A stretch of DNA of 64,000 nt, taken from Sphingomonas lutea. Lineage in GTDB: Bacteria; Pseudomonadota; Alphaproteobacteria; Sphingomonadales; Sphingomonadaceae. Every line of letters starts with the position of its first letter. The stretch's first letter is position 1. The stretch lies in the NCBI RefSeq assembly GCF_014396785.1, contig NZ_CP060718.1:1942501-2006500 (forward strand), written 5' to 3'. Both the position numbers and the translations under genes were made by a program. Below the pieces are notes generated by a model. It was not told the DNA's origin, searched no databases, and saw nothing but the letters and a program-made list of their open reading frames with translations. Shown piece after piece: positions 1 through 64,000 of this stretch.

Positions 1-1
1 C

Positions 2-1453
2 GGCTTCATCTTCGCGCTCGCCGCCTTTGCCGCGGGCTTCGCGGTCCGCCCCTTCGGCGCGCTTGTGTTCGGCCGCCTGGGTGACCTCGTCGGCCGCAAA
101 TATACCTTCCTCGTGACCATGGGCCTGATGGGCCTGTCGACCTTCCTTGTCGGCCTGCTTCCCAGTTACGCCAGCATCGGCGTCGCCGCACCGATCCTCC
201 TTATCGTCCTTCGCCTGGTGCAGGGCCTCGCGCTGGGCGGGGAATATGGCGGCGCTGCCACCTATGTCGCCGAACATGCGCCGGATGGTCGCCGCGGCTT
301 TTATACAAGCTGGATCCAGACCACTGCGACGCTCGGGCTCTTCGCCGCTCTGCTCGTTGTCATCGGCATCCGCACCACCGTCGGCGAGGACGCATTCCGC
401 GACTGGGCGTGGCGCCTGCCGTTCCTGCTGTCGATCCTGCTGCTCGGCGTATCACTGTGGATCCGCCTGCAGCTCGCCGAAAGCCCCGCGTTCGTGCGGA
501 TGAAGGAGGAAGGCACGCGCTCGAAAGCGCCGATCCGCGAAGCCTTCGGCCGCTGGCCCAACCTCAAGCTCGTTCTCATTGCCTTGTTCGGTGCCGTCGC
601 GGGCCAGGCGGTCGTCTGGTACACCGGCCAATTCTACGCGCTCTTCTTCCTCGAACGCGTGGTCAAGGTCGATCCCGCTGCGGCCAACATCATGATCGCC
701 GTGGCACTGGCGCTGGCGACGCCCTTCTTCATCCTGTTCGGCTGGCTGTCGGACAAGATCGGGCGAAAGCCGATCATCATGGCCGGGTTGCTGCTTGCAG
801 CCGCCACCTATTTTCCCTTGTTCAAGGCGCTCACCGTCGCCGCCAATCCCGCGCTCGCCGCCGCGCAAGCCAGCGCCCCGGTCACCGTCGTCGCTGACCC
901 TGCGACCTGTGCCTTCCAGTTCGACCCCGTCGGCAAGAGCAAATTCGAAAGCCCTTGCGACATCGCCAACTCTTATCTGGCGAAGTCCGGCGTCTCCTAC
1001 GCCAGCCAGGACGGCGCAGCGGGAAGCGCAACCACGGTGCGGATCGGTGCAACCGGCCTCGGCGTGAACGACGCGAAAGCGTTCGAAGCGCAGGCCCGCG
1101 CCGCGCTCGATGCCGCCGGCTATCCCGCCAAGGCCGATCCTGCGGCGATCAACCGCCCGCTGGTCGTCGCCATCCTGTTCCTGCTCGTGCTCTATGTGAC
1201 GATGGTTTACGGGCCGATCGCCGCGCTGCTGGTCGAGCTTTTCCCGACGCGCATCCGCTATACGTCGATGTCCCTACCCTATCACATCGGCAACGGCTGG
1301 TTCGGCGGCTTCCTCCCCGCAACCGCCTTCGCGATCGTCGCCGCGACGGGGAATATCTACAGCGGTCTGTGGTATCCGATCATTATCGCGAGTGCGGGCC
1401 TCATCATCGGGCTTCTGCTGCTCCCCGAAACCCGCGACCGCTCGCTCGACTAA
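2..1453 (+). CDS. MFS metabolite:H+ symporter, 5' truncated by the window
   Basis: This is an inner-membrane secondary transporter of the major facilitator superfamily. The reading frame is open from base 2, so the first transmembrane helices lie outside the window and 483 residues remain. Visible MFS signatures are GRLGDLVGRKYT after TM2 and the repeat GWLSDKIGRKP between TM8 and TM9. The spacing and the strand RLVQGLALGGEYGGAATYVAE are typical of the metabolite:H+ symporter group (ProP, ShiA, KgtP). A long extramembrane insert of about 100 residues (two cysteines near ATCAFQF and ESPCDI) sits between late helices and is unusual for that group; it is probably periplasmic. The stop overlaps the stop of the convergent permease gene by four bases. 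The substrate cannot be told from sequence. Confidence 0.88.
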   Translation, partial: GFIFALAAFAAGFAVRPFGALVFGRLGDLVGRKYTFLVTMGLMGLSTFLVGLLPSYASIGVAAPILLIVLRLVQGLALGGEYGGAATYVAEHAPDGRRGFYTSWIQTTATLGLFAALLVVIGIRTTVGEDAFRDWAWRLPFLLSILLLGVSLWIRLQLAESPAFVRMKEEGTRSKAPIREAFGRWPNLKLVLIALFGAVAGQAVVWYTGQFYALFFLERVVKVDPAAANIMIAVALALATPFFILFGWLSDKIGRKPIIMAGLLLAAATYFPLFKALTVAANPALAAAQASAPVTVVADPATCAFQFDPVGKSKFESPCDIANSYLAKSGVSYASQDGAAGSATTVRIGATGLGVNDAKAFEAQARAALDAAGYPAKADPAAINRPLVVAILFLLVLYVTMVYGPIAALLVELFPTRIRYTSMSLPYHIGNGWFGGFLPATAFAIVAATGNIYSGLWYPIIIASAGLIIGLLLLPETRDRSLD

Positions 1454-2502
1454 CTCTTGCCCTCGCCCGGAATGGGCGTCGGCGTGTCGAGCGTCTCGAT
1501 CACGTAGAGCCGCTTGACCATCACCATCAGCACCACCGCCAGCGGCGCGGCCAGGATCACCCCCAGCGTCCCGAACAAGGTGCCGAATGCGATCAGCGAA
1601 AACAGCAGCACCGCGCCGGGCAGATCCACCGCATATTGCTGGACCAGCGGGGACAGCAAATTGCCCTCGAACTGCTGGATGCCGAAGTACAGAAGCGCCA
1701 CCCACAAAGCGAGGTCGGGGCTGACTGCAAGTGCCAGCAGCAAGGCCGGGATCGCGGCGATGATCGGCCCCGCAAACGGAATGAACTCGAGCAATCCCGC
1801 GGCAAGACCGAGTACGAACGCCGACGGCATCCCCAGGAACCACAGGCCGATGCCCGTCATCAGCCCGACGACGACCATCGCGATCGCCTGGCCCTTCAGC
1901 CACAGGCGAAGCGCGCGGTCGGACTCAAGCAGCGCTTCTTCGGCGATTTCACGGCGCCGCGGCGGCACCAGCTTGATCACGCCGGTGCGGTAGAATTTGG
2001 CCTGCGTCGCAAGATAAATCCCGGCGAAGATCACCACCACCAGGTCGGCGATCCCACCGCCGATCGACATGAGCGTCTGCCCGATCCTTGAGACGCCGCC
2101 GCTGGGCTTGGAAAAGCTCGCCACCAGTTGGTCGAGTTGTGCGCCCAGACCCATGTCGCCGACGCGTTTCTCGAACGCCGCCCAGGCGTCGGGCAATGTC
2201 TCGCGCAAGGTCGTAAGCTGCTGGCTGACCTGCGCCCCGAAAAGGGCAACCATCCCGATCACGCCACCCAGCACGATGAGGATCGACAGGGCAGTCGCGA
2301 CCCCGGCCGGCACCCGCGTGTAATGGCAGATGAGGTCGGCCACCGCGCGGAAGATGGTGGCGATCACCACCGCACCGAACAGCATCAGGAAGATGATCCG
2401 CAGCTGCCACAGCAGGAACAGCAGCGCGGCAAGCCCAAGGACGATGAGCACGCGGCGAACGAAGATGTGCTCGCTCTGGCCGTCTTTCTTTGTCGCCGCC
2501 AT
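1450..2502 (-). CDS. AI-2E family (PerM/YdiK-like) transporter
   Basis: A 350-residue polytopic inner-membrane protein of the AI-2E/PerM family. An N-terminal pair of helices (about 15-75) is followed by a soluble segment (about 80-150, AQVSQQLTTLRETLPDAW) and a C-terminal run of five or six helices. The family signature GLLEFIPFAGPIIAAIPA is present, as is the terminal LAAPLAVVLMVMVKRLYV. Members export small molecules or act as Na+/H+ antiporters; few substrates are known. It stands alone on the minus strand, with about 70 bases to the E2 gene upstream. The ATG at 2500-2502 gives a normal family length. Confidence 0.87.
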   Translation of the reverse strand: MAATKKDGQSEHIFVRRVLIVLGLAALLFLLWQLRIIFLMLFGAVVIATIFRAVADLICHYTRVPAGVATALSILIVLGGVIGMVALFGAQVSQQLTTLRETLPDAWAAFEKRVGDMGLGAQLDQLVASFSKPSGGVSRIGQTLMSIGGGIADLVVVIFAGIYLATQAKFYRTGVIKLVPPRRREIAEEALLESDRALRLWLKGQAIAMVVVGLMTGIGLWFLGMPSAFVLGLAAGLLEFIPFAGPIIAAIPALLLALAVSPDLALWVALLYFGIQQFEGNLLSPLVQQYAVDLPGAVLLFSLIAFGTLFGTLGVILAAPLAVVLMVMVKRLYVIETLDTPTPIPGEGKS

Positions 2503-2570
2503 GCCCTACTCCGCTGCTACTCGGCGATGAAAGCGCTGAAACGGCTAACTGTTCCGCCTTGGCAACGAGT

Positions 2571-3782
2571 TCAGTCGGCCGGCCACGTTTCGATGATCTC
2601 GACGAAGCGCGACAGCCAGGCGTTGGTCTGGTGCCCGTCGACCACGCGATGGTCGATGGTCAGCGTCACATAAGCCATCGGCCGGATGAGGATCGCGTCC
2701 TGCCCTCCGATCGTGCGGACCACCACGCGCTTATCCAGCTTGCCGACGCCCAGGATCGCCGCCTGCCCCTGATGGAGGATGATCGGCGCGGCGAGCAGGC
2801 TGCCCGACACACCATGGTTGGAAATGGTGAAGCTCCCGCCCGAAACGTCGGCGCGGTCGAGCTTGCCGTCGCGAGCTTTGGTCGTGAGTGCGTTGAGCCG
2901 CTCGCCAATCGCTTCAAGCGACAATGATCCGGCATCCTTAACCACCGGCACGACCAAGCCCTTTTCGCCGAGCGCGGTGCCGACGCCGATGTCGATCGTC
3001 GGCGCAATCGCAATGCGGTCTTCTTCCCAACGCCCGTTGATCGCCGGGGCCACCGCCATCGCCTCCGCCGCGGCTTTCACGATATAGGCGGTGTAGCTGA
3101 GCTTCATCCCCCGCGCGGCGAGCGCCGCCTTGTGCGCGGCAATCGCGGAAAAATCCGCCTCGAACAAAGCCGTGACGTGCGGCGCGTCGGTCACCGCGCG
3201 CACCATATTTTCGGCAATCGTGCGCCGCATCCGGTCGTGCGGAATGTCCTGCGCGGAAAAGTGCCGCGGCTGCGCGGTGGTCGGCTCACCGACACTCACC
3301 GTCGTCGCACTGGCCACCGCGCGGTCGACATCCTCGCGGGTGACCCGCCCGTTGCGCCCGGTTCCCGAAATGCGCGCCGGGTCGATGCCATGCTGCAGGC
3401 ACGCGCGGCGAACCGAGGGCGATAAACGGGCTTCTTGCCCTCCTCCAACCTCGTTCGTCCTGAGCGAAGTCGAAGGGCGCTCTGCCACGCCTTGCGCCAC
3501 ACGCCCTTCGACTTCGCGCTCCGCGCTCCGCTCAGGACGAACGGATGTTTGTTCGCTGCTAATCCGCCCCAGCACCGCCCCCGGCACCGCCTCGGCATCG
3601 GTCTCAAGCAAAATCTCGCTCAGCACCCCCGCCGCCGGCGCGGGCACCTCCTGAGTCACCTTGTCGGTTTCAAGCTCGACCAGGGGATCGTTCTCTGCGA
3701 CCGCATCGCCAACCCGCTTGAGCCAAGCGCGCACCACCGCCTTGGTCCCCTCCTGCTCATCGGGAACGCGCACTTCGATCAT
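2571..3782 (-). CDS. 2-oxo-acid dehydrogenase E2 (dihydrolipoamide acyltransferase)
   Basis: E2 of a 2-oxo-acid dehydrogenase complex; it transfers the acyl group from E1 to CoA via lipoate. Residues 1-75 are the lipoyl domain with the lipoylation lysine in ELETDKVTQE (Lys41). Residues about 115-155 are the E1/E3-binding domain (LSPSVRRACLQHGIDPARIS). The rest is the catalytic core ending in DHRVVDGHQ with the active-site His near 378. The linker between lipoyl and binding domains (about 79-113) is encoded by a palindromic intergenic repeat (see 3452-3543). One base separates it from the E1 stop, so both are surely co-transcribed. No E3 gene is nearby; the housekeeping lipoamide dehydrogenase probably serves. 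Branched-chain or aryl substrate is likely from context. Confidence 0.93.
   Translation of the reverse strand: MIEVRVPDEQEGTKAVVRAWLKRVGDAVAENDPLVELETDKVTQEVPAPAAGVLSEILLETDAEAVPGAVLGRISSEQTSVRPERSAEREVEGRVAQGVAERPSTSLRTNEVGGGQEARLSPSVRRACLQHGIDPARISGTGRNGRVTREDVDRAVASATTVSVGEPTTAQPRHFSAQDIPHDRMRRTIAENMVRAVTDAPHVTALFEADFSAIAAHKAALAARGMKLSYTAYIVKAAAEAMAVAPAINGRWEEDRIAIAPTIDIGVGTALGEKGLVVPVVKDAGSLSLEAIGERLNALTTKARDGKLDRADVSGGSFTISNHGVSGSLLAAPIILHQGQAAILGVGKLDKRVVVRTIGGQDAILIRPMAYVTLTIDHRVVDGHQTNAWLSRFVEIIETWPAD
3452..3543. repeat. Palindromic mobile repeat inserted in frame in the E2 linker
   Basis: The ends CGTTCGTCCTGAGCG and its complement CGCTCAGGACGAACG form a long inverted repeat with inner arms carrying GAAGTCGAAGGGCG. 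Related copies or halves occur at 8173-8240, 9384-9502, 11774-11891, 35967-36000 and 51706-51761. Here it is 92 bases inside the E2 gene and leaves the frame open, adding roughly 30 residues rich in Arg, Glu and Ser to a flexible linker. Confidence 0.85.
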
Positions 3783-3783
3783 T

Positions 3784-5835
3784 TCAAAATCCCACCAACC
3801 GATCGATCTCCGCGCGGATGCTCGCTGGCGACGGCAGCGCCCATTCCATCAGCTTGGGATGATGCGGGCTCGGGATGTCCGGCATTGTGACGCGCGCGAC
3901 CGGCGCGTCGAGATCGAGAAAGGCTTCGTCCGCAACCACCGCGGCAATCTCCGCGCCAAAGCCGCCCGTGCGCAAATCCTCGTGCACGATCAGGCAGCGG
4001 CGCGTGCGCCGCACGCTCGCCAGCACCATCTCCCGATCCCACGGCATCAAAGTCCGCAAGTCGATCACATCGGCGCTGACACCCTCCGCCGCCGCCTCGC
4101 AGCGCGGCACCATCGCGCCCCAGGTGACGATCGTGATCTTGTCGCCCTCGCGCGTCTTCTTCGCTCGCCCGAACGGCAGCACGTAATCATCGCCGGGCCA
4201 GGCCCGCCGCGCCCAACTGTCGTCGAGCATCGCACGATGTTCGAAAAACAGCACCGGGTCGTTGCCGCGCAGGCTTCCGCGCAGCAGCCCGACGGCATCC
4301 TCGGCATTGCTTGGCACCGCGACCTTCCAGCCGGGATTGTGCACGAACTCGACCTCGTTGGTCATCGAATGCCACGGGTCGCCGCCTTTGAAGAAGCCGC
4401 CCGGCACGCGCAGCACCATCGGCGCGGCAAAGCGGTTGTTTGTGCGCCAGCGCATCGTCCCGCAGTCGTGGATCTGCTCAGTTGCCGGCTCGGCATATTT
4501 GCGGAACTGGATTTCGGGCACGGGCATCAGGCCCGCCAGCGCCATCCCCACCGCGCGCCCGACGATCCCTTCCTCGTTGAGCGACGTGTCGAACACCCGC
4601 TCGCGACCGAACTTTTCCTGCAGCCCAAGCGTCACCGCATGGACGCCGCCCTTGGGCCCGACATCCTCGCCGAACACCAGCATGCGCGGATTGGCTTGTA
4701 GCTCCTGGTCGAGCACGCGGCGGATCGCGGTCACCATGTTGATCCGCTGGCCCTCCGGCGCAGGCGTGTCGGTGGTGCCGTCCAGGCTCAGCCCCGCCCC
4801 GCCACCGACCTGCTGCATCTCGCCTTCGAAAAAGACGTTGCGCGTGACATTCTCGGGCAACGACACGCCACGCGCTTCGGCCTTGGTACGCGCCGCCTCG
4901 ACCTGCCACGCGGTCTCGCGCTCGATATCGGCCCATTGCTGCTCGCCGATCTGCATCTTCTCGCAATGTGCCTTGAGCTTGGGCAGCGGATCGCGCGCCC
5001 ATTCGGCCGCGATCTCGTCCTCGCTCTTGTAGGTCTGCGTGTCCTGGAAGCTATGCCCCTCCAGCCGCGGGACGGTCAGCCGCAGCAGCGCCGGCGCGCG
5101 GTTGCCCCGCACGTGGCTGACCGCGGCGTTCACCAGGCGCGCCGCCTCGACCGGATCGGTCCCGTCGCCGTTGAAGATCGTCAGCCCGCTGAAGCTTTCG
5201 AGATTGGCGGCAATGTCGCGCCCGGGTGTTTGATAATCCGACGTGACAGAGATGCCGTAGCCATTGTCCTCGACGTAAATGAGCAGCGGCAATTGTTGCG
5301 TTGTAGCAATTGTTACCGCAGACCAAAATCCCCCGGTCGCGCAGCTCGCATCGCCGCCAAGCACTAGGGCGATCGCATCGTCCGGCCCGTCCTTGAGCAC
5401 CTGCTGCTTATACGCAATCGCCTGCGCCCAGCCGGCTGCCGGCGTATATTGCGCCCCCACCCCGCCGCACATCGGCAGCGCGTGCGCGCCGCCGGGGTTT
5501 GGATAGTTGAACACGACGCCGATATCGCGCCCGTCCGAATATCCGCCCGCCAGGCCCATGCCCGATCCCAGCGCATCCGCCAGCGGCACGCCGAGCGCGA
5601 GCAGCAACGGTCGCGAGCGATAATAGCCGCACGCTGCGTCGCCGTCCTTGAGCTGCATGCCGAGCAGCACCTGCGCCATGTCGTGCCCGCGCGCGCTGAA
5701 CTGGTAGAGCACCTTCTTGGCGGGGACGAGCTCCTGCTCCTCCAGCCGGTCCATCTCGCGGCTGGTCAGCACCAGCCGCGCAACCTCGCGCCAATCCACG
5801 TCGGCCGTCACCTTGCCCGGGTCGCGCTCAGCCAT
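3784..5835 (-). CDS. 2-oxo-acid dehydrogenase E1, fused alpha and beta subunits
   Basis: Thiamine-diphosphate enzyme that decarboxylates a 2-oxo acid and acylates E2 lipoate. At 683 residues it fuses the alpha chain (about 20-340) to the beta chain (about 365-680). The alpha half carries the ThDP motif GGDASC...EDNGYGIS and the loop HSFQDTQTYKSEDE. The beta half carries VFGEDVGPKGG, SLNEEGIVGRAVGMALAG and VPSNAEDAVGLL. Fused E1 chains of this type are known in branched-chain-like complexes. The gene overlaps the aminotransferase upstream by eight bases and is followed by E2 after one base, so a 2-oxo acid made by the aminotransferase is the probable substrate. Branched-chain and aryl-pyruvate substrates cannot be told apart by eye. 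Confidence 0.92.
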   Translation of the reverse strand: MAERDPGKVTADVDWREVARLVLTSREMDRLEEQELVPAKKVLYQFSARGHDMAQVLLGMQLKDGDAACGYYRSRPLLLALGVPLADALGSGMGLAGGYSDGRDIGVVFNYPNPGGAHALPMCGGVGAQYTPAAGWAQAIAYKQQVLKDGPDDAIALVLGGDASCATGGFWSAVTIATTQQLPLLIYVEDNGYGISVTSDYQTPGRDIAANLESFSGLTIFNGDGTDPVEAARLVNAAVSHVRGNRAPALLRLTVPRLEGHSFQDTQTYKSEDEIAAEWARDPLPKLKAHCEKMQIGEQQWADIERETAWQVEAARTKAEARGVSLPENVTRNVFFEGEMQQVGGGAGLSLDGTTDTPAPEGQRINMVTAIRRVLDQELQANPRMLVFGEDVGPKGGVHAVTLGLQEKFGRERVFDTSLNEEGIVGRAVGMALAGLMPVPEIQFRKYAEPATEQIHDCGTMRWRTNNRFAAPMVLRVPGGFFKGGDPWHSMTNEVEFVHNPGWKVAVPSNAEDAVGLLRGSLRGNDPVLFFEHRAMLDDSWARRAWPGDDYVLPFGRAKKTREGDKITIVTWGAMVPRCEAAAEGVSADVIDLRTLMPWDREMVLASVRRTRRCLIVHEDLRTGGFGAEIAAVVADEAFLDLDAPVARVTMPDIPSPHHPKLMEWALPSPASIRAEIDRLVGF

Positions 5836-7027
5836 TCAGCGCCTCGACCACCGCGGCGGTAAATCGGTCGATCTGGTCGTCGCTGAGGCCGACCACGTTG
5901 AAGCGCCCGCTGTCGGCCATGTAGATCGCATGATCCTCGCGCAGCTTGAGCACTTGCTCGCGGCTCAGCGGGAGCATCGAGAACATGCCCCACTGCCGCC
6001 CGATGAAGGCCAGCCGCGGGTCAGCCGCGGCAAGGCGCTGGCGAACCGCATTGATGCGATCGCGCATCGCGGTCAGCTCGACAAGCCAATCGGCCTTGAG
6101 CGCAGCATCGTCGAGGATGATCCGCACGCACGCCGCGCCATGATCGGGCGGCATCGACCACATCTCTCGCGCGCGCATGGACACATGCTTCATCGCCAGC
6201 GCGGTCGCGCTTTCCGACCCCGTCTTCACGAACAAGGATCCGACGCGGTCGCGATAGACGCTGAAATTCTTGTCGCAGCTTTGCGCGATCACGACCTCGT
6301 CGCACGTCTCGAGCATCAGCCGGACGCCGAACGCATCCTCGTCGAGTCCGCGCCCAAAGCCTTGATAGGCAATGTCGACGAATGGGATCAGCCCGCGCTT
6401 GGCGACGATCCGCGCAACTTCACGCCACTGATCTTCATCAAGGTCGGCGCCTGTCGGGTTGTGGCAGCAGCCGTGGAGCAGCGCGACATCGCCCGCGTTG
6501 GCCGCGGACAGCGCATCGACCATCGCGTCAAAGCGGATGCTGCCCTGCCCGCGCTCGTAATAAGGATATTCGGCGACTTCGAGCCCCACGGCGCGGATGA
6601 TCGGCGGGTGGTTGGGCCAGGTGGGCGTGCCGACGTGGACCCGCGCCGACGGAATGGCCAGCGCCAGAAGCTCGAACCCCAGGCGGAGCGCGCCGCAGCC
6701 GCCGGGCGTCTGCAATCCGGCGATCCGCGCATCGTCTGCCAGCGGCCCGAGCAGGATCGGGCGCAACAGCTCGGCATAGCGCTTGTCGCCCTGCATCCCG
6801 AGATAGGCCTTGGTCTCCTGCGTCTCGCGCAGGATCTCCTCGGCCCGCTTGATCACCTTCAGGATCGGCGTGTTGCCCGCGCCGTCGCGGAACACCCCGA
6901 CGCCGACGTCGATCTTCTCGGGCCGCGGATCCGCCGCGCACAATGTGATCAGCTGGAGGAGCGAATCGCTTTCGACCTCGGGAAGGTCCGCGAGGGGGCT
7001 ATGACGCGCTTGCGTGTCGCTCAACAT
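5828..7027 (-). CDS. Aromatic amino acid aminotransferase (class I/II)
   Basis: PLP-dependent transaminase of fold type I, 399 residues, close to the AspC/TyrB subgroup. Key features are VDVGVGV-type N-terminus (KIDVGVGVFRDGAGNTP), GGCGALRLGFELL, CCHNPTGADLDEDQW with the NPTG motif, and the PLP lysine in SCDKNFSVYRDRVG. The C-terminal GMFSMLPLSREQV and YMADSGRFNVVGLS match the subgroup's substrate-binding end. It overlaps the E1 start by eight bases and lies 45 bases after paaE, all on one strand. I infer that it makes phenylpyruvate (or another aryl-pyruvate) for the following dehydrogenase. The short gap before it holds a small CCCCG/CGGGG hairpin. Confidence 0.93.
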   Translation of the reverse strand: MLSDTQARHSPLADLPEVESDSLLQLITLCAADPRPEKIDVGVGVFRDGAGNTPILKVIKRAEEILRETQETKAYLGMQGDKRYAELLRPILLGPLADDARIAGLQTPGGCGALRLGFELLALAIPSARVHVGTPTWPNHPPIIRAVGLEVAEYPYYERGQGSIRFDAMVDALSAANAGDVALLHGCCHNPTGADLDEDQWREVARIVAKRGLIPFVDIAYQGFGRGLDEDAFGVRLMLETCDEVVIAQSCDKNFSVYRDRVGSLFVKTGSESATALAMKHVSMRAREMWSMPPDHGAACVRIILDDAALKADWLVELTAMRDRINAVRQRLAAADPRLAFIGRQWGMFSMLPLSREQVLKLREDHAIYMADSGRFNVVGLSDDQIDRFTAAVVEALNG

Positions 7028-7072
7028 GCAGCGGCGATTAGCGTGTCTCGTTCCCCGACGAAAGCCGGGGGT

Positions 7073-8146
7073 TCAGGCGTCGTAATCCACCGCCACGCCG
7101 TCCCCCACAGGCACCGACTGGCAGGTCAGCACATAGCCTGCAGCAACCTCCTCGTCGGTCAGGCCGTAGCGCGCCGCCATTTCGACCTTGCCGGAGGTTA
7201 CGCGCGCCCGGCACGTCGCGCACACCCCCGCCTTGCACGCGAAGGGCGCCGGCAGGCCGGACTCGCGCGCACTGTCGAGGATGTTGCCGGCGGTGAAGGG
7301 CACCTTGCGCGTCCGGCCGTCCAGCGTGACCGACATGCTGACGCCCGCCGCCTGCGTCTGCAGCTGCGCCATCTCCGCCGCGAGCGCGGCCGAGGGCCGG
7401 CCCGCGGTAAAGCGCTCGATATGGATGCGCTCCTTGGGCACATCACGCTCGAGCAACGCGGCTTCGGCGGCGTCCATCATCGGCCCGGGGCCGCAGATGA
7501 ACCATTCGCCGATCGCGGCCGGATCCCCGATCAGCTGGTCGATCGCCGCGCCGCACGTCGCCTGGTCGAGCATGCCGTTGAATAGCTCGACATCCTGCTC
7601 CTCGTCGCTGAGGAAGTGATACAGCTCGAACCGCCCGAGATAGCGGTCCTTGAGTGCCGCCAGCGCCTCAAGGAAAATCACCGAGCTGCTGTCGCGATTG
7701 CCGTAGAAAAGCGTGAAGCGACTGCACGGTTCGACCGAAAGCGCCGTGCGGATGAGCGAGATGATCGGCGTAATCCCCGATCCGCCGGCAAAGCCGACAT
7801 AATGCCGCGACTGCGCGGCATCGAACGGCACGGTGAAGCTGCCGTGCGGCGGCATCACCGCCAGCCGCTGCCCGGGCTTCAACTCCTCCGCCACCCAATT
7901 GGAAAAGACCCCGCCCGCGATGCGCTTGACGGTCACCATCAGCTGGTTGTCGGCGGGCGCGGTGCACAACGAATAGTTGCGCCGCACTTCCTCGTCGCCG
8001 ACGATCCCCATCAAGGTCAGATGCTGCCCCGCCTTGAATCGGAACGCCTCGGCCAGCTCGGGCGGGACCTTGAAGCGGATCGACACCGCTTCGTCGGTCT
8101 CAGGCACGATCTCCTCGATCTCCAGCGCGTGGAAATGCTCGGCCAT
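7073..8146 (-). CDS. paaE: 1,2-phenylacetyl-CoA epoxidase, reductase subunit PaaE
   Basis: Reductase that passes electrons from NAD(P)H to the di-iron epoxidase PaaABC(D). Of 357 residues, about 1-105 form the FAD domain (RRNYSLCTAP), about 105-235 the nicotinamide domain (GFAGGSGITPIISLIRTAL, FICGPGPMMDA), and the C-terminus a plant-type 2Fe-2S ferredoxin domain with CKAGVCATC and a distal Cys in VLTCQS. Length and domain order match PaaE. It follows paaC, but no paaD lies between; a palindromic repeat fills the 106-base gap. Confidence 0.95.
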   Translation of the reverse strand: MAEHFHALEIEEIVPETDEAVSIRFKVPPELAEAFRFKAGQHLTLMGIVGDEEVRRNYSLCTAPADNQLMVTVKRIAGGVFSNWVAEELKPGQRLAVMPPHGSFTVPFDAAQSRHYVGFAGGSGITPIISLIRTALSVEPCSRFTLFYGNRDSSSVIFLEALAALKDRYLGRFELYHFLSDEEQDVELFNGMLDQATCGAAIDQLIGDPAAIGEWFICGPGPMMDAAEAALLERDVPKERIHIERFTAGRPSAALAAEMAQLQTQAAGVSMSVTLDGRTRKVPFTAGNILDSARESGLPAPFACKAGVCATCRARVTSGKVEMAARYGLTDEEVAAGYVLTCQSVPVGDGVAVDYDA

Positions 8147-8172
8147 CAGCTTAGCGTGCTCGTATCCAAAAC

Positions 8173-8240
8173 CGTTTGTGTCGAGCGAAGTCGAGACACG
8201 TCGGCGTCAACGTCCCTCGACTTCGCTCGGGACGAACGGG
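8173..8240. repeat. Palindromic repeat in the paaC-paaE gap
   Basis: Arms GTGTCGAGCGAAGTCGAG and CTCGACTTCGCTCGGGAC surround a short loop. It belongs to the same family as the copy in the E2 gene. It occupies the site where paaD would normally be found. Confidence 0.75.
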
Positions 8241-8252
8241 TGGGGAACTCAC

Positions 8253-9091
8253 TTACCACTTGGCGTCGGGGTAGGCGCGCGGCAGATATTGCATCACCGC
8301 CAGCAAATGGCCGAGATGCTCGCTGTGATGGCCACGACGCCCGCCCAGGATCGGCCGCTGGTCGGGCGGCATCGTCAGCTTCGCTTCAGCCAGCACCGCT
8401 TCGATCGCGTTGTAATATTCGGTCTCGAACCCGCGCGGATCGGGCACCGTCTGGCGCGCGATCATTTCCTCCAGGCTCTCATCGACCTCGAACAGCTCGG
8501 GCACGAAGCGCCAGCACCAGTCGATGCCCTCGGCCATGCGCCGCGCGCTTTCCTCGGTCCCGTCGCCCAGCCGGATCACCCATTCGCCCGCCAGCTCGCG
8601 GTGATAGGCGACTTCCTTGACCGCCTTGGCCGCCAGTTCGCGCAGGAACGTGTCGGGGCTCTCGGTCAGCTCGCGATAGAGCAGGTGCTGCCACGTCGAG
8701 AACAGAAGCTGGCGCGCCATCGTCTGCGCGAAATCGCCGTTGGGCTGTTCGACCAGCAGGCAATTCTTGAAATCGAGCACGTCGCGCCGAAACGCCAGCT
8801 CGTCCGCATCGCCATTATTGGCGTGGCCGAGCAGCAGCGTCGCCTGCCCGATGAGGTCGAGCGATAGGTTGGTCAGCGACAGGTCGACTTCCAGCGCCGG
8901 CGCGTGCCCGCACCATTCCCCAGTCGCTGGCCAAGGATCAGCGAGTCATCGCCCAGCCGCATCAGATAATCATAATAGACGTCCTCGAGCGGGTCGCGGA
9001 CCATCGTGACGTCCTCATCGAACGCGCCATGGTCCGGCGCGACCTTGGCCTTGTCGATCACGTCTTTTTCGTAGGAGGGGAGCGAGGGCAT
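8253..9091 (-). CDS. paaC: 1,2-phenylacetyl-CoA epoxidase PaaC, frameshift at 8918-8921
   Basis: Structural di-iron-like subunit that pairs with PaaA. The ATG at 9089-9091 overlaps the paaB stop (TAATG). The first frame reads to YYDYLMRLGDDSLILGQRLG; the remainder (WCGHAPALEVDL, then NNGDADELAFRRDVLDFKN to YLPRAYPDAKW) is in the next frame. Adding one G to the four-G run restores GQRLGEWCGHAPALEVDL and a 279-residue protein of normal length. The C-terminal part keeps the FSTWQHLLYRELTESPDTFL and KAVKEVAYHRELAGEWVIRLGD-type family blocks. Either a sequencing error or a recent null allele; an error is more likely given the other sites in the window. Confidence 0.9.
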
Positions 9092-9375
9092 TAGATGTGC
9101 TTCACCTCGTCCGGGATGTCGTAGAACGTCGGGTGGCGGTATACCTTGTTCTCCGCCGGCTCGAACAATTCCCCCGCCTGGTCGGGGTCGCTCGCGACGA
9201 TATCGGCCGAGCGGATGACCCACAGGCTCACCCCTTCCTGCCGGCGCGTATAGGTATCGCGTGAATGCGCCAGCGCCAGCTCCGCGTCGGGCGCGTGCAC
9301 GCTGCCCACGTGACGATGGCTCAGCCCGCCCTTGGCGCGGACGAACACTTCCCACAGCGGCCAGTCACCGGACAT
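9091..9375 (-). CDS. paaB: 1,2-phenylacetyl-CoA epoxidase subunit PaaB
   Basis: Small subunit of the phenylacetyl-CoA epoxidase, 94 residues, the usual length. It starts MSGDWPLWEVFVRAKGGLSHRHVGSVHA, which is the hallmark PaaB N-terminus, and contains AHSRDTYTRRQEGVSLWVI. It bridges PaaAC dimers in the known complex. It overlaps paaC by one base and is separated from paaA by a 119-base palindromic repeat. Confidence 0.96.
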   Translation of the reverse strand: MSGDWPLWEVFVRAKGGLSHRHVGSVHAPDAELALAHSRDTYTRRQEGVSLWVIRSADIVASDPDQAGELFEPAENKVYRHPTFYDIPDEVKHI

Positions 9376-9383
9376 CGAAACAT

Positions 9384-9502
9384 CCTTCGAGACGGGTCTT
9401 CGACGCGCTTCGCTTACTCAGCCCCTCCTCAGGACGAGCGGAAAGAGAATACCGCTCATGCTGAGGAGCCGCTGAGCTTGTCGAAGCGGCGTCTCGAAGC
9501 AC
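9384..9502. repeat. Long palindromic repeat between paaA and paaB
   Basis: Left half CTTCGAGACGGGTCTTCGACGCG...CCTCCTCAGGACGAGCGG-like, right half its complement (CCGCTCATGCTGAGGAG...GTCTCGAAG). The two halves can fold back across about 12 bases. The element interrupts an otherwise tightly packed operon and could stabilise or attenuate the message. Confidence 0.8.
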
Positions 9503-9504
9503 CA

Positions 9505-10485
9505 TCAAGCCGCTTTCCTCTCGCGCCGCTTCGCCTCATGCGCATCCGCCGCCTCGCGCACCCAGGCGCCATTGTCCCAGGCATCGCGGCGCGCCTTCAT
9601 GCGCTCCTTGGCGACCGGCCCTTCGCCGCGCACCACCGCGTAAAATTCTTCCCAGTCGATCGTGCCGAAGTCGTAGCCGCCCTTGGCCTCGTTCCACACC
9701 AAATCGTCGTCGGGCACGCGAAGGCCCAGGAAATCCGCCTGCGGCACGGTGATATCGACGAACTTCTGGCGCAGCTCGTCATTGGTCTCGCGCTTGATCC
9801 GCCAGCGCATCGACTGCGCGGTGTTGGGCGAATTCTCATCCGGCGGGCCGAACATCATCAGGCTCGGCCACCACCAGCGGTTGAGCGCGTCCTGCGCCAT
9901 GCGCTTCTGCTCCGCCGTGCCGCCCGCCAGCGCAATCATGATCTCATAGCCCTGGCGCTGGTGGAAGCTTTCTTCCTTGCACACGCGAACCATCGCGCGG
10001 GCATAGGGGCCATAGCTGGTGCGCTGCAGCGGCACCTGGTTCATGATCGCCGCGCCGTCGACCAGCCAGCCGATCGCGCCCATGTCGGCCCAGGTCAGCG
10101 TCGGGTAATTGAAGATCGTGCTGTACTTGGCTTTGCCCGAATGCAGCGCCTCGATCATTTGCTGGCGGCTCGTGCCCAGGGTCTCCGCCGCGCAATAAAG
10201 GTAGAGGCCATGCCCCGCCTCGTCCTGCACCTTGGCGAGCAGGATCGCCTTGCGACGCAGCGAGGGCGCGCGCGTGATCCAATTGCCTTCGGGCAGCATG
10301 CCGACGATTTCGCTATGCGCATGCTGGCTGATCTGCCGCGTGAGCGTGCCGCGATAGGCCTCGGGCATCCAGTCCTTGGGCTCGATAAACTCGTCCGCCG
10401 CGACCCGCGCCTCGAATGCCTCGAGCAGCGCCGGATCCTCAAGGCTCTCGACCTTGGCGGTTTTCTGCAATTCGGTGGTGTACAT
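9505..10485 (-). CDS. paaA: 1,2-phenylacetyl-CoA epoxidase catalytic subunit PaaA
   Basis: Di-iron oxygenase subunit that epoxidises the ring of phenylacetyl-CoA. It has 326 residues, the normal length. The iron-ligand region [20 protein letters not shown] and the later [15 protein letters not shown] are both present, as is [17 protein letters not shown] near the C-terminus. It follows paaI by 31 bases and begins the paaABCE run. Regulation is not visible; no PaaX or PaaR gene lies in the window. Confidence 0.97.
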
Positions 10486-10516
10486 AGTCCGGCTCTAGCC
10501 TCCGCAGGCGTAACGT

Positions 10517-10942
10517 TCAAACCTCGACAACCGCTCCGCCAAGCGTGCGCGAATAGCCGGTAAATTCCGCGACCGTCCGGCCGTCGCCGGCGCGGACCGC
10601 GACCCGCGTCACCCCTGCCCGGCCTTCGCGTGCGACCTCCGTTGCTTCGGCAATCAACGTCTCGCCCTCGCGGACCTTGTCGAGAAAGACGATCGACGCC
10701 TGCGCCGCCATGCTCGCATGGTTGGCGCCGTTGCAGACGTAAGCGAAGGCGCTGTCGGCGAGCGCGAAGATCATGCCGCCATGCGCATAGCCATGCCCGT
10801 TGAGCATATCGGCGCGCACCACCATCGACACCCGCGCATGACCCTCGCGGATTTCTTCGAGCTTGAGGCCCCAAGCCGGGCCCGTGCCCTCCGCGGCAAG
10901 CATCGTCTCGGCGACGCGCTTCGCGAGTTCGTTTGCGTCCAC
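10517..10942 (-). CDS. paaI: PaaI hotdog-fold acyl-CoA thioesterase
   Basis: Thioesterase that frees CoA from dead-end hydroxyphenylacetyl-CoA species in phenylacetate breakdown. It has 141 residues with the hotdog signature MLNGHGYAHGGMIFALADSAFA. The C-terminal GRTVAEFTGYSRTLGG is typical of the PaaI/PaaD thioesterase group. It heads the minus-strand operon, with a 26-base gap to the divergent paaG, so both promoters must overlap neighbouring coding sequence or be very compact. Confidence 0.93.
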   Translation of the reverse strand: MDANELAKRVAETMLAAEGTGPAWGLKLEEIREGHARVSMVVRADMLNGHGYAHGGMIFALADSAFAYVCNGANHASMAAQASIVFLDKVREGETLIAEATEVAREGRAGVTRVAVRAGDGRTVAEFTGYSRTLGGAVVEV

Positions 10943-10968
10943 GCCCTCTCCTTCGCTAGGCGCCGGGC

Positions 10969-11748
10969 ATGGCTTACGAGTTCATCGACTTCAAGATCAA
11001 CGGCGCGATCGCCCGCATCACCCTCAACCGCCCCGACCGCCTCAACAGCTTCACCGCGGCGATGCATGCCGAGCTGCGCGACGCGCTCGCCAATCTCGGC
11101 GACGCGCGCGTTCTCGTCCTCGCCGCCGCCGGGCGCGGCTTCTGCGCGGGGCAGGACCTCAACGACCGCAATGTCGCCCCGGGCGAGCCCGTCGATCTTG
11201 GCGAAACCGTTGAGCGCGACTGGAACCCGCTGGTCCGCGCCCTCGCCGCCCTTCCGCAGCCGGTCATCGCGCGCGTCCAGGGCGTCGCCGCCGGCGCCGG
11301 CGCCAGCCTGGCGCTCGCCTGCGACCTGGTCATCGCCGGCCGCGCCGCCAAGTTCATCCAGAGCTTCGCCGCGATCGGCCTCGTCCCCGACACCGGCGGC
11401 AGCTGGCACCTCACCCGCCACCTCGGCCAGGCCCGCGCCATGGGCCTCGCACTGACCGGCGAGCCCCTACCCGCCGAGCAAGCCGCGGAGTGGGGCCTCA
11501 TCTGGAAATGCGTCGACCACGATGCGCTCGACAGCGAAGTCGAGGCCCTCGCACAAAAGCTCGCCGCTTTGCCCCCGCTCGGCCTCGCCGCGATCAAGGC
11601 GATGGTTCGCACCAGCTGGGACCGCACCCTCGACGCCGAACTCGACCTTCAGCGCGACGAAATGCGCCGCCTTGGCTTCACCCAGGACTATCGCGAGGGC
11701 GTCGCTGCGTTTCTGGAAAAGCGGCCGGCGGTGTTCACGGGTCGCTGA
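10969..11748 (+). CDS. paaG: 2-(1,2-epoxy-1,2-dihydrophenyl)acetyl-CoA isomerase PaaG
   Basis: Crotonase-fold isomerase that converts the ring epoxide to oxepin-CoA. Among 259 residues are the oxyanion-hole segments AAAGRGFCAGQDLNDR and AGAGASLALACDLVIAG. The catalytic-acid region follows in FAAIGLVPDTGGSWHLTR. QDLNDR and LVPDTGGSW favour PaaG over a plain enoyl-CoA hydratase. It is transcribed away from paaI. A long palindromic repeat follows its stop. Confidence 0.93.
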   Translation: MAYEFIDFKINGAIARITLNRPDRLNSFTAAMHAELRDALANLGDARVLVLAAAGRGFCAGQDLNDRNVAPGEPVDLGETVERDWNPLVRALAALPQPVIARVQGVAAGAGASLALACDLVIAGRAAKFIQSFAAIGLVPDTGGSWHLTRHLGQARAMGLALTGEPLPAEQAAEWGLIWKCVDHDALDSEVEALAQKLAALPPLGLAAIKAMVRTSWDRTLDAELDLQRDEMRRLGFTQDYREGVAAFLEKRPAVFTGR

Positions 11749-11773
11749 ACAGTCAGACCCTTAACACCCAGCC

Positions 11774-11891
11774 CCGCTCATCCTGAGGAGCCGCTGAGCG
11801 AAGTCGAAGCGGCGTCTCGAAGGACGCACGGATCCCTCGAGACGGGCCTTCGACGCGCTTCGCTTGCTCAGTCCCTCCTCAGGATGAGCGG
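11774..11891. repeat. Palindromic repeat between paaG and the phosphotransferase gene
   Basis: The left arm CCGCTCATCCTGAGGAGCCG is matched by the right arm CCTCCTCAGGATGAGCGG, with inner arms carrying GCGAAGTCGAAGCGGCGTC. It is the same family as 9384-9502 and lies between two convergent genes, where it could act as a bidirectional transcript end. Confidence 0.82.
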
Positions 11892-11905
11892 GTGTGGGCG
11901 GTTCA

Positions 11906-12925
11906 CTAAGCCCCCGCCTTCACGGCAAAGCCCCACGCCGCCCCCGCCAGCATCGGCACGCGCTTGGCCATCTCCGCAGCTTGCGCGTGGCTCGCGGTGC
12001 CGTCGATGACGCGCTTCTTGATGCCCTGGACGATGCCCGCCAGGCGGAACAGATTATAGGCGAAGTACCAGTCGAGCTGGCCCGCCACCGGCACCCCGGA
12101 TCGCGCCGAGTAACGCTCGACCACCTCCTCCAGCGAAGGAATGCCGAGCGCCGGCAAATCGAGTCCTGCCAGCCCCGCGCCGCCGTCCGCCGGCATCATC
12201 CATTGCATCGCCAAGTAGGAAAAATCCGCCAGCGGATCGCCGAGCGTCGACAGCTCCCAATCGAGCACCGCGGTCAGCGTCCCGTCGCCGTCGAACAAGG
12301 CGTTGTCGATGCGATAATCGCCATGGACGATCGAGGTGCGCGATTGCTGCGGCAGCGTCTCGGGCAGGAAGGCGATCAGCCGCTCCATCTCGGGCACGTA
12401 ATCGGTCTGCGAGTCGCGATACTGCCGCGTCCAGCGCATCACTTGCCGCTCGAAATAATTGCCCGGCTTGCCGAAGTCGCCGAGCTCCGCCGCGGCGGGG
12501 TCGATGTTGTGCAAATCAGCCAAGGTATCGACCAATTGCTCGTACATCCGCCGCCGGGTCGCTGGGTCGAAGTCGGGCAGCGCGCCATCGGCATAGGGCC
12601 GCCCGTGCGCCATCTCCATCACGTAGAAGATCGCCCCGATCACCTCGGGATCGCTGCACAAGGCGAACGGCCGCGGCACGGGAAAATCGAGCGGATGAAG
12701 CGCGGAGATCAGCCGATATTCGCGGTCGACCGCATGCGCGGACGGCAACAGCTGGCCGAACGGCTTGCGGCGCAGCACATAATCGCCCGAGGCGGCGCTG
12801 ATGCGGTAGGTCGGGTTGGACTGGCCCGACGGGAACTTGCCCAGTTCGAACGGGCCGCTGAAGCCTTCGACATTGGCCTCGAGCCACTCGCCCAGCGCAG
12901 CTTCGTCGATCGCCTGCTCGCTCAC
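11906..12925 (-). CDS. Phosphotransferase-family protein (APH/ACAD11-N-like)
   Basis: A 339-residue protein kinase-like fold of the aminoglycoside phosphotransferase family. The nucleotide-binding lysine area is [25 protein letters not shown]. The catalytic loop is [14 protein letters not shown] and the metal-binding aspartate lies in [20 protein letters not shown]. The same domain forms the N-terminus of human ACAD10/11, which phosphorylates 4-hydroxyacyl-CoAs. Its start overlaps the stop of the acyl-CoA dehydrogenase upstream by four bases, so a bacterial two-gene version of ACAD11 is a good inference. Confidence 0.9.
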
Positions 12926-14157
12926 CGGTGCTTCTTATACTCCAGCCGGGCGATCGCGCGCCGGTGCACTTCGTCGGGACCGTCGGCGAGCCGCAGCGTG
13001 CGGATCGACGCATAAGCATGCGCCAGCCCCGTGTCCGCACTGACCCCCGCCGCGCCATGCGCCTGGATCGCGTCGTCGATGACCTTGAGCGCCATCAGCG
13101 GCGCAGCGACCTTGATCATCGCAATCTCGCCCTGCGCCGCCTTGTTGCCCGCGCGGTCCATCATGTCCGCGGCTTTCAGGCAGAGCAGCCGCGTCATTTC
13201 GATGTCGATCCGCGCATTGGCGACGCGCTCTTCCCACACGCCCTGCTCCGCAATCGTCTTGCCGAAGGCGGTGCGGCTCATCAGGCGCTTGACCATCAGA
13301 TCGAGCGCTTCTTCCGCCGCGCCGATGGTGCGCATGCAATGGTGGATTCGCCCCGGCCCCAGCCGCCCTTGCGCAATCTCGAACCCGCGGCCTTCGCCCA
13401 GCAGCATCGCCGACCCCGGCAGTTCGACATTGTCGAGCCGGATTTCCATGTGCCCATGCGGCGCGTCGTCATAGCCGAACACCGGCAGGTGGCGCTCGAT
13501 CGTCACGCCCGGCGCGTCGAGCGGCATCAGCAGCATCGACTGCTGCTTGTGCTTTTCCGCACCCGGATCGGTCTTGCCCATCAGGATCGCGACCTTGGCG
13601 CGCGGATCGCCCGCCCCGCTCGACCACCATTTGCGGCCGTTGACGACATAGCCGTTGCCGCGCTTTTCGATCCGGCACTGGATGTTGGTCGCGTCGGATG
13701 AAGCGACGTCGGGCTCGGTCATCAGGAAGGCCGAGCGGATCTCGCCGTCCATCAGCGGCTTCAGCCACTCGTCCTTCTGCTCGCGCGTGCCGTAGCGGTT
13801 GATGACTTCCATGTTGCCGGTGTCGGGCGCCGAACAATTGAAGGCCTCGGACGCCCACAGGATGCGCCCCATCTCCTCCGCGCACACCGCATATTGCAAA
13901 TTGCTCAGCCCCGGCCCGTCGAAGGTGAAACTGGCATCGACCGGGGTTGCGCCGTGCGACGGCGGCATGAACAGGTTCCATAGCCCCTCGGCCCGCGCCT
14001 GCGTCTTCAGATCCTCGACGACCGGGAGCACCTTCCAGCGCTCGCCATCGCGCTGTTGCGCTTCGTAATCCGCGACGCGCGGGCGGACCTTTTCGTCCAT
14101 GAAGGCGCGGACGCGGTCGCGCCATTCTGTGTCGGCACTGCCAAGCGTGAAGTCCAT
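12922..14157 (-). CDS. Acyl-CoA dehydrogenase (ACAD10/11-like)
   Basis: FAD-dependent acyl-CoA dehydrogenase of 411 residues. Recognisable blocks are [55 protein letters not shown] and [36 protein letters not shown]. The [10 protein letters not shown] and PDEVHRR segments and the partner phosphotransferase gene place it with the ACAD10/11 group that handles 4-hydroxy or branched acyl-CoAs. It is the upstream gene of a two-gene operon, and is divergent from the SDR at 14205. Confidence 0.92.
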
Positions 14158-14204
14158 CGCGAAGCGCCTATCAGCAACCTTCCGCCGTGGCTATGATCGG
14201 GCGG

Positions 14205-14957
14205 ATGGGCAGGCTGCAAGGCAAGATCGCAATCGTCACCGGCGCCGCGTCGGGCATTGGCAAGGCGACGGTGGATCTCTTCCGCAACGAAGGCGCGACG
14301 GTCATCGGCGCGGACGCGGTCAAGGGCGCCGACATCCTCGCCGACGCGGGCAGCGAGACCGCGGTCGAAACGCTCATCAAGAACGTCGTCGCCAAGCATG
14401 GCGGGCTCGACATCATGTTCGCCAACGCCGGCGTGTCGGGCGGCTTCGCCTCGATCGCCGAACAGACGGCGGAGGATTGGGCGGAGATCCTGCGCGTCAA
14501 CCTCATCGGCCCGTTCCTCGCGATCAAATATGCCGCGCCCTTCATCCACAAGCGCGGCGGCGGGTCGATCATCTGCACCGCCAGCGTCGCCGGCTTGCGC
14601 TCGGGCGCGGGCGGCGCGGCGTATTCGGCGTCCAAAGCCGGCGTCGTGAACCTCGTCCAGACCGCCGCGCAACAGCTCTCGGGCAGCAACATCCGCGTCA
14701 ACGCCATCTGCCCCGGCCTGATCGAAACCGGGATGACCAAGCCGATCTACGACCTCGCTCGCGATCGCGGCAAAGCCGACCGGCTGGGCGAGCTCAACCC
14801 GATGGCGCGCGGCGGCGAACCGATCGAGATCGCCCAGGCCGCGCTGTGGCTTGCGTCGAACGACAGCAGCTACGTCAACGGCAGCGCAATCACCGTCGAC
14901 GGCGGCCTTGCCAGCAGCCACCCAACCACGCGGCGGTTCGACATAAGGATGCTTTAA
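14205..14957 (+). CDS. SDR-family oxidoreductase
   Basis: NAD(P)-dependent short-chain dehydrogenase of about 250 residues. The Rossmann motif is [14 protein letters not shown] is present in ANAGVSGGF, and the catalytic YxxxK is in AAYSASKAG. The C-terminal [13 protein letters not shown] is typical of classical SDRs. In-frame starts occur at 14187 (GTG), 14193 and 14205 (ATG). I chose 14205 because it gives the usual [13 protein letters not shown] beginning. The substrate is unknown; neighbouring acyl-CoA genes suggest a hydroxyacyl-CoA or related alcohol. Confidence 0.88.
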
Positions 14958-15263
14958 AGGGAGGGGCTAGGGCTGGGTGCGGGAAAAGCGCGCGTCAAAC
15001 AACGCGCTCGCAAAATAGGATTTCGCCTGTCAGTCTCGCGGCCATGACCGTGCTTTCGTCTCGTGATCGGGTCCACCCCGCGCGAAACCGAAGGTCACAC
15101 CTTAGCGTCCGTTCACAGAGCGGTGAGGGGCGGTCAAACGTCCTTTCGGACGCGAACTTAGTGACTTTCGACGATGCCTCTCTTTAAGGCCGTCATTGCG
15201 AGGAGCGCAGCGACGCGGCAATCCGGGCTTGGATCGCTTTGTTCGCAATGACGGGATAAACGC
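14958..15263. other. Intergenic region before paaZ
   Basis: About 305 bases without a supported gene. The only clear structure is the palindromic repeat at 15191-15253. The paaZ promoter must lie here but no strong sigma-70 match was evident. Confidence 0.6.
15191..15253. repeat. GTCATTGCGA-type palindromic repeat
   Basis: The ends CGTCATTGCGA and TCGCAATGACG are perfect 11-base inverted repeats around a middle with GGAGCGCAGCGACGCGGCAA. This repeat type is common in alphaproteobacterial intergenic DNA. It ends ten bases before the paaZ start codon, so it would fold within the message leader if the start site lies upstream. Confidence 0.85.
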
Positions 15264-17282
15264 ATGAAGACCGCGCAATTGCTCAATTACGAACGCGACC
15301 GCTGGATCGCTGGGGACAATCCGGCGGAGATCGTGTCCGCCATCGACGGCGCCCCGGTCGCCACGACCGGGTCGGGCGGGATCGATTTCGGCGCCATGCT
15401 GCGCCACGCCCGCGACGTCGGCGGGCCGGCCTTGCGCAGGCTGACCTTCCATGAGCGGGCGCGGATGATCAAGGCGCTCGGCCTGGCGATCATGGCCCGC
15501 AAGGAGGAACTGTACGAGCTCAACTATCTGACCGGCGCGACGCGCAAGGACGGCTGGATCGACATCGAAGGCGGCGCCGGCACGCTCTTCTCCTTTTCCT
15601 CCAAGGGCCGGCGCGAGCTGCCTGATGCCCACGTCCTGCTCGACGGCCAGCTCGAGGGACTGTCCAAGCAGGGGACCTTCGTCGGCCAGCATATCTACAC
15701 CTCGCTCCAGGGCGCGGCGGTGCATATCAACGCCTTCAACTTTCCCGTCTGGGGGATGCTCGAAAAGCTCGCGCCGACGATCCTTGCAGGGGTGCCGGCG
15801 ATCGTGAAGCCGGCCAGCTCGACCGCCTATTTGTGCGAAGCCGCCTTCCGGGTGATGATCGAGGCCGCGGTCCTGCCGCCGGGCGCGATCCAGCTGATCG
15901 TCGGCGGAGTCGGCGATTTGTTCGATCACCTCACCGGGCAGGACGTGGTCAGCTTTACCGGCTCGGCCCACACCGCGTCCAAGCTCAAGAGCCACCCGAC
16001 TGTGATGCGCGAATCGGTCAAGTTCATCGCCGAACAGGACAGCCTCAACGCCTCGCTGCTCGGCCCTGACGCAGCGCCCGGCACGCCCGAATTCGACCTC
16101 TTCATTCGCGAGGTGGCGACCGAGATGACGGTCAAGGCGGGGCAAAAGTGCACTGCGATCCGCCGCGCGATGGCCCCTGCCGAGCATCTCGACGCGGTCC
16201 AGCAGGCGCTGTCCGAACGGCTGGCGAAGACCAAATTCGGCGACCCCCGTGCCGAGGGCACGCGCATGGGCGCGCTGGTCAGCCTCAGCCAGCGCGACGA
16301 CGTCTGCGCCCGCATCGCCGAGCTCGAGGCGGCGGGCGCGCGCATCGTCGCCGGCGATCCCGCGGCCGATCCGCCGGTCGCGGGCGGCGCGTTCCTTCCT
16401 CCGATCTTGTTGCGCACCGACGATCCGTGGGCGGCGCAGGCGGTGCACGATGTCGAGGCGTTCGGGCCGGTGTCGACCATCATGCCCTATCGCGACCTCG
16501 CCGACGCCGTCGCGCTCGCCAATCGCGGCAAGGGCAGCCTGGCATTGTCCTTGTTCACCCATTCGCCCGACGCCGCGCGCGAATTCGTCCAGGGCGCGGC
16601 CGCTTTCCACGGCCGGATGCTGGTGCTCAACCGCGACAATGCGGCCGAGAGCACGGGCCACGGCTCGCCGCTGCCCGTCCTTGTCCACGGCGGTCCGGGC
16701 CGCGCCGGCGGCAGCGAGGAGATGGGCGGCATCCGTGGGGTCAAGCATTACATGCAGCGCACCGCGGTCCAGTCGACCCCGACGATGATCGCCGCGATCA
16801 GCGAGCAATATATCCCCGGCGCGCCCAAGGACTTCCGCGACGGCCACCCCTTCCGCAAGCGGATGAGCGAGCTTCACATCGGCGACACGCTGAGGACCGA
16901 AAGCCGCACCGTCAGCGTCGCCGACATCGAGCATTTCGCCGAATTCACCGGCGACAAGTTCTACGCCCACATGGACGAGGAAGCGGCCAAGGCCTCGCCC
17001 ATCTTCGAAGGCCGCGTCGCCCACGGCTATCTCATCCTCAGCTTCGCCGCGGGCCTGTTCGTCGATCCCGATCCCGGCCCCGTGCTCGCCAATACCGGCC
17101 TTGAGAACCTGCGCTTCCTGACCCCGCTCTACCCCGGCGATTCCCTGCGCGTCGAACTGACCGTCCGCTCGAAGTCGCTGAAGAGCGAGGACACCGGCGT
17201 CGTCCGCTGGGCGGTTGAAATCTTCAATCAGAAGGACGACCTCGTGGCGACGTACGACCTACTGACCGAAAACGTCCCTTAA
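15264..17282 (+). CDS. paaZ: Oxepin-CoA hydrolase / semialdehyde dehydrogenase PaaZ
   Basis: Bifunctional ring-opening enzyme of phenylacetate catabolism, 672 residues. The N-terminal aldehyde dehydrogenase (about 1-520) has the general-base region KFIAEQDSLNAS and the catalytic Cys296 in AGQKCTAIRR. The C-terminal MaoC-type hydratase (about 530-672) has FAEFTGDKFYAHMDEEAAK and GRVAHGYLILSFAAGLFV, which carry the R-hydratase Asp/His pair. It opens oxepin-CoA and oxidises the resulting aldehyde. It is on the plus strand, apart from the paaIABCE operon. Confidence 0.97.
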   Translation: MKTAQLLNYERDRWIAGDNPAEIVSAIDGAPVATTGSGGIDFGAMLRHARDVGGPALRRLTFHERARMIKALGLAIMARKEELYELNYLTGATRKDGWIDIEGGAGTLFSFSSKGRRELPDAHVLLDGQLEGLSKQGTFVGQHIYTSLQGAAVHINAFNFPVWGMLEKLAPTILAGVPAIVKPASSTAYLCEAAFRVMIEAAVLPPGAIQLIVGGVGDLFDHLTGQDVVSFTGSAHTASKLKSHPTVMRESVKFIAEQDSLNASLLGPDAAPGTPEFDLFIREVATEMTVKAGQKCTAIRRAMAPAEHLDAVQQALSERLAKTKFGDPRAEGTRMGALVSLSQRDDVCARIAELEAAGARIVAGDPAADPPVAGGAFLPPILLRTDDPWAAQAVHDVEAFGPVSTIMPYRDLADAVALANRGKGSLALSLFTHSPDAAREFVQGAAAFHGRMLVLNRDNAAESTGHGSPLPVLVHGGPGRAGGSEEMGGIRGVKHYMQRTAVQSTPTMIAAISEQYIPGAPKDFRDGHPFRKRMSELHIGDTLRTESRTVSVADIEHFAEFTGDKFYAHMDEEAAKASPIFEGRVAHGYLILSFAAGLFVDPDPGPVLANTGLENLRFLTPLYPGDSLRVELTVRSKSLKSEDTGVVRWAVEIFNQKDDLVATYDLLTENVP

Positions 17283-17303
17283 AGGAGCAGCGGCACCCTC
17301 AAG

Positions 17304-18968
17304 ATGGAAAGCATGGGTGGCGAACTGCGTTTCATGACGCCACAGCCCTTCGCCGGCGAAATGCTGGCGTCGCTTCGGGATATCTCCTCCATTCGTCACT
17401 ATCCGGCCGGGACCTTCGTTGCCCGGGTCGGCGATCCCCTCGATCGATTTGTCGTCGTCGAGGAGGGCGAGATTGAGGTGGTCGACCCCTACACCAACGA
17501 ACGTCTGGTTCCGTCCACGCTCGGGCCGGGGCAATTCATGGGCGAGTTGTCGTTCCTCAATGCCGGCAGCGTTACCCTGGCGACACGCGCTGCGGTGGAT
17601 ACCCGCACCCTTGAGGCGCCGCGCGCGGCGATGCTCGATCTGATGGCGCGGGTGCCGGAGATCGGCGATCATGTGCTCACCGTCTTCGCCGCCCGCCGCC
17701 GCATGCAGTTCGAAGAGGGGCGAAGTGCGATCAAGCTGATCGGCGCCGACGCCGATCCCGCTATTCAGCGCATCGCCACCTTCCTCTCGCGCAACCGCAT
17801 TCCTTTTCAGTCCTACGACCTTGACGAGAAAGGCGATGAAGCGCGGGCGGCTTGCACCATTGCGGAGCACAAGCCCGCAGTCATCGTCGGCAAGGGCCAT
17901 CCGGTCGACGATCCAACCCCGCGCAAGGTCGCGGCCCTGCTTGGCCTCGACCTGTCGACCAGCGATCCCGAACAGTTCGACCTGCTGATCGTCGGTGGCG
18001 GCCCGGCCGGCGTCGCCGCCGCCGTTTATGCCGGGTCGGAAGGGCTGAAGGCGCTGGTGATCGAAGATTCGGCGATCGGCGGGCAAGCGGGCACCAGCAG
18101 CCGGATCGAAAACTACATGGGCTTTCCGACGGGCATTTCGGGCACCGACCTCATTTTCCGCGGGCAGGTGCAGGCAATGAAGTTCGGAACCCGCTTCGCC
18201 ATGCCCCGCGCCGTGCGCCGGCTCGAAAAGGCAGGGGACGGCTTTTGCGCGACGCTCGATGGCGGCGACACCCTGTGCGCCCGCGCCGTGCTGGTGGCGA
18301 CCGGTGTCCAGTATCGGCGGCTGCCGGTACCGCGGATCGCGGAGTTCGAAGGCGCAGGCGTCTATTATGCCGCGACCGAGATGGAGGCGCGCTTTTGCCG
18401 CGAGACCGAAGCGGTGGTTGTCGGCGGCGGCAACTCCGCCGGCCAGGCCGCGATGTACCTGTCGCGTTTCGCCAACCACGTGCACGTCGTGGTTCGGGGC
18501 GGAAGCCTTGCCAGTTCGATGAGCGCCTATCTCCGCTCGCGCCTTGAAGCCGATCCGCGAATCTCGATCCACTATGGGGCGCAGCTCGCCGGCCTGGAGG
18601 GCGCACAACATCTCTCGGCCATCCGGCTGACGACGCCCGATGGCGAACGGACACTGCCCTGCTCGGCCCTGTTCCTGATGATCGGCGCGCAGCCGAATAC
18701 CGGCTGGCTGTCCGGCCTTGTCGACCTCGACAGCAAGGGGTTCGTGAAGACCGGCGCTGCGGCCGGCGTCGCCAGCGATTTCCAGACCTCGCAGCCCGGC
18801 ATTTTCGCGGTCGGCGACGTGCGCGCCAACTCGGTCAAGCGCGTCGCCTCGGCGGTTGGCGAAGGATCGGTCGTGGTCAGCGCGATCTGGTCGCACCTCG
18901 ACGATGCCGCGCAACACGCAGCGCTGTCAGTCGTTGAAAGCCTCGTCCAGCAGGAGAGCGGAAGATGA
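17304..18968 (+). CDS. Cyclic-nucleotide-binding FAD oxidoreductase, thioredoxin-reductase-like
   Basis: A 554-residue fusion. Residues about 10-135 are a cNMP-binding beta-roll (FVVVEEGEIEVVDP, GQFMGELSFLNAG). About 140-215 is a thioredoxin-like domain without CxxC (ADADPAIQRIATFLSRNRIPF). About 225-540 is a TrxR-type flavoprotein with FAD motif LLIVGGGPAGVAAAVYAG, NAD motif EAVVVGGGNSAGQAAMYLS and FAD end PGIFAVGDVRAN. The redox CxxC expected after GVxYC is replaced by AGVYYAATEMEARFC, so it is unlikely to reduce thioredoxin in the usual way. The CBS gene overlaps its stop by four bases. Confidence 0.9.
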   Translation: MESMGGELRFMTPQPFAGEMLASLRDISSIRHYPAGTFVARVGDPLDRFVVVEEGEIEVVDPYTNERLVPSTLGPGQFMGELSFLNAGSVTLATRAAVDTRTLEAPRAAMLDLMARVPEIGDHVLTVFAARRRMQFEEGRSAIKLIGADADPAIQRIATFLSRNRIPFQSYDLDEKGDEARAACTIAEHKPAVIVGKGHPVDDPTPRKVAALLGLDLSTSDPEQFDLLIVGGGPAGVAAAVYAGSEGLKALVIEDSAIGGQAGTSSRIENYMGFPTGISGTDLIFRGQVQAMKFGTRFAMPRAVRRLEKAGDGFCATLDGGDTLCARAVLVATGVQYRRLPVPRIAEFEGAGVYYAATEMEARFCRETEAVVVGGGNSAGQAAMYLSRFANHVHVVVRGGSLASSMSAYLRSRLEADPRISIHYGAQLAGLEGAQHLSAIRLTTPDGERTLPCSALFLMIGAQPNTGWLSGLVDLDSKGFVKTGAAAGVASDFQTSQPGIFAVGDVRANSVKRVASAVGEGSVVVSAIWSHLDDAAQHAALSVVESLVQQESGR

Positions 18969-19390
18969 AGATCAGCGATGTGATGACGCGCGACGTCCAG
19001 ACGATCCAGCCCGATCAGACCGCGCAGGAAGCGGCTCGGTTCATGGTCAGCACCGACGCGGGGTCGATTCCCGTGACGGAGGGCGATCGCCTGATCGGCA
19101 TGATCACCGACCGCGACATTGCGGTACGCGGCGTGGCCGAGGGCCGTGGTCCCGACACCAAGGTGCGCGATCTGATGACTGACGGAATCGTCTGCGCCGG
19201 AATCGACGAGGACGTCGACACGGTCGCGCAGAAAATGAGCGACGCGCAGGTGCGCCGTCTGCCGGTCGTCGACGGGGAGCAGAAGCTGTGCGGCATCGTC
19301 AGCCTCGGTGATCTTGCGCGCGAGAGCGAAGGCGAGGCGGCGCACGAGGCGCTTGAAGGCGTCAGCCAGCCGGGTGGCCAGCCGCGATAA
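18965..19390 (+). CDS. CBS-domain pair protein
   Basis: A 141-residue cytosolic protein made of two CBS motifs. The first is MKISDVMTRDVQTIQPDQTAQEA to DRLIGMITDRDIAVRG; the second is KVRDLMTDGIVCAGIDEDVD to GIVSLGDLAR. Such stand-alone pairs bind adenylates and sense energy state. Its ATG overlaps the flavoprotein stop (ATGA), so translational coupling is expected. A function as nucleotide-sensing partner of the flavoprotein is an inference. Confidence 0.92.
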   Translation: MKISDVMTRDVQTIQPDQTAQEAARFMVSTDAGSIPVTEGDRLIGMITDRDIAVRGVAEGRGPDTKVRDLMTDGIVCAGIDEDVDTVAQKMSDAQVRRLPVVDGEQKLCGIVSLGDLARESEGEAAHEALEGVSQPGGQPR

Positions 19391-19393
19391 GGG

Positions 19394-19945
19394 TCAACGG
19401 GCGGCGATCTCGCCGATCGCGCGATTGACGATCTGTGCGTCGGTCGCCGGGTCCTGACGCTCGGCGATGAGCCGCGCCGCGGCCTTGGCGGCGGCGTCGG
19501 CCGCCGTGGCGCGCAGCTGCTCGACCGCGGACCGTTCCTCGGCGGCGATCTTGTCCTCGGCCATGCGCGTGCGGCGCGCGATCAGCGCCTCGGCGTCGGT
19601 CTTGGCCTTGGCGATGATTTCGTCCGCCTCATGCTGGGCGCGCTCCATCAGCGCCTTGCGGTCCTTGTCGACCGCCTTGGACTTCTTTTCATATTCGGCC
19701 TTGAGCGCCTCGGCTTCCTTGCGCAGCGTCTCCGCTTCGTCGAGCTGATCGCGGATCACGGCGATCTTGCTGTCGAGCGCGCGGCCGATAGCGCCGGGCA
19801 CCTTCTTCCAGATCATGATCGCGATGACCGTGAGCATCGCGAGGCCGATGAACATCGGCGCGGTCAGGAAGCCGAATGCCGTCGGCGCGCCATGCGCTGC
19901 TTCGCCGGCTTCGACGGCGGCGGCGATTAGAAGACCCTCAGACAT
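19394..19945 (-). CDS. atpF: ATP synthase F0 subunit b
   Basis: Peripheral-stalk subunit b, 183 residues. One membrane helix (about 28-45, FIGLAMLTVIAIMIWKKVPG) is followed by a long charged coiled coil (AETLRKEAEALKAEYEKKSKAVDKDRKAL). It is the last gene of the atpI-atpB-atpE-atpF'-atpF operon and overlaps b' by eight bases. F1 genes are not in the window, as expected where F0 and F1 are separate operons. Confidence 0.95.
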   Translation of the reverse strand: MSEGLLIAAAVEAGEAAHGAPTAFGFLTAPMFIGLAMLTVIAIMIWKKVPGAIGRALDSKIAVIRDQLDEAETLRKEAEALKAEYEKKSKAVDKDRKALMERAQHEADEIIAKAKTDAEALIARRTRMAEDKIAAEERSAVEQLRATAADAAAKAAARLIAERQDPATDAQIVNRAIGEIAAR

Positions 19946-20429
19946 TGAGCTCAGCCTTTACCGCAGCAGCGGCGTCCGTCTTGTCGACCTTGATGCCCGT
20001 CAGGCGCCCGACCATGTCCTGCGCGGCTTCGGCGGCGACCGTTTCGATTTCGGCCCGCGCCGCCGTCAGCGCGTCGCGGATCTTGGCTTCGGCAGCGTCG
20101 ACCTTGAGGCCGATCTTGTCCGCCGCCTTGCGCACCTTGTCTTCGGTCTGGCGAGCACTTTCCTGGCGCGCGTCCTGCGCCAGCTTTGCCGCCTCGGCCC
20201 GGGCGGCGTCCATGCGCGCACGCCAATCGGCTTCCGTCTTCTCCGCAGCCTCGCGCGCGGCCTGCGCCCGCTCGAGGTCGTCGGAGATCTTCTTCTCGCG
20301 GGCTTCGACCGTCGACTGGATCTTCGGCACCATCCCCCGCCCGATGACGAAGTAGATGAACCCGAACACGATCAGCAGCCAGAACAGCTGCGAGAAGAAG
20401 ATTTCGGAGAGCTGATTGATCTGAGGCAT
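19938..20429 (-). CDS. atpF': ATP synthase F0 subunit b'
   Basis: Second, diverged stalk subunit, 163 residues. An N-terminal helix FFSQLFWLLIVFGFIYFVIGRGMVPKI anchors it; the rest is coiled coil (STVEAREKKISDDLERAQAAREAAEK). Having both b and b' is typical of alphaproteobacteria and other photosynthetic lineages. It lies 18 bases after atpE. Confidence 0.95.
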   Translation of the reverse strand: MPQINQLSEIFFSQLFWLLIVFGFIYFVIGRGMVPKIQSTVEAREKKISDDLERAQAAREAAEKTEADWRARMDAARAEAAKLAQDARQESARQTEDKVRKAADKIGLKVDAAEAKIRDALTAARAEIETVAAEAAQDMVGRLTGIKVDKTDAAAAVKAELNV

Positions 20430-20447
20430 GGCGCCTAGCCTTCGCTC

Positions 20448-20684
20448 TTAGGCGCTCGGCGGCGCGTAGAGGATGATCATCGCAACGGCGAACGCGATCA
20501 GGCCGAGAAGCTCGGCGGCCGCGAAGCCGATGAACAGGCGGCCCTGCTGGCCGTCGGCCGCCGCGGGGTTGCGCAGCGCGCTCTCAAGGAACGAGCCGAA
20601 CACGTTGCCCACGCCGATGGCGGCGGCGCCAACGCCGATCGCGGCGAGGCCGGCGCCGATCACCTGTGCGGAAGTCAGATCCAT
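20448..20684 (-). CDS. atpE: ATP synthase F0 subunit c
   Basis: Proteolipid ring subunit, 78 residues, forming two membrane helices. The first carries the glycine-rich GLAAIGVGAAAIGVGNVFG; the polar loop is RNPAA. The second has the proton-carrying glutamate in AAELLGLIAFAVAMIIL. No extra acidic residue or sodium-binding signature is seen, so proton coupling is expected. Confidence 0.97.
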   Translation of the reverse strand: MDLTSAQVIGAGLAAIGVGAAAIGVGNVFGSFLESALRNPAAADGQQGRLFIGFAAAELLGLIAFAVAMIILYAPPSA

Positions 20685-20708
20685 TGGAAACTCCTCTTGT
20701 CCAAAACT

Positions 20709-21485
20709 CTAGTGAAGGTTGATTGCGTCGTTGAGATAAAGGGTCGTCAGAAGCGCGAACACATAGGCCTGGATTGCGCAGACCAAGAGCTCGAGCGCGC
20801 TGACGAAGATGATGAAGAGCAGGCTGAGGATGCCGACGCCCCAACCCATCGGGCCGCCGTTGAAGCCGCTGACGATGAAGCTGCCGAACACTTCCATCAG
20901 GATGTGCCCGGCAATCATCGCGACGAACAGTCGCAGCCCAAGGCTGAATGGACGCACCATGAAGGAGATGAACTCGATCAGGAAGATGAGCGGCACCATC
21001 ACTGCTGGCGTGCCGTGCGGCACGAACAGCGAGAAGAAGTGGAGGCCGTGCTTGGCGAAGCCGACGATCAGCACGATCGAGAAGCTCAAGACCGCGAGGA
21101 CGCCAGTGATGCTGAAGTGGCTGGTGGTGGTGAACTGGTGCTGCCCGGGAATGATCGACAGCGGGAACAGGCCGAGCAGGTTCGCGGTCAGGATGAATAC
21201 GAACAGCGAGAAGATGTAGGGCATGAACGCCTTTCCCTTGGGCCCGATGTTCACCTTGACCATGTCGTCGATGAAGCCGGTGACGCCCTCGACCGCCATC
21301 TGCCAGCGGCCCGGCACAAGCTCACGGCGCATGCCCATTGCCATGAAGCCGAAGATCAGCACCAGGGCGATCATCAGCCAGGCGGAGCTGTTGGTAAAGC
21401 TGAGGTCGTAACCACCGATGTTCAGCGGAACCAGCGGTTCCACCGTGAACTGATGCATCGGGTCGATCTTGCCTTCGGCGGCCAC
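20709..21485 (-). CDS. atpB: ATP synthase F0 subunit a
   Basis: Stator channel subunit, 258 residues, five to six membrane helices. The essential arginine lies in LGLRLFVAMIAGHILMEVFGSF. Other family blocks are LFVFILTANLLGLFPLS and the closing ELLVCAIQAYVFALLTTLYLNDAI. It lies eight bases after atpI and 24 before atpE. Confidence 0.97.
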   Translation of the reverse strand: MAAEGKIDPMHQFTVEPLVPLNIGGYDLSFTNSSAWLMIALVLIFGFMAMGMRRELVPGRWQMAVEGVTGFIDDMVKVNIGPKGKAFMPYIFSLFVFILTANLLGLFPLSIIPGQHQFTTTSHFSITGVLAVLSFSIVLIVGFAKHGLHFFSLFVPHGTPAVMVPLIFLIEFISFMVRPFSLGLRLFVAMIAGHILMEVFGSFIVSGFNGGPMGWGVGILSLLFIIFVSALELLVCAIQAYVFALLTTLYLNDAINLH

Positions 21486-21493
21486 TGCGCTTG

Positions 21494-21835
21494 CTACCTC
21501 TTCTTACCGGCGCTGCCGGATTTGGTGATTCGCATCACGTTCCGCAGACCGACACCGAACCCGAAGAACAGCATCAGCAGCAGGAACAACGGAAAAGTCC
21601 GGTAGCCGGCAAGAGCCGCCAGGCTGTCCAGACCCCATCCGATCACTGCCCCGCCAACCGGAGCGCCGACCAGATGGCCAAAGGCCTGCTGCGCAATCCG
21701 GGTGGCCGGGTTGGGCTGCACGACTTCGGTCCGCTTGGCTTCCGCCTGCTGCAAGCGATCGAGCCGCTCATCGAGCGATTCGAGCCGTGCATCTGGTGGA
21801 AGCTTCGAAACCTCGGCTTCTTCATCCTCTGCCAT
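21494..21835 (-). CDS. atpI: AtpI-like ATP synthase assembly protein
   Basis: A 113-residue protein with an acidic N-terminal segment and two membrane helices (GGAVIGWGLDSLAAL and PLFLLLMLFFGFGVGLRNVMRI). First gene of the F0 operon. AtpI/AtpZ-type proteins assist c-ring assembly or magnesium supply. The start at 21835 gives a normal length. Confidence 0.9.
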   Translation of the reverse strand: MAEDEEAEVSKLPPDARLESLDERLDRLQQAEAKRTEVVQPNPATRIAQQAFGHLVGAPVGGAVIGWGLDSLAALAGYRTFPLFLLLMLFFGFGVGLRNVMRITKSGSAGKKR

Positions 21836-21976
21836 GCTTCACTCCTGTGCGTCGCCCCGCTGGAGAACAGGGCCTGCTCGGGACGAAAAACATGGCGGCG
21901 AACGAGCCCGCCAAGGCGCGGCCCCTTTATGAACCGGACCGACGATAGTCAACCGCGCGTGCGGCGCCGTCCGTCG

Positions 21977-22347
21977 TCAGGCGCGGCAATAATCCGGGAT
22001 CGGCGCCGCTTGGCCCGGCGCGCGGCGGCGCCAGACGCGATCCGCCAACATATAGGCCTCCCCACGCGAACCCGCGCAAGCAGCTGGCAGCCCGCCGTGA
22101 TCCCCACTTCCCCCGGGCTCACGCCACGGCTGGTGGCGAGGTTGCTGTACAATGTGCGGCGCTGGATATTGATCGTCGCCACCTGGCTTCGCACGGCAGA
22201 TGATGGCGGTGAGGCTACGCCGACGAAGCCGTCGTACCGTTCCCCCACGACCCCCGCCGCGCGGGCGGCGTCGACCGCCGGCGTTTGCGCTATCGCCGCC
22301 GTCGCTACGGCGACAAATACGGCGCCGAGCGCCAAGCCCCGAATCAT
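21977..22347 (-). CDS. ydbL: YdbL-family (DUF1318) protein, frameshift at 22060-22063
   Basis: Periplasmic DUF1318 protein acting with YdbH and YnbE in envelope lipid homeostasis. The ATG at 22345-22347 overlaps the ynbE stop. A signal peptide MIRGLALGAVFVAVATAAIAQ leads into AAGVVGERYDGFVGVAS and INIQRRTLYSNLATSRGVSP. The frame then breaks: GCQLLARVRVG is followed, one base out, by EAYMLADRVWRRRAPGQ and PIPDYC. One extra G in the four-G run joins them as RVGEAYMLADRVWRRR and gives 123 residues. A frameshift from assembly error is likely. Confidence 0.82.
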
Positions 22348-22553
22348 TGCCGCGGCCTCTCCGGAAAGGCCTGCGGGTTCTGCTGGATGAGCTGCTCGAC
22401 ATCCCGCTGGAGGCGCACCAGCACTTCCTGCCGGATATTGACGTTGAGGTTGATCTCGATCGGTTTCTCGGGCGCCTTCAGGGAAATGCATCCGCCAAGC
22501 GGCGCGGCGAGCGCGGCTGCGGCAAGCAATCGGCTGGGTTTCATGGCTTTCAT
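22344..22553 (-). CDS. ynbE: YnbE-family lipoprotein
   Basis: Small outer-membrane lipoprotein of 69 residues. The signal peptide ends in a lipobox at AAPLGGC. The mature part APEKPIEINLNVNIRQEVLVRL matches the YnbE family. YnbE is known to complete a beta-sheet with YdbH to form an intermembrane bridge. It overlaps ydbH upstream and ydbL downstream by four bases each. Confidence 0.9.
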   Translation of the reverse strand: MKAMKPSRLLAAAALAAPLGGCISLKAPEKPIEINLNVNIRQEVLVRLQRDVEQLIQQNPQAFPERPRQ

Positions 22554-25500
22554 CTCTCGGTTGGGGGTGGCGCGGTTTCGACCTGTTCATCGACAGGTGT
22601 CTGGGTTTGGGTTTGTTGCTCTTCGATGCGGCGGACCTCGGTCGCAATGCCGGGGATGTCCTCAAGTGGGCGCGGAAGGACATCGCCGATGACCTGCCGC
22701 GGGTCGCGGATCGACTTGGCGGTGGCAATCAGCGCGCGGAATGGCCCGGTGATGTTGACGTTGAGCTTGAGCGGGATGCGCGCCAGCAAGCCGCGGATGA
22801 AGCGCTGGGTCGAGGTCGACTGGCCGATCGCCACGCCCTCGATCGCCAGGCGCGCGGCGAATTCGCCGGCGAGATCGCCATCAAGGCGGATGATCATCGA
22901 TTCGAAGCGCAGGTCGCGAAGCGCGTTGAAAGCGATATTGCCCATCGTCCCCAAATTCGCGCGATTGACCTCCCCGACATAAGCGAGCGAGCCGCCGCCG
23001 GGGCGTGAGTCGAGCCGGCCGCCGACGATCCGCCCGCCATCTTCGTCGAAGATCATCGGCAGCACGCCATCGAAGGTGCCGGTCGCCTGGAGGCCTGGGA
23101 AGTTGAGCGTGCGGACGAAGGTGTTGGCGTCAAGCCCGACGACCTCGAACGTCAGACGCTTGGCGGTCGGGCGCGCAAAATTGATCACCGTTTCCTGAAG
23201 AATCAGCCGCCCGCCCATGAACGGCCATTCGCCGCGCTCGATCCGCACCAGCTTGTTGGGTAGCAACTGATACCGCAACGTCCCGTTCTCGACGAGGATG
23301 CCCGGGTTGATTGAACCGATGGTCGCGACCTGGTTCGGCGCGGTTTCAAGCTTGAGCAGGTCCGTGAAACGAACGGTTGTGGCCAGGCCCGTCACCGGAC
23401 CGAACGGCGCCGCCAGATCCATGCCCGCAGTGCTGAATTCGCCGGTCGATGTGACCCGGCCGCCCGGCGCCCAGTCGATCCGCCCCTGCCCGGTGACCGT
23501 GCCGCGGACGAGGGCAATGACGCTTTCGGTCAAGCGGGTCAGTTCCGACGGCTGAAGGCCAGGGCCAAAGGTGATGCCGGGGACGTTGAGGTCGGCGTGC
23601 CCGCGTTGCGCGGCGAGGCTGTGTTCGATCGATACGTCGGCGACGCGCGTGCCCGTTGGCGGATGACGAAGCGCGCCGTTGGCGCGGACCAGGCCATCGA
23701 TCAGGGTCAGCTGCAGATCGTCCCCGCGCAGGGGGTAGAAGCGCGGATTGGCGTCGCGGTCGGACACCGTGCCGGCGGCGTTGACGCGGATGTCGCCATC
23801 CTTGACGTACCAGCGGCCTGACGCATCGCTGAGCAAGATCGGCACATTGCCGATGGTCGAGCGCGCGCCGGCGAAATTGCCACTCGTCCCCACGCCCGCG
23901 AACGACCCGGTGAGGCGGTTCGCGTCGATGACCAGCGGGGTCGCCGAGCGGCCAAGACGGAAGTTGAGGTTGCTTGCTGCAAATTCATCGCCCGTGATCT
24001 GCGCGCCCGCCGCGCGGAACGTGAAGGGCGAGTTGCCGAGCCGCCCGCCAAGATAGGGGCTGTTGACCCGCGCGCGCGTGAGGACTGGCCCATTCGGTGC
24101 CTTGGAGATTATTGCCGGCCCCACCGGGCAGACCGGCAGGCGCGACCGGTCGAGGCGCAACGTGCCGATTTGCAGAAGGTCGAAGCTGACGACCTGGCAG
24201 GTGGTTCCGAAGGCGAAACTGCCGCCCTGCCCGACGCGGCCGCTGATCGGCACGCGCAGCGCCTGGACCCGACCGTCGGGGAACGGCCCGTCGAGCTGCG
24301 CCGTGGTGCTGACCGCCGTCGCGCCGCCAGGCAGCGGGCCAAAGCGGATCGGCGTTAGCGCAAGCCGCTGGCCGCGCGCGCTGTACGGCGCGATCTCGGC
24401 GACCCCGCTCATCGGGCCGCCGACCTTGGCCTGGCGCAGGCTGACGCGACCGCTGGGCAAGCCGCCGCCGCCCATTTCGATATTGCCGTCGATGCGCAGG
24501 CCGTTCTGCGGCCAATAATAAGTGATGCCTGTGCCGCCGGCGACGCGCGCGCGGGCGCCGCCCGGACCGCGCACGTCGGCAGTATCGATTCGCGCCGCGC
24601 CGCCGCCGGGGAAGTTGACCACGCGGATCGTCCCCGTTGCGTCGAAATTGCGCACGGTGCGCTTGATGGCGTCGCCAATCGCGGTGGTGATCGGCCCAAG
24701 CGGCGTACTCGCCGCGGCGGCAAGCGGCCCGTTGACCGCCGCCAGCATCGATTCATCGAGCCGCGCACTATTGGCGGCGACATCACCGACCATGCTGAAG
24801 GTGCCGCCTTGCGCGCCCAGGCGATAGGCGCCGTCGAGACGCGTGCGGTCCGCATAGATGGTGCCCAGACGCGATTGCCGCGCCGACAGCCGCACCTCGC
24901 CTCGCACGTCTTCCAGCGGTCCCTTGTACGTCAGCTCGCCGGCGAAGGCGGACAGGCCGTTGGCGCCGGCGACGAGGGTCTGGATCGCCATCCGCCCGCG
25001 CCCGTCGACGCGAGTAAAGGATTCGTTGAAGCTGGCGGTCGCGTCGAAGCGCGGCGCGGCAATATCGAAGCGGCTGGCGGGGCAGACGAAGCGGTCGAGC
25101 GTCACGGGCCCGTCGATGCCGGGCCGCCGCGCAACCACCGCCACCGCGACGTTCGCGCGCACATTGGTCGCGGCGCAGCGGCCCGGCACCAGTCGCGGAC
25201 TGGTCAGGGCGGCGCGGCCCTTGAAGCCCCCGCTAAGCCGCCCCGACCCCTGCAGCGCGACGCCGACCGGGCCGAACGGCGTCACCAGTGCGATACTGCT
25301 GTCGGCGACGTCGAGAACGAAATTGGGCAGCTGGAACGGCTTGTCACTGGGCGGCGGGAGCAATTTGTCGACCTGGCCGAACCGCACCCGGCCGCCGGTC
25401 AGGCGTCCGCGCAAGCGTACTCCGCGGGCAACGATGCGATAAACTTCGAAGCTGCCGTTCCACTTCAGCCGCATCTGGATCTGCGCATAGCGCGCGATGA

Positions 25501-25777
25501 GGTCGGGCCGCAGCGGATCGCCGATGACGAGATTGCTGACTTCCTGCGTGCGAAAGCCGACGCGGTCGAGCGAATAGGTCGCCTGCACGCCGCGCCGCTC
25601 GAATTCGCGCTTCAGATATTCGGTGGCGATCGGCCGCCGCTGGACCCACACCAGGGCGATCGCAATGGCGAGCAGGACGAGGATACCGAGCGAAATCATC
25701 CCGATCGCGCGCGCCCAGGGGCGGCGACGGACGATGATGGTCTCCTCCGGTTCCTGGTTGCTCCGCCGATCGCTCAT
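22550..25777 (-). CDS. ydbH: YdbH-type AsmA-like intermembrane transport protein
   Basis: A 1075-residue protein with one N-terminal membrane anchor (about 25-45, AIGMISLGILVLLAIAIALVWV) and a long beta-rich periplasmic region. The C-terminal block with IRIERGEWPFMGGRL and FDGVLPMIFDEDGGRIVGGRL is the YdbH/DUF3971-type end. Such proteins share the TamB/AsmA groove fold and carry phospholipids between membranes. The ydbH-ynbE-ydbL order and four-base overlaps are the conserved operon. The gene is divergent from radC. Confidence 0.92.
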   Translation of the reverse strand: MSDRRSNQEPEETIIVRRRPWARAIGMISLGILVLLAIAIALVWVQRRPIATEYLKREFERRGVQATYSLDRVGFRTQEVSNLVIGDPLRPDLIARYAQIQMRLKWNGSFEVYRIVARGVRLRGRLTGGRVRFGQVDKLLPPPSDKPFQLPNFVLDVADSSIALVTPFGPVGVALQGSGRLSGGFKGRAALTSPRLVPGRCAATNVRANVAVAVVARRPGIDGPVTLDRFVCPASRFDIAAPRFDATASFNESFTRVDGRGRMAIQTLVAGANGLSAFAGELTYKGPLEDVRGEVRLSARQSRLGTIYADRTRLDGAYRLGAQGGTFSMVGDVAANSARLDESMLAAVNGPLAAAASTPLGPITTAIGDAIKRTVRNFDATGTIRVVNFPGGGAARIDTADVRGPGGARARVAGGTGITYYWPQNGLRIDGNIEMGGGGLPSGRVSLRQAKVGGPMSGVAEIAPYSARGQRLALTPIRFGPLPGGATAVSTTAQLDGPFPDGRVQALRVPISGRVGQGGSFAFGTTCQVVSFDLLQIGTLRLDRSRLPVCPVGPAIISKAPNGPVLTRARVNSPYLGGRLGNSPFTFRAAGAQITGDEFAASNLNFRLGRSATPLVIDANRLTGSFAGVGTSGNFAGARSTIGNVPILLSDASGRWYVKDGDIRVNAAGTVSDRDANPRFYPLRGDDLQLTLIDGLVRANGALRHPPTGTRVADVSIEHSLAAQRGHADLNVPGITFGPGLQPSELTRLTESVIALVRGTVTGQGRIDWAPGGRVTSTGEFSTAGMDLAAPFGPVTGLATTVRFTDLLKLETAPNQVATIGSINPGILVENGTLRYQLLPNKLVRIERGEWPFMGGRLILQETVINFARPTAKRLTFEVVGLDANTFVRTLNFPGLQATGTFDGVLPMIFDEDGGRIVGGRLDSRPGGGSLAYVGEVNRANLGTMGNIAFNALRDLRFESMIIRLDGDLAGEFAARLAIEGVAIGQSTSTQRFIRGLLARIPLKLNVNITGPFRALIATAKSIRDPRQVIGDVLPRPLEDIPGIATEVRRIEEQQTQTQTPVDEQVETAPPPTER

Positions 25778-25917
25778 GAACGTAGTTCAACCCCCGCCAG
25801 CGGGGACCGTTCCAGCGGCGGCATGAACGCGCCGCGGCTGTTGCCCCCGCGACACTTCCCCGCCCCGCGCGCGGCGACTAGGAAGGGGACGCTCGGACGG
25901 TCGCAAAGGGGGCGGCG

Positions 25918-26616
25918 TTGCACGGGCGCGCATCCAAAACGGAACCATCGGATCTTGCAAGCGGCCATCGCGCGCGCCTGCGCCAGCGGCTGCTCGACGC
26001 GGGCCCGGACGGCTTCCACGATTATGAGCTGATCGAATATCTGCTGACGCTGACGATCCCCCGCGTCGACACCAAGCCGCTGGCGAAGCGGCTGATCGAC
26101 AGTTTCGGCGGGGTCGGGCCGTTGCTCGAGGCCAGCCCCGACACGCTGCGCCGCGAGGGCGTGTCCGATGCCGCGATCGCCGCGCTGCAGATCGCCCGCG
26201 CGGCCGCGCTGCGCTTGCTCGAGGTACGCGTCGAGGGCCGGCCGATCCTGTCGAGCTGGGACGCGCTGGGCGATTACCTTCACGCCGCAATGGCGCATGC
26301 GCGGGTCGAGGAAGTGCGGATCCTGTTCCTCAACTCGAAGAACATGCTGATCGCCAATGAGGCGCTGTGGCAGGGCTCGGTCGATGAGGCCTCGGTCCAC
26401 GTCCGCGAAGTTATCGCCCGCGCCATTGCGCTTGGCGCCACCGCGCTGATTATTGTTCACAACCACCCTAGCGGCGACCCGTCACCGTCGAGCCAGGACA
26501 TTCGCCTGACCAAGGACCTCGTCGAAGCCGGCCGCCACATGAAGATCGCCATCCACGACCACGTCATCGTCGGCGCGCAAGGCCGAACGAGCATGCGCGC
26601 GATGGGGCTGATTTAG
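25918..26616 (+). CDS. radC: RadC-family JAB/MPN protein
   Basis: A 232-residue protein with an N-terminal helix-hairpin-helix part (DAGPDGFHDYELIEYLL) and a C-terminal JAMM domain with IIVHNHPSGDPSPSSQDIRLT. The role is unsettled; the early DNA-repair link is doubtful. The TTG start at 25918 follows a good AGGGGG ribosome-binding site. Confidence 0.93.
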   Translation: MHGRASKTEPSDLASGHRARLRQRLLDAGPDGFHDYELIEYLLTLTIPRVDTKPLAKRLIDSFGGVGPLLEASPDTLRREGVSDAAIAALQIARAAALRLLEVRVEGRPILSSWDALGDYLHAAMAHARVEEVRILFLNSKNMLIANEALWQGSVDEASVHVREVIARAIALGATALIIVHNHPSGDPSPSSQDIRLTKDLVEAGRHMKIAIHDHVIVGAQGRTSMRAMGLI

Positions 26617-26619
26617 GGC

Positions 26620-26862
26620 TTATCCGGCGCGAAGTGGGATGAGCTTGAATTTCCGTGCGGCGTAAAGCGGTACGATCACCGACAGCGCGATCCCGGCCAA
26701 CGAGCAGAAGCCGAGCCACAGCGCCATCCATGCCCCGCCCGATAGATACATGCCGTAAAGCACCGGCACGGCAAGGACGAGGCCGCGGATTTCGTTGGCG
26801 ACCAGCGCCACGAATCCGACCTTCAGCAGGGCCGCGCCGAGGATCGAGAGGAACTCGCTCAT
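26620..26862 (-). CDS. Small membrane protein, unknown function
   Basis: An 80-residue protein with two or three predicted membrane helices (GAALLKVGFVALVANEIRGLVLAVPVLYG and MALWLGFCSLAGIALSVIVPLY). I do not recognise a family. It lies convergent with radC (three bases apart) and divergent from purB. The open frame extends further upstream, but ATG at 26860-26862 gives a sensible membrane protein. Confidence 0.72.
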   Translation of the reverse strand: MSEFLSILGAALLKVGFVALVANEIRGLVLAVPVLYGMYLSGGAWMALWLGFCSLAGIALSVIVPLYAARKFKLIPLRAG

Positions 26863-26951
26863 GGCGGCCTTGTCGCAGAACGAGGTAACCAATCGGTTTA
26901 AACGGCGACGAATTTGCGACTTTTTTCCGCCCCTGCTAGCCGCCCGAGCAT

Positions 26952-28274
26952 ATGATCCCGCGCTATTCCCGTCCCGAAATGACGGCCATCTGGTCGGCCG
27001 AGAACCGCTATCGCATCTGGTGGCAGATCGAAGTCTTCGCCGCGGAGGCGATGGGCAAGATCGGCATGATCCCGGCCGAGGACGCACGGACGATCCGCGC
27101 CGCCTATGACGCGGATGCGCTGGGCGAGATCGATATCGACGCGATCGACGCGATCGAGGCGGTGACCAAGCATGACGTGATCGCCTTCCTGACCTGGGCC
27201 GGCGAGAAATTGGGGCCGGAGAAGCGCTGGCTGCACCAGGGCATGACCAGCAGCGACGTGCTCGACACCACGCTCGCCGTGCAGCTGAAGCAGGCCGCCG
27301 ACCTGCTGATCCGCGAGCTCGATGTGCTGCTCGAGGTCCTGAAGCGGCGGGCCGAAGAGCATAAACTCACGCCCACGATCGGCCGCAGCCATGGCATCCA
27401 CGCTGAGCCGACGACGTTCGGGCTCAAGCTGGCGCAAGCCTACGCCGAATTCGCGCGCAACCGCACGCGACTGGTCGCCGCGCGCGACGATGTCGCGACC
27501 TGCGCGATCTCCGGCGCGGTCGGCACCTTCGCCAACGTCCCGCCCGAGGTCGAGGTGCATGTCGCGGCCGAACTCGGCCTGGCCGTTGAGCCGGTGTCGA
27601 CGCAGGTCATCCCGCGCGACCGCCATGCCATGTTCTTCGCAACGCTCGGCGTCATTGCCTCATCGATCGAGCGGCTGGCGACCGAGGTCCGCCACCTCCA
27701 GCGCACCGAGGTGCTTGAAGCCGAGGAATATTTCTCGCCCGGCCAAAAGGGCAGCTCGGCGATGCCGCACAAGCGCAATCCGGTGCTTACCGAAAATCTC
27801 ACCGGCCTCGCCCGCATGGTGCGCAGCTACGCGCTGCCGGCGATGGAGAACGTCGCTTTGTGGCATGAGCGCGACATCTCGCACTCGTCGGTCGAGCGCT
27901 ACATCGGCCCCGACGCGACCATCACGCTCGACTTCGCGCTTGGGCGTTTGACCGGCGTGATGGACAAATTGCTTGTCTACCCTGAGCGGATGCAGAAGAA
28001 CCTCGACCGCATGGGCGGGCTGGTCCACTCCCAGCGCGTCCTGCTCGCGCTTACGCAGGCTGGCCTCAGCCGCGAGGATTCCTACTCACTTGTCCAGCGC
28101 AACGCGATGAAGGTGTGGGAATCGGACGGCCAGCTATCGCTTCTCGAACTGCTCAAGGGCGATGACGAGGTGCGCGCGCGCTTGTCGGATAGTGAGTTGG
28201 CGAAGCTGTTCGACCTCGATCATCACCTGAAGCATGTCGACACCATCTTTGCGCGGGTCTTCGCCGCGCAATGA
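26952..28274 (+). CDS. purB: Adenylosuccinate lyase
   Basis: Purine-synthesis lyase, 440 residues, working on SAICAR and adenylosuccinate. It starts MIPRYSRPEMTAIWSAENRYRIWWQIE. The superfamily signature GSSAMPHKRNP is present, with the flexible-loop catalytic serine. HDVIAFL and QGMTSSDVLDT hold further active-site residues. Its last four bases overlap the next gene. Confidence 0.98.
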   Translation: MIPRYSRPEMTAIWSAENRYRIWWQIEVFAAEAMGKIGMIPAEDARTIRAAYDADALGEIDIDAIDAIEAVTKHDVIAFLTWAGEKLGPEKRWLHQGMTSSDVLDTTLAVQLKQAADLLIRELDVLLEVLKRRAEEHKLTPTIGRSHGIHAEPTTFGLKLAQAYAEFARNRTRLVAARDDVATCAISGAVGTFANVPPEVEVHVAAELGLAVEPVSTQVIPRDRHAMFFATLGVIASSIERLATEVRHLQRTEVLEAEEYFSPGQKGSSAMPHKRNPVLTENLTGLARMVRSYALPAMENVALWHERDISHSSVERYIGPDATITLDFALGRLTGVMDKLLVYPERMQKNLDRMGGLVHSQRVLLALTQAGLSREDSYSLVQRNAMKVWESDGQLSLLELLKGDDEVRARLSDSELAKLFDLDHHLKHVDTIFARVFAAQ

Positions 28275-29065
28275 GCAAGCCGAAAATTCAATCCGCCGGC
28301 TTCCTGCTTGAGCTGTCGCACGACTGGTTGATCCTCGGCGCATCGGAAAATGCGCATGCGTTCCTCGGCGAATATCACCAGCGACTGATCGGCGAGCCTC
28401 TATCCAACTTCACGCTGGCGCAACCGCTTCACGATTTGCGCAACAGCCTGTCGCGCCAGCGCAGCAGCAGTGGTGTTGCGCGCGCCTATCGCATTCGCCT
28501 GTTCGACGATCCGCGCTGGTTCGACATTGCCTTCCAGCTGCGCGAAAGCACCATCCTGCTCGAAGGATTGCCGAGCAGCGATGCGGGCTTCGGCGAATAT
28601 CTGGGGTCGGTCGGCCGACTGCTTGAACGGCTTCCGACCGATCGGCGGCAATCGGCGATGGAGGGCGCGGCGCGCTGCATGCGCGCGCTGACCGGTTACG
28701 ACCGCGTCGCACTGACGGTCGGCGGCGACCGCGTCGAAAGTAGCCGCGGCAAGCTTCCCTCGCTCAGCGTCGAGGGCGATCTTCCGCAGATCGTCGCGGA
28801 CTCTGCAACCGAAGCCGTCGCCATTTTTCCGAATGGTGGAGGCGAGGATGCTGGCCATGCGCTCCTTCGCGCCCCCACTGCAGCGCAGGCCGGGGCGTTG
28901 CGCGATGCGGGGACGCATTCGCTGCTGCGCGTGCCCGTGATCCGCGGCGAGCAGGCGATTGGCGAATTCCTGTGCGATTGCCGCACGCCGCAGCCGGCGT
29001 CGTTCGAACGGCACGCGGCCGCCGAATTGTTCGCGCAGATGCTTGGGATGCTGCTGCCCGGCTAA
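28271..29065 (+). CDS. Phytochrome-like PAS-GAF protein without PHY or kinase
   Basis: A 264-residue cytosolic protein. Residues about 5-105 resemble the PAS_2 domain of bacteriophytochromes (IQSAGFLLELSHDWLILGASENAHAFLG). About 115-255 resemble the GAF domain (RCMRALTGYDRVALTV, RVPVIRGEQAIGEFLCD). The N-terminal biliverdin-binding Cys and the PHY and histidine-kinase parts are absent. It is coupled to purB by an ATGA overlap. A non-photochromic sensor, or a remnant of a larger photoreceptor, are both possible. Confidence 0.75.
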   Translation: MSKPKIQSAGFLLELSHDWLILGASENAHAFLGEYHQRLIGEPLSNFTLAQPLHDLRNSLSRQRSSSGVARAYRIRLFDDPRWFDIAFQLRESTILLEGLPSSDAGFGEYLGSVGRLLERLPTDRRQSAMEGAARCMRALTGYDRVALTVGGDRVESSRGKLPSLSVEGDLPQIVADSATEAVAIFPNGGGEDAGHALLRAPTAAQAGALRDAGTHSLLRVPVIRGEQAIGEFLCDCRTPQPASFERHAAAELFAQMLGMLLPG

Positions 29066-30177
29066 CCGCCGAGCGCGTCGCGGATGCGGCTGAAGAAACC
29101 TTTGGCCGCAGGACATTCGTCACCCGTCTCGGTCGCGCGAAACTCCTCGAGCAGCTTCTTCTGCTTGGATGACATGCGCGTCGGCGTTTCGACAAGAATG
29201 CGCGCGATCAGATCGCCACGGCCACGCCCGTTGAGCACGCTCATGCCTGCGCCGCGGTGCCGCAATTGCTCGCCCGACTGCACGCCGGCGGGGATCTTGA
29301 TCTCGACCGTATCGCCATCGACGCCGGGCAGGCTGATCGCTCCGCCCAAGGCCGCGGTGGTGAAGCTGACTGGGCATTCGGCGATGAGCGTCGTGCCTTC
29401 GCGGGCGAAGATCGGGTGGCGCTTCATGTGCACGAAGATGTAGAGGTCGCCGCTGGCCGCGCCGCGCATGCCCGTCTCGCCCTCGCCCCCGACACGGATG
29501 CGCGTGCCATCATCGACGCCGGCGGGAATCTTGACCGACAGGCTGCGCTTGGTGACCGCACGGCCTTCGCCGTCGCATGACGGGCAAGGATCGGTGATCA
29601 CCTCGCCGCTGCCGCGGCAGGTGGGGCAGCCGCGTTCCACCACGAAAAAGCCTTGCTGCGCGCGGACCTTGCCCATGCCGTTGCAGGTCGTGCAGGTGCT
29701 GGCGCAATTGTCGGAGCGCGTGCAGCCCCGGCCGCCGCAATTCTCGCACGCCGCAAGCGCGTTGATAGTGATCGTCTTTTCGGCCCCGCTGAACGCTTCC
29801 TCAAGCGTCATTTCCAGGTCGTAGCGCAGGTCGGCGCCGCGCGCGGCGTTCTGCCGCTGCCCGCGCGGATCCATGAACTCCCCGAAGATGGTCGAAAAGA
29901 TATCCGAGAAGCCGTTGAAGCCGGCGTCGCCGAACGGGTCGCCGCCGCCATTTTGGAAGGCCGCGGTGCCGAACCGGTCGTAGGCCGCGCGCTTCTGCGG
30001 ATCCTTGAGGACGTCATAAGCCTCGTTGATCGCCTTGAAGTGCGCTTCGGATTGCTTGCAGCCGTTCCTGCGGTCGGGGTGGTGTTCCTTCGCCAGGCGG
30101 CGATAGGCGGCCTTGATGGTTGCGTCGTCCGCACCGCGCGCGACGCCAAGCAGCTGATAATAATCCTGCTCGACCAT
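29062..30177 (-). CDS. dnaJ: Chaperone DnaJ
   Basis: Hsp40 co-chaperone, 371 residues. J domain with HPD in [11 protein letters not shown], Gly/Phe region [19 protein letters not shown], and four zinc-binding repeats [27 protein letters not shown] and CPSCDGEGR. Full-length DnaJ partner of the dnaK just upstream. A short hairpin lies in the 44-base gap between them. Confidence 0.98.
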
Positions 30178-30195
30178 CAGGCCCCCCTACGAGCG

Positions 30196-30219
30196 GATGC
30201 CGGCGGTGCAGCCGGCATC
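30196..30219. other. Intercistronic hairpin between dnaK and dnaJ
   Basis: GATGCCGGC and GCCGGCATC form a nine-base perfect stem around a six-base loop. It has no T-tract and so probably limits read-through or protects the dnaK message, a common feature of this gene pair. Confidence 0.65.
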
Positions 30220-30221
30220 GC

Positions 30222-32153
<1,932 letters not shown>

Positions 32154-32227
32154 GGTTTCTCTACCCTCTCTTCAGCCCCACTCGGCCCCATATCAACGGC
32201 AGCCGAAATGTTGATTTTCAGAGAGGG

Positions 32228-32255
32228 ATATAGGTGGCCGTTCCGGGTCAACAAG
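32228..32255 (-). promoter_or_regulatory. RpoH (sigma-32) promoter of dnaK
   Basis: On the minus strand CTTG (32255-32252) is followed after exactly 17 bases by CCTATAT (32234-32228). This matches the alphaproteobacterial heat-shock consensus CTTG-N17-CYTATNT. The start codon lies about 75 bases downstream. Confidence 0.8.
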
Positions 32256-32270
32256 GGCGGACGGAACCCC

Positions 32271-33011
32271 TCAGAGCATCGCCATCCCGCCGTTGACGTG
32301 CAACGTCTGCCCGGTGACGTAGCCGGCTTCCATGGACGCAAGGTAGACAACCGCCGCGCCAATATCGTCACCGCTCCCCATCGCGCCCAGCGGGATCCTC
32401 GACAGAATCGCTTCACGTTGCTGGTCATTGAGCGCGTCGGTCATCGCCGAGGTCATGAAACCCGGCGCAATGGCGTTGGCGGTCACGCCGCGGCTGGCGA
32501 GTTCCTGCGCCACCGACTTGGTCATGCCGATCAGCCCTGCCTTGGAGGCGACGTAATTGGCCTGACCCGGATTGCCGGTCACGCCCACGACGGAGGTGAC
32601 CGAGATGATGCGGCCGAAGCGCGCTTTCATCATCGGCTTGGCGGCCGCGCGCATTAGGCGGAAGGCGGCTTCGAGATTGATGCGGATGACATCCTCAAAC
32701 TCTTCGTCCTTCATGCGCATCAGGAGGTTGTCGCGCGTCACGCCCGCATTGTTGACGAGGATGTCGAGCTTGCCGAGCGCCTCCACCGCTTGCGGGACGA
32801 GTTGGTCGACCGCCGCACCGTCGCCGAGATTGCACGGCAGCGCGACATGGTCGCCGCCGAGGCCGGCGCGAAAGCTCTCGAGCTTGTCGGCATTGCTGCC
32901 CGACACCGCCAGCCGCGCGCCCTGACCGGCCAGCGCCCTGGCGATCGCGCTCCCCAGACCGCCCGACGCGCCCGTCACCAGCGCCGTCATCCCGCTGAGG
33001 TCGAACATCAT
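32271..33011 (-). CDS. fabG: 3-oxoacyl-ACP reductase FabG
   Basis: NADPH-dependent reductase of fatty-acid synthesis, 246 residues. VTGASGGLGSAIA, NNAGVTRDNLLMRM, ANYVASKAGLIG and QTLHVNGGMAML are all FabG signatures. The ATG overlaps the fabD stop by four bases, and fabD-fabG is a conserved pair. Confidence 0.96.
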   Translation of the reverse strand: MMFDLSGMTALVTGASGGLGSAIARALAGQGARLAVSGSNADKLESFRAGLGGDHVALPCNLGDGAAVDQLVPQAVEALGKLDILVNNAGVTRDNLLMRMKDEEFEDVIRINLEAAFRLMRAAAKPMMKARFGRIISVTSVVGVTGNPGQANYVASKAGLIGMTKSVAQELASRGVTANAIAPGFMTSAMTDALNDQQREAILSRIPLGAMGSGDDIGAAVVYLASMEAGYVTGQTLHVNGGMAML

Positions 33012-33934
33012 GCAATCTCCTTCGCAAGCGCGTCGACATCCTCGATCTTCACCACGCTCGTTACCTTCACGTCGGGTGCGATGCGCTTGACCATCGGGCC
33101 GAGCACCTTGCCGCCGATTTCGACGAATTCCTCGACGCCCGCCGCCGCCATGTTGGCAATGCTTTCCCGCCAGCGAACCATGCCCGTGACCTGCTCGACC
33201 AGCTGGTTGCGGATCGAGTCCGGATCGCGCGTCGGCGCGGCGGTGACGTTGGCGAATAGCGGCACCGCCGGATCGCCAAGAACCTCGTAGGAAAGCGCGT
33301 CACCCATCGCGTCCGCCGCGGGCTGCATCAACGAGCAGTGAAAAGGCGCGGACACGGGCAGCTGGACGGCGCGCTTGGCACCCATTTCCTTCGCCATACC
33401 GATCGCCCGCTCGATCGCACCCGCGTGGCCCGACAGCACGACCTGGCTCGGGTCGTTGTCATTGGCGACATCGCAGACTTCGCCCTGCGCGGCGGCCTCG
33501 GCAATCTTCCTGGCGAGCTCGAGGTCGGCGGCCAGCAGCGCCGCCATTGCGCCCACCCCGACCGGCACCGCGGCCTGCATGGCCTTGCCGCGGATCTTCA
33601 GCAGCTTGGCCGTGTTGGCGAGCGCGAACGTCTCTGCCGCGCACAGCGCCGAATATTCGCCGAGGCTGTGACCGGCGACGAAATGCGCGACGTCGGGCAA
33701 GCGTACGCCCATCGTCCGAAGCACCGCGATCGAATGCGCCATGATCGCCGGCTGCGCATTTTCGGTGAGCTTGAGCTCGTCGTCGGGCCCCTCGCGCATC
33801 AGCCGGAACAGGCTCTGGCCGAGCGCCTCGTCGACCTCGTCGAACACGTCCCGCGCCGCGCGGCTCGCGCCGGCGAGCGCCGCGCCCATGCCGACCGCCT
33901 GGCTGCCTTGCCCCGGAAAAATGAATGCGCGCAT
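33008..33934 (-). CDS. fabD: Malonyl-CoA:ACP transacylase FabD
   Basis: Loads malonyl groups on acyl carrier protein; 308 residues. It begins MRAFIFPGQGSQAVGMG, with the catalytic Ser in VAGHSLGEYSALC and the His region in VSAPFHCSLM. It is the upstream gene of the fabD-fabG pair, with the divergent permease at 34004. Confidence 0.97.
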   Translation of the reverse strand: MRAFIFPGQGSQAVGMGAALAGASRAARDVFDEVDEALGQSLFRLMREGPDDELKLTENAQPAIMAHSIAVLRTMGVRLPDVAHFVAGHSLGEYSALCAAETFALANTAKLLKIRGKAMQAAVPVGVGAMAALLAADLELARKIAEAAAQGEVCDVANDNDPSQVVLSGHAGAIERAIGMAKEMGAKRAVQLPVSAPFHCSLMQPAADAMGDALSYEVLGDPAVPLFANVTAAPTRDPDSIRNQLVEQVTGMVRWRESIANMAAAGVEEFVEIGGKVLGPMVKRIAPDVKVTSVVKIEDVDALAKEIA

Positions 33935-34003
33935 GCGGTCCCCTGTTCGTCTAGCGTGGCGTGCCGACTAGGACGCGGGGCGCCGAAATCCAAGGGGGGC
34001 GGA

Positions 34004-35307
34004 ATGCAAAGGACTGGCGAGCGACAACTCGGGCCGTGGATGACCACGGCGTTCGTCGTCGGAGGGATGATTGGCGCGGGCATCTTCATGCTGCCTGCCA
34101 GTCTCGCGCCCTATGGCCGCAATGCGCCGATCGCGTGGGTCGTCAGCGGCCTCGGCGCGGTCGCACTTGCGTTCGCACTTTCTTCGCTCGCCCGCCGCTC
34201 TGGCGGGGGACATGGCATGCAAGCGCATGTCGAAGCCGCCTTGGGACCAACCTTTGGTTTTCTCGCGGGCTTCTCTTTCTGGGTCTCGGTATGGGTGTCC
34301 AACGCCGCCGTCGGGATCACCGGCGCCTCCGCGCTTGCGCGGATTGTCCCCGCGCTGTCCGGGGAAACTTCAATTCTGCTCGTCGCTGCCGGGTTCATCC
34401 TGTTCCTGGCGATCGTCAATGCCCTTGGCGCCGTAGTCAGCGGACGGTTCGCGGTGGCGACGACGTTGATCAAGCTCACTCCTCTAGTTGGGGTGCTCGT
34501 TCTGGCCGGCGCATTCACCGCCGAAGGCCAGCCGATGGCTCCCTTGGCGGTGATGCCGGTTACCTTCGACAATATCGCGGGCGCTTGCGCCATTGCCCTG
34601 TTCGCGTTGCTCGGTTTCGAAACCGCGCTCGCCCCCGTCGACAAGATCCGCAACCCACAGCGGACAATTCCCTTGGCGATGATCGGCGGCACCGCCTTCG
34701 TCGCTACTCTTTACCTGCTCACGACGTCCGCAATTGCAGGACTTGTCCCGGCCGAGCAGCTTGTCGAGTCGAAAGCCCCTTCGCCGACGCCCTCGTTCTG
34801 GGACTGGGTGGATTGGGAGTCGCTATTGCCGTGCTGGGCATGGCCGTCAGCGCTTTCGGCTATATCAACGGGGGCATTCTCATCAGCGGCGAACTTGGCC
34901 TGGCGATGGCGCTTCGTGGCGATCTGCCGGCTTCGATGACGCGAACCCGGGGCGCGGGTACGCCCGTCGTCGCGCAGCTCGTGGCCTCCGGTCTTGCCCT
35001 CCTGCTGATTGCCGCCAATGCCTCGAAGGGCACCGTGGGGCTTTTCACCTTTTCCGTCCTGCTCACCACCAGCGCGTCACTTTGGATGTACGTCCTTTGC
35101 GCGATTGCCGCATGGCGTATGACGAGCTCGATCGGCAGCAAAGCGGTGATCTTTGCGGGCATCGCCTTCGTCGCGCTCGCCTTCTACGGCTCGGGATGGG
35201 AGGCCAACGCCTGGAGCATTGTCCTGCTTCTGGCGGGTCTCGCGGTGCGCTGGATTATCCGTTCGCGCGGCGGCTCCAGCCCGGAGGTGGCGGAGACGCG
35301 AGCCTAG
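34004..35307 (+). CDS. APC-family amino-acid permease, frameshift at 34776-34779
   Basis: Amino-acid/polyamine antiporter-like membrane protein. The first frame (MQRTGERQLGPWMTTAFVVGGMIGAGIFMLP to AEQLVESKAP) has eight helices including the APC loop GGMIGAGIF. The second (FADALVLGLGGLGVAIAVLG to SPEVAETRA) has the rest. Adding one C to the four-C run joins them as ESKAPFADALVLGLGG and gives 434 residues with about 12 helices. It resembles AdiC/YjeH-type exchangers. Its 3' end overlaps the Rieske gene by 53 bases. Read as one gene with a likely assembly error. Confidence 0.85.
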
Positions 35308-36454
35308 CCTCCGGGATCATCGCCCGCAGCTTTCGCGCAAAACTGCGCAGGCAGACTTCGCTCGTCCCCAGCGGTCCCGCCGCGTAACTCGCCGATTGCA
35401 TGCCCAGTTGAACGCGGGTGATCAGCTCGGTGTCTTCCGCATTCACGCGGCGATTGATCATCCAGTTGAGGTGCCGCGCCGCCTTCATCTCGCGCCGGTC
35501 ATCGGGCAGCGCATAGCTGATCTCGCGGATCACCGTTTCGGTCGCGCTGACCGGAATGAACTGCATGAAGTCGACCTGATCGGGATAGATGTCGAAGGCG
35601 ACGTTGGGGAACAGCTTGTAATAGAGCCACTTGCGCTGATGCGTCGCGGGCAAATGCTCCACCGCCGGCAGGAAATGCTGGTACGCGCGCTCGGCGGCGT
35701 TCGCCGAGGGCTTCTCGACCAGGTCACCTTCCATCCGGTCGACGTGCTCCTGCGCCTCGATCCGGTAATTGCGTTCGAACAGGCGCGACAGGCCGGGATG
35801 CCCGACCGGAATGTGGAGGTGATCCGAATAATTGTCGGCGATCGTCTTCCAATTTAGCGGGCGCGGGCGAAGCGTCACGCGGCCGACGACCCGCAGCTCT
35901 TCGAAACGATACAGCGCCACCTCGTCCGCATAGGGTGCCATCATCTCTGCCACTGACGGCGCGCGCCCTGTCCCGAGCGAAGCCGAGGGGGGCTCGAGGG
36001 TGACGAAGAGGAAGCCGTGCCAATTTTCCAGCGCCACCGGCACCAGGCCAAGCTGCTCGGTCTCCAGGCCCGGATATTCGTGGCGATGCGGGACGCCGAC
36101 CAGCCGTCCGTCGCGGGCATAGCTCCAGGCGTGATAGGGGCAGGTCAGCACCTTCGCGCACCCGCCGTTGCCGTCGACCAGCCGCGACCCGCGATGGCGG
36201 CAGACATTGTGAAACGCACGCACCGCACCGTCATCGCCGCGCATGACGATGACGCTCTCGCCGAGATATTCCAGGCTGCGCCATTCGCCCGGCGCGGCAA
36301 TCTCGCTTTCGTGACAGACCACTTGCGGTGCCGCGCGAAGGAAGGCCGCTTGCTCCGCGGCGAAGAACTCAGGGTCGTGATAAAGCCAGCCAGGCAGGCT
36401 CACGTCATCGAGCGGATCGGATGCCGACGAAGCGGTGCGCAGGTGCGTCGCCAT
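35255..36454 (-). CDS. Rieske non-heme iron oxygenase, alpha subunit
   Basis: Aromatic-ring-hydroxylating-type oxygenase, 399 residues. The 2Fe-2S motif is CRHRGSRLV...LTCPYHAW; the mononuclear iron ligands are in DNYSDHLHIPVGHPG with a later Asp. Regions WKTIADNYSDHLHIP and FPNVAFDIYPDQVDFMQF match the choline/carnitine-monooxygenase-like group. I chose ATG at 36454 because the longer frame runs through the next gene's end. Residues SASLGTGRAPS come from half of a palindromic repeat. No ferredoxin or reductase gene is beside it; the substrate is unknown. Confidence 0.88.
   Translation of the reverse strand: MATHLRTASSASDPLDDVSLPGWLYHDPEFFAAEQAAFLRAAPQVVCHESEIAAPGEWRSLEYLGESVIVMRGDDGAVRAFHNVCRHRGSRLVDGNGGCAKVLTCPYHAWSYARDGRLVGVPHRHEYPGLETEQLGLVPVALENWHGFLFVTLEPPSASLGTGRAPSVAEMMAPYADEVALYRFEELRVVGRVTLRPRPLNWKTIADNYSDHLHIPVGHPGLSRLFERNYRIEAQEHVDRMEGDLVEKPSANAAERAYQHFLPAVEHLPATHQRKWLYYKLFPNVAFDIYPDQVDFMQFIPVSATETVIREISYALPDDRREMKAARHLNWMINRRVNAEDTELITRVQLGMQSASYAAGPLGTSEVCLRSFARKLRAMIPEARLASPPPPGWSRRANG
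35967..36000. repeat. Half palindromic repeat inside the Rieske gene
   Basis: CCTGTCCCGAGCGAAGCCGA matches one arm of the repeat at 8173-8240 and 3452-3543. It is translated in frame as part of a surface-like segment. Confidence 0.6.
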
Positions 36455-36489
36455 GTGCAAAGCCTGCCAGTCCGCAGCGTCCGCGGCAA

Positions 36490-37482
36490 TCACTTCGGCG
36501 CGCCTGAGGCGACCAGGGGCCGGCGTCCGAACAACTCCGCGAGTTGCTTGCGGAAAGCGATGAGCGCGGCGACCACGGCGGCGAGCGCGGCGATCAGCGT
36601 CTTGGTCAGGCCTGACAGCGCCACCACCCCAGCGACGAAATCCTCGAACCACTGCATCCACGTCACTGCAACCGGGATGGTCTTGCTCTTCGATTGCAGC
36701 AGGGTTTCCGACTGCGCGCCGTCGGGGCCCTTGGCGACGATAAAGGCACTCAAGGTCAGCGCATGACGCGGCGCCTTGAGCGCGGTCACTTGCCAGTCCC
36801 AGCGCGCGCCGTCGCCAATGCCGAGGTTGCGGGTCTGAAGGCCGTCAGGGGTGATCTTGAAGCCGTCCCCCTGAAGCAGCGCAGCCATGCGCCGTGCGAC
36901 CTTGAGCTTGAACTCCTCGGTCGGTGCGCTGCCCAGCAAATCGGTCGGGGTGGGTCCTCCGCCCGGCCCGGCGCGTGACACCACGAAGGATACGGTCCGC
37001 GTCTCGCCGCGGGTCATTTCCCTGGGGAAGTCGACGCCGCCAACGCCTTGGCGCGCATTGCGGTAAATGGCGGTGAAGTGGCGGCACTCAGCGGGAGTCG
37101 CGGCATCGCCCAGCACCGGGCAATCGATCAGTTCGTCCTGGGCTGACGCAGGCGCATCGCCGCCATCGTCGCTCTCCATGACCCCGCCGGTCTGGGCGAG
37201 GTCGCCCCGGTCGCCCTCGTCCCGCTGCAAACGCCGGGAGGCGCTGCGCCGCGGTGCGCCTTGCGAAGGCGGGAGGCCGACGGAGCCTACCGGAGAAACG
37301 CTGGTGTACGTCCCAACGCCAGTTGCTGGCGGGGGCGGTGGTGAAGGCTCTGGCGGCGGTGGCGGCGGCGGTGGCGGTGGCGGTGGCGGCGGCGGGGGTT
37401 CCATGACCGCCGACGAAGCACAGCCGACCGTACCCGCGCAGGTCAGGCTCAAGGCCAGGATTGCAAACGCCCGCCCAAGCAT
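36490..37482 (-). CDS. Polyproline lipoprotein with C-terminal membrane helix
   Basis: A 330-residue protein I cannot assign. The signal peptide MLGRAFAILALSLTCAGTVGC ends in a probable lipobox Cys. A tract of about 16 prolines and a second of five follow, coded by GGC/GGT repeats near 37345-37400. The middle region (about 130-270) has CPVLGDAATPAECRHF and a periplasmic-looking beta-rich part. The C-terminus has a hydrophobic helix LTKTLIAALAAVVAALIAF followed by basic residues. Dual anchoring (lipid plus helix) is unusual. ATG at 37482 is preferred over 37524 because it places the signal at the start. Confidence 0.7.
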   Translation of the reverse strand: MLGRAFAILALSLTCAGTVGCASSAVMEPPPPPPPPPPPPPPPPEPSPPPPPATGVGTYTSVSPVGSVGLPPSQGAPRRSASRRLQRDEGDRGDLAQTGGVMESDDGGDAPASAQDELIDCPVLGDAATPAECRHFTAIYRNARQGVGGVDFPREMTRGETRTVSFVVSRAGPGGGPTPTDLLGSAPTEEFKLKVARRMAALLQGDGFKITPDGLQTRNLGIGDGARWDWQVTALKAPRHALTLSAFIVAKGPDGAQSETLLQSKSKTIPVAVTWMQWFEDFVAGVVALSGLTKTLIAALAAVVAALIAFRKQLAELFGRRPLVASGAPK

Positions 37483-37750
37483 GGCGCGGGACCAACGGCC
37501 GGCCGGCGAACTCGTTGACGACATGCGGCCCCTCCCCCTGCGGCGTGCTGCGTCCGAGCAGTGCCCTGCACTACCAGCAAGTCCGCCGGACAGGAATAGC
37601 CGGGCGGCCGTGCTTGCATTTCGACGCCGTTTTGCGCATAGGCCGCACCGCTGGCGCGCGGCTCTGCCCCGCGCCGCTTTAGTTTGAACGACAGCCGGAG
37701 GGGCGCGCCATTGGGGCGCGTCAGCGATCGGCCAACATGGAAGATACCGT

Positions 37751-38167
37751 ATGCCGCTTTACGAGCATACGTTCCTCGCGCGGCAGGATCTGGCCCAGGC
37801 CCAGGTCGATGCGCTCGCGGAGAACGCCACCAGCATCATCAAGGATAACGGCGGGAAGGTCGTCAAGACCGAAACGTGGGGCCTGCGCAGCCTCGCCTAT
37901 CGCATCGCGAAGAACCGCAAGGCGCATTACGTGATGCTCGACATCGACGCCCCCGCGCCGGCCCTCGCCGAGCTTGAGCGCCAGTCGAACATCAATGAGG
38001 ACATCATCCGTTTCCTCACCATCCGCGTCGACGAGCATGAAAGCGGCCCGTCCGCGATGATGCGCCGTGGCGAGAAGGAGCGCGAGCGTCGTTCCGACCG
38101 TGGTGATCGTGGCGATCGCCCGGAGCGGTCCGAATTCCGCGTCGCCCGTGAAGAGGAGGTCGAATAA
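37751..38167 (+). CDS. rpsF: 30S ribosomal protein S6
   Basis: Ribosomal protein of 138 residues. Core [22 protein letters not shown] and [28 protein letters not shown]. The arginine/aspartate tail [15 protein letters not shown] is longer than in E. coli but common in alphaproteobacteria. First gene of rpsF-rpsR-rplI; its stop overlaps the rpsR start. Confidence 0.98.
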
Positions 38168-38391
38168 TGGCCCGCGCATTTTTCCGCCGCCGCAAGAGCT
38201 GCCCCTTTTCGGGCAAGGACGCGCCGCGCATCGACTACAAGGACGTGCGCCTGCTGCAGGGCTTCGTGTCCGAACGCGGCAAGATCGTCCCGTCGCGCAT
38301 CACCGCCGTGTCGTCCAAGAAGCAGCGCGAGCTGGCCAAGGCGATCAAGCGGTCGCGCCACCTGGGCCTGCTGCCCTACGTCGTGAAATAA
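38167..38391 (+). CDS. rpsR: 30S ribosomal protein S18
   Basis: Ribosomal protein of 74 residues, [26 protein letters not shown] to LGLLPYVVK. The operon order S6-S18-L9 is conserved. Confidence 0.98.
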
Positions 38392-38403
38392 GGAGCGCTC
38401 GAC

Positions 38404-39054
38404 ATGGAAGTCATTCTGCTTGAGCGCGTCGAAAAGCTCGGCGCCATCGGCGACGTGGTCAAGGTCAAGGACGGGTTCGCCCGCAACTACCTGCTGCCGC
38501 GCAAGAAAGCGCTGCGCGCCAACGAGTCCAACCGCAAGGTGTTCGAAGCCAATCGCGCGCGGATCGAGGAAGACAATGCCTCGAAGCGTTCGGAGGCCGA
38601 AAAGGCGTCCAAGGGCGTCGAAGGCAAGACGGTGAAGCTGATCCGTCAGGCATCCAACACCGGCCAGCTCTATGGCTCGGTTTCGGCGCGCGACATCGTC
38701 GACGCGTTGGAAGCCGAAGGCGCCAAGGTGTCGAAAAGCCAGATCGTCCTTGCCCGCCCGATCAAGGCGATCGGCATGCATGACGTGAAGATTGCGCTTC
38801 ACCCGGAAGTGTCGGTCGACGTTCGCGTCAACGTCGCGCGCTCGCCGGAGGAAGCCGATTTGCAGGCGCAGGGCGTCGACGTGATGGCGCAGATGTTCGA
38901 GCGCGATACCGCTGCCTTCACCGAGGACTTCGTCCCCGGTGCGGAGCCCGGCATTCCCGAGGACGTTGCCGCTGAAAATGGGGAAACGCAGCCTGCCGCC
39001 ACCGCGGGGGCTCCGGCCGCCGATGCTTCCGAAGAGGCTGCGCAAGAGGGCTAA
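38404..39054 (+). CDS. rplI: 50S ribosomal protein L9
   Basis: Ribosomal protein of 216 residues. The N-terminal domain MEVILLERVEKLGAIGDVVKVKDGFARNYLLP is typical. The acidic, alanine-rich C-terminal extension (about 180-216) is long compared with the roughly 150 residues in E. coli and is seen in relatives. It ends the operon before a strong terminator. Confidence 0.98.
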   Translation: MEVILLERVEKLGAIGDVVKVKDGFARNYLLPRKKALRANESNRKVFEANRARIEEDNASKRSEAEKASKGVEGKTVKLIRQASNTGQLYGSVSARDIVDALEAEGAKVSKSQIVLARPIKAIGMHDVKIALHPEVSVDVRVNVARSPEEADLQAQGVDVMAQMFERDTAAFTEDFVPGAEPGIPEDVAAENGETQPAATAGAPAADASEEAAQEG

Positions 39055-39084
39055 CGCCCGCCTTTGGGCAAAGGAACGGAAATT

Positions 39085-39118
39085 GGGTCGCCGGGCGCTT
39101 GCTCGGCGGCCCTTTTTT
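39085..39118 (+). terminator. Rho-independent terminator after rplI
   Basis: GGGTCGCCG pairs with CGGCGGCCC (one G-U pair) around a ten-base loop and is followed by six T's. Confidence 0.88.
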
Positions 39119-39227
39119 GCTTGCGACCGACCGTTCGTCGCAAATGAGGGTTCGACGGTGGGAACGGCGTCGGTCGCGCCATGTTTAGCGATTGGAGCAA
39201 GCGGGGCCCGTGAAAAGGATCTTTGGC

Positions 39228-39737
39228 ATGGCTGACGAACGCGAAAACGATCAATTTGGAACGCAGGACAACAACGACCAGAACTCGACCGGTCAGAGCC
39301 AGCAGGGCACTGCCGGCCAGCAGGGCCAGGATCCGTCAAGCCAGTCGGGTCAGTCGGGTCAGCCGATCGGCGGCAATGACAGCGCGACGGGCAGCGGCAC
39401 GCCGCAATCGCAAGGCAGCGACCTTGGCAGCCAAAGCGGCGGCCAGAGCTCGACCGGCCAGTCGCAGTCGGATCTCGGCGGCGATACGCTGACGCAATCA
39501 GACAGTACCGGCGGTTCGGGTGACGGCACCAGCGGCGGCTTCACCGGCTCGGGCGGTCAGCCCAGCGAAGGCTTCATCGGTTCGCAAGGCGACAATACGG
39601 GCGACTATCTGCAGCCCGACAGCACGACCGGCGCATCGTCGTCCGAAGCCACCGAAGGCACCGACTTCGCCGAACGCGGCCAGGGCGCGAGCGAAGAAGA
39701 CGACAGCGAGACCGGGACGTCCGGCTCGACGATCTAA
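39228..39737 (+). CDS. Acidic Gly/Ser/Gln-rich disordered protein
   Basis: A 169-residue low-complexity protein, MADERENDQFGTQDN to DDSETGTSGSTI. Gly, Ser, Gln, Asp and Thr dominate; there is no Cys, few hydrophobic residues and no signal peptide. It is expected to be fully disordered. ATG at 39228 follows AAGGAT. The gene stands alone between two terminators. I do not recognise a function; a stress or hydration role like that of other hydrophilins is only a guess. Confidence 0.75.
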   Translation: MADERENDQFGTQDNNDQNSTGQSQQGTAGQQGQDPSSQSGQSGQPIGGNDSATGSGTPQSQGSDLGSQSGGQSSTGQSQSDLGGDTLTQSDSTGGSGDGTSGGFTGSGGQPSEGFIGSQGDNTGDYLQPDSTTGASSSEATEGTDFAERGQGASEEDDSETGTSGSTI

Positions 39738-39759
39738 TCTGCCATCGACGTGTTGAAAG

Positions 39760-39792
39760 ACGCCGCGTCCCTCACCGGGGCGCGGCGTTTTT
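39760..39792 (+). terminator. Rho-independent terminator after the disordered-protein gene
   Basis: ACGCCGCG pairs with CGCGGCGT around TCCCTCACCGGGG and is followed by T's. It may also stop the convergent DUF6456 gene. Confidence 0.85.
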
Positions 39793-39806
39793 GATGCCCC
39801 TTCATT

Positions 39807-40280
39807 TCAGCGAAGCCGATAGAAATCGGCGACCCGGTCGAGCGCGAAGGTCAGTACCAGCTTGCCCGCCCGCGCCGGCCAGCCGAGCGCCGTTTCCGCA
39901 TCGCGCATCCCCTCACCCGCGCAGACCACCCGCCACAGGATGTCGGCCAGTCCTGGGCCGGCGCTCGCAACCGCATCGTCGAAGCGTTTTCGAGCGTCGA
40001 TTTGCGAACCATTGAGGTCCACGCCAGAGGCCGCGCCTCCGCGACCGCGCGCGACTGGCGCGGCGTCCCACGCCATCGTCACCCGCGGCGCGAGCTGCGC
40101 GCGCTCCCAATCGCTTCGAAGGCGCTCGCCCGCCTCGAACTGACGGGGACTGACGTGCCCGTGGGCGAGCAGCCATCCGAGCGGCGATTCCATCTTGTTG
40201 ACCGTCACGGATCGCGCGGCCCGGCCAACCCCACCCGCTCCGCCGACATCTTGCCCTTCCGGCTCCCTCTGCGCCTTCAT
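39807..40280 (-). CDS. DUF6456 domain protein
   Basis: A 157-residue protein. The conserved core is SPLGWLLAHGHVSPRQFEAGERLRSDWERA, with later ARKRFDDAVASAGPGLADILWRVVCAGEGM and ADFYRLR. Such proteins are common in sphingomonads and of unknown function; replication or DNA-binding links have been suggested. ATG at 40280 follows GAGGAGG. Divergent from the XRE regulator. Confidence 0.82.
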   Translation of the reverse strand: MKAQREPEGQDVGGAGGVGRAARSVTVNKMESPLGWLLAHGHVSPRQFEAGERLRSDWERAQLAPRVTMAWDAAPVARGRGGAASGVDLNGSQIDARKRFDDAVASAGPGLADILWRVVCAGEGMRDAETALGWPARAGKLVLTFALDRVADFYRLR

Positions 40281-40364
40281 CCACCACTCCTCCTCGATTC
40301 GGCTTGCCACAACGGGAAAAGTGTAGGACAGCATAAAAACCGTTTTGGTTAGTCGGGAGGTCGA

Positions 40365-40928
40365 ATGATCACGCGCATCCGCGAAGTGCGTCGCGCGCGC
40401 GGGCTGACGTTGGATGACGTAGCGCAACGCTGCGAACCGCCGACTACGCCCCAGACGATCGGCCGGCTCGAAACGGGCACTCGAACAGTTTCGGTCGGAT
40501 GGTTGAATCGGATCGCGCGCGCGCTTGAGGTCGACGCACAGGATCTCGTCGACCGCGAAGACACGGCCCATCTCAAGGTCGTTGCGGTCCTTGGTCCCGG
40601 CGGCCCAACCGCGCCGCGCCGCGCGGCCATCGTCGTCCCGCCGCGCGCCGATGACGGGCAGGTCGCGATCCTGGTGTCGTCGAGTACCGGCGATTACCGC
40701 GCAGGTGACGAAATCTGGTGCGACATGCTCGCCGCTGAAGATTTCGGACGGGCTCTCAATCGCGACGTGCTGCTGCCTCGTTCCGGCGGCCGATTCATGT
40801 TCGGCCGGCTGATCGACCGGGACAAGGACCGGCTGCAGCTCCTCCCCCTTGGAACGGGCGGCCGCCAACAGGTCGTCGCGAATCCGCCGTGGATCGCGGT
40901 AGCGCGCCGCCTTGTTCGAAGTCTCTGA
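40365..40928 (+). CDS. XRE-family transcriptional regulator
   Basis: A 187-residue regulator. The N-terminal helix-turn-helix is ITRIREVRRARGLTLDDVAQRCEPPTTPQTIGRLETGTR. The C-terminal part (WCDMLAAEDFGRALNRDVLLP, GRFMFGRLIDRDKDRLQLLPLG) resembles an S24-like sensor fold. The 84-base gap to the divergent DUF6456 gene contains AACCGTTTTGGTT, a possible operator. Confidence 0.86.
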   Translation: MITRIREVRRARGLTLDDVAQRCEPPTTPQTIGRLETGTRTVSVGWLNRIARALEVDAQDLVDREDTAHLKVVAVLGPGGPTAPRRAAIVVPPRADDGQVAILVSSSTGDYRAGDEIWCDMLAAEDFGRALNRDVLLPRSGGRFMFGRLIDRDKDRLQLLPLGTGGRQQVVANPPWIAVARRLVRSL

Positions 40929-40971
40929 CTTTGACGTTCCGCGCCTCGCGTGGCAGGTCGCGATGCGCGCC

Positions 40972-41047
40972 GGGCGGTTAGCTCAGTTGGTAGAGCATCT
41001 CGTTTACACCGAGAGGGTCGGCGGTTCGAGCCCGTCACCGCCCACCA
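40972..41047 (+). tRNA. tRNA-Val (anticodon TAC)
   Basis: A 76-base cloverleaf: acceptor GGGCGGT, D-arm with AGCTCAGTTGGTAGAG, anticodon stem CTCG/CGAG around TTTACAC, and TTCGAGC in the T-loop. The anticodon TAC reads GUA. CCA is encoded at 41045-41047. Confidence 0.97.
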
Positions 41048-41053
41048 ATTCCG

Positions 41054-41826
41054 TCAGAACAATTCCCCTGCGACCCTCATGATCGCGGCAACATGCTCGA
41101 GCCGGATCGAAATGGTGAAGTCGGGCTGAAATTGCCGGAGCCGAAGGCCTGAACGGGTGCGATCCGTCAGATGCATGATGAGCACGCTGTCGAATTCGCC
41201 TGTCGTACTCCCGGACAAGGCGCGCGGCTTTACGACAACGTCGTCGCCAGGCGCGACTTTTGACTGAGGGGAGACAGCCACGCGCCGACCCTCGCTGAAT
41301 CGCGGCCACATCGAGTTCGTGACGATCGTGAGCGCAAAGGCCTCATGGTCGAGCGCAAGGCTCGACGGACGCGGGAGCAATTCCGAACGCGGCTCGCGCA
41401 CAATCTCGGTCAAGTCGACCCGCCCTTCAGGCGCATCCCACGTTCCCCCACCCGCGAGGAGAAAAGCGGAAGCGAAGGCAGTGGGGCGTGACCCCAGGGC
41501 CGACCGACATCTCCAAGGGCGGCGTGCGACGTGCCTGGCCCGATCGCGTGTGGGCCGATCCGCAGCGCCTCGAACTCGGCAAGGCTTGATCCGGCCACGG
41601 CAAGCAGCTTTTCGAGCGTGCGCCGCGAAGGATTGCCGTGGCGCCGCATGTCGGACCAGACGGTGCGGCTGACCCCAGCTCGCACTGCCCAGGCATTCGG
41701 GGATAATCCGTCCGGCCTGAATCGCATGAGGTCCGTGTAGATTGGGGACTCTTCGGGCGGCAGCGTCACGACCGCGTCTATTGCGTGCGGGCCCGGCGTC
41801 CGCAACGCCGCATTGCCCGCCGGCAC
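41054..41826 (-). CDS. HTH-S24 CI-like repressor, frameshift at 41445-41449
   Basis: Two overlapping frames form one repressor. The first (to VGERGMRLKGGST) carries the helix-turn-helix LSPNAWAVRAGVSRTVWSDMRRHGN. The second carries LPRPSSLALDHEAFALTIVTNSMWPRFSEGRRVAVSP with the S24 Ser. Adding one G to the five-G run joins them as RVGGTWDAPEGRVDLTEIV, giving up to 257 residues. A start at 41727 (MRFRPDGLSPNAW) is also possible. The gene ends seven bases from the 3' end of tRNA-Val, a classic phage-integration place. A half-site pair TGAC-N6-GTCA lies at 41834-41847. Confidence 0.8.
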
Positions 41827-41889
41827 GGCCGTTTGACTTACATGTCAGACTTTTCTAACGCCCGCCATATGGGTTTGCGGCATCGGCCA

Positions 41890-42813
41890 TCAAATGACGG
41901 GGACCGTGGAATCGACCTCGGCGAAGTAACGGCGCAGCGCGTGGCTGGTTTGCGGCGCCAGCTCGACAAACACGCGCCGCCCGTCGTGCGGGTCGGCACG
42001 CCGCATGAAGACATTTTGCTGCACCATGGTCTTCAACCACCGCAACGCGGTCGTCGCTGGTACCGCGGCCGCGATGCACAAGCTCGACACGGGCACGCGC
42101 AGGTGGGCGATTTCCGCTTGCAGCAGGTCGAGCAGCATGTCCCATGCAGGATCGGCAAACAGCTCCTCGGAAAAATAGCGCGACCGCAGTCGGCGCGCCC
42201 GGATTACCGACCTCACGGTTTCGGCCGACACAGGTGGAACGTCGTCGCCTTCGGTCATGACAGGGCGGGGCGTCGGCAGCGACGGGCCCTCGGACAGGCG
42301 CGCGAGCGTGGACGCAATTCGGCTGACTTCCTCGCTCAACTGACGGATGCGCTGCGCATTTTTCTCCGCCGCGACATCGGAAACGCGCAGGGGACGGCGC
42401 GAATTCCCGATTGCCAGCGCAAGCGCGGTGGCGCGCTCGAATTCCTGTCCGTCAACGACGACTTCAATTCCGGGATCGTCAATGTTGCCAACCACGCGGT
42501 CGATAAGATCGGCGGTAACGCCGACGACCGCAGCATAGCGCCCGGCCTCTACATCAAATTCAACCTGCTTGAGGAGGACGTCGAGGGCTGGTCCGCAATC
42601 TTCTTCGAGTTCGATCCAGACTGCGGCGGCCGATGCTTGGTCGGCGATCCGGCGCGATGCCTCGTCGAGCGTGATGCGGCCGCCGACGCGTGCGCCCGTT
42701 GCTTCGACAAAGGCCGCAGCCCGATTGATCGCGGCTTGGCCCGATCCTGTGACCAAGACGGGTGCACCATCGGAATAGGGAACTGTGCTCGAGCCGATTG
42801 GATACGCATTCAT
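41890..42813 (-). CDS. MarR-like winged-helix protein with receiver-like N-terminus
   Basis: A 307-residue regulator. The N-terminal half (about 10-155) resembles a degenerate receiver domain (VPYSDGAPVLVTGSG, VTADLIDRVVGNIDDPGIEVVV). A coiled segment IRQLSEEVSRIASTLARL follows. The C-terminus is a winged helix: RYFSEELFADPAWDMLLDLLQAEIAHLRVPVSSLCIAAAVPATTALRWLKTMV. Its MarR-type end carries DPHDGRRVFVEL. Start 42813 has GGGGGAT upstream; ATG at 42867 is an alternative. The signal sensed is unknown. Confidence 0.78.
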   Translation of the reverse strand: MNAYPIGSSTVPYSDGAPVLVTGSGQAAINRAAAFVEATGARVGGRITLDEASRRIADQASAAAVWIELEEDCGPALDVLLKQVEFDVEAGRYAAVVGVTADLIDRVVGNIDDPGIEVVVDGQEFERATALALAIGNSRRPLRVSDVAAEKNAQRIRQLSEEVSRIASTLARLSEGPSLPTPRPVMTEGDDVPPVSAETVRSVIRARRLRSRYFSEELFADPAWDMLLDLLQAEIAHLRVPVSSLCIAAAVPATTALRWLKTMVQQNVFMRRADPHDGRRVFVELAPQTSHALRRYFAEVDSTVPVI

Positions 42814-42968
42814 GACAGGGGATCCCCCACCTACAAAAGGACCGAGCACGCATTCGGTAGCGCGCATTGTGGAGAAAGGTTAGACGGTTTCGGCTCCACA
42901 ATGGAGGGGAACCTCACGCGCTTGCAAGCAACGGCCCGATAGTGGCTACAGGTTGGCAGGAGTAACGC

Positions 42969-43247
42969 GTGCGTCGAGATCGGAGCGAGGAAGCGGCGGC
43001 AGCGCGCGCGCATTGGCTGGCCGAGCTCGCCGAAGCCTTGCGCCAGGCTCAGGACCTGGCCTGGCAACTCGGGCCATCGGTTGGCAATGGCGCAGAACGC
43101 ATGGACCTTTATGGCCGGATCGAAGCACTGCTGGGGGAGGTCCGCTCGCTACAGCTCCGGCCTGCGGAGGCGCCGCCGCAGGAAAATGCTCCACAATGGA
43201 CCAGTAAGTCTCCCTGGTGCTCTCCGGATCGCGATCACACACCCTGA
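42969..43247 (+). CDS. Small helical protein, conserved hypothetical
   Basis: A 92-residue protein beginning with GTG at 42969. Its core ARAHWLAELAEALRQAQDLAWQLG and MDLYGRIEALLGEVRSLQ looks like a short helical hairpin. Relatives in sphingomonads seem familiar, but I know no function. It overlaps the convergent cysQ by 13 bases. Confidence 0.6.
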   Translation: MRRDRSEEAAAARAHWLAELAEALRQAQDLAWQLGPSVGNGAERMDLYGRIEALLGEVRSLQLRPAEAPPQENAPQWTSKSPWCSPDRDHTP

Positions 43248-44059
43248 GGTAGGTCGCCGCCACCCGCGAAGCTCGCAAGGAAAGGATCAATCGACGGCGC
43301 CTGCCAGCCAGCGGTGGCGACAAAGGCGCGGTTGAGGAAGGCGGGCTTGCCATATTGCAGGGCGTCTCCGCCGGGTCCGTCAACGCGACCGCCCGCGGCC
43401 AGCAGCACGGCATGTCCCGCCGCAGTATCCCACTCGCTTGTGGGCGACAGCCGCGGATAAATATCGGCCTTGCCTTCGGCGATGATGCAGAATTTCAGGG
43501 ATGATCCAATGGCGACCCGCTCGCACGTCCCCACCGCACTTTCCAGGTAATCCACGGTTGCCTGGTTGAGATGGGATTTTGAGGCGACCGCCGCGATCTT
43601 CGGCCCCCGCGACCGAACGTTGATGCGCGATCGTTCACCATTGTCCACCAGCCACGCCCCCTCCCCGACGGATCCCGTGTGGAGCCGCCCGCTGGCCGGT
43701 GCATAGACCACCCCCATCACCGGTTGGCCGCCTTCGATGAGACCGATGTTGACGGTATAATCGGCGCCGCCGCGGACGAACTCCTTGGTTCCGTCGAGCG
43801 GATCGACAAGGAAATAGGTGTTTCCGTGCCGGGGGATGCGGCCGGCCGCGACCTCCTCCTCGGCGATCACCGGAATGTTCGGAGCAAGATGCGAAAGGGC
43901 CGCGAGGATGATCGCTTCGGCAGCCTGATCGGCCTCGGTCACGGGCGATGCGTCCGACTTGCGCTGTACCTCGAATCCCCGTTCGACCACGCGCAGGATG
44001 GCCTCCCCCGCGGCGCGCGCCGTGTCTTCCAGCCCCTCCAGGAGGCGGGAACGGTTCAA
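43235..44059 (-). CDS. cysQ: 3'(2'),5'-bisphosphate nucleotidase CysQ
   Basis: Inositol-monophosphatase-fold phosphatase of 274 residues that clears PAP from sulfate assimilation. Metal-binding motifs are DASPVTEADQAAE, PVIAEEE, FLVDPLDGTKEFVRGG and SEWDTAAGHAVLLAAGG. The first metal-site pattern and FVRGGADYTVNIGLI favour CysQ over SuhB. It follows the SDR gene by two bases. Confidence 0.93.
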   Translation of the reverse strand: MNRSRLLEGLEDTARAAGEAILRVVERGFEVQRKSDASPVTEADQAAEAIILAALSHLAPNIPVIAEEEVAAGRIPRHGNTYFLVDPLDGTKEFVRGGADYTVNIGLIEGGQPVMGVVYAPASGRLHTGSVGEGAWLVDNGERSRINVRSRGPKIAAVASKSHLNQATVDYLESAVGTCERVAIGSSLKFCIIAEGKADIYPRLSPTSEWDTAAGHAVLLAAGGRVDGPGGDALQYGKPAFLNRAFVATAGWQAPSIDPFLASFAGGGDLPQGV

Positions 44060-44061
44060 GT

Positions 44062-44841
44062 TCAGCGCGGCGCCATGCGGATACCGCCATCGAGCCGGAT
44101 CGCCGCGGCGTTCATGTACGGATTCTCGATCAGGAAGCGCGCCAGCCGGCCATATTCCTCGGCACTGCCCAACCTTTTCGGAAAGGGCACTTGTTGTCCC
44201 AGCGCGTCCTGCACGTTGGGCGGCATCATCGCCACCATCGGGGTCTTGAATACGCCGGGAAGGATCGTGTTCACGCGCACGCCGTCGTTCATCAGGTCAC
44301 GCGCGATCGGCAGGGCCATCGCAAGAACCCCGCCCTTCGACGCCGAATAGGCCGCCTGGCCGATCTGCCCGTCTTCCGCCGCGACCGACGCGGTGTTGAT
44401 GATGACGCCGCGCTCCCCATCGGTCAGCGGATCGAGGTCGACCATCCCGAATGCCGAATTGGCGATGCAGCGAAACGTGCCGATCAGGTTGATCTGGATC
44501 GCCAGCTCGAACTGTTGCATCGGATAGCGCTTGGCGGCCTTGGTCTCCTTGTCGCGACCAACCGTTTTGGCAGCATTGGCAACGCCGGCGCAATTGACCA
44601 GGATACGCTCCTGCCCATGCGCAGCGCGCGCACGCTCGAACGCCGCCGCGACCTTTTCGTCGCTGGTCACGTCGACTTCGCAGAAAACGCCGCCGATCTC
44701 CTTGGCGACCTGCTCCCCGCGCGCAGCGTCGCGGTCGAAGATTGCGACCTTCGCGCCGGCCCCGGCCAGTTCGCGGGCAGTCGCTTCGCCCAGCCCCGAT
44801 GCGGCCCCGGTGACGACCGCCGCCACTCCACTGATGTCCAT
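44062..44841 (-). CDS. SDR oxidoreductase, HSD17B10-like 3-hydroxyacyl-CoA dehydrogenase
   Basis: A 259-residue classical SDR. It begins MDISGVAAVVTGAASGLGEATAREL, with NCAGVANAAKTVGR and the catalytic AAYSASKGGV. The insert KRYPMQQFELAIQINLIGTFRCI and end NPYMNAAAIRLDGGIRM are typical of type-II 3-hydroxyacyl-CoA dehydrogenase. ATG at 44841 was chosen because the longer frame adds an atypical tail. It is in an operon with cysQ. Confidence 0.9.
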   Translation of the reverse strand: MDISGVAAVVTGAASGLGEATARELAGAGAKVAIFDRDAARGEQVAKEIGGVFCEVDVTSDEKVAAAFERARAAHGQERILVNCAGVANAAKTVGRDKETKAAKRYPMQQFELAIQINLIGTFRCIANSAFGMVDLDPLTDGERGVIINTASVAAEDGQIGQAAYSASKGGVLAMALPIARDLMNDGVRVNTILPGVFKTPMVAMMPPNVQDALGQQVPFPKRLGSAEEYGRLARFLIENPYMNAAAIRLDGGIRMAPR

Positions 44842-45040
44842 TGTTGCTCTTGCTCCTGCGCTTCTCGTCCAAGCGCCTACCCGCCAAAAAGCGGCGAAGA
44901 CAAGCCGAAGCGCGGCTTTATCTGGTGTCGCCGCGCGGCCACAGGCCAAAGGCCGTTCTGCAATTCATCGCAAATGCAGGTTCAATAACGGATAAGTCTT
45001 GCTTAGATTCCAAGGCCATTTCGGTGCGAGGGGGATTTCG

Positions 45041-46354
45041 GTGACGGGCAGGAAGATCACAATCGCCGCGATCGGCGCGACTGCAGCGGGCCTTCTGTCG
45101 ATGCCGGCGTCGGCGCAGGCACCCGCACCTGCGGCCGGCCAGTCCTCAATGCTCCCGGCGGCGGCATCGGTCGCGTCCTTCTACGCAACGCATGGCAAGC
45201 AGGGCATCTGGTTTCGCGGCGGCGATCAAAGCGCTGCGGCCGCGCAGCTCGTCAGTATCCTTGAACGGGCGCCGTTCGACGGTCTCGCGACCGGACCGCA
45301 GGTTGCGGCCGAGGTCAGGGCCGCCCTCTCCCGCGCGATGAGCCGGCAGCCGGCCGACGTCATGGCGGCGGAACAGGCGATGTCCGCGGCCTGGGTGCAA
45401 TATGTCCAGGCGATCAAGCGGCCGACCCCGGGCATGGTCTACGCCATCCCGGTCCTCGGCCCGCAGGGCACGCGCGCCGACCAGATCCTGCTGACCGCCG
45501 CCGCTGCGCCGTCGCTCGATCGGCACTTGGCGACCGTGTCCAGCGTCAATCCGATGTACGCGCAGCTTCGCGACACGGCATGGGCCCAGGCGCAGGCCAG
45601 CGGCAACATGACTCCGGACCCGCGATTGCTCGCCAATCTCGAGCGCATTCGCTCCATTCCTTCCACGGGCAAGTTCATCGTCGTCGATTCCGGCACGCAG
45701 CTGATGACGATGTTTGAAAACGGCCGACCGGTGGATTCGATGAAGATCGTCGTTGGCAAGACCGGCTATGAAACGCCGATGATCGCCAGCATCATGTACT
45801 ACATCGTCTACAACCCGTACTGGAATGCGCCCGATCATCTCGTGCGCAAAATCGCGCAGAACTATCTGTCGATGGGCGACAAATATCTGAAGTCGCGCGG
45901 CTATCAGGTGATGAAGGATTGGACGGCGGCGTCCGCGGTCGTTCCCAACGACCAGGTCAATTGGAAGGCGGTCGCTTCGGGCAAGGAGCAGATCCGCATC
46001 CGGCAGAAACCACAGGACGACAACAGCATGGGGGATTTGAAATTCCCCTTCGTCAACGATCTCGACATCTTCCTGCACGACACGCCGCACAAGGAATATT
46101 TCGGCCGCGCCAACCGCTATTTGTCCAATGGCTGCGTGCGGCTGGAAGATGCGCGGCGATTTGGCCGCTGGTTGCTCGGCACCGAGCCCAAGCCACCTGG
46201 TGACGATGCCGAAATCCAGGTTCAGTTGCCGCGCGGCGTTCCGATCTATCTGACCTACACCACTGCGCAGGCCCGGGATGGCAAGCTCAGCTATCTGCCT
46301 GATGCATACGGTTGGGATCGCCGCCCTGCTCAACTTGCCAACGCAGGCAAGTAA
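45041..46354 (+). CDS. L,D-transpeptidase (YcbB-like)
   Basis: Peptidoglycan L,D-transpeptidase of 437 residues. GTG at 45041 follows GAGGG. A signal peptide (GATAAGLLSMPASAQA) leads to a peptidoglycan-type N-terminal region. The catalytic YkuD domain has DIFLHDTPHKEYFG and the active Cys in RYLSNGCVRLEDARRFG. Domain order resembles YcbB/LdtD. It should cross-link peptidoglycan in the periplasm. Confidence 0.92.
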   Translation: MTGRKITIAAIGATAAGLLSMPASAQAPAPAAGQSSMLPAAASVASFYATHGKQGIWFRGGDQSAAAAQLVSILERAPFDGLATGPQVAAEVRAALSRAMSRQPADVMAAEQAMSAAWVQYVQAIKRPTPGMVYAIPVLGPQGTRADQILLTAAAAPSLDRHLATVSSVNPMYAQLRDTAWAQAQASGNMTPDPRLLANLERIRSIPSTGKFIVVDSGTQLMTMFENGRPVDSMKIVVGKTGYETPMIASIMYYIVYNPYWNAPDHLVRKIAQNYLSMGDKYLKSRGYQVMKDWTAASAVVPNDQVNWKAVASGKEQIRIRQKPQDDNSMGDLKFPFVNDLDIFLHDTPHKEYFGRANRYLSNGCVRLEDARRFGRWLLGTEPKPPGDDAEIQVQLPRGVPIYLTYTTAQARDGKLSYLPDAYGWDRRPAQLANAGK

Positions 46355-46473
46355 CCGGCCTCCATTCTGATCGCTCGGCGGCCTTCGGGTGCGCGATGTC
46401 TACGCGTGTCCGCGCGCTGGATCACGACCTTGCGCGCAACCTAGGCACAGCGAACGCCCGCGTTCTCTGCGCA

Positions 46474-46511
46474 CAAAAGAAAACCGGCCCGGGCGAGGTG
46501 CCCGAGCCGGT
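46474..46511 (-). terminator. Rho-independent terminator of the beta-barrel gene
   Basis: On the minus strand ACCGGCTCGGGC and GCCCGGGCCGGT pair over 12 bases with a five-base loop and are followed by TTTCTTTTG. Confidence 0.88.
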
Positions 46512-46528
46512 GTTTCTTTTCGCAGTGC

Positions 46529-47390
46529 TTACTGACCGCGTTCCGGCGCCGGCGGCGGCGGCGGAGGCGGAGGCGGCGGAGCCGGGCAGACGTCCGTCGC
46601 CAGGATCACCGTACCGTCCGGGCACGTCTGCGTCGCCGGAGGCGGCGGAGGCGGCGGGGCGGAGGCGGCGGGGCGGCGGCGGCGGCGGGGCCGACGCGAA
46701 GTTGTAGATCAGGCTCGCCAGAAGGCTGTGCGAACGGAAACGGGCGGTGACATCCGACGTGGTGAAGTCGGTGATGTCTTGCCCGGTAGACAGCGCCGGA
46801 GAATCCGTCTCGTAGCGCAGGCGCTGCACGTTGAAGAAACGATACTTCAGGCCCAGGTCGACGTTCGGGCCAAGCGCCCACTTCACGCCGAGGATCGCCT
46901 GCCACGCAAAGCGCGTATGCGAGTCCGAGAACTCGACGCCACCGAAAGGCGGCAGGTCGTCGAGGTCGATGTCGTACTTGACGTTGGCAACGCCAACGCC
47001 GCCGCCGGCATAGCCGGTCATGCCGTCGTCATCACCGAATTCGAAGAGGACGTTGCCCATCAGGGAGAGCGCAGTGCCCTCGCCGTCGGCGTCGAAGCCC
47101 TCGGTCGTGGTGCGAACTTCGTCCACGCCCGCAGTCTTGTAGCCGAGCTCGGCTTCAACCCGGACCGAACCGAAATCGTAACCGGCGATCGCGTCGACGT
47201 CCCAGCCGTAGCGGTGATCGGCGATGTAGGGGAAGGTGATCCCCGTATCGCGCGGCGTCACCTCGATAGCCATATCTTCGACGACCATGAGGCCGCCTTC
47301 GAGGCCGACGTAGAACGAGTCATCACGAGCGACAGCAGGTGTCGCCAGTGCCGTTGATGCGAGCGCCACCGCAATGGCCAGCTTGCGCAT
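46529..47390 (-). CDS. Outer-membrane beta-barrel protein with Pro-rich tail, two frameshifts
   Basis: OmpA-like small porin: signal peptide to ATPAVA, then about eight alternating beta strands (FYVGLEGGLMVVED, WDVDAIAGYDFGSVRVEAELGY, HSLLASLIYNF). After NFASAPPPPPP the frame must change twice at four-C runs (46656-46659, 46670-46673) to reach the sensible end PPPATQTCPDGTVILATDVC, a second proline tract and PAPERGQ. With one C added at each run the protein has 287 residues and stops before the terminator. The two cysteines probably form a disulfide outside the barrel. Confidence 0.85.
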
Positions 47391-47434
47391 ATATGTCCCC
47401 TTTCACATGCGTTGTAAGTTTGATCCGCGGCGGC

Positions 47435-47463
47435 ACATTATGAGAGCGCCACAGTCCGCGCAA
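47435..47463 (-). promoter_or_regulatory. Sigma-70-like promoter of the beta-barrel gene
   Basis: On the minus strand TTGCGC (47463-47458) and TAATGT (47440-47435) are 17 bases apart, about 45 bases before the start codon. Confidence 0.65.
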
Positions 47464-47544
47464 GCTGGGGATTCCGCCCTCTGTTGCCAAAAAGTCGCAT
47501 TAGAGGGCTCATGAACGCGCAAGCTATTGTGGGAATTGGATTTA

Positions 47545-47820
47545 TTACGATTCAATCAAGCCATGTGAGCGCATCGCGTCCAGGGCGGTTTTCAGAGCTG
47601 CGCGAGCCTCCAAATCTACAGTGTCTCCGCCGTCCGGAGAAACGATTGCCGGCTGCCGCTTTCCGACCACCTGCCGACCATCGATCGTAACGTTGGTCCC
47701 ACGGAGCACGGTGGGCGGCATGCTTCGAACGATTGCCGAAGCAGAGATCTGAATACCGCTCGGCGTTTGCGTACGCACGATTGCCTGCTGACCTTCGCTC
47801 CAGGAGGGAAGCTCGATCAT
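47545..47820 (-). CDS. Small protein of unknown function
   Basis: A possible 91-residue protein, MIELPSWSEGQQAIVRTQTP to LDAMRSHGLIES. Its codon use is less GC-rich at third positions than its neighbours. No family, signal or membrane helix is visible. A GTG at 47853 is an alternative start. Confidence 0.4.
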   Translation of the reverse strand: MIELPSWSEGQQAIVRTQTPSGIQISASAIVRSMPPTVLRGTNVTIDGRQVVGKRQPAIVSPDGGDTVDLEARAALKTALDAMRSHGLIES

Positions 47821-47856
47821 GCGCAACGTGTCCGCTCGGGCCAGCGTGCACAACCC

Positions 47857-47885
47857 AATAAAAAAGGCCGCGAAATCGCGACCTT
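47857..47885 (-). terminator. Terminator-like hairpin on the minus strand
   Basis: AAGGTCGCG and CGCGGCCTT pair around ATTT on the minus strand and are followed by TTTTTATT. No minus-strand gene lies directly upstream, so it may stop transcription running out of the head-gene cluster antisense to the methyltransferase. Confidence 0.6.
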
Positions 47886-47923
47886 CGGCTTCCCTGACCG
47901 GAAAGACTGTCTAGACCGGCGGC

Positions 47924-48876
47924 ATGTCCGCCACCGGCACCTTCGCCTTCGAAACCCGCTCCTCATGTCCGGCCTGCGGCTCGCCGGAATCGCGCCGGCG
48001 CTTCGCCGCCCGCTTCGACCAGCCGCCGATCGCCGGTTTCATCTCATCCTTCTACAAGATCGATCCCGCACGCCTCGACGGCACCTATGACGCACGCCAG
48101 TGCACCGCCTGTGGCACCTTTTTCCAGGCCGAGGTCGGCAACGACGCGCTGCTCGAGCAGCTCTACACGCACTGGGTCTTCGAAATCGGCGATCCCATGC
48201 GCGATCCGCATTACGCCTTCGACGTCACCCACCCTGCACTATCCCGCGACGGCCACGAACTGATGACCGCCGCCGCCGTCCTGGGCCGCGACCTCCAGGC
48301 CATGCGCACGCTCGACTTCGGCATGGGCTGGGCCGGCTGGGCCCGCGTCGCCAAAAGCCTTGGCTGCGACTCCTACGGCCACGAACTCTCCGCCGATCGT
48401 GTCGCTTACGCGGCCACGCATGGCATCAAGCCGTTCGATCCGAAGCTCACCTATCATTTCATCAACACCGAACAGGTGTTCGAACATCTCACCGATCCGC
48501 TCGGAGCGGCGCACATGCTCGCCGGCGTCCTCGCGCCCGGCGGAATCCTCAAAATCTCGCTCCCCTCCCCCACGGCCTCGATCGCCTGCTCGACCGGCTC
48601 AAGCCCGGCGAAGGCGACGTCAGCTACGAAGAGATCATGCCCCTGCAACCGCTGGAGCACGTCAATTGCTTCACCGTCGCCGGTTTGCGCGCGCTCGCCG
48701 GCAAGACCGGCCTCAGCTTCACCCGCCCGCCGATCCTCCGTTCCTACCTCACCCTCGCCCGCCGCCGCGCGCTCGACCCGCGCCTTCCGAAGCAAGTCGC
48801 CAAGGAACTCGCGCGGCCCTTCTACCGCCGCCTCAATCCGCGCAACCATCACGTCTGGCTGCGCAAGCCCGCCTGA
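47924..48876 (+). CDS. SAM-dependent methyltransferase, frameshift at 48562-48571
   Basis: A class-I methyltransferase with an N-terminal zinc-like CPACGSPESRRRF and CTACGTFF. The SAM region is LDFGMGWAGWARVAKSLG, and FINTEQVFEHLTDPLG and APGGILKISLP follow. The frame then changes: the C-terminus DRLLDRLKPGEGDVSYEEIM to HHVWLRKPA reads one base earlier. One extra C in a four-C run gives SLPLPHGLDRLLDRLKPGEG and an intact protein. It resembles methyltransferases of glycan-modification loci. Its end overlaps the phage protease gene on the other strand. Confidence 0.82.
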
Positions 48877-49226
48877 ACCGCATGCACCCGCGCTCGCGGC
48901 TGCATCGGATTGGCAACCAGGCTGACCTCGACCAGGTCGAGCGCGATCAGCTCGCGCTTGCCGCCCGCCGCCGACGCTTCACGCACGCGATAACCGAAGC
49001 TCAAACCATTGATCTTGCCGCCGCCGACCAACCGCGCAGCGCGCGCATCCTCGACCGCCGCAATCACCCGCAGCCCGCGCTTGTCCTCGCTCAAATGCTC
49101 GATCCGCCCAACCACCGCGCCCGCTTTGTGCTGCCACACCAAAGGCACCTCGCCCGCGCGCCGCAATGCCTCGGCAAACGCCCCGGCGCGGATCACATCC
49201 CCGCCTTTGTCCGGCCGTCCAAACAC
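48849..49226 (-). CDS. HK97-type prohead protease (GTA g4-like), 5' end damaged
   Basis: Capsid-maturation protease of the S78 (U35) family. The catalytic His and Ser areas are VPLVWQHKAGAVVG and GKINGLSFGYRVREAS. The frame continues upstream of the GTG at 49226 as VRFAGYAAVFGRPD, the usual N-terminus, but no start codon is found there; the perfect hairpin 49253-49276 sits at that point. The expected major capsid gene downstream is missing and a methyltransferase lies there instead. It may be inactive. Confidence 0.75.
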   Translation of the reverse strand: MFGRPDKGGDVIRAGAFAEALRRAGEVPLVWQHKAGAVVGRIEHLSEDKRGLRVIAAVEDARAARLVGGGKINGLSFGYRVREASAAGGKRELIALDLVEVSLVANPMQPRARVHAVQAGLRSQT

Positions 49227-49252
49227 CGCCGCATAGCCCGCGAACCTTACCT

Positions 49253-49276
49253 CCCCCTCCCGCCTGCGGGAGGGGG
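49253..49276. repeat. Perfect C/G-rich hairpin repeat
   Basis: CCCCCTCCCGC and GCGGGAGGGGG form an 11-base perfect stem with a two-base loop. This kind of element is frequent in sphingomonad genomes. It ends at the protease 5' end. Confidence 0.75.
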
Positions 49277-49299
49277 CCGGGGGAGAGCCTGTCGCCCGC

Positions 49300-49608
49300 T
49301 CACGAGAACAAATCCGTCAGCCGCAGCCGCACCGCGATCCCGATCAGCAACAGGGCCAGCGCCACCCGCACGATCCAGCCGACGATCGCCTGCCGCGCGC
49401 TTTTCTTCGCATCGCGCCAGGCCGACAGCAGTTCGCGCAATTCATCCATGTCGCGCCGCGCCCGCGAATCGTCGAGGCCGAGCTGCGCCAACGCCCGCCG
49501 CGCCCCCGCCTCGGACGATTCCTCGGCCAGCGCGCGCAAGGTGATCATGTCCACCCCGCGCCCCTCGGCCTGCGCCATCAAGCTCGCGAGAAGGGCCTCC
49601 GCGCTCAC
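49300..49608 (-). CDS. Small membrane protein between portal and protease
   Basis: A 102-residue protein, MSAEALLASLMAQAEGRGVDMITLRALAEESSEAG with a C-terminal membrane helix IVGWIVRVALALLLIGIAV. Its place, overlapping the portal stop by four bases and preceding the protease, matches the small gene between g3 and g4 in RcGTA-like clusters (DUF6127-like). Function unknown. Confidence 0.72.
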   Translation of the reverse strand: MSAEALLASLMAQAEGRGVDMITLRALAEESSEAGARRALAQLGLDDSRARRDMDELRELLSAWRDAKKSARQAIVGWIVRVALALLLIGIAVRLRLTDLFS

Positions 49609-50726
49609 GATCGCACCTCCGCTTCAAACCCGAGCATCTCGCGCTTCTCCGCATCGCTGAGGAACGTCGCCGCTCCCACCTGCTCCCACAATTTCGCGCG
49701 GTCCTCGGCCAGCTCGCTCAGCTGGTCGGTATCCACCGCCAGCCGCACCGGCCCCAGCCAGTCGCCCAGCATCTCGCCCAGCGCGTTCAGCACCCGCGCC
49801 GCCATCGGCAGCACCGTCTGGCGATAGAGCGCCCGCCCCGCCTCGCGTGCATTGGCATAGGTCGCGTCGCCCGGCAGCCCGACCAGCACCGGCGGCACGC
49901 CGAACGCCAGCGCGATATCGCGCGCCGCGCCTTCCTTCAGCGCAACGAAATCCATGTCCGCGGGCGTCAGGCTCAGCGGCAGCCACTTGAGCCCGCCGTC
50001 GAGCAGTAGCGGCCGCCCGGCATTGCCCGCGCCGGCAAATTCCACCGCCAGTTCCTCGCGCAGCCGCGCGAATTGCTCGCCCGTCAACACGCTGCCGTCG
50101 GCCGGCTCGTAGCTCATCGCCCCGCTCGGCCGCGCGGCATTGTCGAGCAGCGACTTGTTCCATTTCGCCGCGCGGTTGTGCACGCTCGCCGCGCCGATCG
50201 CCGCGTCCAGGCAGCCCAGCCCATAATGGTCGTCGCGCGGGTTGAGCGCCTTGATATGCGCGATGCTCCGCCGGTCGAGCCCGTCGGCGCGGTTGATCCG
50301 CACCGCCTGCCCGCCCGCGCGGTAAAGATAGCCGACCGGCCAGCCGCGATCGTCGCTGATCACGCTCACCCGCTCGGGCCGCAGCAGGCACAATTCCGCC
50401 GGCGCATCGCGGTCGTCGGCGATCAGCTGCACATAGGCATTGCCGTGCAACAACAGGTTCGCCGCGATCGTCTCGAGCAGCCCGTCACGCTGCACCTGGC
50501 TCGCCGCCCGCGCGTCACCCTCCGCTGCATAAACCGGTAACGCACCGAGCATCCCCGCCACCAGCCGCACCGCGCGCTGGCCGACGGGATTGCGTCGGTA
50601 CACTTCCTCGACCTGCGCCGAATAGGAGCGAGCGAACCCCACCTCATCTGCATCACTCTGCAGCCACGCGGGCACAATCGGCCTCACGTCCGCCGGCGCG
50701 CTCTTGCGCCCGAACCACCACCCCAT
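49605..50726 (-). CDS. Phage/GTA portal protein
   Basis: HK97-family portal protein of 373 residues. It begins MGWWFGRKSAP, with YRRNPVGQRAVRLVAGMLGALPV and LLHGNAYVQLI. Later blocks are WNKSLLDNAARPSGAM and GVPPVLVGLPGDATYANAREAGRALYR. The match to RcGTA g3 is good in length and in the DATYAN region. It forms the DNA-entry vertex of the head. The element at 50737-50866 precedes it on the other strand. Confidence 0.93.
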   Translation of the reverse strand: MGWWFGRKSAPADVRPIVPAWLQSDADEVGFARSYSAQVEEVYRRNPVGQRAVRLVAGMLGALPVYAAEGDARAASQVQRDGLLETIAANLLLHGNAYVQLIADDRDAPAELCLLRPERVSVISDDRGWPVGYLYRAGGQAVRINRADGLDRRSIAHIKALNPRDDHYGLGCLDAAIGAASVHNRAAKWNKSLLDNAARPSGAMSYEPADGSVLTGEQFARLREELAVEFAGAGNAGRPLLLDGGLKWLPLSLTPADMDFVALKEGAARDIALAFGVPPVLVGLPGDATYANAREAGRALYRQTVLPMAARVLNALGEMLGDWLGPVRLAVDTDQLSELAEDRAKLWEQVGAATFLSDAEKREMLGFEAEVRS

Positions 50727-50736
50727 GTTCGCTCTC

Positions 50737-50866
50737 CTTGAGCCGCCACGCATAAGCGGCAAATTGCGCAGCGATTTGCTGCTTATGTCGATGAGACGGC
50801 GAAAGCCGGCCGGCCTGCGCGGCAAACCGCGACAGGACCGACGTCACGGGATTCACTCCCGTGACG
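50737..50866 (+). ncRNA. Putative structured RNA, copy A (unknown family)
   Basis: Hairpin 1 (50751-50787) is a 14-base stem CATAAGCGGCAAAT / ATTTGCTGCTTATG with loop TGCGCAGCG. A GAAA-containing segment (CGGCGAAAGCCG) follows. Hairpin 2 (50814-50836) is CCTGCGCGG / CCGCG-A-CAGG with loop CAAA. Hairpin 3 (50842-50866) is CGTCACGGGA / TCCCGTGACG. It aligns without gaps over 86 bases with copy B (66 identities) and the stem differences are largely compensatory. One G-U pair favours this strand. A DUF1294 gene starts 49 bases downstream, so a leader role is possible. Confidence 0.7.
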
Positions 50867-50915
50867 GCCCCGCGTCATTAAACTCTTGCCCAGAAACGTT
50901 TGCTAAGCGCCTGGC

Positions 50916-51191
50916 ATGACCATCCCGTGGACCTACGCCTTGCCCGCGCTGCTGTTCGTCAATGTCTGGACGTACGTCAGCTTCTGCCAAGACAAGCGCC
51001 TCGCCCAGAAGGGTCTCCACCGCATCCCGGAAAGCAATCTGCTCATGCTAGCAGCCTTGGGCGGATCACCGGCCGCACTGCTCGCGCGCCATCGCTTCCG
51101 CCACAAGACCCGCAAGCAGCCGTTTTCCACGCTCCTCTTCGTCATCATCGCGCTTCAAATCGGCGCCCTCATGGGATGGTTCGTGATCTAA
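50916..51191 (+). CDS. DUF1294 small membrane protein
   Basis: A 91-residue protein with three or four membrane helices (YALPALLFVNVWTYVSFCQD, NLLMLAALGGSPAALLAR, LLFVIIALQIGALMGWFVI). The mid-segment RIPESNLLMLAALGG and KTRKQPF match DUF1294. It lies on the plus strand inside the minus-strand head-gene cluster, with its stop overlapping the terminase stop by four bases. Confidence 0.85.
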   Translation: MTIPWTYALPALLFVNVWTYVSFCQDKRLAQKGLHRIPESNLLMLAALGGSPAALLARHRFRHKTRKQPFSTLLFVIIALQIGALMGWFVI

Positions 51192-52570
51192 ATCCGCACC
51201 ACCCGCGGCACCCCGCTGCGTGTCTCCCCAAGCGCCGTCAGCGCCCATACCATCGCATCCGCGCGATCGGGCGACCGCCCCGGCCCTTCGTAACCGCCGC
51301 CCGCGATCATCCCGGACAGCTCGGCCTCCAGCTCCGGAAAATCGCCCGCCAAAAACGCCTTGCCCGCCTCGAACTTGAGCGCGACCGGCTCGGCCCGCGC
51401 ACACTTCCCGCGGCTCGCGTGCACCAGCCGCACCTTCAGCCCGAAGTCCGCGGCCTTGAGCACGCTTTCGACCATCACCCCGCCATTATTGGCCTCGGCC
51501 ACCACCAGCCCCGCGCCCCATCGCGCCGCCGCCGACGCCACGCGGCTCGCCCAGCCTTCGGGACTCAATCCCTGGACGCTTGCATCTTCGAGCACATAGA
51601 GCGCTTGGCCGATCGACCCGGCGACGACGACCCCGCAAGCATCGGCGCCAGCCCCCACGCTCGCCGGCGGATCGACGCCCACGACGATCCGGTCGAAACA
51701 TGCTGCCCGCTCATCCTGAGTGGCCGCTGAGCGAAGCCGAAGCGGCGTATCGAAGGACGCACTCAACAACTCGCGCGTCCACAGCGCCCCCTCGAAATCC
51801 GCGAGCAGCTCACCGTCCAATTCCTGCCGCCCAATGCGCGTCCCGCCATAGGTTGCACGAAGCATGTCCACCGTCCGCTCGTCGAGGTTGATGTTGTCGC
51901 TCGTCCGCCCGCGCGTGGTCACCGTCCATGGCTCCCCCATGATCCGCCCCAGCAGCGTCAAGGTGCGCGGCGTGGTGGTGATCAGCACGCGCGGTCGCGT
52001 GCCCCGCCGCATTCCGAATTGCAGATTCATCCACGCATCTTCGATCTCTCGCCACTTGGCCATTTCGTCGGCCCAGGCGAAATCATGCTCGGGCCCGCGC
52101 AGGCCGTCGGCATGCTCGCCTGAAAACAGCTTTACCTCGCTCCCGTTGGGCCAGGTCAGCCGGTGCAGGCTCGGCTCCCAGTTCAGCCGGCGCCGCTTGC
52201 GCCGGGCAATGCTGAGCAGTCCACTGACCCCTTCCACCATGATCGTCCGCGCATCCGCCAGATTGGCGCCGATGCAGGCGATCTTCAGGTTCGGCTTCCC
52301 GCTGGCCAGGCGGAAGATCCATTCCGCCCCGGCGCGCGTCTTGCCGAACCCGCGCCCGGCCATCATCAGCCACGTCCGCCAGCCCTCGCCGTTCGGCGGC
52401 AGCTGGTTTTCGTGCGCCCATTGCTCGAAGTCGGCATCGAAGGCGAGCGCGTCGCCGACCGACATCTGCTCAATGGCGCGTCGCTGGATCTCCGGTGGGG
52501 CATTCATCAGCATCGCCATCTCGTGGCGAGTCACCCCGTAATTCGACTCTGGCCGCTTCTTGCTCGTCAT
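51188..52570 (-). CDS. Terminase large subunit
   Basis: DNA-packaging ATPase/nuclease of 460 residues. Walker A is MMAGRGFGKTRAGAEW and Walker B HDFAWADEMAKW; the nuclease acidic residues are in VVGVDPPAS and PDRADAMVWAL. It is like RcGTA g2. Residues DTPLRLRSAATQDERAA come from a palindromic repeat inserted in frame just before the nuclease motif. The start overlaps the small-subunit gene by about 100 bases; ATGs at 52519 and 52507 are alternatives. Confidence 0.93.
   Translation of the reverse strand: MTSKKRPESNYGVTRHEMAMLMNAPPEIQRRAIEQMSVGDALAFDADFEQWAHENQLPPNGEGWRTWLMMAGRGFGKTRAGAEWIFRLASGKPNLKIACIGANLADARTIMVEGVSGLLSIARRKRRRLNWEPSLHRLTWPNGSEVKLFSGEHADGLRGPEHDFAWADEMAKWREIEDAWMNLQFGMRRGTRPRVLITTTPRTLTLLGRIMGEPWTVTTRGRTSDNINLDERTVDMLRATYGGTRIGRQELDGELLADFEGALWTRELLSASFDTPLRLRSAATQDERAACFDRIVVGVDPPASVGAGADACGVVVAGSIGQALYVLEDASVQGLSPEGWASRVASAAARWGAGLVVAEANNGGVMVESVLKAADFGLKVRLVHASRGKCARAEPVALKFEAGKAFLAGDFPELEAELSGMIAGGGYEGPGRSPDRADAMVWALTALGETRSGVPRVVRI
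51706..51761. repeat. Half palindromic repeat inside the terminase gene
   Basis: CGCTCATCCTGAG and GCTGAGCGAAGCCGAAGCGGC match the left half of the element at 11774-11891. It is translated in frame within the terminase. Confidence 0.78.
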
Positions 52571-53042
52571 GTCGCTTTTTCAATCGCTGCAATTTGTTGA
52601 CCAGCCGGGCGCGGATCTCGTCCAGGTCGTCGGGCGGCAGTTCGGCATCGCTCTCGACCGCGGTTTCGCGGTGCATCTTGAGCAAGGTCAGCGCCATCTG
52701 GTTGGGGTACTCGCGCACCCGTTCCTCGCTGCCATCCTTGCGCGTGATGACCTTTTCGGTCCCATTGAAGGCCCGGTCGAGCAGCAGCGCTTCGAGCCGC
52801 TGGTAACCGATCGCGATCGCTTCCAGCCAGGCGGCGCGAAACGCCGCATCCATCTTGCGCCGCCGATAGGCGACCGTCACCGGCACGCCGCTGGTGCGGC
52901 ACGCTTCGCTGACGTTGCAGGTTGCCGCAAGCGTTTCGAGAAAGGCCTCGGCCTTCTCTTTCGACCAGTCGCGCGGCGCGCATCTCTTCAATTGCGGCGC
53001 CGCCGCCGCGACCAGAGTCAGCGCCTTCCGTCTTTGCCCCAC
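52470..53042 (-). CDS. Terminase small subunit-like DNA-binding protein
   Basis: A 190-residue protein with a helix-turn-helix-like N-terminus (AFLETLAATCNVSEACRTSGVPVTVAYRRRKMDAAFRAAW). A helical middle part (YQRLEALLLDRAFNGTEKVI) and a charged tail follow. Together with the large subunit it should select DNA for packaging. GTG at 53042 has GGAGG five bases before it; a TTG at 53054 is less likely. Confidence 0.8.
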   Translation of the reverse strand: MGQRRKALTLVAAAAPQLKRCAPRDWSKEKAEAFLETLAATCNVSEACRTSGVPVTVAYRRRKMDAAFRAAWLEAIAIGYQRLEALLLDRAFNGTEKVITRKDGSEERVREYPNQMALTLLKMHRETAVESDAELPPDDLDEIRARLVNKLQRLKKRHDEQEAARVELRGDSPRDGDADECPTGDPATRH

Positions 53043-53054
53043 CCATGCCTCCAA

Positions 53055-53372
53055 ACGAAAAGGGCCGGGTCGCTCCCTTGGGAACGCCGGCCCTCGAACC
53101 CCGCGGGGTCCGAATCACAGTCCTTCACTGTTCAGTCTTGAGCGCCCGAGCATAAGCGAGCGGTTGCGCAGCGACCGAACGCTTGTGTCGAAGAGAGCGC
53201 GAAAGCCGGACGGCCTGCGCGCGAAGACGCGACAGGACCGACGGCGCGGATTTATTCCGTGCCGGCGCCGCCCATCAGCGACTCACACTTTTCGACTGTT
53301 CCTGTCGTCTAACCAAACATCGTCACGATGTCAACAGTTATTTTGCCTATTTGGTTATAAAGTTCGCGAGCC
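53055..53372. other. Intergenic region holding RNA copy B
   Basis: A stretch of about 320 bases whose only recognisable content is the structured element at 53137-53264. The end nearest the hemerythrin gene is A/T-rich (CAACAGTTATTTTGCC). Confidence 0.6.
53137..53264 (+). ncRNA. Putative structured RNA, copy B (unknown family)
   Basis: It lies exactly 2400 bases from copy A. Hairpin 1 (53151-53187) is CATAAGCGAGCGGT / ACCGAACGCTTGTG with two mismatches and the identical loop TGCGCAGCG. Hairpin 2 (53214-53236) is CCTGCGCG / CGCG-A-CAGG. Hairpin 3 (53242-53264) is CGGCGCGGA / TCCGTGCCG. Against copy A, three A-U pairs of hairpin 1 become C-G or G-C and a G-U becomes G-C. U-G and G-U pairs in hairpins 1 and 3 would be mismatches on the other strand. 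No plus-strand gene follows. Confidence 0.68.
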
Positions 53373-53885
53373 CTAGACCGTGGTCTGGGCCATCGTCTTC
53401 AGCTCGGGCTTGGGAATCCCGTTCGCCTCGAACTGCTGCGTCAGCTCGGCCTTGCGCGCCGCGAGCTGTTCGCCCAGCGCCTCCATGTCGAGCCCGGCCT
53501 TGCGCGCTTGCGCAAACAGGCCTTCCATCCGCTTCTCTTCCTCCTGCACGTGGTGCTCGATCTCTTCGCTCAGCACCTTGACCTTGCTGTCGTAGAATTC
53601 GTCATCCGGCCCGCCGCCCAGGATTTCCGCGATCAGCACCTTGGCGCCGTCATGCTCGACAAAGCTTTCCTTGAGCAGATCCTCTTCGACCTTGCCTTCG
53701 CACGCCGGATAGAAAATCTCCTCCTCGATCGTCGCATGGACCGAAAGCTCAAGGCAGATCTTCTGCGCCAGACGCTCCTTGCGTCCGTCGCCGCTCGCCT
53801 TTTCAAATTGTTCGAACAGGTCCTCGACGGTGCGATGGTCCTTCTTCAGCAATGCAACGGCGTCGAGCTTGTCGGTGTCGGCCAT
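53373..53885 (-). CDS. Hemerythrin HHE-domain protein
   Basis: A 170-residue cytosolic helical protein. The HHE motif is KKDHRTVEDLFEQFE, with the second region HATIEEEIFYPACE and SFVEHDGAKVLI, and EEIEHHVQEEEKRM. These histidines and glutamates bind a di-iron centre. ATG at 53885 follows AGGAG. A role in oxygen or NO handling is typical for the family. Confidence 0.92.
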   Translation of the reverse strand: MADTDKLDAVALLKKDHRTVEDLFEQFEKASGDGRKERLAQKICLELSVHATIEEEIFYPACEGKVEEDLLKESFVEHDGAKVLIAEILGGGPDDEFYDSKVKVLSEEIEHHVQEEEKRMEGLFAQARKAGLDMEALGEQLAARKAELTQQFEANGIPKPELKTMAQTTV

Positions 53886-53962
53886 GGGAAAACTCCTTCT
53901 CGGTCGACCGCTCAACATCGCACCGAATTGCGAGTTCCGCCGGCTTAACCGACGTTAGTCGG

Positions 53963-54388
53963 TCAACAGACCGTGCAGCGGTCCGCGCCCTCGGTCGCCG
54001 CATAGGTTCGGCGCACGATCTCCTCGAGCACGCCCAAATCCACATCGGCCAGCTTGTTGATGTACAGGCACGCCTTGGACGTCTTGTGCTTGCCCAGTTT
54101 GCCGAGCAGCGCCGCATAATCGTCGAACCCGCCGACATAGAGCACAAGATTGGCCGATCGCGGCGAATAGCCGATGCGGCAGGCGTCGCCTTCATGCCCG
54201 CTGTCGTAGCGATAATGATAGCTGCCGAAGCCCACGATCGACGGCCCCCACATCACCGCCGGTTCACCAGTGACGCGCTCCATCATCGCGCGCAGCGCGT
54301 GGCCGTCGGCACGGCGAACGGGGTTTGCGACACCATCTAGAAAGGCATCGACACTGACGTCGGTTGCCTTGGTCTTCGTCTCGGCCAT
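53963..54388 (-). CDS. DUF1801 (YdhG-like) protein
   Basis: A 141-residue protein with the family end VMWGPSIVGFGSYHYRY and the block PRSANLVLYVGGFDDYAALLGKLGKHKTSKACLYINKL. The Cys near the end (DRCTVC) is not conserved as far as I know. Function unknown; it may bind a small ligand or metal. Confidence 0.88.
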   Translation of the reverse strand: MAETKTKATDVSVDAFLDGVANPVRRADGHALRAMMERVTGEPAVMWGPSIVGFGSYHYRYDSGHEGDACRIGYSPRSANLVLYVGGFDDYAALLGKLGKHKTSKACLYINKLADVDLGVLEEIVRRTYAATEGADRCTVC

Positions 54389-54548
54389 GCGACGCTCCCC
54401 GCCATGCCTTTGAACTTGGCGTCATCGACACAGCGAGCACCCCCCGATGTCAATAGCCGCTTGCGCATTCGGCATGGCCCGCCGCCGGCGCGGCCGGCAG
54501 CGGGCCGCGGCCAGGGAGAAGCCGTCCGCCGGCCGCTATTTCCTCGGG

Positions 54549-55931
54549 TCAGAACCCAAACGTCACCCCGGCGCGAAGCGCGGTCTTGCCACCCTTGTTG
54601 AAACCGTGCGCGACGCCCGCATTGACCGCGACATTGTCGCTGACCAGCGCTCCGGCCTGGATCGCCGCGGCGACCGCGCCGCGATAGGCGCCGACATTGC
54701 CGGTCAGGTTGAAGCTCTTGCCCGGCAGGAACATGCCGCCCGACAGCGCCACCGCCGCCGCGGTCCCCGCCGCCGCGCGGTCGTCGACATCGTCGAGCTC
54801 GCGCGCGAAATCGAGCGCCAGCACCTCGAGCCCCGTCACCCGCGAATCGAACGCCACGTCCGCCGCCTGCAACGCGCTGATTTGCGAGCCCTGCGCGGCG
54901 ACGGTCGTGTTGGTCGTCGCCAGCCCGGTTTGCAGGTTGGTGATCTGCGTGCCCTGCGTGGTCACGGTCGTTTGCAGCGCGGTGACGTTGGTCGTGATGC
55001 CGCTGGTCGCCGCAGTTAGCTGACTGACGTTGACTGCGTCGGTCGCCGCCGTCCCCGCCGCAACATTGACGATGCGCCGTTCATTACCGGCGGACCCGAC
55101 CGAAACCGTATTGACCTGATTGGCGATTGAGCCAGCGCCAAGCGCGACACTGTTGGCCGCGGACGCATCGCTGTCGACGCCGATCGCAATTGCTCCGCCG
55201 GCGCGAGCGCGAGCGCCGAGGGTGTCAACGTTACCGTCGCTTCCAATTGCGATGCTGTTGATCCCGCTTGCGACCGCGTCGGTTCCGAAGGCGAGCGAAT
55301 TAGTCCCCAATGACAAGGCTCTCAGACCGAGGGCGGTTGATACGTTTCCTATGGCTGCAGAAAATGCCCCAAGCGCAGTGGTCCCAAATTCTGACGCTAG
55401 CGCCTGATTTCCGAGCGCGGTGCCAGTCGAACTGGTTACCCTCGCAAAGGCACCAATTGCGGTTCCGTTGGTTACACTCCTGATTTCCCCTGTCAGCGGA
55501 TCGACAACAAATCCGACTAGCGCCTTGAATCCCAGGGCGAGCGAATTCGACCCGACGGCAGTCGCCTGGGTTCCTACGGCAACGGATCCGCTTCCTCCTA
55601 GGAGATCGAAGTAATGCGAGCTGAAGAATGATCCGGGGGCATTAACGGCGGCAGCCCCATAACCGAATGCCGCCGTGTTCTCCGCGCCGGCGATGCTGTC
55701 ATTCCCTACTGCCGTGCTGTTGTCCGAATTTGCCGACGCACTCGCGCCGCAGGCCAACGACTCGGTCCCGAGGGCGCTAGCGCCGGCGTCGGCGCTGGCG
55801 GCATTGGGCCCGGCGTTCGTGCCGTTGAGGTCGCAGGTGACTTGCGCTTGCGCCGGAGAGGCCAGGCCGAATGCCGTTACGGAAGCGGCGACGAGCAGTG
55901 CGCGCTTTGGACTGGTGATGTTCGAGAGCAT
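54549..55931 (-). CDS. Trimeric autotransporter adhesin (YadA-like)
   Basis: Type Vc secreted surface protein of 460 residues. The signal peptide LVAASVTAFGLASPAQAQ precedes a head region of beta-roll repeats of about 14-16 residues (ALGFKALVGFVV, ALGNQALASEFG, ALGLRALSLGTNSLAFG). The neck and stalk QLTAATSGITTNVTALQTTV follow as a coiled coil. The C-terminal anchor VAAAIQAGALVSDNVAVNAG to LRAGVTFGF forms the trimeric barrel. No export partner is needed. Confidence 0.92.
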   Translation of the reverse strand: MLSNITSPKRALLVAASVTAFGLASPAQAQVTCDLNGTNAGPNAASADAGASALGTESLACGASASANSDNSTAVGNDSIAGAENTAAFGYGAAAVNAPGSFFSSHYFDLLGGSGSVAVGTQATAVGSNSLALGFKALVGFVVDPLTGEIRSVTNGTAIGAFARVTSSTGTALGNQALASEFGTTALGAFSAAIGNVSTALGLRALSLGTNSLAFGTDAVASGINSIAIGSDGNVDTLGARARAGGAIAIGVDSDASAANSVALGAGSIANQVNTVSVGSAGNERRIVNVAAGTAATDAVNVSQLTAATSGITTNVTALQTTVTTQGTQITNLQTGLATTNTTVAAQGSQISALQAADVAFDSRVTGLEVLALDFARELDDVDDRAAAGTAAAVALSGGMFLPGKSFNLTGNVGAYRGAVAAAIQAGALVSDNVAVNAGVAHGFNKGGKTALRAGVTFGF

Positions 55932-56045
55932 GGCTTCTTCTCCCTGTTGAACGCCTCGCGTCGGCGAGGCCGATCGGGGAAGATTCCTATGTGGATAAGC
56001 CGCGCGCCTCTTGGCGTGATGCGCAGCACCTTGTCCTGATGCGAA

Positions 56046-57022
56046 TCAATGCCGCGTTTCGAGCGCCTCGCCGTGCCGGACGTCGCTCGGCGTCATGCCA
56101 TAGGCGGCGCGGAACGCATGGTTGAACCAGGACAGGTCGGAGAAGCCGCAATCGAACGCGATGCTGGCAATCGACCGGTGGGCATGCAGCGGATCGACCA
56201 GCCGCCGGCGTGCAAGCCGCAGGCGCTCGGTCCGAACCCACCTCGAGAAGCTCGTCCCTTCCTGCTCAAACAGCAACTGAACGTAACGCGGGCTGATCCG
56301 CTTTGCGGCCGCAGCCTTATGCAGGGACAGCGCCGGGTCGGAAAGCCGCTTGAGCAGCCACGACTTGACCGCCGCCGCGCGCGCCGCGCGCAGCCCGCGT
56401 CCTGCGGCGACCTCGGCCGCATCGCGCGTCGTCCCGACGGCGAGCGCGACAAGGTCGGCGACGTGCAGCGAAATCGCATGAGCGACTTCCGGGCATTGCG
56501 GCTCACCGTTGATGCGTAGGATTTCGAGATAGCTGTTGAGCAGCTGCATTGCTTCGGACGCGGCCGGGACCGGACGCATCAACCGGTCCTCGGGAGCTTG
56601 CAGGAGCGGGGCAAGCAGCCGGCGCGACAACCGCACGTTGGCAAAGGGAAATAGTGAGTGAGTCTCGCCGATCATCGGTTCGGAGCAGGTCGCGAACGCG
56701 CCGGTTCCGTCGCCCCTGATCTCCTCATCCCGGTGCACCAGGCGTCCATTCGCAGGGTGCCTGGCCCACAGGCCAGCATCAGGTCGTCATTCTCGAGGCT
56801 GCGGTCGTGGCCCGTGATGCCGAGATGCGGCGAGCCGCGCCCCCAGGTAATCGCCAACCCCGGCAAAAGCCGGATCTCGAACTCGAAGATCGGATTGTCG
56901 TCGAGCGGCGTGAATTCCATGTTAACGACGCCCCGCCCGAAGACCTCGGTTAGCGTTTCGCGGCGTTCCCGCTCGGGCACGCGATCGAGCGAGAAACGGA
57001 TGATCGATGGCTGCCCTTCCAT
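56046..57022 (-). CDS. AraC-family regulator, frameshift near 56765-56767
   Basis: Transcription factor of AraC/XylS type. The first frame (MEGQPSIIRFSLDRVPERERRETL to NDDLMLAC) is the AraC-binding-like N-terminus. The second (NGRLVHRDEEIRGDGTGAFATCSEP to HGEALETRH) has the C-terminal double helix-turn-helix (SLHKAAAAKRISPRYVQLLF, SIASIAFDCGFSDLSWFNHAFRAAYGMTPSDVR). One extra G joins them as LACGARHPANGRLVHRDEE, giving 325 residues. It may control the autotransporter 115 bases downstream, an inference from position only. Confidence 0.85.
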
Positions 57023-57220
57023 ACGCCCTCCCCGCCAAATCCACTAACCGATTAATCTAACATCTATTGGTCATCGATCCACTATACGAAGGTTAAGGGG
57101 GAGCACTCGATGCCGCACGGTGCGTAAGCGCCCGCGCATCGATTCGCCTCGCCATGCACAGCAGCGTTTCTTCAGCTAGGTGCCGCGCGCCGCGCACGAC
57201 GCACGCGCGCGGGTGACGCT

Positions 57221-57748
57221 TTAGACCACCTGCTCCGAATGGCCGTACACCAGCACCATCATGTGCGCTTGCTTGGGCTCGGCCGGAGCATTGGTGCTGG
57301 CCGCGAATTTCTCCGCCTTGGCCTCGTCGCAGCCGTAATCGGGCTTCACGCCGCCATGCGTCGCGACGATCTTGCAGCCCTTGACGCTGCCCGCGGCATC
57401 GATCGCCAGAGCCATGATTGATCCGCCGAGAAGCGTGTCACCCGGGTGCAGCTTTTTCACATCGGGAAGCTCGGCGCCCGGCGCGAAGCGGCGCTCGAAC
57501 GTGATCTTGGTGAACTGCTCGCTGTTGTCGGACTTGCCGGCCGCCTTGGCGTCCGCGCCTTCGACGGCGCAGACGTCAGCGCCGCTGATGCTCGATTCGT
57601 AACGGCAGGACTGCGGCTGGCCGTCGCCGGTCATGGTGACGGTGATCTTTTCCCACCACGGGCCGGTGGCGTTGAGCGGCGTTTCGGAAATCTGCGGGGT
57701 TGCCAATGTCGTCGAGGCGGCAAAGGCCAAAGCGGCGAGCTTGAGCAC
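57221..57748 (-). CDS. Exported protein of unknown function
   Basis: A 175-residue protein with an N-terminal signal peptide (LAALAFAASTTLATPQ). The mature part has four cysteines (QSCRYES, VCAVEG, GCKIVA, YGCDEA) that may form two disulfides, and the basic stretch ERRFAPGAELPDVKKL. I do not recognise a family. It is followed at some distance by the membrane-protein gene on the same strand. Confidence 0.72.
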   Translation of the reverse strand: MLKLAALAFAASTTLATPQISETPLNATGPWWEKITVTMTGDGQPQSCRYESSISGADVCAVEGADAKAAGKSDNSEQFTKITFERRFAPGAELPDVKKLHPGDTLLGGSIMALAIDAAGSVKGCKIVATHGGVKPDYGCDEAKAEKFAASTNAPAEPKQAHMMVLVYGHSEQVV

Positions 57749-57878
57749 GTCTCACACTCCTAATCGTGCCCGCCTACTCCAACGGCCTTTCGGGCCGCCG
57801 CCACCTGATTCGCCTAACGCGCGAACGTGCTTTTGGTCCCGGCCGCAAAATATCGGTTCGTCGATTCTGCCGTGCGGC

Positions 57879-58268
57879 CTAGCGCCGTGCGATCATCCGC
57901 TCGACCGCTTCGTGCCGGGTTTTCTCGTCGCCCGCGGTGCGCTCGATCTCCTCGATCACGCGCAGCAATTGGTCCTCGGACAAATGCTCGATGCCGATGA
58001 ATTCCTTGCGTGCACGGCCCACTGCGCGGATCAATTCGTCGAGCTTGGCCTGGATCGCCGAGGCGTCACGGTTCTGCGCATTCTGGATCAGGAACACCAT
58101 CAGGAAGGTGACGATCGTGGTCCCGGTGTTGATCACCAGCTGCCACGTGTCCGACCATTTGAAGATCGGCCCCGTAACCGCCCAGACGATGATGATCGTC
58201 AGCGCAATGGCAAAGGCACTGGTGCGTCCCGTCCACGCCGCGACGGCTTTGGCGATCTTGTCGAACAT
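57879..58268 (-). CDS. Low-affinity iron permease family protein
   Basis: A 129-residue inner-membrane protein. Two helices (FAIALTIIIVWAVTGPIF, TIVTFLMVFLIQNAQNRDA) precede a charged helical tail (DASAIQAKLDELIRAVGRARKEFIGIEHLSEDQL). The block WQLVINTGTTIVTFLMVFLIQNAQNRD is the family core. Substrate unproven. It overlaps no neighbour; six bases separate it from the glycosyltransferase. Confidence 0.87.
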   Translation of the reverse strand: MFDKIAKAVAAWTGRTSAFAIALTIIIVWAVTGPIFKWSDTWQLVINTGTTIVTFLMVFLIQNAQNRDASAIQAKLDELIRAVGRARKEFIGIEHLSEDQLLRVIEEIERTAGDEKTRHEAVERMIARR

Positions 58269-58274
58269 GTTGCT

Positions 58275-59435
58275 TTACCCCCTGTGCACGACGGCCCGGT
58301 CCAGGGCGTCGAGATATGCTGCCGCGCTCGCATCTACGCTATACGGTTCGGCGATGCGTTGCAGCATGGCGCGGTCGCGCGGCCGGTCGAGCGTGGCCAG
58401 GATCGCCGCGGCGGTCGCTGCCGGATCGTCCATCGGCACGAGCATTCCGCCGTCGCCATTCTCGAGCAATTCGACCGATCCGCCCGGGCAGCGCGTCGCG
58501 ACCACCGGCAGCCCGGCGGCCAGCGCTTCGATCAGCACCGCCGGCGATCCTTCGAATGCCGACGTCGAAACCAGCAGGTCGGCCGCCGCCATCCATGCTC
58601 CGACGTCCGGCACATTGCCCGGCAGCTGCACCGCATCGGCAAGCTTGAGCCGCGCAACCTGCTTTTCCAGGTCGCCGCGAAAGCGACCCTCGCCAAGGAT
58701 GATCGCCCGCACCTCGCGCGTCCGCCGGACAATCGCGATCGCCTCGATCAGAACGTCGAACCGTTTCTGCCACGCCAGCCGCCCGACGCCGAGGACCAGC
58801 GGCACCCCGCCTCCGATCCACGGGTGGCCCGGCGTTCGCGCAAGGCACGCGGTGAACTGCGGGGTGATCGCCGGGTTGGGCAGCACCACGCAGCGTTCGG
58901 GGCGCCGCATGTCGGCGCGCAGGGCCGCGGCAGTCTCGCCCGACACCGCGATCACCAGGTCGGCGCGGTCGTACAAGCGCCGCCGGGTCGCGCGTTCGAC
59001 CGGCTCGAACAATCGCTTGAACGGCCGCGACCAGGGAAAGTCGCGGCGCGGATGCCGGCTCGCGCGCAACGCCACGATCGGCTTCGTCTGCACTTGCCGC
59101 GCCGCCCGCAATGCCGGTCCGTGGACCGTCGTGATCCCGGCCAGCAGCACATCGACCGGATGCAGGGAAAGCCACTCCCGGAGGGCCGCCCATCCTTCGA
59201 ACATCCACGGCTTCCACACGGGCTTGGTGCTGGGGTCGAGGACGCTGAGCTTCACTGCGGGGTCGAGCAAACGGTCGACATCCCCGCCTGCGCGCAGCGC
59301 GACGAAATGCACCTCCCGCCCCGCCGCCGCAAAGGCGTTGGCCAACGTCACCAACCGCCGCTGCGCCCCGCCCGCGTTGAGCGAATGCACCACGACGGCG
59401 ATTTTCTGGGCCGCGGGGAATGGATCGGTCGACAT
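58275..59435 (-). CDS. Glycosyltransferase family 4 protein
   Basis: A 386-residue GT-B transferase. The N-terminal VVHSLNAGGAQRRLVTLANAF and the C-terminal donor site VGRLAWQKRFDVLIEAIAIV and EGSPAVLIEALAAGLPVVATR (E-x7-E) fit GT4. The acceptor is unknown; polysaccharide or glycolipid assembly is usual. Confidence 0.93.
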   Translation of the reverse strand: MSTDPFPAAQKIAVVVHSLNAGGAQRRLVTLANAFAAAGREVHFVALRAGGDVDRLLDPAVKLSVLDPSTKPVWKPWMFEGWAALREWLSLHPVDVLLAGITTVHGPALRAARQVQTKPIVALRASRHPRRDFPWSRPFKRLFEPVERATRRRLYDRADLVIAVSGETAAALRADMRRPERCVVLPNPAITPQFTACLARTPGHPWIGGGVPLVLGVGRLAWQKRFDVLIEAIAIVRRTREVRAIILGEGRFRGDLEKQVARLKLADAVQLPGNVPDVGAWMAAADLLVSTSAFEGSPAVLIEALAAGLPVVATRCPGGSVELLENGDGGMLVPMDDPAATAAAILATLDRPRDRAMLQRIAEPYSVDASAAAYLDALDRAVVHRG

Positions 59436-60354
59436 TCCGTGCGCCTAACAGCCCGTGGCGAACGTTGTCAGCCCCGCCCCAAAACCAAATCGCGCTGCCG
59501 CTATTCGCAAGCCATCACTTGGGCTTCACCACGCCTGGCGCGGAAGCGGGCTGTCGGACGCACCACCCAGCCGCCAGACGATCGGCTTCTGATATTTGCC
59601 CGTGATCGCGCGTCCCACTCGTCGCGGGCCGTCTCGAATCGCGCCCGCAAGCGAAACAGCGCGCAGCTCTGCTCATCAAGAGCGTCCGCGCGGACCGCAA
59701 ACAGAAATGGGGGCCGGCATTGCTGCCAGCCCCCACTGCGCCGAGCGAAGGATCTGCCGGTGTTCGCGACTTGGACAACGCCGGCCCGAAGGCCAATGCC
59801 GTCCCGTCCTCGATCCTGGCTCACCAGCTCAGGCGTCGCATCCCACTGGACTGCTCTCTCCGGGGGAGAAGCCCGGCCTCTCTACCTGACTGCGCGGCCC
59901 GAGGGTTCGCTGGTCTTTCGAGTGGCGGGCCGGCCGTGAGGCCAAGCCGTCCGATGTTCCGCGGCCCTTCTTGGGTCGGTCACTCGTGCGTCCCGCTTTG
60001 CTTCCGGCGATCCGAAGACCGCTGAATGCCGCGTCGCGCTTGAGGAAGACCAACTCTTCCGGCGCCTCTTCCCGGCTGGCCCCGTCTCCGCTTCCGAAAA
60101 AGCTTCGACATTGCCTGCCGGCGGAGATCGGAACTTTGGTCCCTGCCGCACCCGTCTGGCCGTTGCCGACTTTCCGGGGAGGCCGGGAACCGCTGTCCCG
60201 ATCACCCAGCGACAATGCACCTCGCCCCCTAGTCGGGGAAGCGGAATCTTTAGGGAGAAGCCTGTGGAAAACGGGGATATCGGTAACAACAACGGGAACC
60301 TTTTTCGAAGCGCCCTTTATTGCTCGAATCGCCCGCGCCCCCTACCTCCGCCAA
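59436..60354. other. Gene-poor region upstream of the helicase gene
   Basis: About 920 bases in which I cannot support a gene. Several open frames exist on both strands, but none has a family signature, a ribosome-binding site in a good place, or consistent codon use. There is a stem TGGGGGC/GCCCCCA near 59707-59734 without a T-tract. Confidence 0.45.
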
Positions 60355-62646
60355 GTGCCTGAATCCTCTGCCCTCTCTCCCGAACCCGCCTATCTCCAGG
60401 GCCTTAATCCGCCACAGCGCGAAGCCGTGCTGACCACCGACGGCCCGGTGCTCGTGCTAGCCGGCGCGGGCACGGGCAAGACCGCCGCGCTGACCGCGCG
60501 CCTCGCGCACCTCATTGCCACGCGCCGCGCCTGGCCGAGCCAGATCCTCGCCGTCACCTTCACCAACAAGGCCGCGCGCGAGATGAAGGCGCGCGTGTCG
60601 GCCATCTCGGGAGGCGCAATCGAGGGGATGCCGTGGCTGGGCACCTTCCACTCGGTTGCCGCGCGCATGCTGCGCACCCATGCCGAGCTTGTCGGCCTGC
60701 AATCGAACTTCACCATCCTCGACACTGACGATCAACTGCGCGTGCTCAAACAATTGATCGCCGCTGCCAATCTCGACGAAAAGCGCTGGCCCGCGCGCCA
60801 GCTCGCGGGTCTCATCGACCGCTGGAAGAACCGCGGCTGGACGCCAGAACAAGTGGACGCCGGCGAGGCGGAAGCCTTTGCCGCCGGACGCGGGGCGGAG
60901 TTATACGAGCAATATCAGGCGCGGCTGCGCACGCTCAATGCCTGCGACTTCGGCGATCTTTTGCTCCACATGCTGCGCATCTTCCGCAAGCACGACGATA
61001 TTCTCGAACGGTACCGCGACCGCTTCCGCTACATCCTGGTCGACGAATATCAGGATACAAACCAGGGCCAGTATGAATGGCTCAAGCTGCTTGCCGAGCC
61101 GCGCCGCAACCTGTGCTGCGTCGGCGACGACGATCAGTCGATCTATTCGTGGCGCGGCGCCGAAGTCGCCAACATCCTCCGCTTCGAACGCGACTTTCCG
61201 GGCGCCGCGGTCATTCGCCTCGAACAAAATTACCGCTCGACCAGCCACATCCTCGCCGCCGCCGACGGCCTCATCGCGCATAACAGCGGTCGCCTTGGCA
61301 AGACCCTGTGGACCGACCGCGGCGACGGAGAGAAAGTACGCGTCATCGGCGTGTGGGACGGCCCGGAGGAAGCGCGGCGGGTCGGCGAGGAGATCGAAAG
61401 CTTCCAGGCGCGCGGCGGTTCGCTCGACGACATCGCGATCCTTGTCCGCGCGCAATTCCAGACGCGCGAATTCGAAGAGCGCTTCATCGCCATCGGGCTG
61501 AGCTATCAGATCATCGGGGGCTTCCGCTTCTACGAGCGCGCCGAGATCCGCGATGCGATCGCCTACCTCCGGCTGATCGCGCAGCCCGCCGACGATCTCG
61601 CCTTCGAACGCATCGTCAACCAGCCCAAACGCGGGCTCGGCGACAAGGCGGTCGCCGCGATCCACCGCCACGCCCGCGCTACCCAGCTGCCCCTTCTGAT
61701 GGCCGCCGCCCAGATGCTCGACAGCGACGAAATGACGCCTCAGGCGCGGCGGTCGCTGGGGCGCTTCGTCGGCGACGTCATGAGCTGGCGCGACAAGGCC
61801 GGCTCACTCCCGCATCCCGAATTGGCGCGCATCGTCCTCGAAGAATCGGGTTACACAACGATGCTCCAGGCCGACCGCTCGGCGGAAAGCGCCGGCCGGC
61901 TCGAAAACCTTGCCGAGCTCACGCGCGCGATGGAGGAATATGAGAATCTCGGCGCCTTCCTCGAGCACGTGTCACTGGTCATGGACAATGACGAGGCGCG
62001 GCAGGGCGAGCGCGTGACGATCATGACCATCCACGCCGCCAAGGGCCTCGAGTTCGACACTGTTTTCCTCCCCGGCTGGGAAGAAGGCGTGTTTCCTTCG
62101 CAGCGGGCGATGGACGAGGGCGGTCTCGCCAGCCTCGAGGAGGAGCGCCGCCTCGCCTATGTCGCGATCACCCGCGCGCGTCGAAAAGCGACGATCTTCC
62201 ACGCCGCCAACCGCCGCATCTACGGCCAGTGGACCAGCTCGATCCCCTCGCGCTTCCTCGGCGAACTGCCCAAGGAAAATATCGACGAGGGAACAACGAT
62301 GACCGGCGGCGAAAGCCTGTGGCGCGCGCAATGGAGCGAACGCACCGACCCCTTCGCCCACCTCGCCGCCGCCCAATCCAACCGCGCCAGCACCCGCGGT
62401 CCCGGCTGGCAGCGCGCCAGCCGCGGCGGCACCTTCAACAGCGAACCGCAGCGGGTGATCGAAGCCCGCGCCTCGGCCGTCTCCCTCGGCAACAAGGGCC
62501 GCGACGACCTCGCGCTCGGCCAGCGCGTTTTCCACGGCAAGTTCGGCTACGGCACCATCGCCGTCATCGAAGGCAACAAGCTCGAAATCGACTTCGAGCA
62601 CGCCGGCCGCAAGAAAGTGTTGGACAGCTTCGTCAGCGCGGGCTGA
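60355..62646 (+). CDS. uvrD: UvrD/PcrA-type 3'-5' DNA helicase
   Basis: Superfamily-1 helicase of 763 residues. Motif I is LAGAGTGKTAALTAR, II VDEYQDTNQ, III DQSIYSWRGAEVANIL, IV LEQNYRS, V TIHAAKGLEFD and VI YVAITRAR. The C-terminal tail (HGKFGYGTIAVIEGNKLEIDFEH) is the usual UvrD end. GTG at 60355 (VPESSALSPEPAYLQGLNPPQREAV) is preferred to an ORF start 384 bases upstream. Repair of DNA and removal of Rec proteins are the expected roles. Confidence 0.95.
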   Translation: MPESSALSPEPAYLQGLNPPQREAVLTTDGPVLVLAGAGTGKTAALTARLAHLIATRRAWPSQILAVTFTNKAAREMKARVSAISGGAIEGMPWLGTFHSVAARMLRTHAELVGLQSNFTILDTDDQLRVLKQLIAAANLDEKRWPARQLAGLIDRWKNRGWTPEQVDAGEAEAFAAGRGAELYEQYQARLRTLNACDFGDLLLHMLRIFRKHDDILERYRDRFRYILVDEYQDTNQGQYEWLKLLAEPRRNLCCVGDDDQSIYSWRGAEVANILRFERDFPGAAVIRLEQNYRSTSHILAAADGLIAHNSGRLGKTLWTDRGDGEKVRVIGVWDGPEEARRVGEEIESFQARGGSLDDIAILVRAQFQTREFEERFIAIGLSYQIIGGFRFYERAEIRDAIAYLRLIAQPADDLAFERIVNQPKRGLGDKAVAAIHRHARATQLPLLMAAAQMLDSDEMTPQARRSLGRFVGDVMSWRDKAGSLPHPELARIVLEESGYTTMLQADRSAESAGRLENLAELTRAMEEYENLGAFLEHVSLVMDNDEARQGERVTIMTIHAAKGLEFDTVFLPGWEEGVFPSQRAMDEGGLASLEEERRLAYVAITRARRKATIFHAANRRIYGQWTSSIPSRFLGELPKENIDEGTTMTGGESLWRAQWSERTDPFAHLAAAQSNRASTRGPGWQRASRGGTFNSEPQRVIEARASAVSLGNKGRDDLALGQRVFHGKFGYGTIAVIEGNKLEIDFEHAGRKKVLDSFVSAG

Positions 62647-62678
62647 AACGACGCAACGCTTTTTCGAGAGGTCCATCC

Positions 62679-64000
62679 ATGCGCGCCTGGCTTGTTGCGT
62701 CCCTCCTCCTCACCGCCCCCGTCGCGCTTGCCGCCCAGACCGTGGAAACCCGCACCGTCGGCTCGGCAACGCTCCAAAACGTCCCCGCCATCCCCGCCGA
62801 CGTGAAGGCGGCGGTGCAGCGTTATCAGAATTACCGTGAGGCAGTATTTCGCGATTGGCTGCCCGACGGGACGATGCTGATTACCACGCGGTTCGGCGCG
62901 ACAAACCAGGTGCACCGCGTCGCCGCCCCCGGTGCTGCGCGAACGCAATTGACCTTCTTCGAAGAGCCCGTCGCGGGGGCCGAGGTGATCCCGGGCACCA
63001 GCCGCTACGTCCTGTCGCGCGATACGGGCGGCGACGAATGGTTTCAGTACTTCGCCACAGGCCCGACGGGCGAGCCCGTTCAGCTGACCGAACCCGGCAC
63101 GCGCAACCTCTTCAACGTGTTCTCAAAGGACGGGCGCCTCATCGTGTGGAGCCGCGCGACCAAGGGCTCGCCCGATTATGCGATCCTTGCCGCCGACCCC
63201 GCAGATCCGACCAGCGGCCGCGTGGTCTTTCAGGGCAAGGGCAGCATCTCCCCCACCGACATCTCAGCGGACAAGCGCCGCGTGCTGATTGGCCGAAACA
63301 TCTCCAACCGCGAAACGCGGCTGTCGATCCTCGATTTGGCAACCGGCCAAGCGACCGAGCTGCCGTGGACGAGCGAGTCGGCGCGTTACGAAAGTGCGCG
63401 CTTCACCCCCGACGGCCGCGGCGTGCTGGTCATCACCGATTACCGCAGCGACCTCCGCCGCCTGGTCGAGATTGACCTTGCCAGTGGAAGCCGGCGGGCG
63501 GTGTCGCCCGACCTCAAATGGGACGTCGAAGCCTTCGACATGACCGACGACGGCCGCATCCTCGCCTATGTCGTCAACGAGGACGGCTTTTCGCGACTGC
63601 GGTTGATTGACCGCGCGAGCGGGCGCGAGTTGCCGCAGCCGCAGCTGCCCGGCGGGGTGCTGAGCGGCCTTGGGTTCTCGCCCGACGGCTCGAAGCTCGC
63701 GCTGAGCATGTCCACCGCACGATCGGCCGGCGATGTCTGGTCGCTGGATGTCGCAAGCGGCACGCTGACCCGCTGGACCAATTCGGAACTGGGCCCGCTC
63801 GATCCGAAGACGCTCGCCGAGCCGCAGCTGGTCCGGTTCCCCAGCTTCGACGGGCTTTCGGTCCCCGCCTTCGTCTATCGCCCGGCCGGCATCGCCGCAG
63901 GCACGAGGACACCGGTGCTGATCGACATCCACGGTGGCCCGGAAGCGCAGACCCGCCCGATCTGGAACCCCGGCGCGCAATATTTCGCGAACGTGCTCGG
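62679..64000 (+). CDS. S9-family (prolyl oligopeptidase) exported peptidase, 3' truncated
   Basis: The gene runs off the window after 440 codons. A signal peptide (LVASLLLTAPVALA) is followed by a seven-bladed beta-propeller with WD-like repeats (NLFNVFSKDGRLIVWSRATKG, KRRVLIGRNISNRETRLSILDLATG, DDGRILAYVVNEDG). The alpha/beta-hydrolase domain begins at PVLIDIHGGPEAQTRP with the oxyanion HGG motif; the catalytic Ser, Asp and His are beyond the window. It starts 32 bases after the helicase stop. Confidence 0.9.
   Translation, partial: MRAWLVASLLLTAPVALAAQTVETRTVGSATLQNVPAIPADVKAAVQRYQNYREAVFRDWLPDGTMLITTRFGATNQVHRVAAPGAARTQLTFFEEPVAGAEVIPGTSRYVLSRDTGGDEWFQYFATGPTGEPVQLTEPGTRNLFNVFSKDGRLIVWSRATKGSPDYAILAADPADPTSGRVVFQGKGSISPTDISADKRRVLIGRNISNRETRLSILDLATGQATELPWTSESARYESARFTPDGRGVLVITDYRSDLRRLVEIDLASGSRRAVSPDLKWDVEAFDMTDDGRILAYVVNEDGFSRLRLIDRASGRELPQPQLPGGVLSGLGFSPDGSKLALSMSTARSAGDVWSLDVASGTLTRWTNSELGPLDPKTLAEPQLVRFPSFDGLSVPAFVYRPAGIAAGTRTPVLIDIHGGPEAQTRPIWNPGAQYFANVL

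Follow-up and report, generated by a model that had tools for sequence, protein, structure and literature searches.

ERIC and other bacterial MITEs are about 100–150 bp long, occur in tens of copies, fold strongly and lie next to genes. The attC sites of integrons keep their fold on a variable sequence, contain extra-helical bases and are located just after the stop codon of a gene. In E. coli, ribosome stalling or recycling at REPs that lie near stop codons has been reported to tune expression. According to Di Nocera et al. (2013; PMC3733652), a REP is a palindrome of 20–40 bp in which a GTAG or CGTC tag is left unpaired. These dispersed palindromic repeats are described there as lying mostly between co-directional or convergent genes and near gene 3′ ends (< 20 bp), where GTAG-type ends often provide the stop codon. 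The CGTC-type REPs are reported in the same paper from alpha-Proteobacteria, including S. wittichii and S. chlorophenolicum, apparently without a dedicated transposase.

Here, we analysed a 64,000-nt stretch of the Sphingomonas lutea genome (hereafter, the window), in which an original prediction had singled out two similar RNA-like elements around terminase genes. Both are members of a dispersed family of structured repeats of ~ 130 nt, for which we infer a function from its fold and its placement.

Structure and covariation

Independent repeat detection recovered the two copies as one direct repeat, D1, with 77% identity over 113 nt, and confirmed their exact spacing of 2400 bases. The 66 shared bases claimed for an ungapped 86-base core were close to our recount, which gave 65/86 in the first 86 bases and 69/86 in the best ungapped frame. 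From copy 1 to copy 2, three A-U pairs of hairpin 1 changed to C-G, G-C and G-C, and one G-U to G-C, just as predicted. We also observed, absent from the original prediction, one U-A to U-G change and two pairs that copy 2 no longer forms (G-C replaced by A A, and C-G by G A). Translated frames kept 22–26 of 37 residues (60–70%) versus 77% of the bases, and hence were indeed not better conserved than the DNA. The + strand folded far better than shuffled sequence (z of −8.8 for copy 1 and −5.6 for copy 2; 0/200 shuffles each), and folding of the − strand was weaker (z of −6.6 and −2.8, respectively).

Table 1. Positions of the two copies, their structural parts and the neighbouring genes in the window.
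Feature	Position	Strand	Evidence or remark
Copy 1, full model length	50737..50868	+	cmsearch model R2, 129.5 bits; direct repeat D1
Copy 1, domain 1	50737..50805	+	structure mapped onto copy 1; pair counts, 17 and 94 copies; mutual information
Copy 1, basal 3-bp helix P0	50737-50739 with 50803-50805	+	GA/GA internal loop adjoins
Copy 1, helix P1	50742-50745 with 50797-50800	+	part of domain 1
Copy 1, hairpin 1	50751-50767 with 50771-50787	+	part of domain 1
Copy 1, hairpin 2, two conserved bulged A	50811..50840	+	structure on copy 1; pair counts
Copy 1, hairpin 3, loop ATTCACT	50843..50865	+	structure on copy 1; pair counts
Copy 2, full model length	53137..53266	+	cmsearch model R2, 120 bits; direct repeat D1
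Copy 2, domain 1, hairpins 2 and 3; two hairpin 1 pairs unformed	53137..53263	+	alignment to model
Left 23-nt direct repeat flanking copy 2, target-duplication-like	53111..53133	.	own-flank alignment, score 24; empty sites
Copy 2 insert between repeats, 145 nt	53134-53278	.	23-nt repeats; empty sites
Right 23-nt direct repeat flanking copy 2	53279..53301	.	own-flank alignment; empty sites
Phage-type portal protein gene (context)	49605..50726	-	PF04860, 221.6 bits
DUF1294 small protein gene, downstream of copy 1 (context)	50916..51191	+	PF06961, 71.5 bits
Terminase large subunit (context)	51188..52570	-	PF03237, 91.7 bits; PF17289, 60.4 bits
Terminase small subunit-like ORF (context)	52470..53054	-	phrog_4044, E 9.6e-14; Pfam Sf6_terminase under its cut-off

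The copies diverge widely in sequence, and the fold stays; it comprises a basal helix with a GA/GA internal loop, hairpin 1, a hairpin 2 with bulges, and hairpin 3. Among the 17 copies found by DNA search (the sequence-aligned set), two-sided changes were present at 36/44 pairs, with 130 cells against 47.7 after shuffling (0/500). For 94 copies, the corresponding figures were 42/43 pairs and 1044 cells against 345.5, so that the conserved fold with real covariation proposed in the original prediction stands on both alignments. The 12 column pairs with the strongest mutual information all lay inside the structure. The fold is kept by paired changes not only between copies but also at two fixed sites: 36/43 pairs changed on both sides at lepA (269 vs 92.8 cells), and 32/43 at the SRP RNA (117 vs 38.3 cells).

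Distribution among genomes

The 2.42 Mb genome of S. lutea contains 26 strong copies at E < 1e-6 (150 first-look candidates were scored), of which 24 lie outside the window; this excludes a chance origin of the window pair. Further copies were expected in related genomes and do exist there, in 25/25 genomes of the same genus (E ≤ 0.01) and in at least 61 of the 298 genomes examined from the bacterial family. At reduced sensitivity, 0/73 genomes from elsewhere in the order, all belonging to other families, had the element. Scanning named genomes with a pattern returned 16 records, two of which, both Sphingomonas sp., were confirmed by the model, and plasmid and phage collections gave no match at blastn sensitivity. 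Among the genomes sampled, the repeats were seen in one bacterial family only, which the two named records suggest to be Sphingomonadaceae. Copies are frequently gained or lost; therefore, no single copy is essential.

At gathering scores, Rfam 15 gave only tRNA and SRP RNA for the window and 20 loci, which agrees with the earlier statement that no RNA family fits. At permissive E-values, mir-4659 was placed over copy 1 with 20.2 bits (gathering score 92), and the elements of 8 loci had no match at all. Literature searches in open-licence papers did not return a description of the element.

Placement at gene 3′ ends

About two thirds of the examined copies begin where the preceding gene on the same strand has its 3′ end. 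The element start coincided with a same-strand stop codon in 48/75 elements, versus 72/2730 random positions (2.6%) at the same loci, counting stops that ended no more than 14 nt ahead of the start or 11 nt past it; an earlier, cruder count had given 33/53. The start was at the 3′ end of a tRNA or the SRP RNA in 4/75 elements and at neither kind of end in 23/75. We dropped the tight stop-codon offset as evidence by itself, since the range tested bounded it beforehand; the comparison with random positions stands. One of the 48 cases (L027, copy 2 of the window) depends on an ORF antisense to the terminase gene, which is probably not real, and both window copies are among the minority of elements without a convincing gene end before them. 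The usual sense of the element is the strand of the preceding gene, and there are convergent gene pairs (L266 and L267) with one element per gene. The neighbours include core genes, tRNA and SRP RNA; the RNA gene ends bearing an element are those of 7 tRNA genes and the SRP RNA.

Downstream of the 75 elements, we observed no U-run (T fraction of 0.29, then 0.18), and therefore the element is not a standard intrinsic terminator. The idea that the bearers had lost the U-run of an SRP terminator was also dropped, as just 5/45 element-free SRP RNA sites begin with four or more T. The idea that gene 3′ ends are generally duplicated behind the elements was rejected (2 matches vs 2 control matches for 75 elements); lepA of S. 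lutea was the only case in which such a duplicate was longer than a 13-base match.

Interpretation

The best reading is that the element is a REP/MITE-like dispersed repeat with a new architecture, kept as a module of transcript 3′ ends. We see about an even chance that these dispersed structured repeats are mostly co-transcribed, are kept for their fold at the transcript 3′ end, and spread occasionally. Most copies would be transcribed together with the upstream gene, and the fold would close the transcript 3′ end, either (i) by blocking 3′ exonucleases or (ii) by signalling termination or processing. The element is possibly bound by a protein that recognises its conserved loops and bulges, and an insertion machinery would account for the occasional spread.

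It is possible, if on balance somewhat improbable, that the fold matters as DNA instead. The element would then be a non-autonomous REP/MITE-like mobile element. An enzyme of transposition or recombination would recognise its hairpins when the DNA is single-stranded or cruciform, and accumulation at gene ends would result from loss elsewhere or from enzyme preference. The dispersal of the copies is consistent with this, and copy 2 did arrive by insertion: it is flanked by 23-nt direct repeats, a single-copy empty site exists in G012, and similar element-free sites are present in G005, G355 and G345. Own-flank direct repeats scoring ≥ 22 were in slight excess (6/75 elements vs 1.6 expected). 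In the sequence-aligned set, G-U cells (15) were not above A-C cells (23), and hence nothing indicates that selection acts on the + strand as RNA; G-U exceeded A-C in the model-fitted sets (102 vs 50 and 34 vs 21), where the model itself favours G-U. Known REPs share the gene-end habit, according to Di Nocera et al. (PMC3733652). On the other hand, terminal inverted repeats were missing: own ends matched at 7.41 of 15 positions and mismatched ends at 7.24, and 0/75 elements reached 13 of 15, so that a MITE with 15–30 bp inverted repeats was rejected. A Y1/REP transposase (PF01797) was found in 1/25 genomes of the genus and not in that of S. lutea (G000), so that a RAYT-driven REP was rejected. 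Mobility by reverse transcriptase was set aside (RVT_1 in 6/25 same-genus genomes, that of S. lutea included). Moreover, no pair of copies in the S. lutea genome exceeds about 80% identity, so there was no recent burst, and free insertion alone leaves the orientation to the upstream gene, coding or non-coding, unexplained.

An unlikely variant is that the fold is a portable 3′-end module, i.e. a mobile fold whose insertion is directed to any gene 3′ end, be it a stop codon or the end of a tRNA or the SRP RNA, by a machinery other than a REP transposase, and whose RNA then defines and protects the new transcript end. If true, the element would represent a new class of structured element and not another REP.

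Much less probable is a translation-termination element, in which a stop codon in the basal helix is opened by the terminating ribosome, and stalling or recycling tunes expression. The stop codon end is commonest at element position 5 (18/48), where TGA would fall in the helix and the GA/GA loop, and the basal pairs covary (mutual information; 94 copies). Nevertheless, the same element is present at the 3′ ends of tRNA and SRP RNA, where no ribosome terminates.

We also give little credence to covariation without selection, with template switching in replication making imperfect palindromes perfect. One-sided (G-U) states are indeed few relative to two-sided changes, but unpaired stretches, CCGAG and GCGAA among them, are conserved while the stems change, as is the bulged A in hairpin 2. 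Furthermore, the arms of the 4-bp helix P1 are ~ 50 nt apart, yet 96.0% of its cells are paired in 94 copies, comparable to the helices of hairpins 2 and 3 (96.3–98.2%).

The reading as a regulatory RNA leader dedicated to the portal and terminase genes of the phage-like cluster is almost certainly wrong. In its favour, each window copy is located just upstream of packaging genes encoded on the minus strand, and counterparts of copy 1 precede the portal gene in G005 and G350. Yet the 24 strong copies outside the window largely refute it, copy 2 is absent from its place in the four relatives examined, and the usual sense follows the preceding gene, whereas the window copies are antisense to the packaging genes. 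In view of the genome-wide spread, a terminase-specific leader was rejected, and the special tie to terminase genes seen in the original prediction was not supported. With 2 of the 26 strong copies in the window, the element is no terminase feature, and the nearness is incidental. We must also note that G345 has an element with a flank similar to that of copy 1, and that G022 and G361 have no element at the place of copy 1. The likely ribosome-binding site of the portal gene, as read from the sequence, abuts copy 1.

The family has a structure of 43 pairs, nearly all covarying, and is new to the Rfam library searched. It is a clear example of frequent element starts at gene ends, whether the gene is coding or non-coding. 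Whether REP-like repeats are kept as RNA 3′ ends or just tolerated there becomes a testable question, for which species that differ in the presence of the element at a given lepA or SRP RNA site provide natural controls.

Comparison with known systems

With intrinsic terminators, the element shares a G+C-rich hairpin directly after a gene, but it has no U-run, its loops are conserved, and its basal helix extends to the gene end. Compared with attC as generally described, the constant fold on a variable sequence, the extra-helical bases and the position after the stop codon are alike, whereas the three-part fold and the core genes, tRNA and SRP RNA as neighbours are not. The element resembles ERIC and other MITEs, as commonly characterised, in size, copy number, strong folding and gene-adjoining positions; it differs from them in having no terminal inverted repeats, in the 23-nt direct repeats at copy 2, and in the wide sequence divergence under a constant fold. 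Like the REPs of the GTAG and CGTC superfamilies, as described in PMC3733652, it is dispersed and close to gene 3′ ends. Unlike them, it is ~ 130 nt long and combines several helices with bulges and a GA/GA loop. Across 75 elements it has no consistent unpaired tag: 16/75 had GTAG at the 5′ end (the 5 nt ahead of the element plus its first 20 nt), and 16/75 had CGTC at the 3′ end (its last 25 nt plus the 5 nt that follow).

Fold and covariation

In copy 1, a 3-bp basal helix P0 and a symmetric GA/GA loop lead into a 4-bp helix P1 and a long hairpin 1, followed on the 3′ side by hairpin 2, which bears two bulged A, and by hairpin 3. The exact spacing of 2400 nt between the window copies and the paired changes in hairpin 1 were both as originally predicted; copy 2 has also lost two hairpin 1 pairs relative to copy 1, which the prediction did not mention. 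Compared with shuffled sequences, the + strand folded with z of -8.8 (copy 1) and -5.6 (copy 2), and the - strand more weakly (-6.6 and -2.8). The proposal that no RNA family fits also held for the window copies, on which no Rfam family reached its gathering score; the best overlap at permissive settings was mir-4659, with 20.2 bits versus a gathering score of 92.

The proposed covariation was supported by 17 sequence-aligned copies, in which 36 of 44 pairs had changed on both sides and 84.5% of the cells were paired. These statistics were matched by 0 of 500 shuffles, and pairing fell to 30-37% when the partner was shifted by 1 to 3 columns. The DNA matches that recovered 12 of the 17 start no earlier than query base 52; these copies were therefore selected without the 5′ arms of hairpin 1 and P1, which nonetheless pair in them. 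In a set of 94 copies (92 distinct), 90.4% of the cells were paired and 42 of 43 pairs had changed on both sides, in an alignment that was fitted to the model and is hence biased towards it. The top 12 column pairs of a mutual-information scan over 90 rows (the 94 less two duplicate and two poor rows) all belong to the structure.

Copies and distribution

The source genome (one contig, 2.42 Mb) has 24 places at E ≤ 1 in a DNA search with copy 1. Covariance model R1 was built from 17 of the 20 best of these, with the more divergent loci L012, L013 and L019 omitted. Searching the source genome and sphingomonad relatives with such models, as the original prediction proposed, revealed further copies. 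With 150 first-look candidates scored, R1 matched the source genome at 29 places with E ≤ 0.1, on both strands; 26 of these are below 1e-6. Among 41 relatives at E ≤ 0.01, all 25 same-genus genomes were positive (G021 by a single match, E 0.003) and none of the 16 genomes from other families was. Within the bacterial family, at least 61 of 298 genomes across 26 of 96 genera carry the element, a lower bound as 11 candidates were scored per genome. Model R2, built from 94 copies and run across the order with stricter filters and 34 candidates per genome, matched 9 of 99 genomes; all 9 are among the 26 of the same family, and the 73 genomes of seven other families gave no match. We take this family to be Sphingomonadaceae, because the two named records with the element are both labelled Sphingomonas sp. 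No match was found by blastn in collections of plasmids and phages.

Position at gene 3′ ends

The first three model searches yielded 85 loci, of which 75 were examined (omitting L050-L052, which are weak, L055, L063, L075, L076, L090, L102 and L103); those outside the source genome are mostly each genome's best match and not a random sample. The element started at a same-strand stop codon in 48 of the 75, compared with 72 of 2730 random positions (2.6%) at the same loci. Stop codons were scanned from -14 to +11 relative to the element start, in open frames with coding-like composition called by a simple composition rule instead of a gene finder. The commonest position of the stop codon end was +5 (18/48), and the nearest called downstream gene lay at a median distance of 82 nt. 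From their translations, we take the upstream genes to include lepA, rpoZ, nusG, ctaD, purH and gyrB. Four of the 75 elements start at RNA gene 3′ ends, and further cases lie beyond this set (see the table); the L075 element overlaps its tRNA by 12 nt. The other 23 start at neither kind of site. At L107 and L269 the element adjoins a tRNA 5′ end on the opposite strand.

Of ten neighbouring pairs taken from the matches, six are arranged tail-to-tail; the others are three tandem pairs (L270, L271, L273) and a head-to-head pair (L272). In two tail-to-tail pairs (L266, L267) each element lies at the stop codon of its own convergent gene, and in the remaining four at least one element lies at a gene end.

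Both window copies lie upstream of the packaging genes and distant from convincing + strand gene ends; the ORF ending at copy 2, one of the 48, is probably not a real gene. A small DUF1294 gene is located between portal and terminase, an interval whose content is highly variable among relatives.

Positions of the element and of associated features
Feature	Position or locus	Strand	Remark
Element copy 1	window 50737-50868	+	direct repeat, model bounds
Element copy 2	window 53137-53266	+	direct repeat, model bounds
Phage-type packaging/head genes	window 48849-53054		terminase small and large subunits, portal, prohead protease
Element at tRNA-Leu(CAA) 3′ end	L043, L067		two genomes
Element at tRNA-Arg 3′ end	L044		
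Element at small SRP RNA 3′ end	L048		
Element at tRNA-Trp 3′ end	L075, L076		two genomes; L076 weak match; beyond the 75
Element at tRNA-Gly 3′ end	L172		beyond the 75
Element at tRNA-Pro 3′ end	L264		beyond the 75
GCTCGC start at SRP RNA 3′ end	L284, L291, L295, L301, L307, L311, L316, L317		
RVT_1 reverse transcriptase-like ORF	G000:C1:1080338-1080769		source genome
Short CGTCATCCCCGCGAAAGCGGGGACCCA-type repeats	L149, ~2600-2830		genome G022; near site equivalent to copy 2

The lepA and SRP RNA sites

LepA was detected in 63 of 71 same-genus genomes. In 21 of these 63 the element is present at the stop codon of lepA (for G004, at that of a second, displaced copy of its end), as it is in seven genomes of six other genera (G052, G083, G086, G152, G157, G159, G163). 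Among the 59 same-genus genomes with readable sequence downstream of the SRP RNA gene, 14 have it at the 3′ end of this RNA; seven genomes with too short a sequence and one with the SRP gene elsewhere are not counted. Each site alone retained two-sided changes, in 36 of 43 pairs for lepA (21 same-genus and 5 other genomes) and in 32 of 43 for SRP (n = 14). Presence was patchy on a weak dnaX tree (288 columns, 65 genomes), requiring 12 changes for the SRP site, with unreadable sites scored absent, and 15 for the lepA site, with the bearer G016 missing; the element has thus been repeatedly lost, gained, or both.

The lepA end looks like a recurrent site of integration or capture. At least one extra lepA 3′ end lies downstream of lepA, beyond accessory genes or a short linker, at L199/L223, L200, L220, L221, L222, L224, L225, L245, L253 and L190, and a hairpin-like AGTCC...GGACT stretch intervenes at L190, L199, L200 and L245. 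The source genome has a 74-nt lepA 3′-end fragment ~225 nt past the stop. A second, smaller sequence adjoins the lepA stop codon at L197, L204, L208, L217, L238 (in tandem) and L244; here TAA is followed by a GG(T/C)(T/G)TTCC-like start, and the sequence also has GTTGGAA or a similar motif. After the lepA stop at L218, an apparent element 5′ half (P1 and hairpin 1) precedes unrelated sequence, likely a truncated copy missed by the model. Eight element-free genomes share a GCTCGC start right at the SRP RNA 3′ end, and L288 has a longer repeat containing CTCGCAATGAC there; other repeat families may therefore also settle at this end.

RNA or DNA form and signs of movement

The strand bias of wobble cells left the RNA and DNA forms undistinguished across three sets, with 15 G-U versus 23 A-C in the sequence-aligned set and 102 versus 50 and 34 versus 21 in the model-fitted sets. 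Among the 710 cells of the sequence-aligned elements 15 are G-U, compared with 23 of 424 pairs (5.4%) in 20 tRNA from the retrieved loci. No U-run was found after the element. The single orientation in which it starts at the ends of genes that are transcribed, and not always translated, points to the transcript 3′ end, where the element would act.

Copy 2 is missing at the equivalent place in genomes G012, G005, G355 and G345. The G012 site is uninterrupted; in the window, two 23-nt direct repeats, both similar to the empty site, enclose 145 nt. Across the 75 elements, direct repeats in the element's own flanks were only slightly in excess, and no pair of source-genome copies exceeded ~80% identity. 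Y1 transposases were absent from the source genome, and reverse transcriptases occurred in 6 of the 25 same-genus genomes; an RVT_1-like ORF was seen in the source genome.

Comparison with known repeats

No description of this family was found in open-licence papers. Among known repeats, REPs come closest. According to Di Nocera et al. (PMC3733652), REPs located between convergent genes in S. wittichii and P. entomophila mostly lie ≤ 20 bp from gene 3′ ends, GTAG REP ends often supply the stop codon, and CGTC types are frequent in alpha-Proteobacteria, apparently without a dedicated transposase. The habit of settling at gene 3′ ends is therefore, on that account, already known from REPs. The CGTCATCCCCGCGAAAGCGGGGACCCA-type repeats in G022 are probably CGTC-type REPs. 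The present element differs from REPs in size, tag and fold, and from MITEs in its ends.
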